Shown piece after piece: positions 1 through 52,172 of a DNA stretch of 52,172 nt (its first letter is position 1; each line of letters opens with the position of its first letter). The stretch comes from Patescibacteria group bacterium. Lineage in GTDB: Bacteria; Patescibacteriota; Minisyncoccia; UBA6257; 02-FULL-45-10c. The stretch is taken from NCBI GenBank assembly GCA_018896875.1, contig JAHILT010000038.1, positions 1-52,172 of the forward strand, written 5' to 3'. Both the position numbers and the translations under genes were made by a program. The notes under the pieces were generated by a model that was given only the letters and a program-made list of their open reading frames with translations, ran no database searches and was not told the origin of the DNA.

Positions 1-90
1 AAGGAGGGAATAAGAAAAATTTGCTAAAATGGATTTTTTATAGTAATATAATCACCAGTTATTTTAAAAATTCAATACAGGAGGTAATGA
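1..90 (+). promoter_or_regulatory. Upstream region of the first ORF: -10-like box and strong Shine-Dalgarno
   Basis: The window opens inside a copy of the AAGGAGGGAATAAG repeat, which recurs near 760 and 26820. A TATAAT box lies at about 47-52 with no convincing -35. A strong AGGAGGT ribosome binding site sits just before the ATG at 91. Strong Shine-Dalgarno sites are unusual in this window, where many housekeeping genes look leaderless. Confidence 0.5.
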
Positions 91-603
91 ATGAAAAAAA
101 CAAAAAGGAAAATAGTAGTAGATGGTAATGAGATGTATGTTGATTTCTCAGACGTAGAACAAGTCATCAAACAACTTGAAAAAGAATACAATCCAAATTA
201 TCGGAGGACAAAAAAAGAAATCAGTATTTTTATTCAACGATTAAAAAATGTTTGGATTGGCAAATCTCATTTGTCATTTGCACAATTAATTGGCTTCGCT
301 ATAATCGGATATGGATTCCATTCTTTCAAAAAAGACTTTGAAACAATTGCAGAGATAGAACGTCTTTACAGCAAAAATTACGCTTCTAGACTTTTGGAAA
401 TCCAAAAAATGTTCGGCTATAATAATCCAAATACCAAGAGAAGACGCTGTCAAATAGATCTTTTTCTTGGACGCCTTAAAAAAAATTGGAAAAACAATCC
501 TCATACATCTTTTGCGGAATTAATCGGACAAATAACCACAGGAAGAACCTTTTATCGTTTTAAAAAAGACGAAGATATGATAAAAAGCATTGAGAGTATA
601 TAA
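91..603 (+). CDS. Hypothetical protein with an internal domain duplication
   Basis: A 170-residue soluble, basic protein that I do not recognise. It carries two similar copies of about 45 residues: residues ~45-90 and ~125-168 share the pattern (I/L)F..RLK..W...SFA(Q/E)LIG...F..FKKD. Each copy is preceded by a Lys/Arg-rich stretch (RRTKKEIS and TKRRRCQID), so each unit looks like a small helical, possibly nucleic-acid-binding module. There is no signal peptide or membrane segment. The start is fixed by the AGGAGGT site 5 nt upstream, and the gene ends in a strong terminator. It stands alone between repeats, which suggests an accessory gene. Confidence 0.7.
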   Translation: MKKTKRKIVVDGNEMYVDFSDVEQVIKQLEKEYNPNYRRTKKEISIFIQRLKNVWIGKSHLSFAQLIGFAIIGYGFHSFKKDFETIAEIERLYSKNYASRLLEIQKMFGYNNPNTKRRRCQIDLFLGRLKKNWKNNPHTSFAELIGQITTGRTFYRFKKDEDMIKSIESI

Positions 604-611
604 AATCTTTT

Positions 612-645
612 ACCCCCACACCTATGCATAGGTGTGGGGGTTTAT
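612..645 (+). terminator. Intrinsic terminator, 28-nt perfect palindrome
   Basis: CCCCCACACCTAT and its perfect complement form a 14-bp stem with no real loop, followed by TTTATTTT. It ends the 91-603 gene. The same palindrome reappears with an expanded loop at 19030-19096. Confidence 0.85.
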
Positions 646-737
646 TTTAGGGCTCGTAATGATTAGTAGACAGTATTCCACCAAAACCTTCGAGGATTTT
701 GTTGAATATAAAGTAATGATTGAAAAACAAAATTAAT

Positions 738-771
738 CCACCCTAACCCTCCTTTAAAAGGAGGGAATAAG
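738..771. repeat. Interspersed palindromic repeat CCCTCCTTTAAAAGGAGGG
   Basis: A short palindrome with the tail AATAAG. Related copies occur at 1-16, about 7670-7700 and twice at about 26750-26830. Such pyrimidine/purine palindromes are familiar intergenic repeats in Patescibacteria genomes. Confidence 0.7.
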
Positions 772-772
772 A

Positions 773-821
773 CTAGTGCCTAATGCCTAGTGCCTAATGC
801 CTAGTGCCTAGTGCCTAGTGC
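773..821 (+). repeat. Seven-unit heptanucleotide tandem repeat upstream of ftsK
   Basis: Seven consecutive 7-bp units, five CTAGTGC and two CTAATGC, run without interruption and end 11 bp before the ftsK -10 box. The tract therefore occupies the place where a -35 element would lie. Confidence 0.9.
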
Positions 822-831
822 TTATTCATTG

Positions 832-837
832 TATAAT
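832..837 (+). promoter_or_regulatory. ftsK -10 box, leaderless arrangement
   Basis: A perfect TATAAT ends 7 nt before the ATG at 845, so transcription would be expected to start on or next to the start codon. No Shine-Dalgarno sequence fits in between. The -35 region is replaced by the heptanucleotide repeat. Confidence 0.6.
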
Positions 838-844
838 AGAACCA

Positions 845-3034
845 ATGGCAAAAAGAAAAAATAAAAATCAAAATCACGGCGAAGGCGGAGGGCTAGGAAT
901 ATTCAAAAAAATAAGTTCTCTAAGATCGCAAATAAATCCAGAAACAGAAAAAAGTATAATCGCAATATTTTTTATTTGTTTCGCTGTAATTTTAATTTTA
1001 GCTAGCGTTCAAAAAGCTGGACCAGCGGGAGAATTTATATTCTTACAACTCACCTTGCTATTTGGCTTAGGATATTATTTATTCCCTTTTATTATGTTAA
1101 TAATGGCTGGCGATTTCCTTGTCGGCGAAGATGAAAAATACAGAGATTTACCTATCAGACTTTTCGGAGCATTGTTTTTTATAATGAGCGGACTTGGATT
1201 AATTGATGTAATTTGTGACGAAAAAGGAGGACTGGTGGGACAATGGATGGGAGCCATTCAAGTACCCTTCGGATATATTGCTTCAATAATTATAATTTGC
1301 ACCGCAATTCTCGCCTCGCTCCTTTTGGCTTTAAATATTCCGCTAAAAATAAAGCTTAAAAATGAAGATAAAGGGGAAGAGGAAGGGATAAAAAATAAGC
1401 CTATTGAAGATTTTAAAATCACAGGATTAGAAAATTCTGAAGAAACGCTAATTAAGGAAAAGCTTATCGAGAAAAATGAAAAAGACAAAAATAGCGAAAA
1501 GGAAACAAAGGACAAAGACGAAAAATATAAAAACACCGAGACAAAAACTAGAAAACCTTTTTTTATGCCAAAAAAAGGATCTCCCGAAGAAGATTTTTTG
1601 AAACCACAAATCAACACGGAATCAAGCGGAATGAATTATACGCCTCCACCTCTAAATCTTCTTAAATCTCAAGTAGAAAAACCTACCCCTGGAGATTTGC
1701 GCGCGAACGCTAATATAATAAAAAGGACTTTGGATAGTTTCGGCATTCCTATAGAAATGGGAGAAATCAGTATCGGCCCTAAAGTTACCAGATATTCATT
1801 AAAACCAGCTGAAGGTATTAAATTAAGCAGAATAACGGCATTAAACCAAGACCTTGCTTTAGCATTAGCGGCCCATCCTATAAGAATGGAAGCTCCTATT
1901 CCTGGAAAATCATTAGTTGGTATTGAAGTACCAAATAAATCGGCGGCTATAGTACGTTTAGGAAGCCTAATAACTTCTCCAGAATTTATAAACTCTGAAT
2001 CGCTAGGTTTTATTTTAGGACGAGATGTCACTGGAAAATTAATAACTGGAAACTTAGCAAAAATGCCTCATCTTCTTATTGCCGGAAGTACTGGATCGGG
2101 AAAATCTGTAGCTATTCATGCATTATTAGTATCCTTATTGTATAAAAATTCTCCAGAAACCTTAAAACTTATTTTAATTGACCCCAAGAGAGTTGAGCTT
2201 ACTATTTATGACGATATTCCCCACTTAATATCTCCTGTTATAACAGAAGGCAAAAAAGCGTTAGGTGTATTTCGTTGGGCTATTTCTGAAATGGAAAGAA
2301 GATATGAACAATTGCAAGACGCTGGAGTTCGAGATATGGAAAGCTATAATAAAAAACATAATGAAGAAAAACTTCCTTATATAGTAATAGTTGTTGATGA
2401 ATTAGCAGACCTTATGACCGCTTACGGAAGAGATATTGAAAGTTCCGTTGTAAGATTAGCCCAAATGGCTCGTGCTACAGGAATTCATTTAGTGCTTTCT
2501 ACCCAAAGACCATCGGTTGAAGTTATTACTGGACTTATTAAGGCCAACATTTCAGCGCGTATTGCCCTAAAAGTAGCAAGCCAAGTAGATTCCCGAACAA
2601 TTTTAGATATAGCTGGCGCAGAAAAATTACTTGGTGGAGGAGATATGCTCTTTACTACTTCTGAATTAAGCAAGCCGAAAAGAATTCAAGGTGCTTTTAT
2701 AAGCGAGGAAGAACTGCATGCTATAACAAGTTTTATAAAAGAACGAAACGAAGGAGATGAAGATTCAGAAACATCACTTAGTTTTAATCCAGAAAATATA
2801 AGGAAAGATATAAACGATATAAATTTTGATGAATTTGAGAAAGAAGATGACGATGAACTTTTTGATGAAGCTGTTAAAATCGTACGCGAAGCAAAAAAAG
2901 CCTCAACATCATTTCTTCAACGTAAACTAGCCATCGGCTACGCTCGCGCAGCGCGATTAATAGATATGATGGAAGAAAGAGGAATCGTAGGCCCAGGAGA
3001 AGGAGCAAAAGCGAGAATAGTAATTAGCGACTAG
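845..3034 (+). CDS. ftsK: DNA translocase FtsK/SpoIIIE
   Basis: A septal dsDNA translocase that clears chromosomal DNA from the closing division septum. The N-terminal ~150 residues hold about four hydrophobic membrane segments. A highly charged Lys/Glu linker follows (about residues 170-245), then the alpha/beta motor with Walker A GSTGSGKS near residue 415 and Walker B-like VVDELADLM. The C-terminal gamma winged helix (TSFLQRKLAIGYARAARLID) normally recognises KOPS/SRS sites. At 729 residues it is short for the family but complete. I start at the ATG at 845, directly after the -10 box, rather than the ORF-track ATG at 818, which would place the -10 inside the gene. The HTH membrane protein follows after 37 nt. 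Confidence 0.95.
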   Translation: MAKRKNKNQNHGEGGGLGIFKKISSLRSQINPETEKSIIAIFFICFAVILILASVQKAGPAGEFIFLQLTLLFGLGYYLFPFIMLIMAGDFLVGEDEKYRDLPIRLFGALFFIMSGLGLIDVICDEKGGLVGQWMGAIQVPFGYIASIIIICTAILASLLLALNIPLKIKLKNEDKGEEEGIKNKPIEDFKITGLENSEETLIKEKLIEKNEKDKNSEKETKDKDEKYKNTETKTRKPFFMPKKGSPEEDFLKPQINTESSGMNYTPPPLNLLKSQVEKPTPGDLRANANIIKRTLDSFGIPIEMGEISIGPKVTRYSLKPAEGIKLSRITALNQDLALALAAHPIRMEAPIPGKSLVGIEVPNKSAAIVRLGSLITSPEFINSESLGFILGRDVTGKLITGNLAKMPHLLIAGSTGSGKSVAIHALLVSLLYKNSPETLKLILIDPKRVELTIYDDIPHLISPVITEGKKALGVFRWAISEMERRYEQLQDAGVRDMESYNKKHNEEKLPYIVIVVDELADLMTAYGRDIESSVVRLAQMARATGIHLVLSTQRPSVEVITGLIKANISARIALKVASQVDSRTILDIAGAEKLLGGGDMLFTTSELSKPKRIQGAFISEEELHAITSFIKERNEGDEDSETSLSFNPENIRKDINDINFDEFEKEDDDELFDEAVKIVREAKKASTSFLQRKLAIGYARAARLIDMMEERGIVGPGEGAKARIVISD

Positions 3035-3071
3035 GAACTAGGAATTAAAAATTAAGATTAAAGATTACATT

Positions 3072-3731
3072 ATGGATAAAGAAAATCTACAAACAATATT
3101 TGAAGAAGCGCTAAAGGAAAAGGATCTAACTTATAAAAAGCTGTCTATTTTAACGTCTGTTCCTGAAAAATTCATCATAGCGTTAAAAAATATGGAGACC
3201 CATAAACTTCCAGCTACGCCTTATATTCGCGGATATTTAGAAAAAATATGCGAAGTTTTAGATCTTAATCTTCAAGATATATGGACAGTATATAAAGAAG
3301 GAATTGAACATAAAAGCTCTGGATCTTTTGATAAACTTCCAACCAATCGTTTTGTCATACAAAAATTAAATAAAAAAACAGTTATTTCTTTTCTTACCGC
3401 AATTATTATTATAATATTCTTTGCTTCAAATTTTAATAATTTTTTCAGCAAACCATATCTGAAAATAACCAATCCAAAAGATTCATTAATGGTAGTTTCA
3501 GAGCCCTTAATTAATCTAACTGGTCAAATAAGATCTGTAGATAAATTAACTATTAATGGCGAAGAGGTAGTTGCTAATCCTGCCGGGGATTTTGAATTAG
3601 CTTATGAATTACAACTAGGATTAAACACTATTGAATTCAAAGTTAAAAAAATACTAGGTAAAGAAAATTCTCAAATAAAACAAATAATTTTTGAAGAACC
3701 AGAAAAACTAATTGACGTGCAAACTTTTTAA
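3072..3731 (+). CDS. RodZ-like helix-turn-helix membrane protein
   Basis: A 219-residue protein. Residues ~1-80 form a Cro/C1-type HTH_25 domain (LTYKKLSILTSVPEKFI..., PYIRGYLEKICEVLDL), as in the cytoskeletal/division protein RodZ. A single membrane segment follows at about residues 98-120, then an exported Ig-like domain of ~80 residues (PYLKITNPKDSLMVVSEPLINLTGQI). The architecture fits RodZ-family proteins that link cytoskeleton to cell wall synthesis, though no mreB is visible here. It probably shares a transcript with ftsK and ends in a clear terminator. The family call is good; the role is inferred. Confidence 0.8.
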   Translation: MDKENLQTIFEEALKEKDLTYKKLSILTSVPEKFIIALKNMETHKLPATPYIRGYLEKICEVLDLNLQDIWTVYKEGIEHKSSGSFDKLPTNRFVIQKLNKKTVISFLTAIIIIIFFASNFNNFFSKPYLKITNPKDSLMVVSEPLINLTGQIRSVDKLTINGEEVVANPAGDFELAYELQLGLNTIEFKVKKILGKENSQIKQIIFEEPEKLIDVQTF

Positions 3732-3742
3732 AAAATAGTTAT

Positions 3743-3773
3743 AAACAGCTCTGTGAATATGAGCTGTTTTTTT
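3743..3773 (+). terminator. Intrinsic terminator after the RodZ-like gene
   Basis: AAACAGCTC pairs with GAGCTGTTT around a 9-nt loop, followed by a T tract. Confidence 0.9.
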
Positions 3774-3859
3774 ATATTCATTTTTAAAGTAAAATAACGT
3801 ATACGAATTATTGACCAACGACCAACAACTAACGACGAAGAAAGAGAGAAAGAGAAATA

Positions 3860-4927
3860 ATGAATATAAAAATAAAATTAAAAATGAACAAGAAAAATAT
3901 TAAAAAACCCTCTGACGCCAAGACTATGACGGGCAAGGAAAATAAACAAAATGACTCCGAAAAAGATATAGAAAATCTATTAAAAACGCTACAAGATAAA
4001 TTTGGAGAAGGATCAGTGATGAAATTGGGAGACGTAAAAAAAATTAATGTTGATGTAATTTCTACTGGGTCTTTTTCTCTTGACTTAGCTCTCGGAGTAG
4101 GCGGACTTCCCAAGGGAAGAATTATAGAAATATTTGGACCAGAAAGCAGCGGAAAAACAACGCTAGCATTAAACATTATTGCTCAAGCTCAGAAAAAAAA
4201 CGGAAGAGCCGCTTTTATAGATGCTGAACACGCAATGGATCCTAGTTATGCATCTAAGCTAGGAGTAAAAGTAAAAGACCTTTTGCTTTCCCAGCCAGAC
4301 AGCGGAGAAGATGCGCTAAATATTTTAGAAAGTCTTGTGCGTTCTAATATTATTGATGTAATTGTAGTAGATTCTGTAGCAGCGTTAACCCCGCAAGCGG
4401 AAATTGACGGGGAAATGGGAAAACAATTTATGGGTCTTCAAGCCAGAATGATGTCTCAAGCATTAAGAAAACTTACGGCTATCGCTGCTAAATCAAAAAC
4501 AATGATAATTTTCATAAATCAACTTCGTGAAAAAATAGGAGTAATGTTTGGCAGTCCAGAAACTACTCCAGGAGGACGTGCTTTAAAATTTTATTCATCG
4601 GTTCGTATAGATATAAGACGAATAGCAAAAGTTAAACAAGGAGAAAAAATAGTAGGAAATCGCGTAAAAGCTAAGGTAGCAAAAAATAAAGTAGCATCGC
4701 CTTTCAAAGAAGCTTTGTTTGATATTATGTTTGGTGAAGGAATTTGCTATGAAGGAGATGTTTTGAATGCTGCTATAGCTCATGGAGTTGTTACGAAATC
4801 TGGAGCTACATACACTATGGAAGGAGAAAAAATAGGCGTAGGATTTAATAAAGTAGTGGAAATATTAAAAGAAGACAAAAAAATATTGGATAGTATAAAG
4901 AAAAAAACCGAAGCTGTTGTTGAGTAA
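3860..4927 (+). CDS. recA: Recombinase RecA
   Basis: The ATP-dependent strand-exchange protein of homologous recombination and SOS induction. Walker A GPESSGKT is at residues ~93-100, with the conserved EHAMDP and DSVAALTP blocks and the loop L2 segment [27 protein letters not shown] intact. At 355 residues it is full length. The N-terminus carries about 25 extra Lys-rich residues before the usual start, and an internal ATG at 3884 is an alternative. A purine-rich GAGAAAGAGAAATA precedes the chosen ATG and could act as a weak ribosome binding site. The gene converges on yvcK, and a structured repeat lies between the two. Confidence 0.97.
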
Positions 4928-4943
4928 AATATATTATTGAAAT

Positions 4944-5055
4944 ACTTCGCCAATTGTTTTTGAGGAACATCTCGGAAGTGCTCTTGCACTGAGAGCGAAG
5001 CAAATTTTTACGTTAGTAAAAATTATGCTGTTTTTGAGAAAATAATTGGCGAAGT
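4944..5055. repeat. Structured 3'-end element, copy 1 (recA/yvcK intergenic)
   Basis: A ~112-nt element bounded by the arms ACTTCGCCAATT and AATTGGCGAAGT. Inside are the conserved GAGGAACATCTCGG, a hairpin AGTGC-TCTT-GCACT, the constant GAGAGCGAAGCAAATTTT, and a second hairpin TTTTTAC/GTAAAAA flanked by AGCA/TGCT. Copies 2 (28604-28741) and 3 (46641-46754) keep the core words while stems change in a paired way. It lies between convergent genes, so the functional strand is uncertain. Confidence 0.85.
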
Positions 5056-5098
5056 AATTAGAAACAAATCACGCCAAATAACATAACAAATCTACGGA

Positions 5099-6070
5099 TT
5101 AAACCAACATTTTAATTAATCTTCCTAGTTTATTAGAATCATGACGAATAAATTTTCCTGGTCTTAAAAGGTCTGTTTTAATAATTGAAATGTCTTTGTT
5201 TATTTTTTCTAAATTAAAATCTGGCTCTACAAAGTCAGAGTTCTTTTTTATATAGACTGCCCTCTTCTTAAACGATGGTTTTTTATTATTTACTATCGCA
5301 TAGTCCAAAACTCCTTTTCCTAAATAAGAAATAATAGTTTTAATAAAATCGGATGCTTGAAAGTTATTTGTTTCACCAAATTTAGTCATAATATTACTAA
5401 AATAAATAATTTTAGCCTTAGTTTTTTTAAGCGCTTGTTTGGTGCCACCAACTAAAATATTTGGAATAATACTAGTATATAAATCTCCTGGTCCTATAAT
5501 AACCACATCGGCTGATAAAATTGCTTTTTTCGCATTAGAATTTATTTTAGCTTTAGGCTCAAGCCAAACTTTTTTTATTTTAATATTCCCTTCGTGTTTA
5601 GGAATATCAATATTGTTTTCTCCTTTTATAATTTGCCCATTTCCTAATTCAGCAATTAACCTAGTATCGCCCAAAGTAATTGGAATAACTTTCCCCTCTA
5701 TAGAAAGAATTTTCCCTGCCTCATTAATAGCCTTTTCAAAATCCTTAGTAATACGCTCTAATGCTGTTATTAATAAATTTCCAAAACTATGCCCAGTTAA
5801 CCCAATCCCTTGTTTAAATCTGTAAGAAAAAAGTTTAGACAACATTTCATTATTTGAACCAGAAAGAGCTATTAAAGCTCTGCGAATATCGCCTGGGGGT
5901 AAAATACCAAAATTCTCACGCAAAATACCCGTAGAACCACCATCGTCAGCCATAGTAACGATAGCTGTTAAATTATTAAAATAAGGTCTAAGACTAGTTA
6001 ATGTAGTAAAAACACCAGTACCTCCACCTATCACAACTATTTTTTTTCTTGATTTTTTTATACTACTCAT
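5099..6070 (-). CDS. YvcK/CofD-like gluconeogenesis factor
   Basis: A 323-residue member of the YvcK/CofD-like family, Rossmann-type proteins that bind UDP-sugars. In Bacillus YvcK is needed for growth on gluconeogenic carbon and for cell shape. Visible hallmarks are the N-terminal VVIGGGTGVFTTLTSLRPY, the MADDGGSTGILRE block, LPPGDIRRALIALS, TGHSFGNLLI and the later GPGDLYTSIIPNILV. Length is normal. The ATG at 6070 starts MSSIKKSRKK. It is transcribed towards recA, away from the hypothetical gene at 6298. Confidence 0.93.
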   Translation of the reverse strand: MSSIKKSRKKIVVIGGGTGVFTTLTSLRPYFNNLTAIVTMADDGGSTGILRENFGILPPGDIRRALIALSGSNNEMLSKLFSYRFKQGIGLTGHSFGNLLITALERITKDFEKAINEAGKILSIEGKVIPITLGDTRLIAELGNGQIIKGENNIDIPKHEGNIKIKKVWLEPKAKINSNAKKAILSADVVIIGPGDLYTSIIPNILVGGTKQALKKTKAKIIYFSNIMTKFGETNNFQASDFIKTIISYLGKGVLDYAIVNNKKPSFKKRAVYIKKNSDFVEPDFNLEKINKDISIIKTDLLRPGKFIRHDSNKLGRLIKMLV

Positions 6071-6162
6071 AATAAAAACTAAAAGATGTTTATTTAGAAG
6101 CTATTAATATAAAACTAACAAAAAAATAAAAAGTTTTATAATATGATATATAATAAACTTAT

Positions 6163-6300
6163 ATGAATCCCACACATAACAAAAATCAATTTTTGATTTT
6201 GTGTAGGAATATCATATAATTTAAGATTATTTATAAATATTAATAAAACAACAAAGCCAAAGAAAACTTTTGCTTTCTAGTTTTTGTTATGTGTGGGATG
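6163..6300 (+). repeat. Start-codon-closing inverted repeat, copy A
   Basis: ATCCCACACATAACAAAAA at 6167-6185 is perfectly complementary to 6281-6299, giving a 19-bp helix around ~95 nt. The right arm ends on the ATG (6298-6300) of the next gene. A TATAAT at 6149-6154 would start the transcript at about 6161-6163, just before the left arm. A mini-ORF of 18 codons begins there at 6163 (MNPTHN...). A small inner hairpin precedes the right arm. Related copies are at 23341 and 36585. Confidence 0.85.
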
Positions 6301-6717
6301 AAAATAAGAATTAAAAAAATAAATCCCACACATAATAATTTATGTGGTGGGATAAATACTTCTTATAAAAATTTTATGCGGATTTGTGGTTATATAGAAA
6401 TATTTAATCCTCATAAAAACAACGACGTAAGTTATGCGCGCTCATTTGATTCTGGACATTTTTATCCTCGCTTTCATATTTATATTCAAGACCTGCCAAC
6501 CCAAGAAACCGAAATAAACTTACACTTAGATATGAAAAAGGCAAGCTATGAAGGGGTATCTGCTCATAGTGGAGAATACGATGGAGAATTAGTTTCACGA
6601 GAAGCCAAAAGAATAAAAAATATCTCTGACAAATTCAGTTTAGAAAAAACTGTCCAACATCAACCTTTAGGATTTAAAAAGAAAACATCTTTTTGGAGAA
6701 AAATATTTGGTTTTTAA
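6298..6717 (+). CDS. Conserved hypothetical protein
   Basis: A 139-residue soluble protein without a recognised domain. The second half contains RFHIYIQDLP, INLHLDMKKASYEG and AHSGEYDGELV...EAKRI. This pattern is familiar to me only as a hypothetical protein of Patescibacteria. I start at the ATG at 6298, the end of the upstream inverted repeat, rather than at 6289 inside the arm. Codons ~10-18 contain a second mini-hairpin (6323-6353) with the same CCCACACATAA word, so the peptide there reads NPTHNN. A bidirectional terminator follows. Confidence 0.65.
   Translation: MKIRIKKINPTHNNLCGGINTSYKNFMRICGYIEIFNPHKNNDVSYARSFDSGHFYPRFHIYIQDLPTQETEINLHLDMKKASYEGVSAHSGEYDGELVSREAKRIKNISDKFSLEKTVQHQPLGFKKKTSFWRKIFGF
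6323..6353 (+). repeat. Small hairpin version of the CCCACACATAA repeat inside a coding region
   Basis: ATCCCACACATAA and TTATGTGGTGGGAT pair around TAAT with one bulged G. It lies 22 nt inside the 6298 gene and repeats the arm sequence of copy A. Confidence 0.75.
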
Positions 6718-6742
6718 AATTAGTAAATTCACTATAAAAAAG

Positions 6743-6775
6743 AAGGCCCTTCGATTTAAATCGAAGGGCCTTTTA
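6743..6775. terminator. Bidirectional terminator, 30-nt perfect palindrome
   Basis: AAGGCCCTTCGATTT joined to its exact complement, with a T/A tract on each side. It separates the convergent 6298 gene and the CPBP protease gene. Confidence 0.9.
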
Positions 6776-6789
6776 ATTAAAAGAGCTTT

Positions 6790-7362
6790 TTAATTAATCC
6801 CTCTCAACACTATTGGCATGCCGAACATTAACATAAAATTCCACAAGCTATGAGTTAAAACTGCAGACCAATACCCACTTTTAATCATAACCCATGCAAA
6901 AAACATTCCGAAGACTCCTTGAATCATAATATTTATTACGCTTCCATGGAGCAGTCCAAAAACTATAGAGCTTCCAATCAGCACTGGAAATAAACATATA
7001 GTTCTTGGAAGATAACCGGATGTTTTTTGCGTGGCCGTAAATTCCAAAGCACGAGCTACCCCAAATGGACCAAACCTAAAAACTGCTTCTTCCCATAATG
7101 GAGCAAATATACAAGTAAAGAAAAAAGCCTTATAGGCGTTCGTCATCATACCCGGTGATATTTTGGCATAGACATCCATCTGGGCCGTAAGTAAAGAACG
7201 CACCCCATTTATGTCCATCTTAGCCACGACATTAAGAAAAACCATCACAACCATCGTCCAAATTAAAGTTATGACAAAAGCTGTAAATACATTTTTCAAA
7301 TTGCCTAATAAGGAATGTTCATGCTTTCCATATTCTAAAAAACTATCTAACCCGATTTTCAT
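6790..7362 (-). CDS. CPBP family intramembrane protease
   Basis: A multi-pass membrane protein of the CAAX-prenyl/Abi (CPBP) metalloprotease family. The diagnostic motifs are present: WEEAVFRFG (EExxxR), FGLLHGS and the final HSLWNFM. The hydrophobic segments are consistent with 5-6 membrane passes in ~190 residues, typical of the family. The ORF track begins at a GTG (7368), but AAAGGAGGT lies 8 nt before the in-frame ATG at 7362, so I use that start. Substrate unknown; bacterial members serve in peptide maturation, bacteriocin immunity and sigma control. Confidence 0.85.
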   Translation of the reverse strand: MKIGLDSFLEYGKHEHSLLGNLKNVFTAFVITLIWTMVVMVFLNVVAKMDINGVRSLLTAQMDVYAKISPGMMTNAYKAFFFTCIFAPLWEEAVFRFGPFGVARALEFTATQKTSGYLPRTICLFPVLIGSSIVFGLLHGSVINIMIQGVFGMFFAWVMIKSGYWSAVLTHSLWNFMLMFGMPIVLRGIN

Positions 7363-7539
7363 ATTCACTACCTCCTTTCAACTTTATTTTATCCCGCAAA
7401 ATGCGAAATTTATTATCAATGCTTCTATAATTAATTAAACTCCACTTTAATAATAATTTCAAATGCAATATTTAAAACACAGAATAATAAAAAACTGCCC
7501 AGAAAAAACCATCATGAAATAATAGTTTTTAATATAATG

Positions 7540-7611
7540 GGTGCCCAACGGGAATCGAACCCGTGCCACTTCTGCCACAGAGAAGAGTTCTACCATTGAA
7601 CTATGGGCACC
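7540..7611 (-). tRNA. tRNA-His (GTG)
   Basis: A full cloverleaf on the minus strand: acceptor GTGCCCA/TGGGCAC with an extra encoded G at position -1, anticodon stem CTTCT/AGAAG enclosing CTGTGGC, anticodon GTG, and T arm GGGTTCGATTCCC. The G-1 and discriminator C are the identity elements of tRNA-His. The 64-residue ORF drawn over it is spurious. CCA is not encoded. Confidence 0.95.
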
Positions 7612-7780
7612 ATGTAAAATAACTAATAACCAACGACGAACAACTAATAACAAAGAAAGAGGAGAAAATCTCCCCTAGCCCCTCCTAAAGGAGGGGATAA
7701 GAAAGACTGATGTCTAATATCTAGTTATTTAATCTTTATAAATAATACCAAAGAAAATAGTTTTTACAAACAAAAATAGA

Positions 7781-7810
7781 AAAACCCTCCGACTTAAGTC
7801 GGAGGGTTTT
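7781..7810. terminator. Terminator palindrome overlapping the end of the 7794-8288 gene
   Basis: AAAACCCTCCGACTTAAGTCGGAGGGTTTT is a perfect palindrome with A/T tails on both sides. The TAA stop of the minus-strand gene sits at its centre, so coding sequence forms half of the stem. Confidence 0.85.
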
Positions 7811-8288
7811 GAGCTGAAAAAAATTTAAACAACTCATCAGCAGTTAATTTTTTACAGCAAGGCAAAAACATTTCTCTTAAAAATTTAGCTATAAAAAGTC
7901 TTGAGGGATAACTAAATTCTAAAATTGAAGAGAATTTTAACGGACGTGAATTTGCCTTAGCAAGTATTTTGCCTCTGCAAATTACATCCTCACAAGCTGT
8001 AAAATATTTTTTTTCACGATAACTATACGCGAAAAACTCCACTCGTTTAGACAGACAGCAAAAACAGCTTTGAGTAGACACTCTATCTTCTCCGCGAGCC
8101 ATAAGCCAGCGCAGATGAAGATGAAAACTATTAAGTTTCGAAAATTCTTTTAGGTTAGAATTCATATTTTTCAACATATAATCCAACCAACTATAATTTT
8201 CAAACATCAACTCTTCTAATGATTTTCCTTTTCTTTTGCCTGTCTTAAAAATATACGGGCCACTTGGAATATACTTTTCGCTAAGCAT
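7794..8288 (-). CDS. Hypothetical protein with DUF3820/ExoX-C-like domain and Cys cluster
   Basis: A 164-residue soluble protein. Residues ~8-40 (PSGPYIFKTGKRKGKSLEELMFENYSWLDYML) resemble the small domain found in DUF3820 proteins and at the C-terminus of exonuclease X, where the pattern is FGKYKGK...YL.WL. The middle holds a Cys cluster, CFCC...C...C, that could bind zinc. No catalytic residues of a nuclease are visible, so no enzymatic role is claimed. A good AAGGAGG site precedes the ATG. The final codons lie within the terminator palindrome. Confidence 0.6.
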   Translation of the reverse strand: MLSEKYIPSGPYIFKTGKRKGKSLEELMFENYSWLDYMLKNMNSNLKEFSKLNSFHLHLRWLMARGEDRVSTQSCFCCLSKRVEFFAYSYREKKYFTACEDVICRGKILAKANSRPLKFSSILEFSYPSRLFIAKFLREMFLPCCKKLTADELFKFFSAQNPPT

Positions 8289-8403
8289 ATTTCCTCCTTA
8301 AATATTTTAGATTTTATTAAATTATCAAACAACAATGTTTAATATAATAACACAAACAAAATAAAAAATCAATCTATGGCTAAAGATTGATTTTTAGATC
8401 TTG

Positions 8404-8690
8404 TGCCGCGGGGGTGAATCGAACACCCAACGCCAGCCTCTTCCGAAGCTATTTGGACTATCTCATCTTCCTTAATTCAGGAAGCCGGGCGCTAATGCAA
8501 GATTATTGTTGGGACTCACCTGCTAGTCTCTACACCTTCTCCGCCACTTAAACCCTGCGGAGCTCGGCTCGGGATTGTCAAATACAAGATATAGTTGATT
8601 TTCCCCGAATTCACCCGGTTATTCAATCTGTATTACTACAGAAGGCCCCAAAGAATTTAGGGCTGCGCTCTACCATTGAGCTACCGCGGC
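8404..8690 (-). tRNA. tRNA-Phe (GAA) interrupted by a group I intron
   Basis: The exons are 8659-8690 (5', 32 nt) and 8404-8443 (3', 40 nt). Joined, they give acceptor GCCGCGG/CCGCGGC, D arm GCTC...GAGC, anticodon stem CAGCC/GGCTG and loop CT-GAA-GA, anticodon GAA. The T arm is GGGTG-TTCGATT-CACCC and the discriminator is A. The break falls after U33, immediately before the anticodon. Exon lengths fit a standard 72-nt tRNA, and the reading depends on the intron boundaries inferred from P1 and the terminal G. Confidence 0.9.
8444..8658 (-). other. Group I self-splicing intron (215 nt) in tRNA-Phe
   Basis: Conserved core on the minus strand. In P1 the exon end GCCCU pairs with the internal guide GGGGC, giving the U-G pair at the 5' splice site. 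P4 is formed by UUCGGGGAAA with AAUCCCGAG. The R element contains GAGACUAG (8523-8530) and the S element GAUAGUCC (8455-8462), pairing as P7. The intron ends in G before exon GAAGA. The small size and lack of an ORF fit bacterial tRNA introns (IC3-like; the subtype is inferred). Insertion between positions 33 and 34 of tRNA-Phe differs from the well-known tRNA-Leu(UAA) site. Confidence 0.9.
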
Positions 8691-8761
8691 ATATATTAAA
8701 TTTCTTTTATTGTAGCAAAATACATATTTTTAGCAATAGTGTGCAGTAGAACATTACATGT

Positions 8762-8767
8762 TATACT
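8762..8767 (+). promoter_or_regulatory. -10 box of the HNH gene, leaderless arrangement
   Basis: TGTTATACT is an extended -10 ending 6 nt before the ATG at 8774. The expected transcription start coincides with the start codon. Confidence 0.55.
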
Positions 8768-8773
8768 AAATTT

Positions 8774-9148
8774 ATGAGAATATGTAGATTGTGCAATAAT
8801 CAATTTAAGGATTATCAAAACAAAAATAGGAATAGATGTGGATCATGTAATACTAAAATTAGAAGATTTAGGGCTAAAGCCGCCGCAATCAAATGTCTTG
8901 GCGGAAAATGTATAGAATGCGGATGGCAAGGCAACCAAGCCGCATTACAATTCCATCATACAGATCCTAGTAAAAAAGATTTTATTATTGGTAATGTAGC
9001 AAATAAAAATTGGGAAAAAATAAAAAAAGAACTCGAAAAATGTATTTTATTATGTGCTAACTGCCATATGATTAAACACAGCACAAAAAATGAAGCTAAC
9101 TTTATTAAAGAAGCTTTAAATTACAAAGGAAGAAAACTTGAATTCTAA
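8774..9148 (+). CDS. HNH endonuclease family protein
   Basis: A 124-residue Cys/His-rich protein. An N-terminal CxxC pair (CRLC, CGSC) forms a likely zinc ribbon. A second Cys group (CLGGKCIEC) is followed by QFHHTDPSKKDF and LCANCHMIKH, the HNH active-site pattern with its structural zinc. Proteins of this size and layout occur as phage/homing-type HNH nucleases. It starts 84 bp beyond the 5' end of the intron-bearing tRNA-Phe, on the other strand, and just before tRNA-Arg, so a link to intron mobility is possible but unproven. Confidence 0.8.
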   Translation: MRICRLCNNQFKDYQNKNRNRCGSCNTKIRRFRAKAAAIKCLGGKCIECGWQGNQAALQFHHTDPSKKDFIIGNVANKNWEKIKKELEKCILLCANCHMIKHSTKNEANFIKEALNYKGRKLEF

Positions 9149-9152
9149 TTTG

Positions 9153-9224
9153 TCTCTTCACGAGGGATCGAACCTCGATCTACTCCTTAGAAGGGAGTCG
9201 TTCTGTCCATTGAACTATGAAGAG
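9153..9224 (-). tRNA. tRNA-Arg (TCT)
   Basis: Acceptor CTCTTCA/TGAAGAG, anticodon stem ACTCC/GGAGT enclosing CTTCTAA (anticodon TCT), T arm CGAGG-TTCGATC-CCTCG, discriminator A. CCA is not encoded. Confidence 0.95.
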
Positions 9225-9394
9225 TTATAAAAAAATAATAGTCTAAAATAGAATTTATTTCAACAATAATTTCTATTTTAGTATTTATTTATCTCTTTCA
9301 AAAAATATACATACATCTTCTTTATCAAATAAATGCACGTACTATTGAAATAGGTTTGAAATTAAACTAAGATAATATCAAGATTTCAAAAATA

Positions 9395-9468
9395 CGGTCT
9401 GTAGTATAGTGGTAGTATACGTGCTTTGGGAGCACGGGGTCTGGGTTCGATTCCCAGCAGACCGACCA
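9395..9468 (+). tRNA. tRNA-Pro (TGG), with encoded CCA
   Basis: Acceptor CGGTCTG/CAGACCG, anticodon stem CGTGC/GCACG enclosing TTTGGGA (anticodon TGG), T arm CTGGG-TTCGATT-CCCAG, discriminator A followed by CCA. It is the only tRNA in the window with a genomic CCA. Confidence 0.95.
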
Positions 9469-9477
9469 AAAAATAAA

Positions 9478-9942
9478 TTATCGTATTAGAAGCTCTATGA
9501 TAATCCCGTTAAACAACATATGTAAAATTATGGCTCCTGCCAGTCCAAAAATTAAAAACCTTTTTCTCGCCAATCCTGCAAATACCATCACTAAAACCGT
9601 TATAATGTGCATTGGCATTGTCCATAAAAATCTTTGCCAGAAAATACTGAAATCGCCAAGCTGAAAAATTTGATTAAGATATAAAAAATTCTCTGATACC
9701 CCGAATAAAAAACCAAAAACTGCCGCACCAGCCAGTTTAAATTTAAATGAAGGTAATTTCAAAATCAAAAAAAACACTATCAACGCTTTCGCTATCTCCT
9801 CAACAATCTCGGAATAATTAGTAATTTTTACAATCGGAATTAAAATTATTGGCAAAACCAAACCGGCAACAATTAAAAAAATACCATAAATAGCTATATT
9901 AAATAGCAAAATATCGTTTTTAATTTTTAATTTCTTGAACAT
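9478..9942 (-). CDS. PrsW-type intramembrane protease
   Basis: A 154-residue protein with about five hydrophobic segments. It has the PrsW family signature: EE at residues 48-49 (VEEIAKALIVF), SENFLYL with E84, and two membrane histidines, H112 (PMHIITVLVMV) and H141 (LHMLFNG). In Bacillus, PrsW makes the first cut in the anti-sigma factor RsiW. I choose the internal ATG at 9942 because the longer ORF start (10044) would run far into the SH3 domain of the upstream gene. The remaining ~23-nt overlap implies translational coupling with the giant surface protein. Confidence 0.8.
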   Translation of the reverse strand: MFKKLKIKNDILLFNIAIYGIFLIVAGLVLPIILIPIVKITNYSEIVEEIAKALIVFFLILKLPSFKFKLAGAAVFGFLFGVSENFLYLNQIFQLGDFSIFWQRFLWTMPMHIITVLVMVFAGLARKRFLIFGLAGAIILHMLFNGIIIELLIR

Positions 9943-12900
9943 AATCTTTAAATACCCAGCCACTTTTACCTTTAGGAATAGTGATGTAATACCAACCTGA
10001 CCCGTCAATATTATCTTTTTCGCTAGTATATTCATACTGTTCATCCGGATAAACTCTAGCTATTATTTCTCCTAACAGTGAAGCCTCATCCCTAACATTA
10101 AGCCAATTGGTCGGAGTATTTAAAATTTTAAGTTTGGGATTTGATTGCTCACTGAAAACCATTTCTACTCTAGTGGCAGTTTCGCTGTTCGGCGAAACGC
10201 TATGAGGCACGACATTTTCCTGATTAACTGGCGCTATGGCTGGCATTTCCCTTTCAAATGTTGTTGTGCGACTACTAAATAAAACTGGCGCAAATTTAAT
10301 TACTAATATTCCTAAAATTATTATTAGTCCAACAATCATAATCCGCGCTAAAATCTTTTTCCACGGCAGACGCCAACCCCCTGACAATCTAGAAGTAGTC
10401 AAAGACATTCCTGCCCCGATTTTATCAGTAATATTAGTTATAGACTTTAGAATATTATTATCTTCATTTTTTTTATTTTTTACTTTCTTGCCCATTCGTT
10501 CAAAAATTTCTTTCCTGTCCATTCCCATTACTGCTGCTGCCATTAAAGTTTGATGACGCCACATAGCGAAAATAATAACTGCCAGCAAGCCAAAGCCAAA
10601 AACAATAGATAAAATAATTCCCCAAGTAGCAAAAGTCTGAATACCACCTACCTTGCCAATCATACCCTGTGAAGCCCCTGATTGAACTACTAAATCCTTC
10701 ATTTTTTCCAAATTTCTTTTTACTCCCGCCATTTTCTCTTCATTGGTTCGATGAGCCACAATATGGTCTTGAGGCGTTCTATAACCTTCTTTCTGATTCA
10801 ATAAAATAATATTTAAAATAACTTCGTTTTCATTTTTCAAAAGCGTTCCTTGGGCTTCATATTGAGTTTTTTTCAATGACTCAAATAAAGTTTCCGCTTG
10901 TTTTTTCAAAGACTCAATTTCGGCTTCATCAAAAATCCAGATGTCTTTAATTTCCACTTTCTTGGTTATTGATTGTCCCGCATCTAAAGCAACATTGCCC
11001 CAAACATAATAAGTAGCCGCTGAAGAATCATAATCAATAGATAATCCATTCAAATCCATAATATGTTCAGGCTTAACTTCAATCGGCAGATATGATTTAA
11101 ACTTTAAAGTCTTGATTTCCGCCAGAGGATTAGTGATTAGAAAATTGAACACAACAGAATCAAAAGTCATCCAAGTTTCCACAATCGGCTCGGTAATGGT
11201 CTGCTCCACTATCTTCCGAGTAACGGACGAAATCGCGCGTAAATCAGTTAATTTATTTTTCATTTCCTGTAAGTCAGCGCTATTAACTTTGGAAATATCC
11301 AAAAGCGATCGAAAAGCCGGAGATGAAGGATCTATTGTCTCTCCTAAAAGAGAAATTACATTATTTAATAAGGCCGAGGTATTAGCAACTTCTTTGTAAA
11401 GAGGTTGACTTAACTGACCAGGCAAAACACCAATCCAATTTTTTATCAACTGCATATCCTCGTAAGCGGTTTTGGTCTTACCATAAGCGTTCAAATCATT
11501 TTGAACTTCTGAAAGTTTGTTATAAACCGAATTCAAACTCACTTCCGCTACACCACCGCCTCCGCCACTAGAAATTACTTCTTCATCTTCTTCAACCGCA
11601 GTAAATGTCTGAGATGCACCTGATGCTTCAGTACCGAAATAAACCACTAATTTAAACCAATAATCGCCTGTGTCTGGAACAGTGGCATTCAAAGTTGTAT
11701 CCCAATCCTCGCCAGTTAAAATATATTTTGCAGCAGAAGAATAAAATACATCATTACCCCCACCACAAGCATTGTCTTCTGCGGAAACCACACACCATTC
11801 ATATTGATATTCATAGCTAGCCGCGCCCTCATTAGAAATAGTTACATTTGCCGCAATACTAGGCACACTCAAATCACTCATTGAATTGATAAGCACTTGA
11901 GCTGGCGAACCCTCCACTTCCCAATAATCCTGGCGAGTTATCGCCAAAGCCCCTCCTAAGTCAACCGAAACCACAGTTTCCCATGAACCACTGGTAGAAT
12001 CTGAAGGCACGCTGTAAGTATATTCATAAATACCAGTAGAAAGTTTAGTCATTATACTGGTAGTAGCTGTAGCTCGCACTGAGTCATATAAAATAATGCT
12101 CGGACTACTAACTGCGTCAGCTGACTGGCTTTCATGATTCAAAATCGTTAATTTCGCCCTATAAGTATTGCCTGTTAAAACTTCGCCCATATCAGATAAC
12201 TCAACTGTATAATTTAATTGCTGGGATGAACGGATGTTGTCAATTACTGTTTTAGCCCCGCTAATATCGCTAACAATATCAGCCGCTGAAGATGCACCCC
12301 ATTTTGCCACAATTGCATCCACATTATCATCAACTGTCTGTAAGTTAGTCAGTAAAGTGTCAGTATTAGTATCAATAATATCAATTTTACCATCCACTGT
12401 TTGAAGTAAAGAATATGTGGTATTCACAGTTGATTGAATATCCGTCACTTTGGTCTGAATATCTGTCGTTTTGGTCTGAATATCTTCAACTCGTGTTCTT
12501 GAAGTTGCCTGCGCCGTTTCATGTTCTGCTAATTGCTCCTCAACATAAACATTTTGTTTAACAATAGTAAAAGCGTCACTATTTGCTGGCGCCGAAGTCA
12601 AAGCAGGAGAAAGAGTAATGGTTTTACTTGTCCCATCATAATTAGAAATCCGTCTTGTCTGCCCATCTAAATTGCCCGAGGTAAAAGTCAAAACCGCATT
12701 ATTATAAAAATTATCAGTAGCGTTAATTAAAGCTGTAATAAAAGAAGTGGTAGTAGGCGAAACATCGTCAACCGTTGATTGAGTAACAACCATTGCCCCG
12801 ATTAAAATATCTAAATTAGAACTTACTGTGTTGAGCTTATTCATAACAGTGGAAGATGCGTTTTCCACTTGGACGCCTACAGTAGTAATTTTTCCGGATA

Positions 12901-15562
12901 AAGTAGATGAAGCGCTCTCAACTTGAGTGCCAACCGTAGTTAAGCTTGATTGCGAACCGCGAGAAGACACGGTCGTATCAAGATTGGTGGTTATGGTTGA
13001 TTGAGTGGAACTCACATCGGCCGCAATCGTTCGTACTTCAAAATTTGAAGCTCCATATCCTAATTTACCAGAATATGTTGCTGTAACTTCATACAAATAA
13101 CTTCCACTTGTTGATGGTATATTATAAGAGTAGCGATAAATACCATTAGAGTCGGCTATATAATTCATTGCCCCGCCATCCACTAACTTCGCGCCTGCCG
13201 GATCATAAATATTAATGATAGCAGTGGCATCGTTAAGAGGAGCTCCACTAGCAAAGTTAATCACCTGAACGTCAATTTTTACGACATCCCCTTGATCAAC
13301 AGTAGTATTGCCGAATACTGGCCGAACCTCAACCGAAGCAGAAGAAATATTAACATCAAAATAAGTCGCTGTTGAAGACGCAGACCACTGACCTACGGAA
13401 TCTTTATATTTTACTATCCAATAATAAGTATTGAGATTACTTAGACTTCCTGCTTGCACGGCACGAGAAGTTTCTGCCGAAGGTGTCTCACCCGAATCAT
13501 AAGTCGGACTAGAAAAATCGGCGTTATCGTCAACCACCCATCTGCTAGCTGTGTGTGTATGCCCAGTTTGCTCATCTGAAAATGCAGAAGCTGAAAGAAG
13601 CGGCGTTAAAGTTACGACAGTTGCGGCATTTATCGGCTCAGAATTAACCGGTGTGGCAATTATATTAGTGGTAAAACTTGTTGCCGTTGAAGACGCTGAC
13701 CACAATTCAGCATCTTTATAAGCCACCCGCCAATAATAAGTTGTATTGTGAGCTAATTCAGTTTTGCCGGACAAATTATTGGCAAAAGTACCATTAGTAG
13801 AATTCACAACCGTGCTAGTTTCAACAGCGCCGGCAGTCCGTGTCCATTCAGGTAAAGAAAAATCAGCATTATCATCTAATTCCCACCGGGCGTTGGACTG
13901 CAAATCGCTATTGGAATCAAAAAAAGCCGAGCCGGTTAAAGTCGGCAATAAAGACACTGTGGTTGAAGCATTAGCGGGTTGAGAATTGATCGGGGTGTTG
14001 GGCGGATAATTTGCCGTATAATTAATTGTTACACTGCTCGTATCTGCCGACAATGTGCTTGAAGCAGTATCAAAAAAAGCTTTGTATTGAAAATAGCGAT
14101 TATTGCCAAGACCCGACAAAGAAAGAGATGGGGTCGCGCTGGTGGAAGTATTATAAAGTTCTGAATAATAATCAGTGGTAGAAGCCGCCGGACCAACCCA
14201 ACTTTCCCCTGAACAAGCCACGTCATCGCAATCACGAACTTGGAATTTAAGCTTCAAAGCGCCTCGTTTGTAATTGTTAAGAATTTCTGTGGCTGATAAA
14301 TCCCGATTATAGATCGCGACTTCATCCATTACGCCATTGAAAAGTTCCGCTCCAGTTTCTCCGTCTTTACCAATAATAAGTTTAAAATCATTAGGTGTTG
14401 GGTTTGTTGAAGTAACCGCACTAAACTCTTCAACCCCATCAATATAAAATTTAAAAGTTGCGCCATTATAAACAGCTACTGTATGATACCAAGTGTTTAT
14501 ATTTAATAGTTTGTCGTCGCTATAGACGGTCCCAGCATGAACCGCGTTGAGAATCATATTAGCGCCACTCAGTGAAAGATGAGTTTGATAATTAATTGTT
14601 CCTCCGCTTCTTTTTGCAAAAATACCAAAATAATCACTTGTCGAATTGAATTTAAACCAAACTTCTAAGCTATAGTTTCCCGAAATATCCAAGCTCGCTG
14701 AATCAAGCACTCCCACATAATCATTCACCCCATCAAAACTCAAAGCGGTATTAAATTTTCCTGTCGTAGATTTATTTAATCCATCACTGCCGGTATAAAG
14801 AATTCCGTTGTTTGCACTGCCAGAATTATCGGTAATTGTCCCTCCTTCCTGCGCATTAGCGCCGGCTTCATTCAAGTGCCACAAACCCACATTACCGGTC
14901 ATATCAGCGTTACCAGTTGAATAGCCGGATTCTATTACGGCATTATTCGGAAGCTCTTTATAAAATGGCTGGCTTGGCGTCCAGCTTAATGTATTCCAAG
15001 TTGTGCTGGCTGTGGTATCTTTAACGCTTGAAATATAATTTCCTGTAAGAGCGATTTTGCCGGCGGCGTTTAAATCCAGCCAACTGCTTGCGCCATTCCA
15101 CTGGGTATCGGAATATGTTCCGGCATCAAACGTAGCTTGTGAATTATCAACAAAAGTTGAAGATGCGGCTAAAATTTTAACCGCTTGATTCAAAGAATAA
15201 ATTCCAGCCGAACCCAAAGTTAAAGTAAAAACCATCCAAGCCGCAATTGCCATCCGAAGCGGCTTAAATTGCGGGTGCTTACGCAAAGTTTTAAAATTAT
15301 CCCATAAATTAGGATGTCCGATCAAAAAATCCGGCACTATAAGCTTTATTGCCCATTTCAAAAAGTGTTTTGATTTATAATATTTTTTTACTATATGATG
15401 CCGATTACTAGTATGTATAGCAAAATATTCCTCTGTTTCTTTTTTTAACAAAAATTGCTTCTCCCACCGAGGAGTACGCGGTTTGATAATTATATCCCTT
15501 ATCAAATTATTAAATTTCATTTGACGCAAGGGTTTATTGTTAGGTTTTTGTCTTTCCATCAT
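9920..15562 (-). CDS. Giant surface protein with LamG, fibronectin-like and C-terminal SH3 domains
   Basis: An 1,880-residue envelope protein. An N-terminal basic cytoplasmic part (~100 residues) leads to a membrane segment at ~101-124. A LamG/concanavalin-like lectin domain spans about 222-430 (LWHLNEA, ALSFDGVNDYVGV, SLEVWFKFN, GVMDEVAIYNRDLSATEI). Two related FN3-like repeats follow at about 520-740, each with TYYW(R/I)V.YKD...WSASSTAT. Then come Ig-like domains, a Thr/Ser/Val coiled segment (about 850-1100) and further beta domains. Two membrane segments lie at ~1637-1660 and ~1737-1762, with an SH3 domain at the end (WLNVRDEASLLGEI, GWYYITIPKGKSGWVFKDYV). Its bases look clearly richer in G+C than the neighbours. 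A role in attachment to a host cell is plausible but inferred. Confidence 0.85.
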   Translation of the reverse strand: MMERQKPNNKPLRQMKFNNLIRDIIIKPRTPRWEKQFLLKKETEEYFAIHTSNRHHIVKKYYKSKHFLKWAIKLIVPDFLIGHPNLWDNFKTLRKHPQFKPLRMAIAAWMVFTLTLGSAGIYSLNQAVKILAASSTFVDNSQATFDAGTYSDTQWNGASSWLDLNAAGKIALTGNYISSVKDTTASTTWNTLSWTPSQPFYKELPNNAVIESGYSTGNADMTGNVGLWHLNEAGANAQEGGTITDNSGSANNGILYTGSDGLNKSTTGKFNTALSFDGVNDYVGVLDSASLDISGNYSLEVWFKFNSTSDYFGIFAKRSGGTINYQTHLSLSGANMILNAVHAGTVYSDDKLLNINTWYHTVAVYNGATFKFYIDGVEEFSAVTSTNPTPNDFKLIIGKDGETGAELFNGVMDEVAIYNRDLSATEILNNYKRGALKLKFQVRDCDDVACSGESWVGPAASTTDYYSELYNTSTSATPSLSLSGLGNNRYFQYKAFFDTASSTLSADTSSVTINYTANYPPNTPINSQPANASTTVSLLPTLTGSAFFDSNSDLQSNARWELDDNADFSLPEWTRTAGAVETSTVVNSTNGTFANNLSGKTELAHNTTYYWRVAYKDAELWSASSTATSFTTNIIATPVNSEPINAATVVTLTPLLSASAFSDEQTGHTHTASRWVVDDNADFSSPTYDSGETPSAETSRAVQAGSLSNLNTYYWIVKYKDSVGQWSASSTATYFDVNISSASVEVRPVFGNTTVDQGDVVKIDVQVINFASGAPLNDATAIINIYDPAGAKLVDGGAMNYIADSNGIYRYSYNIPSTSGSYLYEVTATYSGKLGYGASNFEVRTIAADVSSTQSTITTNLDTTVSSRGSQSSLTTVGTQVESASSTLSGKITTVGVQVENASSTVMNKLNTVSSNLDILIGAMVVTQSTVDDVSPTTTSFITALINATDNFYNNAVLTFTSGNLDGQTRRISNYDGTSKTITLSPALTSAPANSDAFTIVKQNVYVEEQLAEHETAQATSRTRVEDIQTKTTDIQTKVTDIQSTVNTTYSLLQTVDGKIDIIDTNTDTLLTNLQTVDDNVDAIVAKWGASSAADIVSDISGAKTVIDNIRSSQQLNYTVELSDMGEVLTGNTYRAKLTILNHESQSADAVSSPSIILYDSVRATATTSIMTKLSTGIYEYTYSVPSDSTSGSWETVVSVDLGGALAITRQDYWEVEGSPAQVLINSMSDLSVPSIAANVTISNEGAASYEYQYEWCVVSAEDNACGGGNDVFYSSAAKYILTGEDWDTTLNATVPDTGDYWFKLVVYFGTEASGASQTFTAVEEDEEVISSGGGGGVAEVSLNSVYNKLSEVQNDLNAYGKTKTAYEDMQLIKNWIGVLPGQLSQPLYKEVANTSALLNNVISLLGETIDPSSPAFRSLLDISKVNSADLQEMKNKLTDLRAISSVTRKIVEQTITEPIVETWMTFDSVVFNFLITNPLAEIKTLKFKSYLPIEVKPEHIMDLNGLSIDYDSSAATYYVWGNVALDAGQSITKKVEIKDIWIFDEAEIESLKKQAETLFESLKKTQYEAQGTLLKNENEVILNIILLNQKEGYRTPQDHIVAHRTNEEKMAGVKRNLEKMKDLVVQSGASQGMIGKVGGIQTFATWGIILSIVFGFGLLAVIIFAMWRHQTLMAAAVMGMDRKEIFERMGKKVKNKKNEDNNILKSITNITDKIGAGMSLTTSRLSGGWRLPWKKILARIMIVGLIIILGILVIKFAPVLFSSRTTTFEREMPAIAPVNQENVVPHSVSPNSETATRVEMVFSEQSNPKLKILNTPTNWLNVRDEASLLGEIIARVYPDEQYEYTSEKDNIDGSGWYYITIPKGKSGWVFKDYVQEIKN

Positions 15563-15608
15563 AATTATTATAATTATAACCCTTTTCTATTATTTATGTA
15601 ATGCTACA

Positions 15609-16217
15609 TTATAAAGCCTTATCAAACGCTTTAAGCTCCTGATTAAAAGACTCATTAATAGAATTTATCTCTTTAGCCCCTTCGTTCATTTTTTTCATTA
15701 ACGTCTGAATATTATCATCATTATATCTAACATCATCTGTGAATTTTAATCTTAAAGTCTCTAAAAGAGAGCTAAAAAAAGAATTATAATCTCTGACACT
15801 AAATAACAAAGAAGTCTCCTGGGTAATAGCAGTAAACGCCAAATCTCTAGCCTTAAACGGCTTTATTTCTCGTAATGATTCGGCCATTTTAATAAGTTCT
15901 TTAGATAATTCCAACGCCTTGTTATTAGCGCTCTCTATTTTCTCAATTTCTTGATCAACTAATTCCAAAGCTGAAGAAAATTTGCCGTTCTTGTCTTCTT
16001 CTAAAATTTTATCCAAAATTTTTGATGAGTTATCTAAAATAGAAACTAATTCTGAAGCGATAAAAGAGCTAGTGCTTCTAGCTTCAACAAAACTTTCTGG
16101 AACAAAAGAATCATTCTTTAATAAAGAATAACCAATCAACCCAAAAATAAATGCTATAATTAAAACAAGCGTAATATTTACAAAAAAAGATATGCTTTTG
16201 TTTATGCGTCTACTCAT
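15609..16217 (-). CDS. Hypothetical membrane-anchored coiled-coil protein
   Basis: A 202-residue protein of unknown function. A short basic start (MSRRINK) and a membrane segment at residues ~9-33 are followed by an exported, mostly helical part rich in Glu, Lys, Leu and Ser, with coiled-coil character. No known motif is visible. It is 46 nt upstream of the giant surface protein on the same strand and probably cotranscribed, so it may belong to the same envelope structure. Confidence 0.6.
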   Translation of the reverse strand: MSRRINKSISFFVNITLVLIIAFIFGLIGYSLLKNDSFVPESFVEARSTSSFIASELVSILDNSSKILDKILEEDKNGKFSSALELVDQEIEKIESANNKALELSKELIKMAESLREIKPFKARDLAFTAITQETSLLFSVRDYNSFFSSLLETLRLKFTDDVRYNDDNIQTLMKKMNEGAKEINSINESFNQELKAFDKAL

Positions 16218-16303
16218 ATGTTTTTATTAGTTTAGACTTGACTATAGGCTATTAGAATCTATTATAATAAAAGAACAGAAATAATCAATTGCTTATAATG
16301 TAA

Positions 16304-16374
16304 GCGGGTATCGTATACCGGTATTACCTCAGCTTTCCAAGCTGATGAAAGGGGTTCGACTCCCCTTACCCGCT
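16304..16374 (+). tRNA. tRNA-Gly (TCC)
   Basis: Acceptor GCGGGTA/TACCCGC, anticodon stem TCAGC/GCTGA enclosing TTTCCAA (anticodon TCC), T arm GGGG-TTCGACT-CCCC, discriminator T. It lies between divergent surface-protein and sigma-factor operons. Confidence 0.94.
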
Positions 16375-16434
16375 CAGATCATTACTACAAAACTATTTTA
16401 TTAGAGAAACTAAAACCTCATTTATTCGTTTTAT

Positions 16435-16986
16435 ATGATAGAGAATGAAAATATATATATACGGGAAGCGCAAAAAGGAGACAGCGAGTCTTTTGCTGTG
16501 ATTTATAAACATTACGTTCCTCAAATATATCGATTTATTTTTTTTAGAGTATCGTCTAAAACAATTGCTGAAGACTTGACTCACGAATCATTCTTAAGCG
16601 CTTGGAAAAGCATTGGAAGCTATACTCAAAAAAATCTTTCTATCTCTAGCTGGCTTTATAGAATTGCCAGAAATAAAGTTATTGATCATTACCGAACCAA
16701 TAAAAAAAACACATCAATAGATACTGAAAATTTCAATGAAAACATTATTGGATTTTATGAGCAAGAAGACCCAGATATCAAACTTAATATTAATAAAATA
16801 ACATCCCTTATCAATCTTCTTAAAACCGAATACAAAGAAGTGATAATAATGAAATTTATAGAAGATTTAAGCCATAAAGAAATAGCTGAAGCATTAGATA
16901 AAAGTGAAGGAGCTATCAGATTAATACAACACAGAGCCATAAAATCATTAAAAGAATTATATGCAAGATCTAGAAAAAATAATTAA
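16435..16986 (+). CDS. ECF-type RNA polymerase sigma factor
   Basis: A 183-residue group 4 sigma factor. Region 2 is clear (AVIYKHYVPQIYRFIFFRVSSKTIAEDLTHESFL.AW, then SWLYRIARNKVIDHYR). Region 4 is at the C-terminus (LLKTEYKEVIIMKFIEDLSHKEIAEALDKSEGAIRLIQHRAIKSLKEL) with its helix-turn-helix. It would direct RNA polymerase to a special set of promoters. The next gene starts inside its 3' end (26-nt overlap), as is usual for sigma/anti-sigma pairs. Confidence 0.93.
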   Translation: MIENENIYIREAQKGDSESFAVIYKHYVPQIYRFIFFRVSSKTIAEDLTHESFLSAWKSIGSYTQKNLSISSWLYRIARNKVIDHYRTNKKNTSIDTENFNENIIGFYEQEDPDIKLNINKITSLINLLKTEYKEVIIMKFIEDLSHKEIAEALDKSEGAIRLIQHRAIKSLKELYARSRKNN

Positions 16987-17446
16987 ACAATTTAAAAAGG
17001 TAGGTCCATCGGAAGAATACAAAACGCAGTCCTTGCAGTTGATTTTAAATACGCCACAAAATCAAAAAAGTATAATCTCTATTAAAATCAAAGAGGTTTT
17101 GAAGTTTGGTCTTGCCTTAGGATTAACTGGGGCTCTTATCACAATTTCTCTAAGCGATGTTTTTTATACTCTTAACGCTAGATTCTTATCTCCTATATTT
17201 TTATCTAGCTTAAGCGAAGAAAATCTAAAAAAAGAAGCTGGTCAAATTGATATTAAAATCACCATATCAGAAGCTAAATATTATAGTGGGTCTCTTAATA
17301 AGGTAGCCGCTGCCCTAAATGAAGCTACCCAAAATGGTCCTGGGCATTTAAACTCTTCTATCTTAGAAAAAGAAATAAGAGGGTTAAATATTGACGAAGA
17401 AAATAACAATAATATTGACAAGCTTTTGAATAAGTTAATTTTATAA
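16961..17446 (+). CDS. Putative anti-sigma factor, single-pass membrane protein
   Basis: A 161-residue protein with a short cytoplasmic head (~45 residues, MQDLEKIIKQFKKVGPSEEYK), a hydrophobic segment at about residues 47-68 and a ~90-residue outer part. Both size and topology suit an ECF anti-sigma factor, and it overlaps the sigma gene. I cannot see a zinc-binding HxxxCxxC motif, so the call rests on gene context and topology. The exported protein downstream may be part of the same signalling unit. Confidence 0.55.
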   Translation: MQDLEKIIKQFKKVGPSEEYKTQSLQLILNTPQNQKSIISIKIKEVLKFGLALGLTGALITISLSDVFYTLNARFLSPIFLSSLSEENLKKEAGQIDIKITISEAKYYSGSLNKVAAALNEATQNGPGHLNSSILEKEIRGLNIDEENNNNIDKLLNKLIL

Positions 17447-17456
17447 AAGCAAAAGA

Positions 17457-18506
17457 ATGAAATCCAAAAAAATATTTAAACTGATTACAATAGCTATTAT
17501 ATCTTTGGTGGTATTGGGACTAACTTTACCACTATTAAATTTATATGCTCAAGAAAATCTTGAAGCTCCTCTTGGCGAAGTTATGAATAAATTAGATGAA
17601 TTAGTTGAACTTAAAGACGACGATACTCTCCCTGAAAAAGAAAAAGAAAAAAGAGAGATTTTGGTAAGACAAGAAATCCTTAATAAAATTGTAGACTTAT
17701 CTTTATTAGAGTTAGAAAATCTTGAAAATAGAATAAATTCTTTAAATTTAGAATTAGAGAATCAAGCTATCATAGCCGAAAAATTTTTAGAAATTTTAGA
17801 AAATAATAAAAAATACTCTAAAAACCTCAAAGAAGATAACGAGAAAAAAGATATAACATTAGACGAAGTTAAAAATCTCGCTCAAGAATATAAAGACTGG
17901 AGAGAAAATAATTATAGTAAATATGTCAAAAAAATATTTACTTTTATTTTAGTCTTTCAAGAAAAACGAGTTTTGGAAATTGCCAATACTAGACTAGATA
18001 AAATTATGTCTGATTTGGAAAGATTAGAAAAAGCCAATGTTTTAAAAAAAGAAGATACTTGGAAATTTATTAATGCATCCATAGACAACTTAGCTAATGC
18101 TCAGATTTCAAACAGTAAAGCAGAAACTATAATTATTAAACTTATAGAAAAAGAAATTATAAATGTAGCATCTTCTACTTTATTAATAATTAACGCTAAC
18201 ACAACAAAAACATTGGAGAAGCCCCTTGTGTCAGCCACTACCACAACAATGGCTACGACTACCGTAATCGCTGATATCCCAGAAGTTAGCACTAGTACCG
18301 TAGAAATAATTAACACAATAGGAGTAGCTAGTAGTACCGTAGAGACAATTAATATAACGGAAACTACTAGTAGTATCGAAGAAATCATTAACGAAGAAGA
18401 TGATGCTCGATCATTAATAGAGGTATCATTACAAGAGATTAAAAATGCCTATAATAATTTTATAAGTATTAGTAATAAAGTAAAACTTAAGTTAAAAATA
18501 AAATAA
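17457..18506 (+). CDS. Exported helical protein with Thr/Ser-rich repeats, sigma operon
   Basis: A 349-residue protein with an N-terminal signal peptide or anchor (KIFKLITIAIISLVVLGLTLPLL, then YAQ). The body is Lys/Glu/Leu-rich and helical (residues ~35-215). A low-complexity Thr/Ser segment (~235-310) contains imperfect repeats of the type (A/T)SSTVE.IN. It follows the putative anti-sigma gene after 10 nt and closes the operon before a strong terminator. Function unknown; its position suggests a cell-envelope product or sensor controlled by the sigma factor. Confidence 0.65.
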   Translation: MKSKKIFKLITIAIISLVVLGLTLPLLNLYAQENLEAPLGEVMNKLDELVELKDDDTLPEKEKEKREILVRQEILNKIVDLSLLELENLENRINSLNLELENQAIIAEKFLEILENNKKYSKNLKEDNEKKDITLDEVKNLAQEYKDWRENNYSKYVKKIFTFILVFQEKRVLEIANTRLDKIMSDLERLEKANVLKKEDTWKFINASIDNLANAQISNSKAETIIIKLIEKEIINVASSTLLIINANTTKTLEKPLVSATTTTMATTTVIADIPEVSTSTVEIINTIGVASSTVETINITETTSSIEEIINEEDDARSLIEVSLQEIKNAYNNFISISNKVKLKLKIK

Positions 18507-18526
18507 TTCAAAAACTCATTCTAATC

Positions 18527-18556
18527 AAAAAACCCCTTTTATAAAAGGGGTTTTTT
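18527..18556. terminator. Bidirectional terminator between sigma operon and HU gene
   Basis: AAAAAACCCCTTTTATAAAAGGGGTTTTTT is a near-perfect palindrome serving both convergent transcripts. Confidence 0.9.
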
Positions 18557-18572
18557 GATATTTTGAATTAAT

Positions 18573-18848
18573 TTAGTTTACAGCTTCTTTTAATGCTTTC
18601 GCTGCCTTAAATTTAGGTCTGATAGAAGCTTTAATTTGAATTTTTTCTCCTGTCTTAGGATTAATTCCTGCTCTTGCCGCACTTTTAGCAGTTCTAAAAA
18701 CACCGAAACCAGCAACCGCAACTTCTTCTCCTCTGCTAAGAGCTTTGATAATAGCGTCAAAAATTGCTTCTACTGCAATTTGCGCTTGTTTTTTTGTAGA
18801 TGTTTCAGCGGCCTTCATTACAACTTCAATTAAATTATCTTTTTTCAT
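18573..18848 (-). CDS. hup: HU family DNA-binding protein
   Basis: A 91-residue histone-like dimeric DNA-bending protein. It has the typical KKDNLIEVVMKAAETSTKKQAQIAVEAIFDAI helices, GEEVAVAGFGVF, and the beta-arm region with RAGINPKTGEKIQI ending in the FKAAKALKEAVN tail. A TATAAT about 30-35 nt upstream of the ATG (minus strand) is a plausible promoter, so this gene, unlike several others here, has a real leader. Confidence 0.97.
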   Translation of the reverse strand: MKKDNLIEVVMKAAETSTKKQAQIAVEAIFDAIIKALSRGEEVAVAGFGVFRTAKSAARAGINPKTGEKIQIKASIRPKFKAAKALKEAVN

Positions 18849-19029
18849 ACGCTTACGCTAATAATGCAAATATACAAATTATACTAATATTACGAATGAA
18901 TGCGAATTTTCGTTTTTATTATTCGTAGTCATTTGTTGATTGGTATCTATTCGTATATTGGTATATTTATTATTTTATACGACCTTTATCTAAGCCTATT
19001 CATGATAACAAATTTATTCGCTTTTGTTT

Positions 19030-19096
19030 ACCCCCACACCTATACATAAGTGTGAAAGCTTACCATCTTCATTGCGTTATAAATAGGTGTGGAGGT
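19030..19096 (-). terminator. Expanded-loop version of the CCCCCACACCTAT palindrome, after rny
   Basis: The arms ACCCCCACACCTAT and ATAGGTGTGGAGGT match the terminator at 612-645, but are separated by ~38 nt with its own small hairpin potential. The rny stop codon overlaps the outer arm. Likely the rny terminator. Confidence 0.6.
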
Positions 19097-20614
19097 TTAT
19101 CTAGCAACCTCTGTGGCTCTCAATTCTCTTATAACATTTACCTTAATTTCTCCGGGGTAATTCAAGTCAGCTTCTATTTTAGATGCTATGTTTTTAGCTA
19201 ATTGAATTGCTCCGAAATCATCTATTTTTTCTGGAACAACAAAAACTCTGACTTCTCGTCCTGCCGAAACAGCATAAGCATTTTTAACGCCATTAAAAGT
19301 CATTGCTATTTTCTCTAAATCTTGCAATCTCTTAATATAATTTTCCATCGTTCCTCTTCTAGCCCCCGGTCTAGCGGCAGAAATAATATCAGCAGCAGCT
19401 ATTATATATGACTCTGGAGAAGAAAAAGGATGTTCTTCGTGGTGAGAACTCATAGCATTAATAATTCTTTCATCAATATTATATTTCTTTAATAACTTCA
19501 TGCCTATTTCCACATGACTACCCTCAACTTCATGGTCAATAACTTTGCCTATATCGTGCAAAAGAGCCGCTTTTTTAGCAACATCTACATTTACGCCCAG
19601 CTCACTCGCAATCATAGCTGAGATATGAGCCATTTCTATAGAATGAATTAATACATTTTGCCCAAAGCTAGTTCTGAAATAAAGGCGACCTAAAAGTGTA
19701 ATAATCTCCTTAGGTAGCCCAACAACTCCGACTTCTAATACAGCATTATCTCCAATTTCATCAATTCTTTTATTAATCTCTTGCTTGGCCTCTTCAACTT
19801 TTTCTTCTATTTTCGCTGGCTGAATACGTCCATCTTTAACTAATTTTTCTAAAGATAATCTTGCTATCTCTCTTCTTATAGGATCAAAAGAGGATATAAT
19901 CACTCCGTCAGGTGTTTCATCAACAATAAATTCTACGCCAGTAAATCTTTCTAGGGCTCTGATATTTCTTCCTTCGCGACCAATAATTTTGCCCTTAAAT
20001 TCTTCGTCAGGCAATTGAAAAACGCTAGTAGTAATATCAGCTATATGAGAACGAGAATATCGTTGTATAGCGGTTGTAATAATATCTAGACTCTTTTTTT
20101 CTATTTCTTCTCGTTTGTCTTTTTCTAATTTCTGTAATATCTTAGAAAGTTCTATGTTGTGATCTTTTTTAATTTTTTCAAGAATTTGTTTTTTAGCATC
20201 ATCCACAGAAAGCCTAGCTACATTTTCTAGTTCGACCAATATTTGTTTACGCAATTCCTCAATTTTACTTTTCTCATCCTTAAACTCCGAAACATTTTTA
20301 TCTAAAGAATCTTTTTGATGAGCTATTTCTGAAAATTGCTTTTCTAAAGATTCTTCTTTTTTAAAAAGCCTTTCTTCAAGTTTTGTTAGCTGAGATTTTT
20401 TTTCCTTTTCTTCTTTTTTTACTTCCTCAAGCAAAAGAGAGGCCTTATCTTTGGCTTCCAAAATAATCTCCTTGGACTGATTTTGGCTTTGATCTAATTT
20501 TAATTTTATTTTTTCTTCTACTGACCCCGCCTGTTTAGATACTATAAGTTGACGAATAAAATAACCTAAAATAACAGCCAATACCAATGCAGGCCAAAAA
20601 ATTGCTGAATTCAT
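19097..20614 (-). CDS. rny: Ribonuclease Y
   Basis: A membrane-anchored endoribonuclease that starts bulk mRNA decay. An N-terminal membrane helix (residues ~4-22) precedes a long coiled coil (~30-170), a KH domain (GKIIGREGRNIRALERFTGVEFIVDETPDG) and an HD domain (ALLHDIGKVIDHEVEGSHVEIG). The C-terminus is the usual helical domain ending RELRATEVAR. At 505 residues it is normal for the family. GAGGA lies 11 nt before the ATG. With RNase J and PNPase also in this window, a Gram-positive-type decay set is present. The large structured element begins 53 nt upstream. Confidence 0.97.
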   Translation of the reverse strand: MNSAIFWPALVLAVILGYFIRQLIVSKQAGSVEEKIKLKLDQSQNQSKEIILEAKDKASLLLEEVKKEEKEKKSQLTKLEERLFKKEESLEKQFSEIAHQKDSLDKNVSEFKDEKSKIEELRKQILVELENVARLSVDDAKKQILEKIKKDHNIELSKILQKLEKDKREEIEKKSLDIITTAIQRYSRSHIADITTSVFQLPDEEFKGKIIGREGRNIRALERFTGVEFIVDETPDGVIISSFDPIRREIARLSLEKLVKDGRIQPAKIEEKVEEAKQEINKRIDEIGDNAVLEVGVVGLPKEIITLLGRLYFRTSFGQNVLIHSIEMAHISAMIASELGVNVDVAKKAALLHDIGKVIDHEVEGSHVEIGMKLLKKYNIDERIINAMSSHHEEHPFSSPESYIIAAADIISAARPGARRGTMENYIKRLQDLEKIAMTFNGVKNAYAVSAGREVRVFVVPEKIDDFGAIQLAKNIASKIEADLNYPGEIKVNVIRELRATEVAR

Positions 20615-21301
20615 AGTTTTTATAGTCCTCTAAATATTTCATTATTGATGAATTTCTTAGGAACCTGGATTCTATTTTAACAATAATTCCTAACGCGATA
20701 CTTGTAAATTTTATTCAAAACAAGAAGCAAGGAGGAAATTTATAACTTTAGTTATATTTCCGACGAGCGACGATGTTTGTGGATATAAATTTACAGTATC
20801 CCTTCGGGTTGCGGACTAAGATTGAAAATTTCTGTGTTATGCTTCCTCGCTGTAGTATAAACTACTAGCTCGTCAGCAAGCCTTGGAATTTTCAACTTAT
20901 TCTAGCAACGCGTTTGAGGATTATTATTAAAATAGAATCCTTATTAATTATTTATCTATTTTGTATTATAATTAGTAAAATGCAAAATGTAAATATCAAA
21001 AATCAAAATGACAAATAAAAAATGATAAATTAAAAAGAAAGATTTCATCATCTCGTCTTGCTTTATTTATTTATAATTTTAATATAAGAGAAATACAAAA
21101 TCTAGAAACCTAAATCTCCGTTGCAATTTATTCCCAAACTACCTATATTGGAAAAACGGAGATGACAGAAAAAATTTTTAATTTTTACATTGTCATTTTT
21201 CATTTTGATTTTTCAATTTTCAATTACTATTTAAAAATTCCAAGATTAATACAATTAAATAGACAACCTAATTAATAATAAGTAATCTAAATACCAATAC
21301 T
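20615..21301. other. Non-coding intergenic region between rny and gpmI
   Basis: This 687-nt gap has no plausible gene. It holds the large structured element (20667-20940). An AT-rich inverted pair follows (about 20984-21038 against 21174-21228, sharing ATCAAAATGA words), enclosing a hairpin ATCTCCGTT/AACGGAGAT (about 21112-21162). Confidence 0.8.
20667..20940. repeat. Large structured element, copy 1 (complete, ~274 nt)
   Basis: The outer arms GGATTCTATTTTAA...CCTAACGCG and CGCGTTTGAGG...TTAAAATAGAATCC form a ~30-bp terminal helix. Inside are GATAC-TTGTAAATTT paired with AAATTTACAGTATC, a hairpin GGAAAT..ATAAC/GTTAT.TTTCC, CCC-TTC-GGG, TTGAAAATT/AATTTTCAA and long-range GACGAGC/GCTCGTC. The core recurs at 51967-52172, with ATAAC/GTTAT changed to ATAGC/GCTAT, a compensatory pair. 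No ORF. Best read as a structured RNA or a non-autonomous mobile element; the strand is undecided. Confidence 0.85.
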
Positions 21302-22849
21302 ATGAAAAGACAATTAGTTTTAGCAATATTAGACGGATGGGGTATTGGAAAAAGAGATAATTCTAACCCAATACATATTCAAGGAACCCCAAATATAGAC
21401 TATATAAAAAGCCATTTTCCCGCTGGCTCTCTTCAAGCTTCTAGTATAGGAGTGGGCTTGCCATGGGGAGAAGAAGGAAACAGCGAAGTTGGGCATTTAA
21501 CAATAGGAGCTGGCAAAATTATATTCCAGCATTATCCTAGAATAAGCATGGCTATTCGTGATGAGTCTTTTTTTAAGAACAAGGTTCTTTTGGATACTAT
21601 AGATCATGCTAAAAAAAACAACGGCTCTTTTAATATTGCAGGCCTTTTGACCGATGCTAATATTCACGCCTCGTTAGAACATCTCTTGGCCCTTATTAAA
21701 CTTGCTAAAAAAACAGAAGTGAAATTAAAAATACATTTGTATACAGATGGGAAAGACAGTCCTTTAAAATCAGCTGGAGGATTACTCTTTAAGATAGAAT
21801 CTGAATTAAATTCTGATGTTAAGATAGCTAGTCTTGCTGGTCGTTATTATTCTTTAGACAGAGATAATCATTGGGATAGAACTCAAAAAGCTTATGATAC
21901 CTTGGTTGGTGATGGTCCTGTCACTAACGACTACAAGGAATCAATAGAAAAAAATTACCAAAGAAATTCAAGCGACGAATTTCTTACCCCTTGCGTTATT
22001 GGGCCAGAAGCTGACGGCGTCAAAGATGGAGACAGTTTATTCTTTTTTGATTTCCGAGAAGACAGCATTAGACAATTAGTTGAGCCATTCATTAATCCTA
22101 GTTTCGAAAAATTTCCTGTTAAAAAATTTACAAATCTTTACATTTCTACGATGACAGAGTATTCGCCTATGTTTAATCTTCCCGTTGCCTTTCCTCAGGA
22201 AAAAGTAGAAAATTCTTTAGGCAAAATAATTTCTGAAAATAATAAATCTCAATTACGCATTGCCGAATCTGATAAATATGCTCATGTCACCAAATTTTTT
22301 AATGGATTACAAGATAAACCCTTTCTCAATGAATTTAGAATCTTAGTTCCTTCTAAAAATGTTGCTCGTCATGACAGTGCCCCAGAAATGAGAGCCAATG
22401 AAATCACTAATCGTATTATTCAAGCCATAGAAGAAAATTCATTTGATTTTATTCTCGTAAATTACGCCAATACCGATATTATGGGACATACGGGAAACTT
22501 TGACGCAGGAATGATTGCTGTAAAAACAATAGACGAAGAAATAGGTAGATTATATAAAAAAACATTAGAAAATAATGACATTCTAGTAATTACTGCTGAT
22601 CACGGCAATATAGAAAAAATGAGAGATCCATTAACCGGCAAAGCAACCACTGGACACGATTGCTCTCCTGTTCCTATTTATATAATAGCCAAAGAATTTT
22701 TGAGAAATAAAACAGAAAGGGAGACTTTTGAGTCTGAAAAAACAACAGTAGGCATACTTTCGGACGTAGCCCCCACGGTTTTGAAATTAATGAATATTCC
22801 CAAACCAAAAGAAATGACAGGACAGGACCTTTTGCCGTTTTTAAAATAA
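21302..22849 (+). CDS. gpmI: 2,3-bisphosphoglycerate-independent phosphoglycerate mutase
   Basis: The cofactor-independent, Mn-dependent enzyme interconverting 3- and 2-phosphoglycerate in lower glycolysis. At 515 residues it is full length. The alkaline-phosphatase-type metal site is visible at the start (AILDGWGIG) and in VITADHGNIEKM and TGHDCSPVP. The phosphorylated serine is S61 in WGEEGNSEVGHL. Substrate-binding blocks such as LAGRYYSLDRDNHWDR are intact. A terminator hairpin lies 52 nt downstream. Confidence 0.97.
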   Translation: MKRQLVLAILDGWGIGKRDNSNPIHIQGTPNIDYIKSHFPAGSLQASSIGVGLPWGEEGNSEVGHLTIGAGKIIFQHYPRISMAIRDESFFKNKVLLDTIDHAKKNNGSFNIAGLLTDANIHASLEHLLALIKLAKKTEVKLKIHLYTDGKDSPLKSAGGLLFKIESELNSDVKIASLAGRYYSLDRDNHWDRTQKAYDTLVGDGPVTNDYKESIEKNYQRNSSDEFLTPCVIGPEADGVKDGDSLFFFDFREDSIRQLVEPFINPSFEKFPVKKFTNLYISTMTEYSPMFNLPVAFPQEKVENSLGKIISENNKSQLRIAESDKYAHVTKFFNGLQDKPFLNEFRILVPSKNVARHDSAPEMRANEITNRIIQAIEENSFDFILVNYANTDIMGHTGNFDAGMIAVKTIDEEIGRLYKKTLENNDILVITADHGNIEKMRDPLTGKATTGHDCSPVPIYIIAKEFLRNKTERETFESEKTTVGILSDVAPTVLKLMNIPKPKEMTGQDLLPFLK

Positions 22850-22867
22850 TTCCTCACTAAAACCGCT

Positions 22868-22892
22868 CCTTCGGCGGGCTCAGGACAAGTAT
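22868..22892. repeat. Intergenic variant of the CCTTCG-GCTCAGGACAAG repeat
   Basis: CTCCTTCGGCGGGCTCAGGACAAG matches the repeat found in frame inside thrC (29796-29825) with a changed centre. It is a common bacterial interspersed repeat. Confidence 0.65.
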
Positions 22893-22900
22893 TTCAAGCC

Positions 22901-22938
22901 ATTTCCAACGGCTCAATATATGAGCCGTTGGAAATTTT
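22901..22938 (+). terminator. Intrinsic terminator after gpmI
   Basis: ATTTCCAACGGCTCA pairs with TGAGCCGTTGGAAAT around a short ATAT loop, followed by TTTT. Confidence 0.85.
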
Positions 22939-22997
22939 AAATCTTAATCTTAAAATCACGCTTGCATATTTAAATAAAAATAGCGTAGAATAAAAAT

Positions 22998-23321
22998 ATG
23001 AATATAGATAAACTAATAAAAGAGGTTAATAACCAAAATAAAAATGTTGAAAATGGAGATAATAAAAAAGAAATTCCTCCTGTCTTAAGAATGGATCAAT
23101 TAATTGACGAATCTTCTGAAAAAAATATAGAAGAAACAATAAATGAATTAAAGGATCTTCTTAATAAACACGAAGAGTTAAAAAAAGAACTTAACGACAA
23201 AATAGAATGGGACAACAAAATGGCTAAAACTAAACAAGAAAACGGCAATGTAGAAGAACGACATAAGGCCATAGAAAAACTTAGATTACTAGCAAAAATA
23301 GGAAGATCTATAAATTTGTAA
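22998..23321 (+). CDS. Small hypothetical coiled-coil protein
   Basis: A 107-residue, highly charged, soluble protein (Lys, Glu and Asn rich) with a predicted coiled coil at about residues 40-75 (ETINELKDLLNKHEELKKEL). No known domain. A TAGAAT -10 box at 22986-22991 lies 6 nt before the ATG, so it is another candidate leaderless gene. It precedes the inverted-repeat-controlled membrane protein gene. Confidence 0.6.
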   Translation: MNIDKLIKEVNNQNKNVENGDNKKEIPPVLRMDQLIDESSEKNIEETINELKDLLNKHEELKKELNDKIEWDNKMAKTKQENGNVEERHKAIEKLRLLAKIGRSINL

Positions 23322-23340
23322 TATATATACGAATAAATTT

Positions 23341-23474
23341 CATCCCCCACATAACAAAGACTGATAAAATATAAATTTAGATATTGCAAAAAACAATGAA
23401 TAAGTCGCAAAAAAATAATTTAACAATATTGATCACGAAAGCTTAGCTTTTGGGTCTTTGTTATGTGGGGGATG
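23341..23474 (+). repeat. Start-codon-closing inverted repeat, copy B
   Basis: CATCCCCCACATAACAAAGAC (first 20 nt quoted as CATCCCCCACATAACAAAGA) pairs perfectly with 23454-23474, whose last three bases are the ATG of the next gene. Compared with copy A, the stem position CCCAC/GTGGG has become CCCCC/GGGGG, a compensatory change. A hairpin AAAGCT-T-AGCTTT precedes the right arm. No ATG stands before the left arm in this copy. Confidence 0.85.
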
Positions 23475-23834
23475 AAATTTTTATCTAGAATAATATTCTT
23501 TTTTTTGGTTAATTTAATTGGATTAATAGTGGCTTCGTATTTTATAGAAGGATTTTCTGTAGTTCCAAATTTTGAGAACTTATTAATTCTTACCTGTATT
23601 TTTACAGTAATTAATATCTTGATTAAACCTATATTAAAGTTTGTTTTCTCTCCTTTTATCATTTTGACGATGGGCTTGTTTAGCTTAGTAATCAATGCTA
23701 CAATGTTAAAACTTCTTGATATTTGGTCTATAAGTATTACTATTTCTGGAATTCAAGCTTTAATTTACGCAACCTTAATTATCACAATAATAAACTTATC
23801 ATTAACTTTTGTAGCTAAATCTTCATTTAAATAA
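23472..23834 (+). CDS. Phage holin 4 superfamily / YvlD-like membrane protein
   Basis: A 120-residue protein with four hydrophobic segments. The family hallmarks are the N-terminal (I/L)..FL.NLIGL.VASYFI.GF, then NILIKPILKF...P..ILT.GLFSLVINA. Members are small membrane proteins of unclear role, despite the holin name. I start at the ATG at 23472, at the edge of the inverted repeat, not at 23463 within it. The stop abuts the secG start with no gap, so the two are translationally coupled. Confidence 0.8.
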   Translation: MKFLSRIIFFFLVNLIGLIVASYFIEGFSVVPNFENLLILTCIFTVINILIKPILKFVFSPFIILTMGLFSLVINATMLKLLDIWSISITISGIQALIYATLIITIINLSLTFVAKSSFK

Positions 23835-24047
23835 ATGTCTGCTATATCTATCGCGCAAATAATAGTCTCTATTCTCCTTATCATCACCATTCTTTTACAA
23901 GAAAGATCATCGGGATTGTCTGGTGTTTTTGGTGGAGATAGCGAATTTTATCATACTAGACGAGGATTAGAAAAAATTATTTTTTGGAGCACTATTGTAT
24001 TTGCTATTACTTTTGGAGTGCTTTCTCTTATTTCAGGATTGTCATAA
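23835..24047 (+). CDS. secG: Preprotein translocase subunit SecG
   Basis: A 70-residue two-pass membrane protein of the SecYEG channel. It shows the typical first helix ending in LLQERSSGLSGVFGG, a loop ending in TRRGLEKIIFW and a second helix. The length is normal. It starts directly after the stop of the YvlD-like gene. Downstream of it is a small hairpin, then the peptide-binding protein gene. Confidence 0.9.
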   Translation: MSAISIAQIIVSILLIITILLQERSSGLSGVFGGDSEFYHTRRGLEKIIFWSTIVFAITFGVLSLISGLS

Positions 24048-24055
24048 AAAAATAA

Positions 24056-24111
24056 ATCCCACGCTTAAGCAATATTGTCATTACGTCAATTCGTACTAAA
24101 AAGTGCGGGAT
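24056..24111 (+). repeat. Diverged short relative of the ATCCCACAC inverted repeat
   Basis: ATCCCACGCTT and AAGTGCGGGAT can pair with one mismatch and one wobble around ~34 nt. It stands 10 nt before the ATG of the peptide-binding protein gene, a placement like the longer copies, but similarity is limited. Confidence 0.45.
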
Positions 24112-24121
24112 AAATAATAGG

Positions 24122-25771
24122 ATGGTTTTTTATCAAATTTTTAAAAGTTTAAACAAAAAAGAAAAGGCTGTTTTATATATAGCTGGTACGGTATTTTTAG
24201 TCTCTAGTATCTTATGGTTAAGTTATTTTATAAACCACAACACTATCCAAGTTCCTGTTGAAAGCGATAAATATAGCGAAGGAACAATCGGCCAACCTAA
24301 ATTTATAAATCCAATTATAAGTAATAATGATATTGACAGGGATCTTTCTCAGATTTTATATAGCGATATGACAACGCTAATGGACGATTATACCGTAAGC
24401 GATGATGGTAAAACGTGGAATGTTTTTTTAAAAAACGACTTGCTTTGGAGCGACAATAAACGTTTAACTAGCGATGATGTTATTTTTACTATTGAAACAA
24501 TACAAAACCCAGAAGCCAATTCTCCTATGTTTGGAACGTGGCAAGGTATTATTGTTGATAGAATAAGTGAATTAGAAATAGAATTTAATCTTAGAAATCC
24601 ATACGCCTTCTTCTTGGATAATTTAGAGGATCTTAAAATAATTCCAAATCATATATTCAGTATTATTCCATCATCAAACCTTAAACTTTCCAGTTACAAT
24701 TTAGAACCAATTGGAAGCGGTCCTTATCAATATGTTGATTATGATATACGAAAAGACGGATTTATAACTGAATATAATTTCAAAATTAATCCTAATTATA
24801 TAGGCGAAAAACCTTTTATTAAAAATTTAACTATTAAATTTTTCCAAGGGTCAGAAGAATTAATCGATGCTTTCAATTCCAGAAAAATAGATGGTTTTGG
24901 AAATTTGAATCCTAAAAATATAGATAAAATAAAACTTAGTCATAAACTCACAAGCCTTGAAATGCCAAGATATTATGCTATATTTTTCAATCAAAATATA
25001 CACGAAGCATTAAAACAAGAATCCGTGAGAGAGGCACTAAATATCGCCACTGACAAAAAAACAATTATAAAAAATGTTCTTGACGAAAAAGGAAGCATGA
25101 CTAGCGGACCCATCCTCTCAATAATTGACGGATATGATAAAGAGATTAAAATAGAAGAATTTTCTATTGAAAATAGTATAGAAATATTAGAAAAAGCAAA
25201 ATGGAAAATTAACGAAGAAACAGGCATTAGAGAAAAGAAGATAGGGAAAGATATAGTCAAGTTAGAATTCCAAATAATTGTTCCGCAAATACAATTTCTT
25301 ATTGATACAGCAAACTTAATCAAAAATAACTGGAGAGAAATAGGTGTGGAATTAACACTTATAAAATTAAATCCAAACGATATTAATGAAGTAATAATAA
25401 AATCTCGCGACTATCAAATGTTGATTTTTGGAAACATTTTAAAAAACAATCCTGATATTTTTTCTTTTTGGCATTCTTCGGAAAGATTTTATCCTGGATT
25501 AAATCTATCTTTGTTCCAAAATGAAAAAGCAGATACGTTAATGGAAACAATAAGGAAAGAGATGGACTCTGAAAAAAGAATTGAAGAAATAAAAAATCTC
25601 CAAACACTTATAAATACAGAAAATCCTGCTATATTCTTATTTTCTCCTTATTATTTATATGTATCTATAAAAAATCTTGATGGGCTAGAAGGAAATACCT
25701 TGATCACATCTTCGGACAGATTCAAAAATATTAATGAGTGGTATGTTGCAACCAGCAGAGCGTTTAAATAA
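24122..25771 (+). CDS. ABC-type oligopeptide-binding protein (SBP_bac_5), membrane anchored
   Basis: A 549-residue extracytoplasmic solute-binding protein of the DppA/OppA type. An N-terminal membrane helix (residues ~18-38) replaces a lipobox. Family blocks include PKFINPIISNNDIDRDLSQILYSDMTTLM, the WSDNKRLTSDDVIFTIE segment, IGSGPYQY and SVREALNIATDKKTII. Opp/Dpp permease and ATPase genes are not next to it. It is followed after 4 nt by the phosphosugar isomerase gene, so the two are likely cotranscribed. Confidence 0.9.
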   Translation: MVFYQIFKSLNKKEKAVLYIAGTVFLVSSILWLSYFINHNTIQVPVESDKYSEGTIGQPKFINPIISNNDIDRDLSQILYSDMTTLMDDYTVSDDGKTWNVFLKNDLLWSDNKRLTSDDVIFTIETIQNPEANSPMFGTWQGIIVDRISELEIEFNLRNPYAFFLDNLEDLKIIPNHIFSIIPSSNLKLSSYNLEPIGSGPYQYVDYDIRKDGFITEYNFKINPNYIGEKPFIKNLTIKFFQGSEELIDAFNSRKIDGFGNLNPKNIDKIKLSHKLTSLEMPRYYAIFFNQNIHEALKQESVREALNIATDKKTIIKNVLDEKGSMTSGPILSIIDGYDKEIKIEEFSIENSIEILEKAKWKINEETGIREKKIGKDIVKLEFQIIVPQIQFLIDTANLIKNNWREIGVELTLIKLNPNDINEVIIKSRDYQMLIFGNILKNNPDIFSFWHSSERFYPGLNLSLFQNEKADTLMETIRKEMDSEKRIEEIKNLQTLINTENPAIFLFSPYYLYVSIKNLDGLEGNTLITSSDRFKNINEWYVATSRAFK

Positions 25772-25775
25772 AATC

Positions 25776-26729
25776 ATGGACAACTTTAAAAAGGCTATAT
25801 TAGAATTCAATAAACAATTGTCTTTTAAATCATTAACTGTAAATAATTTAAACAAGCTTAAAAACATAAACCCTGACGCTGTTATTATTATTGGAATGGG
25901 AGGGTCTGGTTTTGTAGGCGATATGGTTTCTGCCTTTCAAAAAGAATTAAATATTCCTGCGCCTATTATAGTTTGGAAAAACTTCGGATTGCCAAGAACC
26001 CAATACAAAAATCCTCTTTTTATTTTTATTTCTTTTTCTGGAAACACAGAAGAAACAATTAGCGAATTTAATGGAGTTAAAAACAAGGCTGTAATTTGTT
26101 CTGGAGGATTACTATTTAAAATGGCAAAAACGCAAAAAGTACCTACAATCATTTTTAAAAACCCAGGAATAAAACCACGACAAGGAAGCGGAATAATGTT
26201 TTGTGGAATAATGGCTATCCTTAAAGCAACTTTTCCAAAAATAAAAATAAACAGAAAAGGACCAAGCGAGCTAGAATCAGAAAAAACAGGCAAAGAAATA
26301 GCTAAAAAAATTAAAAATAAAATAATACTTTTATATAGTTCTCAAAAAAATAGTTTTCTTGCTTATATTTGGAAAACTAAATTAAACGAAACTTCTAAAA
26401 TTCCCGCATTCTGCGGGGTAATTCCAGAAATTTGCCATAATGAAATTGAACTTTTCGAAAACAAAATTTTATCTCAAAAAATATTAATTATTTTTATAAA
26501 AGATGATTCGGATGTCATCTCTATTAAGAAAAAAATGAATAAGTTAGAAAAGATTTTTAAGAAAAATAATAATTATTTTATGTCTATAAAAATCAAAGGA
26601 AAAAGCTATATAGAAAGAGCGTGGAATAATATTATTTTGGCAGATTGGGCAACTTATTATTTAGCCAAATTAAACAAAGTTGATCCTTCTGTAACAAAAC
26701 TAATCGATTTACTAAAGTCTACAAAATAA
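25776..26729 (+). CDS. Bifunctional phosphoglucose/phosphomannose isomerase family protein
   Basis: A 317-residue SIS-domain protein. Two phosphosugar-binding modules are visible. The first has IIIGMGGSGFVGDMVSAF and FISFSGNTEETI. The second has the C-terminal module with PEICHNEIELF, which carries the family's catalytic Glu/His residues. Archaeal and some bacterial members isomerise glucose-6-P or mannose-6-P to fructose-6-P, feeding glycolysis and sugar nucleotides. I start at the ATG at 25776, because the ORF-track start (25734) overlaps the previous gene without need. Confidence 0.85.
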   Translation: MDNFKKAILEFNKQLSFKSLTVNNLNKLKNINPDAVIIIGMGGSGFVGDMVSAFQKELNIPAPIIVWKNFGLPRTQYKNPLFIFISFSGNTEETISEFNGVKNKAVICSGGLLFKMAKTQKVPTIIFKNPGIKPRQGSGIMFCGIMAILKATFPKIKINRKGPSELESEKTGKEIAKKIKNKIILLYSSQKNSFLAYIWKTKLNETSKIPAFCGVIPEICHNEIELFENKILSQKILIIFIKDDSDVISIKKKMNKLEKIFKKNNNYFMSIKIKGKSYIERAWNNIILADWATYYLAKLNKVDPSVTKLIDLLKSTK

Positions 26730-26747
26730 AGCATGCGAATATATAAA

Positions 26748-26830
26748 TTATCCCCCTCCTTTAGGAGGGGTTAGGGGAGATTTGAAATAATTAAATCCAC
26801 CCCAACCCTCCTTTAAAAGGAGGGAATAAG
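26748..26830. repeat. Inverted pair of CCCTCCTTTAGGAGGG repeats
   Basis: ATCCCCCTCCTTTAGGAGGGG...GGGGAGATTT and AATCCACCCCAACCCTCCTTT... are two copies of the same interspersed repeat in opposite orientation, giving a compound palindrome between the isomerase and rnj. Confidence 0.75.
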
Positions 26831-26864
26831 AAAAAACTAACAACTAATAAATAAAATAAATTTT

Positions 26865-28592
26865 ATGATAAAAAAAATAAATAATAATTACAAAAGAAGA
26901 AAAAAGGTTTCTGATAAAATCGTAAAATCAGAACCTCATTTAAGATTCTGTCCTCTTGGAGGTTTTGAAGAAATAGGTCGCAACTGCGTTTTCTTTGAAT
27001 ATGAAAACGAAATCGTTGTTGTAGATATAGGGATTCAATTTCCAGAAGAAGAAACGCCAGGAATAGATTATATTATTCCTAATGTAGCTTATTTAGAGCC
27101 AAAAAAGAAAAATATAAAAGGGCTAATATTAACTCATGGACACTATGATCATATTCATGCCATACCGTATTTAATAGAAAAACTTGGTAATCCAATTATT
27201 TACACTGCTTTACTTACTAAAGCTTTAGTTGAAAAAAGATTAGAAGAATTTCCTAATTTACCTAAACCAAAATTTCACATAGTAAAACAAGGAGACAATG
27301 TTACTATCTCTGAATATTTTAAGGCTAAATTTTTTGATATTGGGCATACTATTCCCGACGGAGTCGGTTTCATAATGGATACTCCTGTTGGTAATATGGT
27401 GCATTTTGGAGACTTTAGGGTTGAAAGAAAATCTGATGGAGAAGCTTATAATTTAGAAAACTTTAAAAAACTTGGTGAAATGAATGTCCATACCGCTTTT
27501 TTAGACAGTACTAACGCTGATATTAAAGGAAAATCAATATCAGAAGATATAGTAGAAAAGAATCTTGAAGATTTAATTAAACGAGCGGAAGGGAGAATAA
27601 TCATTGCTACATTTTCTTCATTATTAACTAGGCTGGCTATTATTTTTAAAATTGCCGCTAAACTCAATAAAAAAGTTGCTGTTAACGGAAGGTCTATGAA
27701 GGATAACGTGCAAATAGCCAAAAACTTAGGATATATCAAAGCTCCAAAAAACCTCTTAATAAACACAGAAGATATAAAAAAATATGAAGATAATAAAATA
27801 ATTATTCTTACAACAGGAGGGCAAGGAGAACCTAATGCTGGGCTAATGAAAATTGCCACGGGGCAACACAAATATATAAGATTTAAAGTTAATGATACGG
27901 TTGTGTTTTCTTCTTCGGTCGTTCCAGGGAACGAAAGAAGTGTTCAAATGCTTCAAGATAATATTGCTCGTCAAGTTGACGAAGTCTATAATTCTAAATT
28001 ATTAGATATTCATGCTAGCGGACATTCACCAGAAGAAGATTTAGCATTAGTAATGGACTTAGTAAAACCTAAATTTGTTGTTCCTGCTAATGCTTATTAT
28101 TTCAAAAGAAAGGCATGTGCTAAAATCGCCAATAACTCCAAAGCAGTTAAAAATGGAGCTGTATTGGTAGACAATGGACAAGTATGTGAAATAACTAAAG
28201 ATAATTTTAAGGTTAGTTCAGAGACCGTTCCTGCTGGCTACGTCATGGTAGATGGTCTTGGTGTAGGAGATGTAGAAGAAGTTGTTTTAAGAGACCGCTT
28301 AATGCTTTCTGCTGAAGGTATGGTGGTAGTCATTGCAACTATTAGTAAACAAACCGGAAAATTGTTAAAAAATCCCGATATTATTTCTAGAGGATTTATA
28401 TTCCTAAAAGAAAATGGAGATCTTCTAGATGAAGTTAGAGCTAAATTAAGAAGTGTCTTAAACAGAATTCCTTTTGGGCAAAGACCTGATCCTGATTATA
28501 TTAAAGGATTAATAAGAGATCAGATTGGACAATTGCTCTATAAAAAAACAAAGCGTAGACCAATGGTTCTTCCTGTAATAATTAGAATATAG
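26865..28592 (+). CDS. rnj: Ribonuclease J
   Basis: A metallo-beta-lactamase/beta-CASP nuclease with 5'-3' exo- and endoribonuclease activity. The zinc motif HGHYDH is at residues 91-96 (LILTHGHYDHIHAIPY), with GHTIPDGVGF and VHFGDFRVE following. The beta-CASP part has TFSSLLTRL and TTGGQGEPNAGL, and the ASGHSPEEDLALVMDLVKPKFVVPANA block closes the active site. At 575 residues it is full length. A TAAAAT at 26852-26857 ends 7 nt before the ATG, so it may be leaderless. The structured element copy 2 follows at its 3' end. Confidence 0.96.
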   Translation: MIKKINNNYKRRKKVSDKIVKSEPHLRFCPLGGFEEIGRNCVFFEYENEIVVVDIGIQFPEEETPGIDYIIPNVAYLEPKKKNIKGLILTHGHYDHIHAIPYLIEKLGNPIIYTALLTKALVEKRLEEFPNLPKPKFHIVKQGDNVTISEYFKAKFFDIGHTIPDGVGFIMDTPVGNMVHFGDFRVERKSDGEAYNLENFKKLGEMNVHTAFLDSTNADIKGKSISEDIVEKNLEDLIKRAEGRIIIATFSSLLTRLAIIFKIAAKLNKKVAVNGRSMKDNVQIAKNLGYIKAPKNLLINTEDIKKYEDNKIIILTTGGQGEPNAGLMKIATGQHKYIRFKVNDTVVFSSSVVPGNERSVQMLQDNIARQVDEVYNSKLLDIHASGHSPEEDLALVMDLVKPKFVVPANAYYFKRKACAKIANNSKAVKNGAVLVDNGQVCEITKDNFKVSSETVPAGYVMVDGLGVGDVEEVVLRDRLMLSAEGMVVVIATISKQTGKLLKNPDIISRGFIFLKENGDLLDEVRAKLRSVLNRIPFGQRPDPDYIKGLIRDQIGQLLYKKTKRRPMVLPVIIRI

Positions 28593-28603
28593 TTTTTTAT
28601 TCG

Positions 28604-28741
28604 CAAACAAAAACAAGCCACTTTTGAGGAACATCTCGGAAGCCCTGCCTGCCGGCAGGCAGGGCTCTTGCACTGAGAGCGAAGCAAATTTTTCTCTTAG
28701 AAAAATTATACTGTTTCCGAGAAGTGGCTTATTTTTGTTTG
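28604..28741. repeat. Structured 3'-end element, copy 2 (rnj/thrC intergenic)
   Basis: The terminal arms CAAACAAAAA.AAGCCACTT and AAGTGGCTTATTTTTGTTTG differ completely from copy 1 yet still pair, while the core is conserved. CTCGGAA can also pair with TTCCGAG. Here the tip of the first hairpin is replaced by CCCTGCCTGCCGGCAGGCAG, a separate palindromic repeat. The element ends 2 nt before the thrC stop codon. Confidence 0.85.
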
Positions 28742-28743
28742 AT

Positions 28744-30093
28744 TTATTTTAGTAATTTTTTTAATTCTTCAATATCATTTTCAATAAGAATAGACTTCTT
28801 TTCTTTTGCGATCGTTTCTTTAAGTTTCTCTGGTATTTCTATTTCTTTGCCAATTATCGGCTCTATGCTGTCTTTAAATTTAACTGGATGCGCAGTGCTC
28901 AATACGATAATCGGATTTTTTATTCCAGATTTTTCCGCCCCCCTCATTGCCACTGCCGTATGCGTATCAATCAAATATCCAGTTTTTTCGAATATAGACT
29001 TAATGGTCTCCGCAGTTTCAGCTTCATCCACTGTTTCTCCAATAATATCCAATCTCATCGCCTCAACGCTATTTTTATACATATCTAGCATCCTAGCAAA
29101 GTTAGATGGGTTTCCTACGTTCATAGAATTAGATATTGCTGGTGCTACTTTTTCTGAAGAACGAGGAGTATAAATTCCCGTGGCAAGATACTCTGGTACA
29201 ACATCATTAATATTACACGATGCCACAAATTTTTTCACTGGTAAACCAATTCTTTTAGCCATAAGCCCAGCAGTAAGATTCCCAAAATTTCCACTAGGCA
29301 CGGAGAGCGCTATTTCTTTTTCTTTCTCTGTTTTTCTAAGCAAATTATAGCCGTGAAAATAATAAAACATTTGCGGTAAAAGTCTGCCGAAATTAATAGA
29401 ATTTGCCGAAGAAAACTCACCCTTTCCATTAATCTCTTTGTCTCTTAATATCTGTTTCGCCAACTTTTGACAATCGTCAAATACGCCCTTAACTTCTATT
29501 GCCGTAATATTTCCGCCAAAAGTCGTAAGTTGTTTTTCCTGAAGATTACTCACTTTTCCAGATGGATAAAGAATATACACCTTCAAATTAGGAACACCAT
29601 AAAAACCTGCTGCCACAGCACTACCTGTATCCCCAGAAGTAGCAACAATAATTTTTAATTCTTGTTTGTTTTCTTTAAGAAAATACTCCATAGCACGAGA
29701 CATAAAACGAGCGCCAAAATCCTTAAAAGCCATCGTTGGTCCATGAAACAGCTCTTGTATATAAAGATTATCGCTAATTTTAACTAATGGAGTTGGAGAT
29801 CCTTCGACAAGCTCAGGACAAGACCCTTTATTTTCTATAAGGAAGGCTTCTTTACTAAACGCATCGGCAATAATCTCTTTTAATGCTAATTCTGGAATAT
29901 CATCAATAAATAATTTGCTGATTTCCAAAGCAATATCCGAAAAAGTTTTTTCTGGCAATTCTTCTAAGAATTTATCGCTTAAAATAGGAAAAGACTCTGG
30001 TATATATAGCCCGCCATCAGGCGCCAGTCCGTCAAGAAGAACGTCTTTGAAAGATTTTCCGATAACCCCCTTATTGGTACTGTAGTATTTCAT
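28744..30093 (-). CDS. thrC: Threonine synthase
   Basis: A PLP enzyme turning O-phosphohomoserine into threonine, the last step of the pathway. It begins with MKYYSTNKGVIGKSFKDVLLDGLAPDGGLYIPE, as usual. The PLP lysine lies in GPTMAFKDFGARF and the phosphate loop in SGDTGSAVAAG. Length (449) is normal. An in-frame interspersed repeat adds SCPELVEGS at about residues 90-98, just before the PTPLVK region. It is the last gene of the leftward thr operon; the upstream kinase ends 46 nt before its start. Confidence 0.96.
   Translation of the reverse strand: MKYYSTNKGVIGKSFKDVLLDGLAPDGGLYIPESFPILSDKFLEELPEKTFSDIALEISKLFIDDIPELALKEIIADAFSKEAFLIENKGSCPELVEGSPTPLVKISDNLYIQELFHGPTMAFKDFGARFMSRAMEYFLKENKQELKIIVATSGDTGSAVAAGFYGVPNLKVYILYPSGKVSNLQEKQLTTFGGNITAIEVKGVFDDCQKLAKQILRDKEINGKGEFSSANSINFGRLLPQMFYYFHGYNLLRKTEKEKEIALSVPSGNFGNLTAGLMAKRIGLPVKKFVASCNINDVVPEYLATGIYTPRSSEKVAPAISNSMNVGNPSNFARMLDMYKNSVEAMRLDIIGETVDEAETAETIKSIFEKTGYLIDTHTAVAMRGAEKSGIKNPIIVLSTAHPVKFKDSIEPIIGKEIEIPEKLKETIAKEKKSILIENDIEELKKLLK
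29796..29825. repeat. In-frame interspersed repeat inside thrC (CPELVEG peptide)
   Basis: GATCCTTCGACAAGCTCAGG and its continuation ACAAGA form the widespread repeat encoding SCPELVEGS. It keeps the frame and sits in a loop before the PLP lysine region. A variant is present in an intergenic region at 22868. Confidence 0.8.
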
Positions 30094-30139
30094 AAATAAT
30101 TTTTTAATTTATTTATATTAATAATGCTATAAATAAAAA

Positions 30140-30649
30140 TTATGCTAACTCTAAAATTTTCTCAACCAAATCAATTTCGGTTAAATTCTCAATATTAATT
30201 GTATGGTTGGCAATTTTTTTATAAACTAAACTTCTTTCTTTAAAAAGTTTTTTAAGACCCTTCTCTCTTAAACCAATTATTCCACCCTTAATAACTCTTT
30301 GCTTTAATCTTTTTTGTATCTCCCTTAGGGTTGTTTCTATGTAAACAACCTTGGTTTCTTTTTTGATTTTTCCCATAGCCTCTGGAGAATACATAATGCT
30401 TCCTCCTGGAGAGAAAACGGTATTTTTTTTAAAAGCTAACTCTAGGGTATATTTATTTTCTAAATCTAATAATTTCCGTTCTCCATCTTGCTCTAAAATT
30501 TCATCATAACTTCTACCCGTTTTTTCTTTAATTAAGTCGTCTAAATCAATAAAATCCCAACCTAATTTATTGGCTAGTATTTTCCCAATCGTGGACTTCC
30601 CCGAGGTAGGCATTCCAACTAAAGTTATAACTTGTTTATTTTTTTTCAT
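30140..30649 (-). CDS. Shikimate-kinase-like kinase in thrB position (candidate homoserine kinase)
   Basis: A 169-residue P-loop kinase of the shikimate kinase (AroK) fold. Walker A is GMPTSGKST (12-20). FIDLDDLI holds the substrate-side Asp, and KERSLVYKKIA matches the C-terminal substrate Arg. However, the shikimate carboxylate Arg of the FR..E motif is replaced by Leu (LLDLENKY, ~60-67). The GGG motif reads GGS (82-84), and the RPLL lid reads KGGIIGL. The gene lies between asd and thrC in an operon otherwise lacking thrB, and no other aro gene is in the window. Homoserine kinase activity is my inference; an ordinary AroK remains possible. Confidence 0.75.
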   Translation of the reverse strand: MKKNKQVITLVGMPTSGKSTIGKILANKLGWDFIDLDDLIKEKTGRSYDEILEQDGERKLLDLENKYTLELAFKKNTVFSPGGSIMYSPEAMGKIKKETKVVYIETTLREIQKRLKQRVIKGGIIGLREKGLKKLFKERSLVYKKIANHTINIENLTEIDLVEKILELA

Positions 30650-30682
30650 TTGTTTGTCTGTATTCTTTTTAGAAATTAGAAA

Positions 30683-31789
30683 TTAGAAATTTCTTGATAG
30701 GTATCCTTTTTTATACAATAACTCAGCCACTAAAATAGCACCACCAGCTGCTCCTCTAATAGTATTATGAGAAAGGGCAATAAATTTCCATCCCGAATCT
30801 TTGTCTTCGCGAAATCTACCACAAGTAATACCCATGCCATTTTCGTAATCACGGTCTAGCTTAGTTTGTGGCCTATTGTTTTCAGAAAAATATTTAATAA
30901 ATTTCTTAGGGGCAGAAGGTAAATTTAATTTAGCCAACGAATTTTTGAAATTAATAATCGCTTTCTTTATCTGTAAAAAAGTTGGTTTCTTTTTAAATTT
31001 AACTGACACACTAGCCATATGACCATCAGAAACCGAAACGCGAATACAAGTAGCTGAAATATTTATATTTTTAGCCAACTCTATTTTTTTATTCTTTATA
31101 ATCCCCAAAATTTTCAACGGTTCTTTTTCAGTTTTTTCTTCTTCTCCTCCTATAAATGGAATACAATTATCCACCATCTCCGGCCACGATTCAAAAGTTT
31201 TTCCAGCACCAGAAATTGCTTGCAATGTAGTCACAGAAACAATCTGAGGATTAAATTGCTTAAGGGCGTAAATAACTGGAAGATAAGACTGCAAAGAGCA
31301 ATTTGGCTTAACGACTAATAATCCTTTTTTCCAACCACGTTTTTTTCGTTGAATACTAACAAGAGATAAATGATTTTCGTTTATTTCCGGCATAATCATC
31401 GGAACATCCTCTGTCCATCTATGAGCAGAGTTATTAGAAACTACAGCTATGCCTGCTGAAGCATAATGTTCTTCTACTTCTTTTATTTTTTTCTTACTCA
31501 TATCAATAGCAGAAAAAACTAAATCTACATTTTTTACAATTTCATTAAAATCTCCTTCTACTGCTTTAACTGTTATTTTTTTTATTTTTTTGGGAATAGA
31601 ATTTTTCATGCACCATCTTCCCCTTACCGCTTCCTCATATTTTTTTCCGGCCGATTGTGAAGAGGCAGCTAAAACAACCACGTCAAACCATGGGTGTTTT
31701 TCTAAAAGAGAAATAAATCTCTGTCCCACCATTCCGGTCGCACCTAAAATACCAACTCTTAATTTCTTTTTTAATTTTTTATTTTTCAT
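30683..31789 (-). CDS. asd: Aspartate-semialdehyde dehydrogenase
   Basis: Reduces aspartyl phosphate to aspartate semialdehyde with NADPH, the shared step for Thr, Met and Lys. The N-terminal dinucleotide fold shows VGILGATGMVGQRFI. The active-site Cys164 lies in VVKPNCSLQSYLP, the substrate/catalytic region in AISGAGK, and the C-terminus includes the catalytic His block SVSDGHMASV. At 368 residues and with these motifs it looks like the archaeal/fungal-type branch. It follows thrA in the operon, with an inverted CATTCCCGCG repeat between them. Confidence 0.93.
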   Translation of the reverse strand: MKNKKLKKKLRVGILGATGMVGQRFISLLEKHPWFDVVVLAASSQSAGKKYEEAVRGRWCMKNSIPKKIKKITVKAVEGDFNEIVKNVDLVFSAIDMSKKKIKEVEEHYASAGIAVVSNNSAHRWTEDVPMIMPEINENHLSLVSIQRKKRGWKKGLLVVKPNCSLQSYLPVIYALKQFNPQIVSVTTLQAISGAGKTFESWPEMVDNCIPFIGGEEEKTEKEPLKILGIIKNKKIELAKNINISATCIRVSVSDGHMASVSVKFKKKPTFLQIKKAIINFKNSLAKLNLPSAPKKFIKYFSENNRPQTKLDRDYENGMGITCGRFREDKDSGWKFIALSHNTIRGAAGGAILVAELLYKKGYLSRNF

Positions 31790-31815
31790 TTTTTTGTTAG
31801 TTATTAATCTTTTTT

Positions 31816-31885
31816 TCTGTCATTCCCGCGTAGGCGGGAATCTAGTCTTTTATTTTTCTGGATTCCCGTTTTCACGGGAATGACA
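31816..31885. repeat. Inverted pair of the TCATTCCCGCG...GCGGGAAT repeat
   Basis: TCATTCCCGCGTAGGCGGGA and TTCCCGTTTTCACGGGAATGA are small hairpins facing each other around ATCTAGTC...CTGGA. This is a well-known family of bacterial intergenic palindromes, here inside the thr operon between thrA and asd. Confidence 0.8.
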
Positions 31886-31919
31886 AATCTATGGAAATTA
31901 GTAATTGGTAATTGGAAAT

Positions 31920-34343
31920 TTATATTTTTAATATATCTGAAAGAACTCCACTGGCTGTAACTTCTGCGCCTGCCCCAGGCCCTTGTATAATTAAAGGACA
32001 ATTTGGATATCGTTTTGTATAAAAAACAAAAATATTATCGGCTCCTCTTACAAATGCTAGTGGATTATCTTTAGATATTGATTCTAAGCAAGCCGAGGCT
32101 TTTCCATTCTCAAGTTTAGCTACGTAACGTAAAACTTTTTTGTCTTTCTGCACTTCTTCCAAAAGATTTTTAAAATGAAAATCATATTCTTTTAATTTTT
32201 CCATAAAACTACCTAGCTCTTTTATCTTTCTAAGTTTTTTTATTACCAAATTTTCTATTTTTACATCTGAAATATTCATATCCAGCCCTATCTCTCTAGC
32301 TAGTATCAAAAGTTTTCGTCCAACATCTAATCCATTTAAATCTTCTCTAGGATCTGGCTCTGTATATCCTAATGTTTTAGCCTTAATCACAATATCGCTG
32401 AAATTATCATTTTCCCCAAAACTATTTAATATATAACTTAAGGTTCCAGAAAAAATACCTTCAATCTTTACAATCTTATCTCCACTAGAAACTAAATCTT
32501 TTAAGGTAGATAATAATGGAAGTCCAGCGCCGACATTAGTTTCATATCCGAATTTTTTGTTATTTTTCGCTAAAATATCACGAAGTTCTTTGTATTTTTT
32601 AATCGGCAAAACATTAAATTTTTTATTAGGAGACACTATATTAAATCCAGCGTGCGCCATTTCAATATATTTGTTTGTAACAAAATCACTAGCCGTACAA
32701 TCAACGAATATTTTATTAGAAATATCCATATTTTTAATTTTTCTCATCCATTCTTTAAAATCAGCTAGGCTTCCTTTCTCTAGCGCTTTTTTCCAGTCAT
32801 TTAATTTAATTCCGCTTTCATCTAACAACATTTTTTTACTATTTATAATTCCGCACACCTTTAATAAATTATTATCCAATTCACAAATTTGTCTCAATAA
32901 CATTCCTCCGATATTACCAACTCCAACCAAAAAAATATTTTTAATGCCATTAAACACGAATCGATCATGTATTAAATTTAACGCTCTAATTTTGTCTTTG
33001 GTATTAACGGTCAAAGAGATACTTCTTTCTGACCCTCCTTGTGCAATAGCTGTAACGCTAATTTTATTGTCGCCTAAAATTCCAAATAAATTTCCAGAGA
33101 TACCGGGTGTTCCTCGCATTCCATCTCCCACAATAGAAATAACAACTTGATTAGGAATAAACTCTACGCTTACTGATTCATCTTTAGTTTCTTTTTTAAA
33201 CTCTACTCTTAAACTACGCAATGTTCTTTTTAGTTCTATCGTCTTTATGGCCAAACAAATTGTGTGTTCAGAAGATGCCTGAGAAATTAAAATAACATTT
33301 GATTTAGCTTTTTTAGTTGCTTCAAAAACTCTCGCCGCGCTACCAGGTATGCCCGCAAGACTTACTCCTTTAACAATAATCAAAGAAATATCTTCCATTA
33401 AAATCACCCCCTTAACCAATGGGTTTTGCGTAGCTGTTTTTTTTACTATCAAAGAACCATTCCCTAACGAGTTGAATGTGTTTTTTATTAAAATAGGTAT
33501 GCCTTTTTTAATCGCTGGCAACATAGTGGCTGGATGTATTACTTTGGCTCCAAAATAAGCCATCTCTACGGCTTCTTCATAGCTTATTTCGTTCAAAACA
33601 ACGGCGTTTTTAACTAATCTAGGGTCAGCACTCATAATCCCATCCACATCAGTCCAAATTTCTATAATTTTTACACCAAGAGCGACCCCCAAAATAGCTG
33701 CTGAGTAATCCGACCCTCCTCTACCTAAAGTAGTTGTTTCTCCTTTTTGAGTAGAACTTAGAAACCCTGTAATAATAGGAATTCCGACTTTATTTTTTGA
33801 TTTGCTAAAAAATTTTTTAATTAATTTATTTGTAGAATTAAAATTAACAGAAGCATTTATAAAAATATCATCTGTTTTAATAATTTCCCGGGCATCAACA
33901 AAATAACTTTTTTCTAAAAACTCGCTTTTTATATAATTAGCAATTATAAAAGCCGAAAATCTTTCACCAAAACTAGCTATAATATCCATTTCTTTGGGCA
34001 ACGCTTCTTTTCTTTTGGATATATTTTCTAAGATAATTGATAATTCATTTATCAAAGTTTCTACATATTTCAAAATTATTTTTTGATTAGCTTTTTTCTT
34101 GATTAATTTTTTTATAAATTTTATATGATGATTTTTTATTATTTCAACTTCTTTTTTACTATCTTTTCCCGCCACAGCTAATGAGGCACATTTTAAAAGA
34201 TGATCTGTAATTCCTTGAAAAGCCGAAACAACCACGGCTATATCATTTTTTTTAGACGCGTCTAAAATTATTTCGCTAGCCATTTTGACTCTTTCAGGAG
34301 TTCCTAGTGATGATCCGCCAAATTTTAATATTTTTGTAATCAT
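31920..34343 (-). CDS. thrA: Bifunctional aspartokinase / homoserine dehydrogenase
   Basis: An 807-residue fusion catalysing the first and third steps of threonine synthesis. The aspartokinase part starts with KILKFGGSSLGTPERV and has TTLGRGGSDYSAAILG and WTDVDGIMSADPR. ACT regulatory domains occupy about residues 310-450 (VSLAGIPGSAARVFEATKK, ISIVGDGMRGTPGISGNLF), implying allosteric control. The dehydrogenase part begins at ~460 (IFLVGVGNIGGMLLRQI) and includes GAGLPLLSTLKDLVSSGD and the GTLSYIL region. It is the first enzyme gene of the thr operon, starting 6 nt after the T tract of the attenuator terminator. Confidence 0.97.
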   Translation of the reverse strand: MITKILKFGGSSLGTPERVKMASEIILDASKKNDIAVVVSAFQGITDHLLKCASLAVAGKDSKKEVEIIKNHHIKFIKKLIKKKANQKIILKYVETLINELSIILENISKRKEALPKEMDIIASFGERFSAFIIANYIKSEFLEKSYFVDAREIIKTDDIFINASVNFNSTNKLIKKFFSKSKNKVGIPIITGFLSSTQKGETTTLGRGGSDYSAAILGVALGVKIIEIWTDVDGIMSADPRLVKNAVVLNEISYEEAVEMAYFGAKVIHPATMLPAIKKGIPILIKNTFNSLGNGSLIVKKTATQNPLVKGVILMEDISLIIVKGVSLAGIPGSAARVFEATKKAKSNVILISQASSEHTICLAIKTIELKRTLRSLRVEFKKETKDESVSVEFIPNQVVISIVGDGMRGTPGISGNLFGILGDNKISVTAIAQGGSERSISLTVNTKDKIRALNLIHDRFVFNGIKNIFLVGVGNIGGMLLRQICELDNNLLKVCGIINSKKMLLDESGIKLNDWKKALEKGSLADFKEWMRKIKNMDISNKIFVDCTASDFVTNKYIEMAHAGFNIVSPNKKFNVLPIKKYKELRDILAKNNKKFGYETNVGAGLPLLSTLKDLVSSGDKIVKIEGIFSGTLSYILNSFGENDNFSDIVIKAKTLGYTEPDPREDLNGLDVGRKLLILAREIGLDMNISDVKIENLVIKKLRKIKELGSFMEKLKEYDFHFKNLLEEVQKDKKVLRYVAKLENGKASACLESISKDNPLAFVRGADNIFVFYTKRYPNCPLIIQGPGAGAEVTASGVLSDILKI

Positions 34344-34349
34344 ATAAAC

Positions 34350-34370
34350 AAAAACCTCGATTTTTCGAGG
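34350..34370 (-). terminator. thr operon attenuator terminator
   Basis: On the minus strand, CCTCGA pairs with TCGAGG around an A-rich loop, followed by five Ts, 6 nt before the thrA ATG. Its 5' arm overlaps the antiterminator arm ACGACCTC. Confidence 0.85.
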
Positions 34371-34410
34371 TCGTAATTAATTAATATTTTAAATTTATAA
34401 CTACGACCTC
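34367..34410 (-). promoter_or_regulatory. thr operon antiterminator stem
   Basis: GAGGTCGTA, the last codons of the leader peptide ORF (34402-34410), pairs with TACGACCTC (34367-34375). This 9-bp stem uses the bases needed for the terminator 5' arm, so the two hairpins exclude each other. A ribosome stalled on the Thr codons leaves this arm free. A ribosome reaching the stop codon covers it. Confidence 0.8.
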
Positions 34411-34460
34411 AATAATGGGCTTAATGTTGTTGTAGTAGTTGTAGAAATAATTCTAAACAT
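34401..34460 (-). CDS. thrL: thr operon leader peptide
   Basis: A 19-codon ORF reading MFRIISTTTTTTLSPLLRS, with six successive Thr codons and two Ile codons, in front of thrA. This is the pattern of the enterobacterial thr leader, which senses charged tRNA-Thr (and tRNA-Ile). Its stop codon lies next to the antiterminator arm. The ORF track shows a longer version starting at 34604, but that start lies near the clpP end, upstream of the promoter. The ATG at 34460 lies 7 nt after a TATTAT box, so the leader is probably translated from a leaderless transcript. Confidence 0.88.
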   Translation of the reverse strand: MFRIISTTTTTTLSPLLRS

Positions 34461-34467
34461 TATCTTT

Positions 34468-34495
34468 ATAATACCAAACGATTTTTTATCGTCAA
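34468..34495 (-). promoter_or_regulatory. thr operon promoter
   Basis: On the minus strand, TTGACG (34490-34495), a 16-nt spacer and TATTAT (34468-34473) make a good sigma-70 promoter. It is the clearest -35/-10 pair in the window. The start point would fall at or beside the leader ATG. Confidence 0.8.
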
Positions 34496-34523
34496 CCCCA
34501 TTTAAAATTATATTTATAAAAAG

Positions 34524-34560
34524 AAAAAGCGCCCCGAATATTAGTCTTAATCGGGGCGCT
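34524..34560 (-). terminator. Intrinsic terminator after clpP1
   Basis: AGCGCCCCGA pairs with TCGGGGCGCT around a 13-nt loop, followed by TTTTTC on the minus strand. It isolates the thr promoter from clpP1 transcription. Confidence 0.9.
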
Positions 34561-34590
34561 GGTTGCGAAATGGAAACTAGTCCATGTTTA

Positions 34591-35229
34591 CTATCTCTTA
34601 ACAACTTTAGACACTATATCAACGAGCCCATATTCCTTGGCCTCTTCAGCAGACATATAATAATTACGTTCCATGTCTTTGTGTACCTCATCAAATGTCT
34701 TTCCTGTATGATCAGCTATAATTTGCGTTAAGATTCTCTTACTTATCTGCATCTCCTTAGCTTCAATTTCTATATCAGTCGCCTGACCAGAAATACCTCC
34801 ACCCATAATTAAAGGCTGGTGAATCATAATACGAGAGTTAGGTAAAGCAATACGCCTTCCTTTTGTCCCAGCCGCAAGTATTACGGCACCAAAAGACATC
34901 GCCATACCCATACAAATAGTAGAGATAGGGCTTTTTATATACTGCATAGTATCATAGACAGCCAGCCCCGCAGTTACCAAGCCACCAGGAGAATTAATAT
35001 GAAGACTAATGTCTTTTTCTTCGTCCTGCTGATCTAGAAAGAGAAGCTGGGCAATTAACAAGTCGGCAGAACTCGTAGTAAATACCCCATCTGGGTCACC
35101 TACAAAAATAATACGCTGACTCAAAAAATAAGAATAAATATCACGAGTCATTACAGCACCTAGATCTTTTGTAGTGACCATAGGAATTACACCCGTATCC
35201 AAGATTTTTCCATTTTTCTCGTTTTTCAT
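34591..35229 (-). CDS. clpP: ATP-dependent Clp protease proteolytic subunit, paralogue 1
   Basis: A 212-residue serine peptidase that forms the barrel worked by ClpX/ClpC. The triad is visible: S112 in GMAMSFGAV (most family members read GxAASM), H137 in MIHQPL and D185 in HKDMERNYYMS. The conserved INSPGG and YDTMQYIKSP blocks are present. A GGGAGG site precedes the ATG. It is divergent from tig, and clpP2 lies beyond tig, so two non-identical ClpP subunits flank trigger factor and could form a mixed barrel. Confidence 0.95.
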   Translation of the reverse strand: MKNEKNGKILDTGVIPMVTTKDLGAVMTRDIYSYFLSQRIIFVGDPDGVFTTSSADLLIAQLLFLDQQDEEKDISLHINSPGGLVTAGLAVYDTMQYIKSPISTICMGMAMSFGAVILAAGTKGRRIALPNSRIMIHQPLIMGGGISGQATDIEIEAKEMQISKRILTQIIADHTGKTFDEVHKDMERNYYMSAEEAKEYGLVDIVSKVVKR

Positions 35230-35431
35230 AAAGCCTCCCTTTTTCAGTTAGAATAATAAGTTTCAATTTCATATAAGGCAATTTCAAGCTTCTGATTTGA
35301 GAGTAAAATAAAAAACAAGACTCGTCAACAGGAGAAATCATTAATAAAGAAATTGTTTTTTAAAAAATAATTTTCTTGATATTATTTGATTTATAAGTAT
35401 TATTAAAGAATAAATAACTAATTAATAATTT

Positions 35432-36568
35432 ATGAAATATACACATAAAAATTTGCCTGGATCAGTTAAGCATCTTGAAATTAATTTCGGCGGAGACGAG
35501 TTCGCTAAATATTGGCAAACTGTTTACGATAAAGCCGTCAAAGAAGTAGATATAAAAGGATTTCGTAAGGGGTCTGCGCCTAAAGAAGTAGCTGACAAAG
35601 CAGTTAATAAAGACGAAGTATTTAGTAATGCTTCTGTTAATGCTGTCCGTGAAATTTTAAAACAAATAACAGAAGAAAATGGATGGGAAATTGTAGATCA
35701 GCCCAAGATCGACGTAGAAGAAAAAGGCAAGGATTTTATTTTTAAAATTGATTTAACCATTTTTCCCGAAGTATTTTTAAAGGATTACAAAAAGATTGCC
35801 AAAAATATTTTTTCTGAAAAAAAAGAATCTTCCGTTTCTGAAAAAGAAGTTCAAGAAGCCATTGATTGGATTCTAAATTCTAGAGCTAAGATTGTGCGAT
35901 CTTTTAAGCCAGCCGAGATTGGCAATGTAGTAAATATTGATTATAAAGGAAAAAATGACCAGTTTATTTTAGGTCAATCTAGAATAGAAAAAAACTTTGA
36001 TAAAAAAATTGTTGGACATAAAGATGGAGAAGAATTTGATGGCATTAAGTTAAATTCTGTTTTTGAACGCCAACTTCCAGAATTAAACGACGAGCTTGTT
36101 AAAACACTGGGACATTTTAAAACTGTTGATGATTTAAAAAAGAGTATAAACGAAGGGATTTCAAAAGAGAAAGCACTTAAAGAGGTAGAAAAACTAAGAA
36201 TTAAGATTCTAGAAGAAATAATAAAAAATTCTAAAATTGATATTCCTCAAATAATGATTGATAGAACATTAGCAGGAATGCTAGAAGAATATAAAATGTA
36301 TGTTAAGCAAGACTTTAAAGAAGACGATGCTAAGAAAAAACTAGAGCCAGAAGCTAAGAAAAAAGTGGCTTCCAATTTAATACTTTACAAAATAGCTAAG
36401 ATCGAAAAACTAGAGCCGGAACCAGAAGAAGTTGAAATTGAATCTAGCAAGATATTAAGTTCTTTGCGCCCAGAAGAAGCTGTTAGGATAGACAAAGAAA
36501 GAATTCATAATTATAGTTATGACATACTTAAAAATAAAAAGGTTTTTGAATTTTTAGAATCATGTTAA
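35432..36568 (+). CDS. tig: Trigger factor with a shortened PPIase domain
   Basis: A ribosome-bound chaperone for nascent chains. The N-terminal ribosome-binding signature is GFRKGSAPKEV (usually GFRxGKxP). The C-terminal helical arms are present (residues ~240-375). The central FKBP-like domain is reduced: IDYKGKNDQFILGQSRIEK...GHKDGEEF keeps only part of the fold, with the usual DG..F.GG segment and the later strand missing. At 378 residues it is shorter than the ~430 typical of the family. Prolyl isomerase activity is therefore doubtful. It lies between two clpP genes, echoing the common tig-clpP-clpX order. Confidence 0.93.
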   Translation: MKYTHKNLPGSVKHLEINFGGDEFAKYWQTVYDKAVKEVDIKGFRKGSAPKEVADKAVNKDEVFSNASVNAVREILKQITEENGWEIVDQPKIDVEEKGKDFIFKIDLTIFPEVFLKDYKKIAKNIFSEKKESSVSEKEVQEAIDWILNSRAKIVRSFKPAEIGNVVNIDYKGKNDQFILGQSRIEKNFDKKIVGHKDGEEFDGIKLNSVFERQLPELNDELVKTLGHFKTVDDLKKSINEGISKEKALKEVEKLRIKILEEIIKNSKIDIPQIMIDRTLAGMLEEYKMYVKQDFKEDDAKKKLEPEAKKKVASNLILYKIAKIEKLEPEPEEVEIESSKILSSLRPEEAVRIDKERIHNYSYDILKNKKVFEFLESC

Positions 36569-36580
36569 AATAATAAAATT

Positions 36581-36712
36581 ATGAATCCCGCACATAACGA
36601 AGACTATTCTTAGTGGGATAATAGCTTAGAAAAAATAATAAGTCGTATAAATTAACATAAAATAACAAAGTCAGAGAAAATCTTATTTCCAGTCTTTGTT
36701 ATGTGTGGGATG
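36581..36712 (+). repeat. Start-codon-closing inverted repeat, copy C
   Basis: ATCCCGCACATAACGAAGAC at 36585 onwards pairs with 36691-36711 (two G-U wobbles), ending on the clpP2 ATG (36710-36712). A second copy of the left-arm word, ATAACAAAGTC at about 36662, can pair locally with the same right arm, giving two exclusive foldings. An 11-codon mini-ORF (MNPAHNEDYS, stop) starts at 36581, parallel to copy A. Confidence 0.85.
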
Positions 36713-37312
36713 AACGAAAAAAACGAATATTTAATTCCAACAGTTATAGAAAAAAGTTCTGCAGGAGAACGAGCTTATGATATTTATTCTCGTCTTTTAA
36801 AAGAAAGGATAATATTTTTAGCTGGACCAATAAATGACGCTATTGCTAATACGGTTGTGGCTCAATTACTTTTTTTAGAACATGAAAATCCTAAAAAAGA
36901 TATTAAGCTTTACATTAATTCTCCTGGTGGATCTATCACTGCAGGACTAGCTATTTACGATACAATGCAATATGTTAAATGTGATGTTTCTACTATTTGT
37001 ATCGGCATAGCAGCTTCTATGGGAGCAGTTCTTTTAGCTGCTGGATCTAAGGGGAAAAGATTTGCGCTCCCTAATTCTGAAGTATTGATTCACCAAGTAA
37101 TGGTAGAAGGGATTGGAGGACAGGCCACGGAAATTGAAATAAGCGCCAAACATATTTTAAAAATGAGAGAAAGACTTAATCAATTATTAGTCAAACATAC
37201 AAACCGTCCTTTATTAAAGATACAAAGAGACACAGAAAGAGATTACTGGCTTACTGCTCAAGAAGCTAAAGAATATAATTTAGTAGATAAGATAATTAAA
37301 ACAAAAAATTAG
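36710..37312 (+). CDS. clpP: ATP-dependent Clp protease proteolytic subunit, paralogue 2
   Basis: A 200-residue ClpP with fully canonical motifs: S103 in [15 protein letters not shown]128 in VLIHQ and D174 in [31 protein letters not shown] is intact. It is closer to the textbook sequence than paralogue 1. The start is placed at the ATG closing the inverted repeat, not at 36701 inside the arm, since the family usually begins with (Y)LIPTVIE close to the N-terminus. It follows tig on the same strand. No clpX is in the window. Confidence 0.95.
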
Positions 37313-37330
37313 TTTAAGTATTATATAATA

Positions 37331-38503
37331 CTACAATCCTAATTTAGTATAAATAGACTTTATTCCATTATAAGAAGTAGATATTATAAGTAAATTGTCT
37401 TCTGTCCATCCATAATTCAAAGCGGCTCCTGTCTCGCCAAAAGCGATATATCGTGTTGATTGTTCGTTAGCACTACCATCTTTAAATCCAGCAACAGATT
37501 GAGAGCCTGGATTAGATATATATAAATTGGATAAATTATCAGAACTTTCTATTTTATCGGTTATTAAAGTCTGGATTGATGCAACATCAGCCCCTTCTTT
37601 AATTTTAGCAATTATTCCTAACCAAATCCCATTCTCATCATAAAAAAGAACACTAGTAAAATCTTCTTCAAATAATAGTTCTAATTCCTCGCTAGAAAAT
37701 TCTGATAAAAACATTGGAAAAATGCTAGAAAACACTAACTGCCCACCTTCATCAGAAAGAATTACTTCTTTTAACGAAACTTCTGTTTCTGGTTTATTTT
37801 CAGCTTCACTTATCAATAAATCTCTTATTGAACTTAAGCTAGTAGAAGCAACTAACGTAAGACGAGCTGTTAAATCTGGATCGATGATCAAATAAGATAT
37901 GTGTGTTTTTTTGACTATAGGTGGAATAATTATTTCTGGAATTGCTGGAGCTATTTCTTCTGATGAAGTAGCAAAAATATCTTCGTCTAAATCATCACCT
38001 ATAATTCCTGGAATAGGAATTATCTCATTTACGGGCACTTCTGGTACTATTGGCACTACAATTGGTTCTGTTTGTGCTACTTCAGAGTTAATTGGAGTAG
38101 TATTAGAAATTACCGGTTGAGCAAATATTGGATAAATATAAACATAACCAACATAAGCAACAGTGGCCACTAATAATGTTAAAATGGTAAGTAAAACTAT
38201 AAGTTTAGTTTTGCTTTTAGGTTGCTCATTAATAATAGGAGGAGATGTCGTCTCGACATTATTTTCAGCGCTTATCATATTATCTTCATTTGAAGAAGTA
38301 TTAAAATCTACAGAAGATTCGCTCTTAATTTCAGGAGGAGTAAAAGCCTGTGGAACCACTTGTTCTCCGCCAGCTTCTTTTACTGATTCAATATCAGACT
38401 CCATTGTTCTTAAGGTTATTTCTGGAGGTGGCGAAGAAGGAGGTATAGGAGCACCATTATTATTAACCTCGCCATTGTTTTGCTGATTTAAATTTTCGTC
38501 CAT
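37331..38503 (-). CDS. Hypothetical single-pass membrane protein with Pro-rich cytoplasmic head
   Basis: A 390-residue protein not recognised by family. Residues 1-100 are acidic and Pro/Gln/Asn-rich (PPSSPPPE, TTSPPII). A membrane helix lies at ~105-128 (LIVLLTILTLLVATVAYVGYVYI), followed by a Pro/Val/Glu-rich linker. A folded outer domain (~205-390) has SSLSSIRDLL, EELELLFEEDFTSVLFYDENGIWLGIIA and a Tyr/Trp-rich end. A promoter with TTGGAG, 16-nt spacer, TATAAT lies at 38543-38570 on the minus strand. It converges on clpP2, with a small palindrome AGTATTATATAATACT between. Confidence 0.6.
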   Translation of the reverse strand: MDENLNQQNNGEVNNNGAPIPPSSPPPEITLRTMESDIESVKEAGGEQVVPQAFTPPEIKSESSVDFNTSSNEDNMISAENNVETTSPPIINEQPKSKTKLIVLLTILTLLVATVAYVGYVYIYPIFAQPVISNTTPINSEVAQTEPIVVPIVPEVPVNEIIPIPGIIGDDLDEDIFATSSEEIAPAIPEIIIPPIVKKTHISYLIIDPDLTARLTLVASTSLSSIRDLLISEAENKPETEVSLKEVILSDEGGQLVFSSIFPMFLSEFSSEELELLFEEDFTSVLFYDENGIWLGIIAKIKEGADVASIQTLITDKIESSDNLSNLYISNPGSQSVAGFKDGSANEQSTRYIAFGETGAALNYGWTEDNLLIISTSYNGIKSIYTKLGL

Positions 38504-38574
38504 ATTAAAATATATTTTTATTAATTAACGACTTGTAAATTTATTATACTATCTTAGTATACCACTCCAAAAAT

Positions 38575-38608
38575 AAAAAACACTATCAATATGTGGATAG
38601 TGTTTTTT
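38575..38608. terminator. Bidirectional terminator between pnp and the 37331-38503 gene
   Basis: AAAAAACACTATC and GATAGTGTTTTTT form a stem with A and T tracts on both sides. It lies downstream of pnp on the minus strand. Confidence 0.85.
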
Positions 38609-38623
38609 ATTTAAAAAATTATT

Positions 38624-40747
38624 TTAATCAGAAGCCTTAATGGCTTTTAACGATAAACTTACTTTGCCATTTTCTGAACGGATAACTTTGGCTCTTACAA
38701 AATCGCCAAGCTTAACCACGTCTTCAACTTTCTTAACAAAGCCATCTTTCAGTTCCGAGACATGAATCATCCCGTCTTTTCCTGGACCAATTTCAAGAAT
38801 TGCGCCAAAATCTAATATTTTTATAATATTCCCTTCTACTATTTGACCAACCTCTAAGTCGTTAACTATAAGCTCAACTTGTTTTAATGCAGCCTCAGCT
38901 ATCTCCTTACTAGAACCAGACACATAAACCTTGCCACTTTGGTCAATATCTATAGAAGTAGCTCCCGTAGAAGCGATTATTCCATTAATAACTTTTCCTC
39001 CAGGGCCAATAACTTCTCCGATTTTTTCAGGATTAATATCAATAACAAAAACAACTGGGGCAAATTTAGAGACTTCTTTACGAGGTTCCGCAAGAGCTCC
39101 TTGTATAGTTTTTAGAATATGCAATCTAGCTTCTTTACCCTTGATTAAAACTTTTTCTATTATTTCTAAATCTACACCTTGTATTTTTACATCCATTTGA
39201 ATAGCTGTGATACCTTCTTCCGTCCCAGCTACCTTAAAATCCATATCGCCATAATGATCCTCTGGTCCTTGAATATCAGTTAAAATCTTATAATCATTAC
39301 TTTTATCATCTGCAATAAGCCCCATAGCTATTCCTGCTGGCGTCCTTTTTATAGGAACACCTGCATCCATTAAAGATAAACCACCAGCACAAACCGTGGC
39401 CATTGAAGACGATCCATTTGAAGATAAAATTTCAGAAACAACTCTGATAGTATAAGGAAAATTTTCTTTTGAAGGGATAAGCGGTTTTAAAGCTTTTTCC
39501 GCCAAAGAACCATGTCCTATATCTCTTCTCCCTGGTCCTCTAAATGGACCAATTTCTCCAACAGAATAAGGAGGAAAATTATAATGAAGTATAAATCTTT
39601 TCTTCCCTGAAAAATCAACTGTATCTAAAAGTTGCTCAGCGCCCGGAGGAGCTATAGTAGTAAGAGCTAAAGATTGAGTCCCACCTCTTACAAATAAAGC
39701 TGATCCATGAACACGACTTAAAATTCCAGCTTCTGCATAAAGATCACGTACTTCATCAAGCTTTCTATTGTCAGGTCTTTTTTCTTCTTGAAGTATTTTG
39801 CTATGTAAAATTCCATCTAATTTTAATTCAAGAAAAACATCAGCTGCAATCATATCTTTTTCTTCCGCTCCACCTTCAATTAACATTTTTTTCATTCCGT
39901 CTTTAATTTCACTCAACATCTCACTGCTTTTTTCTTTATCTGGATTATAAAATGCTGTTTCTAATTTATCTCCCAAAAAATTATTAATTTTTTCTTCAAT
40001 ATCTTTTTCAGGAATAGCTAAATAAACTTCTTCTTTAGGAATAGATAATTCTTTTATAATTTCTTCTTCAAATTTTATTAATTCAATAATCTGTTTTTGG
40101 GCTAAATCAAATCCACCAAGAATATCCTTCTCTCCAGCTTCGTCTCCTCCTAACTCAACCATATTAATTTTATCCTTTGTCCCAGCGATAAAAGCATCAA
40201 AATCCAAATTATTTTCTTCATTATTTAATTCAGAAATAGTTGGATTAATTATAATATCATTACTTCCTTTTATTTTAGCTATTTTTACTCCAGCCACAGG
40301 ACCATTCCAAGGAATTCTAGAAACAGCTAATGCCACCGAAGCTGTCATTAGACTTATAAATTCTGGGTCATTAGATCCATCTATTTGAAGCGTAGTAATA
40401 ACCACTTGTACTTGACGACGCATTGCGGAATTAAAAAGAGGTCTAATAGTTCTGTCTACTATACGCCCAGATAAGACAGCTTTATCAGAAGACTTTCCTT
40501 CTCTACGCATAAATCTACTTCCTAAAATTTTTCCTATAGCATAAAACTTTTCCTCATAGTTAACCATTAATGGAAAATAATCCATGCCTTTTTTGTCTTC
40601 TTTCCCCATGACTACCGTGGCTAAAACTATCGTCTCTCCATATTTACCAATAATAGCTGCGTCTGCTTGTTCTCCTATTTTAGAAGTTTCAAAAGATAAC
40701 GGTCTGCCAGCAAACTCTGTGCTAAATACTTTTTTATTTATTTCCAT
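38624..40747 (-). CDS. pnp: Polyribonucleotide nucleotidyltransferase (PNPase)
   Basis: A 3'-5' phosphorolytic exoribonuclease. Two RNase PH domains are visible: the first with RRPLSFETSKIGEQADAAI-type start and RREGKSSDKAVLSGRIVDRTIRP, the second with ILSRVHGSALFVRGGTQSLALTT, FMLHYNFPPYSVGE-like text and GRRDIGHGSLAEKAL. A KH domain (IGEVIGPGGKVINGI) and an S1 domain (GQIVEGNIIKILDFGAILEIGPGKDGMIHVSEL) close the protein. At 707 residues it is full length. A long composite hairpin lies 12 nt before the ATG, and the gene belongs to an rpsO-NYN-pnp cluster. Confidence 0.97.
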   Translation of the reverse strand: MEINKKVFSTEFAGRPLSFETSKIGEQADAAIIGKYGETIVLATVVMGKEDKKGMDYFPLMVNYEEKFYAIGKILGSRFMRREGKSSDKAVLSGRIVDRTIRPLFNSAMRRQVQVVITTLQIDGSNDPEFISLMTASVALAVSRIPWNGPVAGVKIAKIKGSNDIIINPTISELNNEENNLDFDAFIAGTKDKINMVELGGDEAGEKDILGGFDLAQKQIIELIKFEEEIIKELSIPKEEVYLAIPEKDIEEKINNFLGDKLETAFYNPDKEKSSEMLSEIKDGMKKMLIEGGAEEKDMIAADVFLELKLDGILHSKILQEEKRPDNRKLDEVRDLYAEAGILSRVHGSALFVRGGTQSLALTTIAPPGAEQLLDTVDFSGKKRFILHYNFPPYSVGEIGPFRGPGRRDIGHGSLAEKALKPLIPSKENFPYTIRVVSEILSSNGSSSMATVCAGGLSLMDAGVPIKRTPAGIAMGLIADDKSNDYKILTDIQGPEDHYGDMDFKVAGTEEGITAIQMDVKIQGVDLEIIEKVLIKGKEARLHILKTIQGALAEPRKEVSKFAPVVFVIDINPEKIGEVIGPGGKVINGIIASTGATSIDIDQSGKVYVSGSSKEIAEAALKQVELIVNDLEVGQIVEGNIIKILDFGAILEIGPGKDGMIHVSELKDGFVKKVEDVVKLGDFVRAKVIRSENGKVSLSLKAIKASD

Positions 40748-40758
40748 AATATTTTTTT

Positions 40759-40829
40759 ATGAAAGCACGAAACTATATAAAAATATAAAATTTAATATTT
40801 TATATTTTTATATAACCTCGTAATTTCAT
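40759..40829 (-). promoter_or_regulatory. Long composite hairpin in the pnp leader
   Basis: An inner 17-bp A/T stem (TATATAAAAATATAAAA against TTTTATATTTTTATATA, 7-nt loop) is extended by ACGA/TCGT and ATGAAA/TTTCAT. It ends 12 nt before the pnp ATG. In other bacteria a double-stranded pnp leader is cut by RNase III and mediates autocontrol, so a similar role is possible here. Confidence 0.65.
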
Positions 40830-40873
40830 ACATTAATTATATTTTTGTTTTTACGACTTTGTTGATTTCTTTT

Positions 40874-41383
40874 TTACGACATTTTTAATTTTAATAATGC
40901 TTTTGGAATTTTTTCTATATTTGTAAAATCATCAGCTATTTCTTGAATTCGCGAAGATGCTGTCTTGCTAAACGCTGCTACCTCCACACTTCTTCCTTTG
41001 CCATATTGTAGGTATTCTATGAGAGGAATAAAGTCTCCGTCACCTGTAACTAAAATAATTACGTCTAAAAATTCACTCATTCTAAGAGCATCAACTGCCA
41101 TTCCTATGTCCCAATCAGCCTTTTTTGATCCATCAGCATAAATTTGTAAATCCTTTACTCGTAATTCTAGTCCACAACGTGTCAAAGCATCAAAAAAAGG
41201 CGCTTCTCCTAATGTTTTATCGCTTTTAACTACATACGCAATAGAACGTATTAATTTTCTATTACCTACTAACTCTTTAATTAGTTCTTTGTAATTAACT
41301 CTAGCTTTGTAAAGATTTTTAGCCGAATGGTATAAATTTTGAATATCAATAAAAACACCAACTCTCTGCTCTTTATGTTTCAT
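40874..41383 (-). CDS. NYN domain (LabA/DUF88) ribonuclease-like protein
   Basis: A 169-residue PIN-like/NYN fold protein. Acidic site residues are visible in VFIDIQNLYHSAK (D13 and N16), KKADWDIGMAVDALR, and LVTGDGDFIPLIEYL. These match the LabA/YacP-type metal-dependent nuclease family. It starts 15 nt after the rpsO stop and lies upstream of pnp, so it is likely cotranscribed with both. Given its neighbours, an RNA-processing role is reasonable but not shown. Confidence 0.88.
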   Translation of the reverse strand: MKHKEQRVGVFIDIQNLYHSAKNLYKARVNYKELIKELVGNRKLIRSIAYVVKSDKTLGEAPFFDALTRCGLELRVKDLQIYADGSKKADWDIGMAVDALRMSEFLDVIILVTGDGDFIPLIEYLQYGKGRSVEVAAFSKTASSRIQEIADDFTNIEKIPKALLKLKMS

Positions 41384-41398
41384 GTATTTGTTTCGTTT

Positions 41399-41665
41399 TT
41401 AGCCCTTCAACCCTAATTTCTTAATCAATGCTTTATATTTTTTGGGCTTATCTTCTGCTAAAAAACTTAAAAGTTTTTTTCTTTTACTAACCATCTTCAA
41501 AAGCCCTCTGCGTGAGTGATTGTCTTTACGATGTTTTTTAAGATGATCTGTAAGCTCTAATATCTGTTTGGTTAAAATAGCAACTTGAACCTCAGAGGAT
41601 CCTGTGTCAACGTTATGTCTTTTAAATTCTTTGATAATGCTCGTTTTTTTACGCGTTGTAAGCAT
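41399..41665 (-). CDS. rpsO: 30S ribosomal protein S15
   Basis: An 88-residue primary 16S rRNA-binding protein of the small subunit. It has the typical DTGSSEVQVAILTKQILELTDHLKKHRKDNHSRRGLLKMVSKRKKLLSFL body and ends KYKALIKKLGLKG. The rpsO-pnp neighbourhood is conserved in many bacteria; here a NYN gene is inserted between them. Confidence 0.98.
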   Translation of the reverse strand: MLTTRKKTSIIKEFKRHNVDTGSSEVQVAILTKQILELTDHLKKHRKDNHSRRGLLKMVSKRKKLLSFLAEDKPKKYKALIKKLGLKG

Positions 41666-41762
41666 AATAAGTAATATTTTTTAATTCCTACAAATTATAA
41701 ACGAAATTACATTAAAACGCAAGGGCTATTCTGTCGCACAATATTTTGTTAATATATAAAAT

Positions 41763-42692
41763 ATGAATGATATTAATAATTTATTAAAACAATACTTGGA
41801 TTATTTAGAATTAGAAAAAAACCGATCTATTAAAACAAGGGAGAATTATGAACGCTATCTTAAGTCTTTTATTAAATTTGGAGATATTAAAAAAGTAGAA
41901 GATATAGACATAAATAAAGTAATGCAATTTAGATTATGGTTGGCTAGAAAAGATAATAATGGTAAAAAATTAAAAAGAATAACTCAGTCTTATTATGTGA
42001 TAGCTATAAGAACTTTCCTAAAGTTTTTAGCAAAAAAAGATTACAAGGTTTTATCTCCTGATAAAATAGAACTTCCTAAAATAACTCGCAGACAAATAGA
42101 AATAATTGAATATCAAGAATTAGAAAGACTTTTAAATGCGCCTGATACAACCACAATGAGGGGACTTAGAGATAAAGCTATTTTAGAGACACTTTTTTCA
42201 ACGGGACTTCGTGTTTCTGAACTTTGTAATTTAGGGCGGTATTTTAATTTAGAAAGAGGAGAAATAGCTGTACGTGGAAAGGGCGAAAAAATAAGAGTTG
42301 TTTTTTTATCAGACACAGCTAAAAATTCTATCAAGAAATATTTAGATAAAAGAAGCGATGTTTTAGACTGTTTATTTATAAGTTTATCTAAAGAGATTAA
42401 GAAAAAAGAAAATAAAAATCCTAAAGTGATTGGCAAAATAACTCCAAGAGCGACACAAAGACTTATTGATTTTTACAAAAGAAAAGCTGGAATTACTAAA
42501 AATATAACTCCTCATCAAATTCGCCATCAATTTGCAACTGATTTATTAATGAATGGTGCTGATATCCGATCAGTACAAGAACTTCTAGGACATAGCAATA
42601 TTTCTACGACTCAAATATATACACATATAACCAATAAACAATTAAAAGAAATACACGGAGCCTTTCATAGTAAGAGAAGAAAGGGTGGCTAA
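41763..42692 (+). CDS. Tyrosine recombinase, XerC/XerD type
   Basis: A 309-residue site-specific recombinase. The N-terminal SAM-like core-binding domain (residues 1-105) is followed by the catalytic domain with R150 (STGLRVSEL), K173 (VRGKGEKIR), H251 and R254 (HQIRHQFATDLL), H277 (LGHSNI) and nucleophile Y286 (TTQIYTHI). All are intact. The length matches XerC/D, which resolve chromosome dimers at dif. It ends 33 nt before tRNA-Leu, a common integration context, so an integrase of a mobile element is an alternative. TAATAT at 41750-41755 suggests a leaderless start. Confidence 0.93.
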   Translation: MNDINNLLKQYLDYLELEKNRSIKTRENYERYLKSFIKFGDIKKVEDIDINKVMQFRLWLARKDNNGKKLKRITQSYYVIAIRTFLKFLAKKDYKVLSPDKIELPKITRRQIEIIEYQELERLLNAPDTTTMRGLRDKAILETLFSTGLRVSELCNLGRYFNLERGEIAVRGKGEKIRVVFLSDTAKNSIKKYLDKRSDVLDCLFISLSKEIKKKENKNPKVIGKITPRATQRLIDFYKRKAGITKNITPHQIRHQFATDLLMNGADIRSVQELLGHSNISTTQIYTHITNKQLKEIHGAFHSKRRKGG

Positions 42693-42724
42693 ATTTTGTT
42701 ATTTATATTAGAATTTTTAAAGAT

Positions 42725-42806
42725 GCTCCCGTGGCGGAACTGGCATACGCGCATGGCTTAGGACCATGTCCTGCAAAGGGTAGAGGTTCAAATCCTCTCG
42801 GGAGCA
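42725..42806 (+). tRNA. tRNA-Leu (TAG)
   Basis: A class II tRNA: acceptor GCTCCCG/CGGGAGC, anticodon stem CATGG/CCATG enclosing CTTAGGA (anticodon TAG), a variable arm (TCCTGCAAAGGG region) and T arm AGAGG-TTCAAAT-CCTCT, discriminator A. The ORF drawn across it (42731) is an artefact. Confidence 0.95.
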
Positions 42807-42808
42807 CT

Positions 42809-43090
42809 ATGTATACAATTTATATTCTACAAAGTCTAAAAAACCTAAGAACATACGCTGGATACACAGAAAATTTAAAATTAAGATTACAACAGCATAA
42901 TTTAGGAAAAGTTAATACCACAAAAAATAGAAGACCTTTGATAATTATCTTTACGGAAAACACATAGTCATTAGCAAAAGCAAAGAAACGCGAACTTTAT
43001 TGGAAATCGGGCAGTGGCAGAAGAAAACTAAAATCTTATTTTGAATTCGGGTTCCCGCCCAGTGCAACTGGGCGAGGCTCGCCCAAATAA
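42809..43090 (+). pseudogene. GIY-YIG nuclease family gene, interrupted by an in-frame TAG
   Basis: Reading from the ATG at 42809 gives MYTIYILQSLKNLRTYAGYTENLKLRLQQHN, the start of a small UvrC-like GIY-YIG domain (the motif appears as IYI...TYAGYT). After FTENT a TAG stop occurs (42965-42967). The same frame then continues with SLAKAKKRELYWKSGSGRRKL, the normal C-terminal part of the family. One nonsense change thus splits the gene. The tail runs into a GC-rich repeat (CGCCCAGTGCAACTGGGCG and TTTGGGCGG). It starts 2 nt after tRNA-Leu. Either a decayed gene or a sequencing or assembly error. Confidence 0.8.
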
Positions 43091-43130
43091 AATTTGGGCG
43101 GCAAATCCCGCCCTCGGCACATTTAAACAC

Positions 43131-43159
43131 AAAAATCCCCGCATATCGCGGGGATTTTT
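43131..43159. terminator. Bidirectional terminator downstream of the pilin-like gene
   Basis: AAAAATCCCCGC and GCGGGGATTTTT pair around ATATC, with A/T tracts on both sides. Confidence 0.9.
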
Positions 43160-43168
43160 AAAAAATTC

Positions 43169-43504
43169 TTAACTTAATATATTCTGAACAATATATTTCA
43201 TTGTTCCAGCAAGCAAAGCAACAGCAATAGCTAAGATAGAATACATCAATTGGGTTTTAGCTTTTTTAATTTGTTCAGCATCACCAGCAGCAGTCAAATA
43301 TAGAAACGCCGAATAAAAGATGGCCAACATCGCAGCGACAAAAAATAACCCTGTAACCCAGTTTACAATTTTGGTTATAACTCCTTCTATACCAGCCAAA
43401 CTTGTAATATTTGTTCTTGGCTCATTTGTCGCAATTGCTCCAAAGGCAAAAAACGGAGAAACAAGTAAAATTCCTGTTAAAACTTTTTTAGCTAAATTTT
43501 TCAT
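43169..43504 (-). CDS. TrbC/VirB2-like pilin-family membrane protein, paralogue 1
   Basis: A 111-residue protein with a cleavable signal (KVLTGILLVSPFFAFGAIA) and two further hydrophobic helices (about 45-70 and 85-108). The helices are separated by a short charged loop, AGDAEQIKKAKTQL. This is the layout of type IV secretion pilin-like proteins (VirB2/TrbC, T4SS_pilin family) common in Patescibacteria. Three proteins with the same two-helix module are in tandem here. Function in these organisms is unproven; surface fibres or DNA uptake are possibilities. Confidence 0.7.
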   Translation of the reverse strand: MKNLAKKVLTGILLVSPFFAFGAIATNEPRTNITSLAGIEGVITKIVNWVTGLFFVAAMLAIFYSAFLYLTAAGDAEQIKKAKTQLMYSILAIAVALLAGTMKYIVQNILS

Positions 43505-43607
43505 TTTTTTAAATTTATGAACGAGTTTGTACTATACACGTTCGACCTTTCATTTAAGAATATATCTTAATAACTTTAAATTATCATAAAAAACAAATTA
43601 CGTCCAT

Positions 43608-43997
43608 TTAACCTCCCATAATATCCGCTACAATCATAGCAATTCCCTTGGAAATTAAAATAAGTGCAAAACCTATAATAGCATAAGTTATAGTTTTCCT
43701 CCCTAAAATAACTTTTTCTATATTCCCTCCGCTAAATATCATTTGATAAGCTCCAAAAATTATAACTAAAGGTAAAATTATTGAAGCTATCCCAATAACA
43801 TAATCAACAATTCTATCTATTAGCGCAGAAATACTTGTTACTTTTAAGGGGTTAGGAATATTAATACTGCTTACTTTCTCGGCCGCCTGAGTAATATTTA
43901 TTCCGTTTGTATTCACGATTGATCCTCCATTATTAACAAAAAACAATGTAGTGCAACAAACAAGTGTAAAAGTGATTATTAATAGTTTTGTTTTCAT
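43608..43997 (-). CDS. TrbC/VirB2-like pilin-family membrane protein, paralogue 2
   Basis: A 129-residue protein with an N-terminal signal (LLIITFTLVCCTTLFF) and a ~45-residue outer spacer. The two-helix module follows, with the same loop design (IVDYVIGIASIILPLVIIFGAYQMIFSGGNIEKVILGRKTITYAIIGFALILISKGI). A GG(N/D).E...G pattern in the loop links it to paralogue 1 and to the module of the next gene. It lies 104 nt from paralogue 1 on the same strand. Confidence 0.7.
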   Translation of the reverse strand: MKTKLLIITFTLVCCTTLFFVNNGGSIVNTNGINITQAAEKVSSINIPNPLKVTSISALIDRIVDYVIGIASIILPLVIIFGAYQMIFSGGNIEKVILGRKTITYAIIGFALILISKGIAMIVADIMGG

Positions 43998-44045
43998 GCC
44001 TTAATATTATAACTTAATATAACCTAAATTTAAAATTTATTTAAT

Positions 44046-45236
44046 CTATTCTTTTGCAACGTTACAACATACGCCGACTGAACATACTTCTTTGTTTGTA
44101 CTTAAAATAACAGACGGAAAATCACAATCTGATTTACATTCTCCGCCTAAATTTTTGCAAGAAGACGGATCATGAGAAAATTTTGAATCTTCCTTGTTAG
44201 AATCTTTTTTGAGTGGTATGCAACACTTTATATTAAAATCTTTTTTATACTCAGAAGACAAACACAAATTAGGCTTCCAATTATCACCCTCACAAGTAGT
44301 CGTTTTTATATTTTGACATGTTCCTCCTTGGCTTATACAGGCAAAATTGTTTCCTTCTTCGGACTTTGGAAGAGCTCTTGCCCCTATCGGCTCCGAAGAA
44401 CACTCAATTTCATTCCACGGAAGCTTGGAAGACGAACCTGTCAAAACCTGAAGAATAGTTCCAATAAGCAACCAAGCTCCTAGGGTAATAACAATGCCAA
44501 AAATCGCAGTTGTTATTCGTCCTCTTCCGCTAGTTATTCTAGTTTCTGATCCTCCAGCAATCATTATTTCAATCGCTCCCCAAACAATAAAAGCAGTTGC
44601 TAAAGCAAAAACTACTTTTGTTAAAAAATTAATTATGTTTTTAATAAGTTGAAAAAGATCACATAAAGAACAATTAACACCTTCACAGTCAGGCACTAAT
44701 CCCTTCCCTTCTGTTTCGTCTGAATATTCACCTAGGACATCTTTCTCTCCTGTAAAAATATTCTCTTCGTCGTTAGGAAAAATACTATCATTCCAGCTGG
44801 GTGTTTCACTGGCTCTTGAATATGCGCAACAAACCTTAGGAGGAGCGCAATCACTGGTATTTATTGAAACAGAACCACTTCCACAAGAACCTGAAGATTT
44901 ACATACTCCTCCTCCGACATAATTAGATCCACATTTTGTGGGAATACAGCATGTTTCGTACCGATGAGATATTGTTCCTGATCCACGAGATACTTGTCCT
45001 AATTCATTGCTCGGACAATTAGTATCATTATAATCAACATCATCATAAGAAGCACAAGATATCCTACATATTCCTTCTCCTGATACCCCACAAACATCTC
45101 CTTCCGCAAAAACAACTTGAGCAGAACTAAAAATAAATCCTGCCAACAAAACGGTCATCATTAAAATTAAATATTTCCCCCCAGTAGTAGAGCGAAGCTC
45201 ACTACGGGACTTTGTATTTTTTAATGCATTGCTCAT
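44046..45236 (-). CDS. Cys-rich exported protein with an internal pilin-like two-helix module
   Basis: A 396-residue protein. The signal peptide (LILMMTVLLAGFIFSSAQVVFAEG) follows an N-terminal stretch encoded by an inserted repeat (SRSELRSTTGG). Two or more Cys-rich stretches (CGVSGEGICRISC, CAPPKVCC, CKNLGGECKSDC, CSVGVCC) flank a central helix pair (about 200-270) with AGGSETRITSGRGRITTAIFG, the same module as the two pilin-like neighbours. The cysteines imply disulfide-bonded outer domains. It starts 1 nt from the solute-binding protein stop, so it is cotranscribed with it. Role unknown. Confidence 0.7.
   Translation of the reverse strand: MSNALKNTKSRSELRSTTGGKYLILMMTVLLAGFIFSSAQVVFAEGDVCGVSGEGICRISCASYDDVDYNDTNCPSNELGQVSRGSGTISHRYETCCIPTKCGSNYVGGGVCKSSGSCGSGSVSINTSDCAPPKVCCAYSRASETPSWNDSIFPNDEENIFTGEKDVLGEYSDETEGKGLVPDCEGVNCSLCDLFQLIKNIINFLTKVVFALATAFIVWGAIEIMIAGGSETRITSGRGRITTAIFGIVITLGAWLLIGTILQVLTGSSSKLPWNEIECSSEPIGARALPKSEEGNNFACISQGGTCQNIKTTTCEGDNWKPNLCLSSEYKKDFNIKCCIPLKKDSNKEDSKFSHDPSSCKNLGGECKSDCDFPSVILSTNKEVCSVGVCCNVAKE
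45177..45210. repeat. Interspersed repeat CCCAGTAGTAGAGCGAAGCTC inside a coding region
   Basis: CCCAGTAGT-AGAGCGAAGCTC-ACTACGGG forms a hairpin and encodes SRSELRSTTGG of the 44046-45236 protein. A second copy sharing ~25 bases lies in non-coding DNA at 51671-51706, so the coding copy is probably a later insertion. Confidence 0.75.
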
Positions 45237-45237
45237 T

Positions 45238-46578
45238 TTAAAACTGTTCTTCTCTTACTTGTTTTATTAAATCAGACACTGCTCTCTCTGCTTGGCTAAG
45301 CGCATCATAATTCTCTAATTGCTTAGAAACAACAGCCTCAATCATTTGTGAGAAAATAAGTCTTGTTTTGTCTTCGTCTGGCTTTAGCCAAGATTTGGCT
45401 GTTAAAGCTTGTTTAGCAAAAACACCCATCTCTGGATCATCAGAATACTTTTGTATTAAAGTCCTAAGCGCTGGCGGATGATTAGTGTTTTTTAAATAAT
45501 TTTCCGCAACTTCCTTATCGGTAGTTAAATAAATCACTAAATCCCAAATCCATTCTGGATACACCGCATATTTAGAAACAGCTAGTCCTTGATATTTAGC
45601 ATAATTAATAGCTGTTTGCTCATTAGTCTTTGGTTGAGGCATAGGTGAGATTTTTATTTTCAAAAAAGGATTTTTGGTTTTTAAAATTTCTTTTTGAGAA
45701 GCATATTCAAAAATCATAGCAGTTTTCCCTTGAGCAAAAGAATCTAAAGAGTATGGCATACTTTCATTCCACGTATAATACAAATCATTTGGGTCGGCAA
45801 ATTTTGTATAAAAATCCAAAGATTGTAAACCAGGTTCTCCACCTTTTATTGAAGAAATAAAACTAGCACTAGTAAAATTCTCTGTTGTCATTTCTGCACC
45901 AGCTTGAAGCATTAAAAGACTTAAAATATCAGCAGCATTATGTATGGTTTTTTCAGACCCGCCTATCGCTGCAGCAGCTCTTGTAATATTACCATTAGTA
46001 TCAATTTTTCTGAGTTTAGGAATTAAATTTTTAAATTCTAACCAATCAGAGGGAGGAACAGCAATAGCATAATTATCAAAAATATCTTGATTATAAAAAA
46101 GCGCTAAGCTATCTATATATAAAGGAAGGGCAAAAATAGAATCCTTCCAAACGAAATCTTTTTCTACTGTTTCTGGAAATAAAGATCTTAGTTGAGTAAA
46201 GCTTAATTTTTCCGCAGACATAGGCGCCATTTTATCGGAATGTTTTGGCAACCAAGAATTATCAACCATAAAAATATCAGGTCCTTTACCAGCAGCTAAT
46301 GCATTGATTAATTCATGTTCATAACTAGCTTCTTCTATTTTTTTATACGTTACTCTTATATTAGGTTGAAGCTTACTATAAGCTATCAAGCTAGCGTTAA
46401 AAGCACTTGCTTCATCAACAACTCCCCATATTACTAAATCCATTTGAGGTGGAGCAACTTTTTTTTCTCTCCCTCCAGGCAAAACACCCGTAAAAATTCC
46501 AATAAAAATAAACGCTATTAAACTTATAATGCTAATAACTATGATTTGGGGTTTAGAAAAATTAAATTTCTGCTCCAT
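45238..46578 (-). CDS. Membrane-anchored extracellular solute-binding protein (sugar type)
   Basis: A 446-residue protein with an N-terminal membrane helix (residues ~13-33), then a periplasmic binding protein fold of the SBP_bac_1/8 (MalE-like) class: LVIWGVVDEASAFNASLIAYSKLQPNIRVTYKKI, GKGPDIFMVDNSWLP, ALPLYIDSLALFYNQDIFD. It ends with a helical tail. No ABC permease or ATPase is adjacent. Instead it heads an operon with the Cys-rich and pilin-like proteins, so it may serve as a surface receptor rather than a transporter part (inference). Confidence 0.85.
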   Translation of the reverse strand: MEQKFNFSKPQIIVISIISLIAFIFIGIFTGVLPGGREKKVAPPQMDLVIWGVVDEASAFNASLIAYSKLQPNIRVTYKKIEEASYEHELINALAAGKGPDIFMVDNSWLPKHSDKMAPMSAEKLSFTQLRSLFPETVEKDFVWKDSIFALPLYIDSLALFYNQDIFDNYAIAVPPSDWLEFKNLIPKLRKIDTNGNITRAAAAIGGSEKTIHNAADILSLLMLQAGAEMTTENFTSASFISSIKGGEPGLQSLDFYTKFADPNDLYYTWNESMPYSLDSFAQGKTAMIFEYASQKEILKTKNPFLKIKISPMPQPKTNEQTAINYAKYQGLAVSKYAVYPEWIWDLVIYLTTDKEVAENYLKNTNHPPALRTLIQKYSDDPEMGVFAKQALTAKSWLKPDEDKTRLIFSQMIEAVVSKQLENYDALSQAERAVSDLIKQVREEQF

Positions 46579-46640
46579 TAAACTAAATTATACCGTAAAC
46601 AAAAAACTATTACAAAACAGACATTTTACAAAATAAACAT

Positions 46641-46754
46641 TTGCTTTGCCAATTGTCTTTGAGGAACATCTCGGAGGCGCTTTCGCGCCGAGAGCGAAGC
46701 AAATTTTATAGCAATAAAATTATGCTGTTTCCGAAAAGATAATTAGTAAAGCAA
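46641..46754. repeat. Structured 3'-end element, copy 3 (gyrA 3' side)
   Basis: The arms TTGCTTTGCCAATTGTCTTT and AAAGATAATTAGTAAAGCAA pair with a few mismatches. The first hairpin is GGCGC-TTTC-GCGCC, against AGTGC/GCACT in copy 1, so the paired positions co-vary. The second hairpin is AATTTTAT/ATAAAATT. The element touches the gyrA stop codon (46755-46757), just as copy 2 touches that of thrC. Confidence 0.85.
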
Positions 46755-49700
46755 TTAAAAACAAATCGCTCCAGCGATATTATCGCCAGAATTTAAATTC
46801 ATAATTCTTACGCCTTGTGTTGCCCTACCAGCCAATCGCACACTAGAAAGTTGTATTCTAATTATTTGACCCTTGATAGATAATACTAGAAGTTCCCGTT
46901 CTTCATTCACTAATATTGAAGCAACAATATTTCCAGTTTTTGAATTAATTTTAGCTGTTTTAATACCAGAGCCACCACGAGCCTGCACTTTATATTGTGA
47001 AATTTTAGTTCTCTTGCCAAAACCACTAGTTGTAACAGTTAAAATGCTAGTGTCTGGGCTAAATTTTTCTTCAATAATAGCCAAAGAAATAAGATTGTCT
47101 CCTTTTTTCAAACGAATCCCCTTCACGCCAGAGGCTGTTCTCCCCATAGGTCTAATTTGAGACTCTTTAAATCTAATTGCTTGCCCTAAAGCTGTAGCTA
47201 AAATAATTTGATCATTACCAGAAGAAAGTTTAACCCATTGTAATGCATCTCCTTTTTTAAGATTAATAGCCCTAATCCCTGTTTTTCTTACATTAATAAA
47301 ATCAGACAAAGCTGTTTTTTTAATAATTCCATTTTGAGTTGCCATCACTAAAAATTTTGATGCTTCCTTCTTATCATCAGAATAGCAAACAACTGATGCT
47401 ATTTTTTCTTCTACGGGAATTTCTAAAAAATTATGAAGAGATCTTCCTTTGGCTATTCGGCTAGCTTCTGGAATTTCATACACCTTAGTTTGAAATACTC
47501 TGCCTTCTTCTGTAAAAAATAAAATATTATCGTGAGTGTTAGTAAATATAAACCTATTTAAGAAATCTTCTTCGGCAACCTGAGATCCAATTAATCCCTT
47601 ACCTCCACGCTTCTGAGAGCGAAAACTTGATGGCGCCACACGCTTAATATAGCCATTATCAGACATAGAAATTATTGTTTCTTCTTTAGGAACAAGATCT
47701 TCTTCGCTAAAATCTTCTAGTCCAGAAGATATAACTTTTGTTTTTCTTTCATCGCCATACTTTTCTTTCATCTCTAAAAGCTCTTTTTTAATAAGAGATA
47801 AAATCTTTTTAGGACTACTTAATAAGGATTTTAAACTTTCAATTATTTTCTTTTTTTCTTCCAATTCATCTTTAATTTTTTTATGTTCTAAGGAAGCCAA
47901 CGCCTGAAGTTTCATTTCTAAAATAGCGCTAGCTTGAATAGCAGAAAATTTAAACTTAATAACTAAGTTTTTATGAGCTGCTTCTTTGTCAGCTGATTTT
48001 TTAATAAGAGCAATAATCTTGTCTATACTTCCTAATGCTTTGTTTAGTCCCATTAAAATATGGGCTCTCTCTTCTGCTTTTTTTAAATCAAATTCTGCTC
48101 TTCTTTTTGTTACTTCTTTTCTATGATTAATATAAGCAACTAAAATTTCTTTAATAGAAAGAACTTGTGGTTGAATGCCGTCAATCAATGCCACCATATT
48201 AAAATTAAAATTCTTTTGAAGGTCGGTAAATTTATAAAGTTGATTTAAAATTTTCTGCGGATTAGCATCGTTTTTAAGATCAATTACTACAGAGATACCA
48301 TCCTTGTCAGATTCATCGCGTACATCCTTTATCCCCTGAATTTTTTTACTAGTTACAAGCTCAGCTATTTTTATTATAAATTCAGACTTATTAACCTGGT
48401 AAGGAATTTCTGTGATTTCAATATAATGTCTTTTAGCAGATTCTTTTACTTCCGCTCTTCCACGCATAGTAACACCTCCTCGTCCAGTCGTATAAGCTTG
48501 TTTGATGGCATTTTTATCATATATGATTCCACCAGTAGGAAAATCTGGACCTTTTATAAACTCCATTAATTCCTCAGAACTGGTTTTGGGATTATCTATA
48601 ATTTCCCCTATAGCATCAATAATTTCTCCTAAATTATGAGGAGGAATATTAGTAGCCATTCCTACAGCAATGCCTACTGCTCCATTAAGTAAAAGATTAG
48701 GAATCTTGGCTGGCAAAACCTTTGGCTCTGTTCTAGTCTCGTCATAATTAGGCGCCCAATTTACCGTTTCTCTTTCAATATCAAGCAAAAGATTCTCAGA
48801 GATACTAGATAGTTTAGCTTCGGTATAACGCATAGCTGCCGCAGAATCTCCATCTACTGAATTATGAACAAAAATCCCCGCAGCCAAAGCAAAATTATGA
48901 CTTTTTTCTATTGTTAAATCATAAACATCCTCTCTCTGATTTAAAAACTCCACTTTTATAACTTTGTGATTTTTATTTAAGGCATTAAGTAAAATCTTTT
49001 TATCATTATTATAATATTTTTGTATACCGGTTTGCCAAGAAGTGGCGCGTCCATAATTATAAATTATGCATCTTTTCTGCTCATATAAATCTTGATTTAA
49101 AATTTTATATTCTTTTAAAACTTCTCTACAAATCTTGAGAAACTTAACCTTGCCAGTATTATTAGAAATTCTTTTTTTATTCGCACTAACGATTTTTTCA
49201 TGAAATAGCTTTCTGTAAACTGGATCTTGCCATAGTCTTTTAAATGTTTGTGTCGCTTGTTTAGAAATTTCAATTCTTCTTTCTGGATGATTTTGAATAT
49301 ATTTTTTATTAACCACACTTAAAAATTTGCTCATTTTTATTCTGTATTCAGAATTTTGCCAATTTTTCAAATTTCGTTCAGACATTCTTTTGGCATATTC
49401 GGCCCTATTAACGGAATTAGACCAAAACTTTCTCCTTCCTTCGGCAATCTTTTCTCTATATTCTTTATTTTTATGCAAATTAGCAGCCTGCTCATAATGA
49501 ACATGCCAGTGTTCTCCCCAGTCTATTCTTTGTATATTATCAGGACTATTATTAAGTTTATTAAAATCTAGATGATGCCTTACTCTCCCTTCTTTTTTTG
49601 AATATTTTTTGATGGTCAAATTATAATTATCAGCTAAATGATGCGACGGAACCCATTCGTCAATTTTGTTTTGATATATTAAATTATAACCCTCGCGATT

Positions 49701-50399
49701 CAGACGATCAGTCTTTTCCGACAATTTCTCATATAAGGGCATTAATGATTCGCCTGGATTTAAATCTTTCGCCTCCTTATAGACACCACTCTTTGTCATA
49801 AATAAATGATTAAGGGTACACTTAATTTCTTCTTTGTTGTCCAGAATAACTTTCATGATTTCAGCATCTTTTCTAGTCAGTCTTGGATTTTTAATTTCAG
49901 CAACCGAAATTAATCCCACCGAATTAACCGTGTATGTATAATTCTTTTTCCCCTCTTTGTATTCTTTGATTAAATCTTCAAAGCTTAAATCGCGGCCGTC
50001 AACCAGTTTAACTTTTGTGTCCTTCGTAAAACAGCCAAAATTTCCTTGGCCTCGTACTAATGGATAACGTAAAGAAAAATCCTGGGCCATACGAACCATA
50101 GCCTCATAAACAGAACTATCGCCATGAGGATGATATTTACCAAGAACTTCTCCAACTACGCGCGCTGATTTCATAAACTTGGCAGAAGAAGATATACCCA
50201 TATTCCACATTGCCCACAATATTCTTCTCTGCACAGGCTTAAGCCCATCTCTCACATCCGGAAGAGCTCTTGAGACTATAACCGACATTGCATAATCTAA
50301 ATAACACTCTTTTAATTCAGCTATAATTTCTTGATTTTGTATCTTGGAATCAAAACCTCCAGATTTATTTATTTTTTTAGGATCTTTTTCTTTTTTCAT
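46755..50399 (-). CDS. gyrA: DNA gyrase subunit A containing an intein
   Basis: A 1,214-residue precursor; removing residues 123-513 leaves an 823-residue GyrA of normal size. The N-terminal part has [27 protein letters not shown] and [22 protein letters not shown]. The catalytic Tyr lies in [11 protein letters not shown] (position 134 after splicing). The C-terminal beta-pinwheel includes the GyrA-box-like SQKRGGKG and repeated blade motifs. It introduces negative supercoils with GyrB, which is not in the window. A TATTAT box lies very close to the ATG. The stop abuts the structured repeat copy 3. Confidence 0.97.
48861..50033 (-). mobile_element. GyrA intein with HNH homing endonuclease (391 residues)
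   Basis: Block A begins with Cys1 ([21 protein letters not shown]), block B holds TLNH (residues ~73-76), block F is [18 protein letters not shown], and block G ends FVHN before Ser+1 of the C-extein. All residues for self-splicing are present. The middle has an HNH nuclease ([28 protein letters not shown]) and then several W...Y..KM-type helical repeats (about 185-285), probably for DNA binding. The insertion point, after QGNFG and before SVDGDS, is 12 residues upstream of the catalytic Tyr. It thus differs from the mycobacterial GyrA site, which lies at that Tyr. Confidence 0.95.
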
Positions 50400-50490
50400 A
50401 TATATAATACAAATCTACAAATAATATTCGAATGCTACAAATTTGAGATTAAAAGATTGATTAATTAGAAACTCATTGTAAATTATAAAT

Positions 50491-50793
50491 TTATTTTATG
50501 TTTTCTTGTACTTCTATATCAAAAGAATTGCTTTGCTTTATTTTTTCTCTTAAATCTCCAAAAAGAGACCGAAGCTCTACAAGAGTAATATTTAAACCTT
50601 TTTTAAAAACTTCAAAATCGGATATTTTTTCTTCTTTAACGTTTTCTTTAACTTCTTCTTTCTGTCCAAAATCAGCATACGCTAACCAGACAAAAACTAC
50701 AATTATCATTACTATGGGAACCCCAATTATCATTATTATTTTTTTTCTGTCCTCGTCAAAACTTTGAATTTTTTTTAAATACTTTTTTAACAT
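50491..50793 (-). CDS. Small hypothetical membrane-anchored protein
   Basis: A 100-residue protein with a basic N-terminus, one hydrophobic helix (about residues 19-42, KIIMIIGVPIVMIIVVFVWLAYA), then a charged ~55-residue outer tail with coiled-coil character. No family recognised. Its ATG overlaps the stop of the MBL-fold gene as TAATG, so the two are translationally coupled. Confidence 0.65.
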   Translation of the reverse strand: MLKKYLKKIQSFDEDRKKIIMIIGVPIVMIIVVFVWLAYADFGQKEEVKENVKEEKISDFEVFKKGLNITLVELRSLFGDLREKIKQSNSFDIEVQENIK

Positions 50794-51413
50794 TATACTT
50801 TTAATTGAACAAGCTTAGTTGATTTTAAGACAATTAAATCTTTTTTCTTGATAGTTAGCTTGTCTTCTTGTTCTGGTTTTATGCCTAAATCATCTGCAAA
50901 ATCTTTTATGCTTGCTGTTTGTCTTTTTAATCCAGGAACCTTAAAAAATGTTGGGATTATAATTTTAGGATTTATTTGTTTAACTAATTTGGCAGCTAAT
51001 TCTTGCTTTATAAAAGGTGTGCCTCCTGCTGGTATGAAAAGAATATCAATAGATTCAAGTTCTTCTAAAACATTTTCATCAGGGTAATCTGAAATATGTC
51101 CCAAAAAACACAAAGTAGTATCTTCAATTTTAACCAAATAAATAGTTTTAAAAAAACTGTCAGAAGATTGCTTTTTTAAAGATATTCCTTTTATTTCAAA
51201 ACCTTTAATTTCATATTCCCCTGGACCAATTAAAACCGCGCTATCTTCTTCCTTCTCTTCTTTTATCGGCCAAGCTGAAATTGTTTTTAAAGACACGTCA
51301 AATTTTCCCCTAGCAGGATTTAAGCCAAGCTTGCTATCAAAAGAATCCGTCACCAAAGTGAAGTCTCCCATTTGAATTTTAAAGCAACCTTCTCCGTACC
51401 AATTTATGATCAT
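50793..51413 (-). CDS. MBL-fold protein lacking the HxHxDH motif
   Basis: A 206-residue protein of the UlaG-like metallo-beta-lactamase-fold class. The opening MIINWYGEGCFKIQMGDFTLVTDSF and the later TLCFLGHISDYPDENVLEEL, IDILFIPAGG and KIIIPTFFK match the strand order of that family. The metal motif HxHxDH, which should follow the first strands, is absent (the segment reads DVSLKTISAWP). Catalysis as a metallo-hydrolase is therefore doubtful. It is the first gene of a two-gene unit with the small membrane protein. Confidence 0.8.
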   Translation of the reverse strand: MIINWYGEGCFKIQMGDFTLVTDSFDSKLGLNPARGKFDVSLKTISAWPIKEEKEEDSAVLIGPGEYEIKGFEIKGISLKKQSSDSFFKTIYLVKIEDTTLCFLGHISDYPDENVLEELESIDILFIPAGGTPFIKQELAAKLVKQINPKIIIPTFFKVPGLKRQTASIKDFADDLGIKPEQEDKLTIKKKDLIVLKSTKLVQLKV

Positions 51414-51670
51414 AAAAAATAGTAATTAGTTATTAGCCACTAGCGACTAGTAAAAACAACCACTAGCGACTAGTAGTTAGAGATTAGTAAAATCACAATT
51501 CTAATAACTAGTCGTTAATTTCTATTCTTCGGTAGTTAGTCCTCTATTAACTCCTTTGAATTAACTAATGGCTAACTTTCTAGTGGCTAATTTACTATTC
51601 TAGTATAGTCTTTTTAAAGCTAAAAAACAACATATTAAAATTAAAAATTGAAAGATCAAAATGGAAAATG

Positions 51671-51706
51671 ACCCCAGTAGTAGAGCGAAGCTCACTGCGA
51701 GGCAGG
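51671..51706. repeat. Second copy of the CCCCAGTAGTAGAGCGAAGC repeat
   Basis: Matches the copy embedded in the coding region at 45177-45210 over about 25 bases, then diverges into GCGAGGCAGGCA. Confidence 0.7.
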
Positions 51707-51966
51707 CAATACAAAATTTAAAATTTAGAATAAGAAAAAATCTTGATTTCTAGAAAAAAATAAATAATTTCATTTGTCTTTTTTGTTTTTTAAGTCTTAA
51801 TTTCTTTGTTATTTTAGATTTTAAATTGTCATTTTGATTTTTGAGATTTACATTTTACATTTACTATGGTTTGCTTTTTAATCCTTAATTATATATATTA
51901 ATCAATAATGTAGATTTATTTAATAGAGTTTATAAATCTACAGAATCTATATTTGTGATAATTTCC

Positions 51967-52172
51967 AACGCGATACTTGTAAATTTTATTCAGAACAAGA
52001 AGCAAGGAGGAAATTCATAGCTTTAGCTATATTTCCGACGAGCGACGATGTTATGGATATAAATTTACAGTATCCCTTCGGGTTGCGGACTAAGATTGAA
52101 AATTTCTGTGTTATGCTTCCTCGCTGTAGTATAAACTACTAGCTCGTCAGCAAGCCTTGGAATTTTCAACTT
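51967..52172. repeat. Large structured element, copy 2 (truncated by the window end)
   Basis: From AACGCGATACTTGTAAATTTT to the last base, the sequence matches the core of 20691-20900 with only a few differences and one small gap. The hairpin ATAGC/GCTAT replaces ATAAC/GTTAT, and the flanking outer-arm sequence (51920-51966) is unrelated to copy 1. The right arm lies beyond the window. Confidence 0.85.

Follow-up and report, generated by a model that had tools for sequence, protein, structure and literature searches.

Start-codon inverted-repeat elements in Patescibacteria: candidate minimal mobile elements carrying a lone GIY-YIG nuclease

Insertion sequences and other DNA transposons, together with MITEs, have terminal inverted repeats (TIRs), a short target-site duplication (TSD), and autonomous and non-autonomous copies with common ends. 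The catalytic domain PF01541 is present in GIY-YIG homing endonucleases (phage and intron) and in UPF0213/YhbQ proteins; for GIY-YIG domains, nuclease activity is known but end joining is not. Rickettsia palindromic elements and REP are small palindromes that may lie in frame within coding genes. In CPR bacteria, insertions in rRNA genes have been reported to contain GIY-YIG ORFs, to lack an intron match, and seemingly not to spread by homing (PMC11270868), and Patescibacteria have been predicted as donors of GIY-YIG genes (PMC12455944). Both reports fit a mobile nuclease gene.

The elements described here have the TIRs, short TSD, and two kinds of copies of insertion sequences and MITEs, and differed from them in the lack of a recognised transposase, a sole ORF for an 85-aa GIY-YIG protein, a total length of 280-330 bp, and a strong preference for start codons. 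They share PF01541 with the GIY-YIG homing endonucleases; unlike these, they have inverted repeats and 4-bp duplications, are not introns, and occupy many unrelated sites. The CPR insertions lie in rRNA genes, and inverted repeats, TSD, and start codons are not mentioned in the accessible part of that report (PMC11270868). The micro-palindromes found here (26-29 bp), in contrast to the Rickettsia elements, share their ends with larger, nuclease-bearing copies. No GIY-YIG element with inverted repeats, TSD, or start-codon targeting was found in searches of the open-access PMC literature.

The window (the whole stretch analysed, 52,172 nucleotides of a Patescibacteria contig) was originally predicted to contain three long-range helices, each running from the presumed 5' end of an mRNA to a start codon. 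The arms were present at the predicted places, each 19 bp long and ending on the start ATG. The first belongs to a 131-bp non-autonomous element at 6168..6298 (+ strand; arms 6168-6186/6280-6298), the final A of which is the A of the host ATG (6298-6300; gene end 6717, + strand). It is flanked by TGAA at 6164..6167 and 6299..6302 (both +), and the left copy, preceded by A6163, gives ATGAA, the original start codon, now displaced. The second element, of 130 bp (23343..23472, +; arms 23343-23361/23454-23472), lies at the start of a YvlD/PF04020-like gene, where TGAA at 23473..23476 (+) belongs to the rebuilt start codon (ATG 23472-23474); its left flank is TTCA, not ATGA, and this copy is without a matching target duplication. 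The third, of 125 bp (36586..36710, +; arms 36586-36604/36692-36710), lies at the start codon of clpP between TGAA copies at 36582..36585 and 36711..36714 (both +). ATG 36710-36712 begins clpP, whose product matched CLP_protease in a profile search (E=4.3e-82). The ends of the three elements are the 19-bp TCCCNCACATAAC...GTTATGTGNGGGA, the arms each finish on GGG-ATG, and the stems folded better than shuffled sequences (z -6.1 to -7.9). We consider it likely that these helices are the ends of a minimal mobile element, the autonomous form of which (~280-330 bp) would consist of TIRs and one GIY-YIG ORF and insert at start codons.

The number of copies, predicted as three, was found to be far higher genome-wide, and includes an unnoticed 29-bp micro-palindrome in the window itself (6324..6352) with the same ends as the element at 6168 and the TSD TAAA (6320-6323/6353-6356), which is in frame within the host ORF and adds 33 nt. 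Copies were located by sequence pattern and retrieved as separate stretches. In the small 790-kb genome, a draft assembly of 89 contigs, the core GTTATGTGNGGGAT was counted 32 times and its reversed control 0 times, excluding chance; for TTATGTGNGGGA, the counts were 52 and, reversed, 1. Many copies away from start codons had been named as an observation against the original prediction, and such copies were found only among the 26-29-bp micro-palindromes. Besides 6324-6352, micro-palindromes with these ends and 4-bp duplications were seen in frame in coding sequences at L076 ~919, L077 ~930, and L078 ~1082; they add 30 or 33 nt (peptide, for example, INPTHNLCGGI).

Pairing was analysed in 47 copies from seven genomes, which were chosen for ending on an ORF. 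Positions 1-19 of the arms were paired nearly without exception, with an abrupt stop at position 20, corresponding to the TIRs (19 bp) by which DNA transposons are recognised. The compensatory stem differences of the original prediction were borne out: the fifth base pair was A/T in 30 copies, C/G in 7, G/C in 6, T/A in 2, and mispaired in 2 (45/47 matched), and 0/5000 shuffles reached this match. Exactly this helix of 19 bp was also returned by RNAalifold; columns 5, 17, and 19 showed double changes. The right arm was conserved more strongly than the left, and an alternative local hairpin was also predicted near the right arm. Two copies in L089 differed at the covarying pair (A/T versus C/G); speculatively, arm covariation among close copies would be in keeping with an intermediate of folded single-stranded DNA or RNA. 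Many copies have inside them a recurring GTCG-(C/T)ATAAT-like motif, which could be a promoter. Tandem or nested copies were observed in L034, L038, and L039, with junctions of GGGA-ACTTG-TCCC or similar.

In the direction of the gene, the usual layout was A-TGAA-TCCCNCACATAAC ... GTTATGTGNGGGA-TGAA, and the host ATG consisted of the last A of the element and the TG of the right duplication. The TSD was nearly always TGAA or TGGA. Identical 4-bp flanks were present in 36/47 copies of this first family; an exact duplication was missing in about one quarter of them and in half of the copies of the second family described below. A right TGGA was usually paired with a left TGGA (C75 of the window's genome, G002 C46, and G006 C11; exception, L065). 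Since the flank base varied in step on both sides, the 4-bp repeat is a target-site duplication. Counted without the ORF condition, each of the 22 resolved copies in the window's genome that reach 89 bp begins a gene, the start in the contig C61 copy being an ATG within the right arm. The same placement was found in 15/16 pairs in G002, 6/6 in G006, and 2/2 in G003. The window has 106 intergenic TGRA sites and 22 gene starts that read NTGRA; by chance, therefore, about one in six placements outside coding interiors would fall on a start. Host genes, essential ones among them, include clpP, gatB, ssb, trpS, rpoC, mreB, ychF, lepB, gap, tig, hrcA, and others (names other than clpP were assigned by inspecting the N-terminus), and the start codons of clpP, lepB, hrcA, and rplY were struck repeatedly. 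Other TSDs (TAAA, TTAA, TTTA, and TTGA) were found at other sites.

Orthologs in sister species showed the precise pre-insertion state at several genes. The clpP site is empty in G001 and G002, where TATAAT is followed after 7 nt by ATGAACGAA; it is filled in G003 (TATG, CCAGGCAGT...ACTGACCTGG, TATG) and, by an element with TCCCGTTAGAGG ends, in G006, so that three species have three different elements at one start codon. At ychF, the window's genome and G002 carry the element and G004 has an empty site with a homologous flank; the tig site is occupied in G002 and empty in G001 and G003. At rplY, empty in G001/G003, a 26-bp palindrome in G002 splits the TAAA that is single in both. The element at rpoC is absent in G001-G003, where rpoB and rpoC almost abut. 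Target duplications and empty sites, the mark of a DNA transposon, were both found. The ortholog comparisons show that elements arrived independently at the same start codons, and speak strongly against an origin as a conserved regulatory leader. The -10-like boxes, which had been taken to place the transcript start just before the left arm, are plausibly the host genes' own promoters because the empty clpP sites have TATAAT 7 nt before the ATG.

Copies of 295-301 bp contain one ORF of ~85 codons between the same ends (C2, C18, C45, and C61 of the window's genome, G002 C54, and G015 C55). The ORF of the C2 copy matched PF01541 (GIY-YIG; E=6.6e-16). The nuclease ORF takes up 258 of 295 bp; its nearest solved sequences are SLX1 and UPF0213 BH0048, and the GIY-YIG signature (Y, Y-x-G, and E) was present as Y5, Y16, G18, and E62, invariant in seven aligned nucleases. 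No recognised transposase (DDE, HUH, tyrosine, or serine) was found between the ends, the only ORF of note being GIY-YIG, and the viral contigs searched contained no nuclease relatives. The short copies of 130 bp are non-autonomous: the ends are kept and the nuclease is absent. They share only the outer 13 bp with the nuclease copies of their own genome (AAAGAC versus TTACAC inside), where no exact nuclease partner of the window's short copies was found.

A second non-autonomous family, with TCCCGTTAGAG ends, is abundant in G006, G012, and G029. Among the long copies fetched, 25/31 finish on the ATG of an ORF of at least 60 aa, versus 1/10 of the short copies; the host genes include ribosomal-protein genes, typA, prfA, pheS, gyrA, ksgA, and groES. 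In G006, a nuclease copy with TCCCGTTAGAG ends (L209) occurs alongside short copies, the combination of short non-coding copies and an autonomous partner with shared ends that characterises MITEs; in the window's genome, this sharing extends to the outer 13 bp only. This family repeats the start-codon rule independently and ties short copies to a nuclease with the same ends.

A scan of the surroundings of 83 GIY-YIG ORFs, some drawn from relatives and others from the order or the genome collection, detected inverted ends with a duplication of at least 4 bp at 17/83 loci versus 0/386 random placements; under this strict rule, 66/83 of the sampled ORFs were without ends, some of them in tRNA genes. 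The end sequences were mutually unrelated (CCCCGTTAGAA, CCCAGCCCCTCCT, CCCCGCCCTTCC, CCCCGCACC, and others), and the recorded hosts include Staskawiczbacteria, Falkowbacteria, Moraniibacteriota, and Omnitrophota. In nine of the 17 the target was a start codon (e.g. L128, L131, L134, L140, L141, and L250), and in another six (L111, L129, L137, L138, L235, and L245) it was TTGA within a -35 box. The latter six have ends of the CCCC(G/T)CAC type and are inserted in TTGACA, with the right-side box intact. At L143, a GIY-YIG element is inserted 27 bp upstream of the hrcA start codon, next to the CIRCE operator. GIY-YIG genes were also seen in or beside tRNA genes (L108, L109, L115, L118, L145, L211, and L217), several with a piece of the tRNA duplicated on the far side, suggesting tRNA genes as a possible second target class. 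In the window, a GIY-YIG pseudogene with an internal TAG (42809-43036, +) lies directly behind tRNA-Leu (42725-42807), and a region that also holds tRNA genes contains a group I intron (8434-8668, - strand; Rfam RF00028, 69.6 bits).

An open nuclease frame extends from the host's start codon in L128 (MNPAPPKFYYVYMLRS...), L131, L142, and L209. The nucleases of L095, L126, L134, and L136 start at an ATG of their own slightly further inside, preceded in L126, L134, and L136 by a short leader ORF that runs from the host start to, or just before, this ATG. At the right end, the rebuilt start overlaps or directly adjoins the stop codon of the nuclease (GTGA in L128 and L131, ATGA in L209, TAACGGGGTG in L134, and TAAGTTATGTGTGGGATG in L095), and the host gene begins with ATG where the element ends in A and with GTG where it ends in G. 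The ends, duplications, empty sites, start-codon placement, enclosed GIY-YIG ORF, and frames are legible in the sequences, and the steps of movement may be proposed as follows. Insertion would occur after the first base of the start codon (A^TGAA) with duplication of 4 bp; since the left duplication keeps ATGAA, the host promoter and start codon would now stand in front of the nuclease. Reading of the nuclease would begin at that codon, either directly in frame or by way of a short leader ORF, and at the right end the terminal base of the element (A or G) would complete the duplicated TG to a host ATG or GTG. This start, which often abuts or overlaps the nuclease stop, would permit translational coupling, and such a hand-over may be how host expression survives. 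We infer that the nuclease drives movement by cutting and joining; because GIY-YIG is not known as an end-joining enzyme, host repair or replication must help. The copies of ~130 bp would presumably be mobilised in trans.

The original prediction read the helix as a cis-regulatory RNA, in which base pairing between the mRNA's 5' end and the region of the start codon hides or presents that codon. The long helix, its position ending on the start codon, and the covariation of its arms were confirmed, and together with the stronger conservation of the right arm are in keeping with this reading. Its regulatory meaning was not sustained in view of the TSDs and empty sites: element-bearing genes differ among sister species, other species carry elements with unrelated ends at the same start codon, nuclease genes sit between the same ends, and Rfam contained no described RNA family matching the element in the window and six sampled loci. 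We regard this explanation as very unlikely. The sequences neither show nor require a regulatory role of the helix; it probably influences expression, and any effect on translation would be secondary. Transcription from the native promoter would place the helix in the mRNA, and transcription from inside the element would leave the left arm absent. A conserved regulon was rejected by the ortholog comparison (gene sets differ between species), as were an invertible promoter (copies are internally asymmetric, they always point the same way with respect to the gene, and empty sites occur) and translational bypass or continuous in-frame translation between the left and right ATGs (the element lengths are incompatible with a single frame).

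Regarding the enzyme, the copies might be ordinary MITEs of a conventional unseen transposase with the GIY-YIG gene as a passenger, as their MITE-like anatomy would allow, and a transposase copy could be missing from a draft in 89 contigs. An ORF that fills nearly the whole element and recurs between several unrelated ends across lineages is unlike a passenger, making this improbable. Homing, in which the nuclease cuts particular start codons and the element is copied by recombination as in intron homing endonucleases, is similarly doubtful. The GIY-YIG family and the repeated use of the clpP, lepB, hrcA, and rplY start codons agree with it; however, the sites share ~4 bp across dozens of unrelated genes, far below homing sites, and duplications with matching ends are hallmarks of transposition. 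Neither a self-splicing intron (no Rfam intron match in L032, L035, L065, and L090) nor one long homing site was found. A looser insertion, after which copies elsewhere were deleted and those at start codons survived because the host gene came to depend on a promoter or leader of the element, is compatible with the mobile-element explanation and has an appreciable, if lesser, chance of being correct. The duplications at other sites and the internal GTCG-(C/T)ATAAT-like motif point to it; on the other hand, copies with exact duplications, presumably young, are also at starts, and the need for a promoter is not obvious where the rpoB-rpoC junction is split. Target choice by the mobile element rather than survival is favoured because exact-duplication copies obey the start rule in unrelated families.

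On balance, these elements probably represent a GIY-YIG-only class in Patescibacteria and Omnitrophota that dwells at start codons, takes the start signal of the host gene, and returns translation through a codon completed by its own last base. If true, a lone GIY-YIG nuclease would be a new class of transposition enzyme, the start codon, rebuilt by the element, would be a new insertion niche, and a size of ~280-300 bp would be among the smallest for autonomous DNA mobile elements. This would also account for many small GIY-YIG genes with an unknown role in Patescibacteria genomes, and bears on the annotation of gene starts and on how 5' leaders of uncultured bacteria are interpreted.
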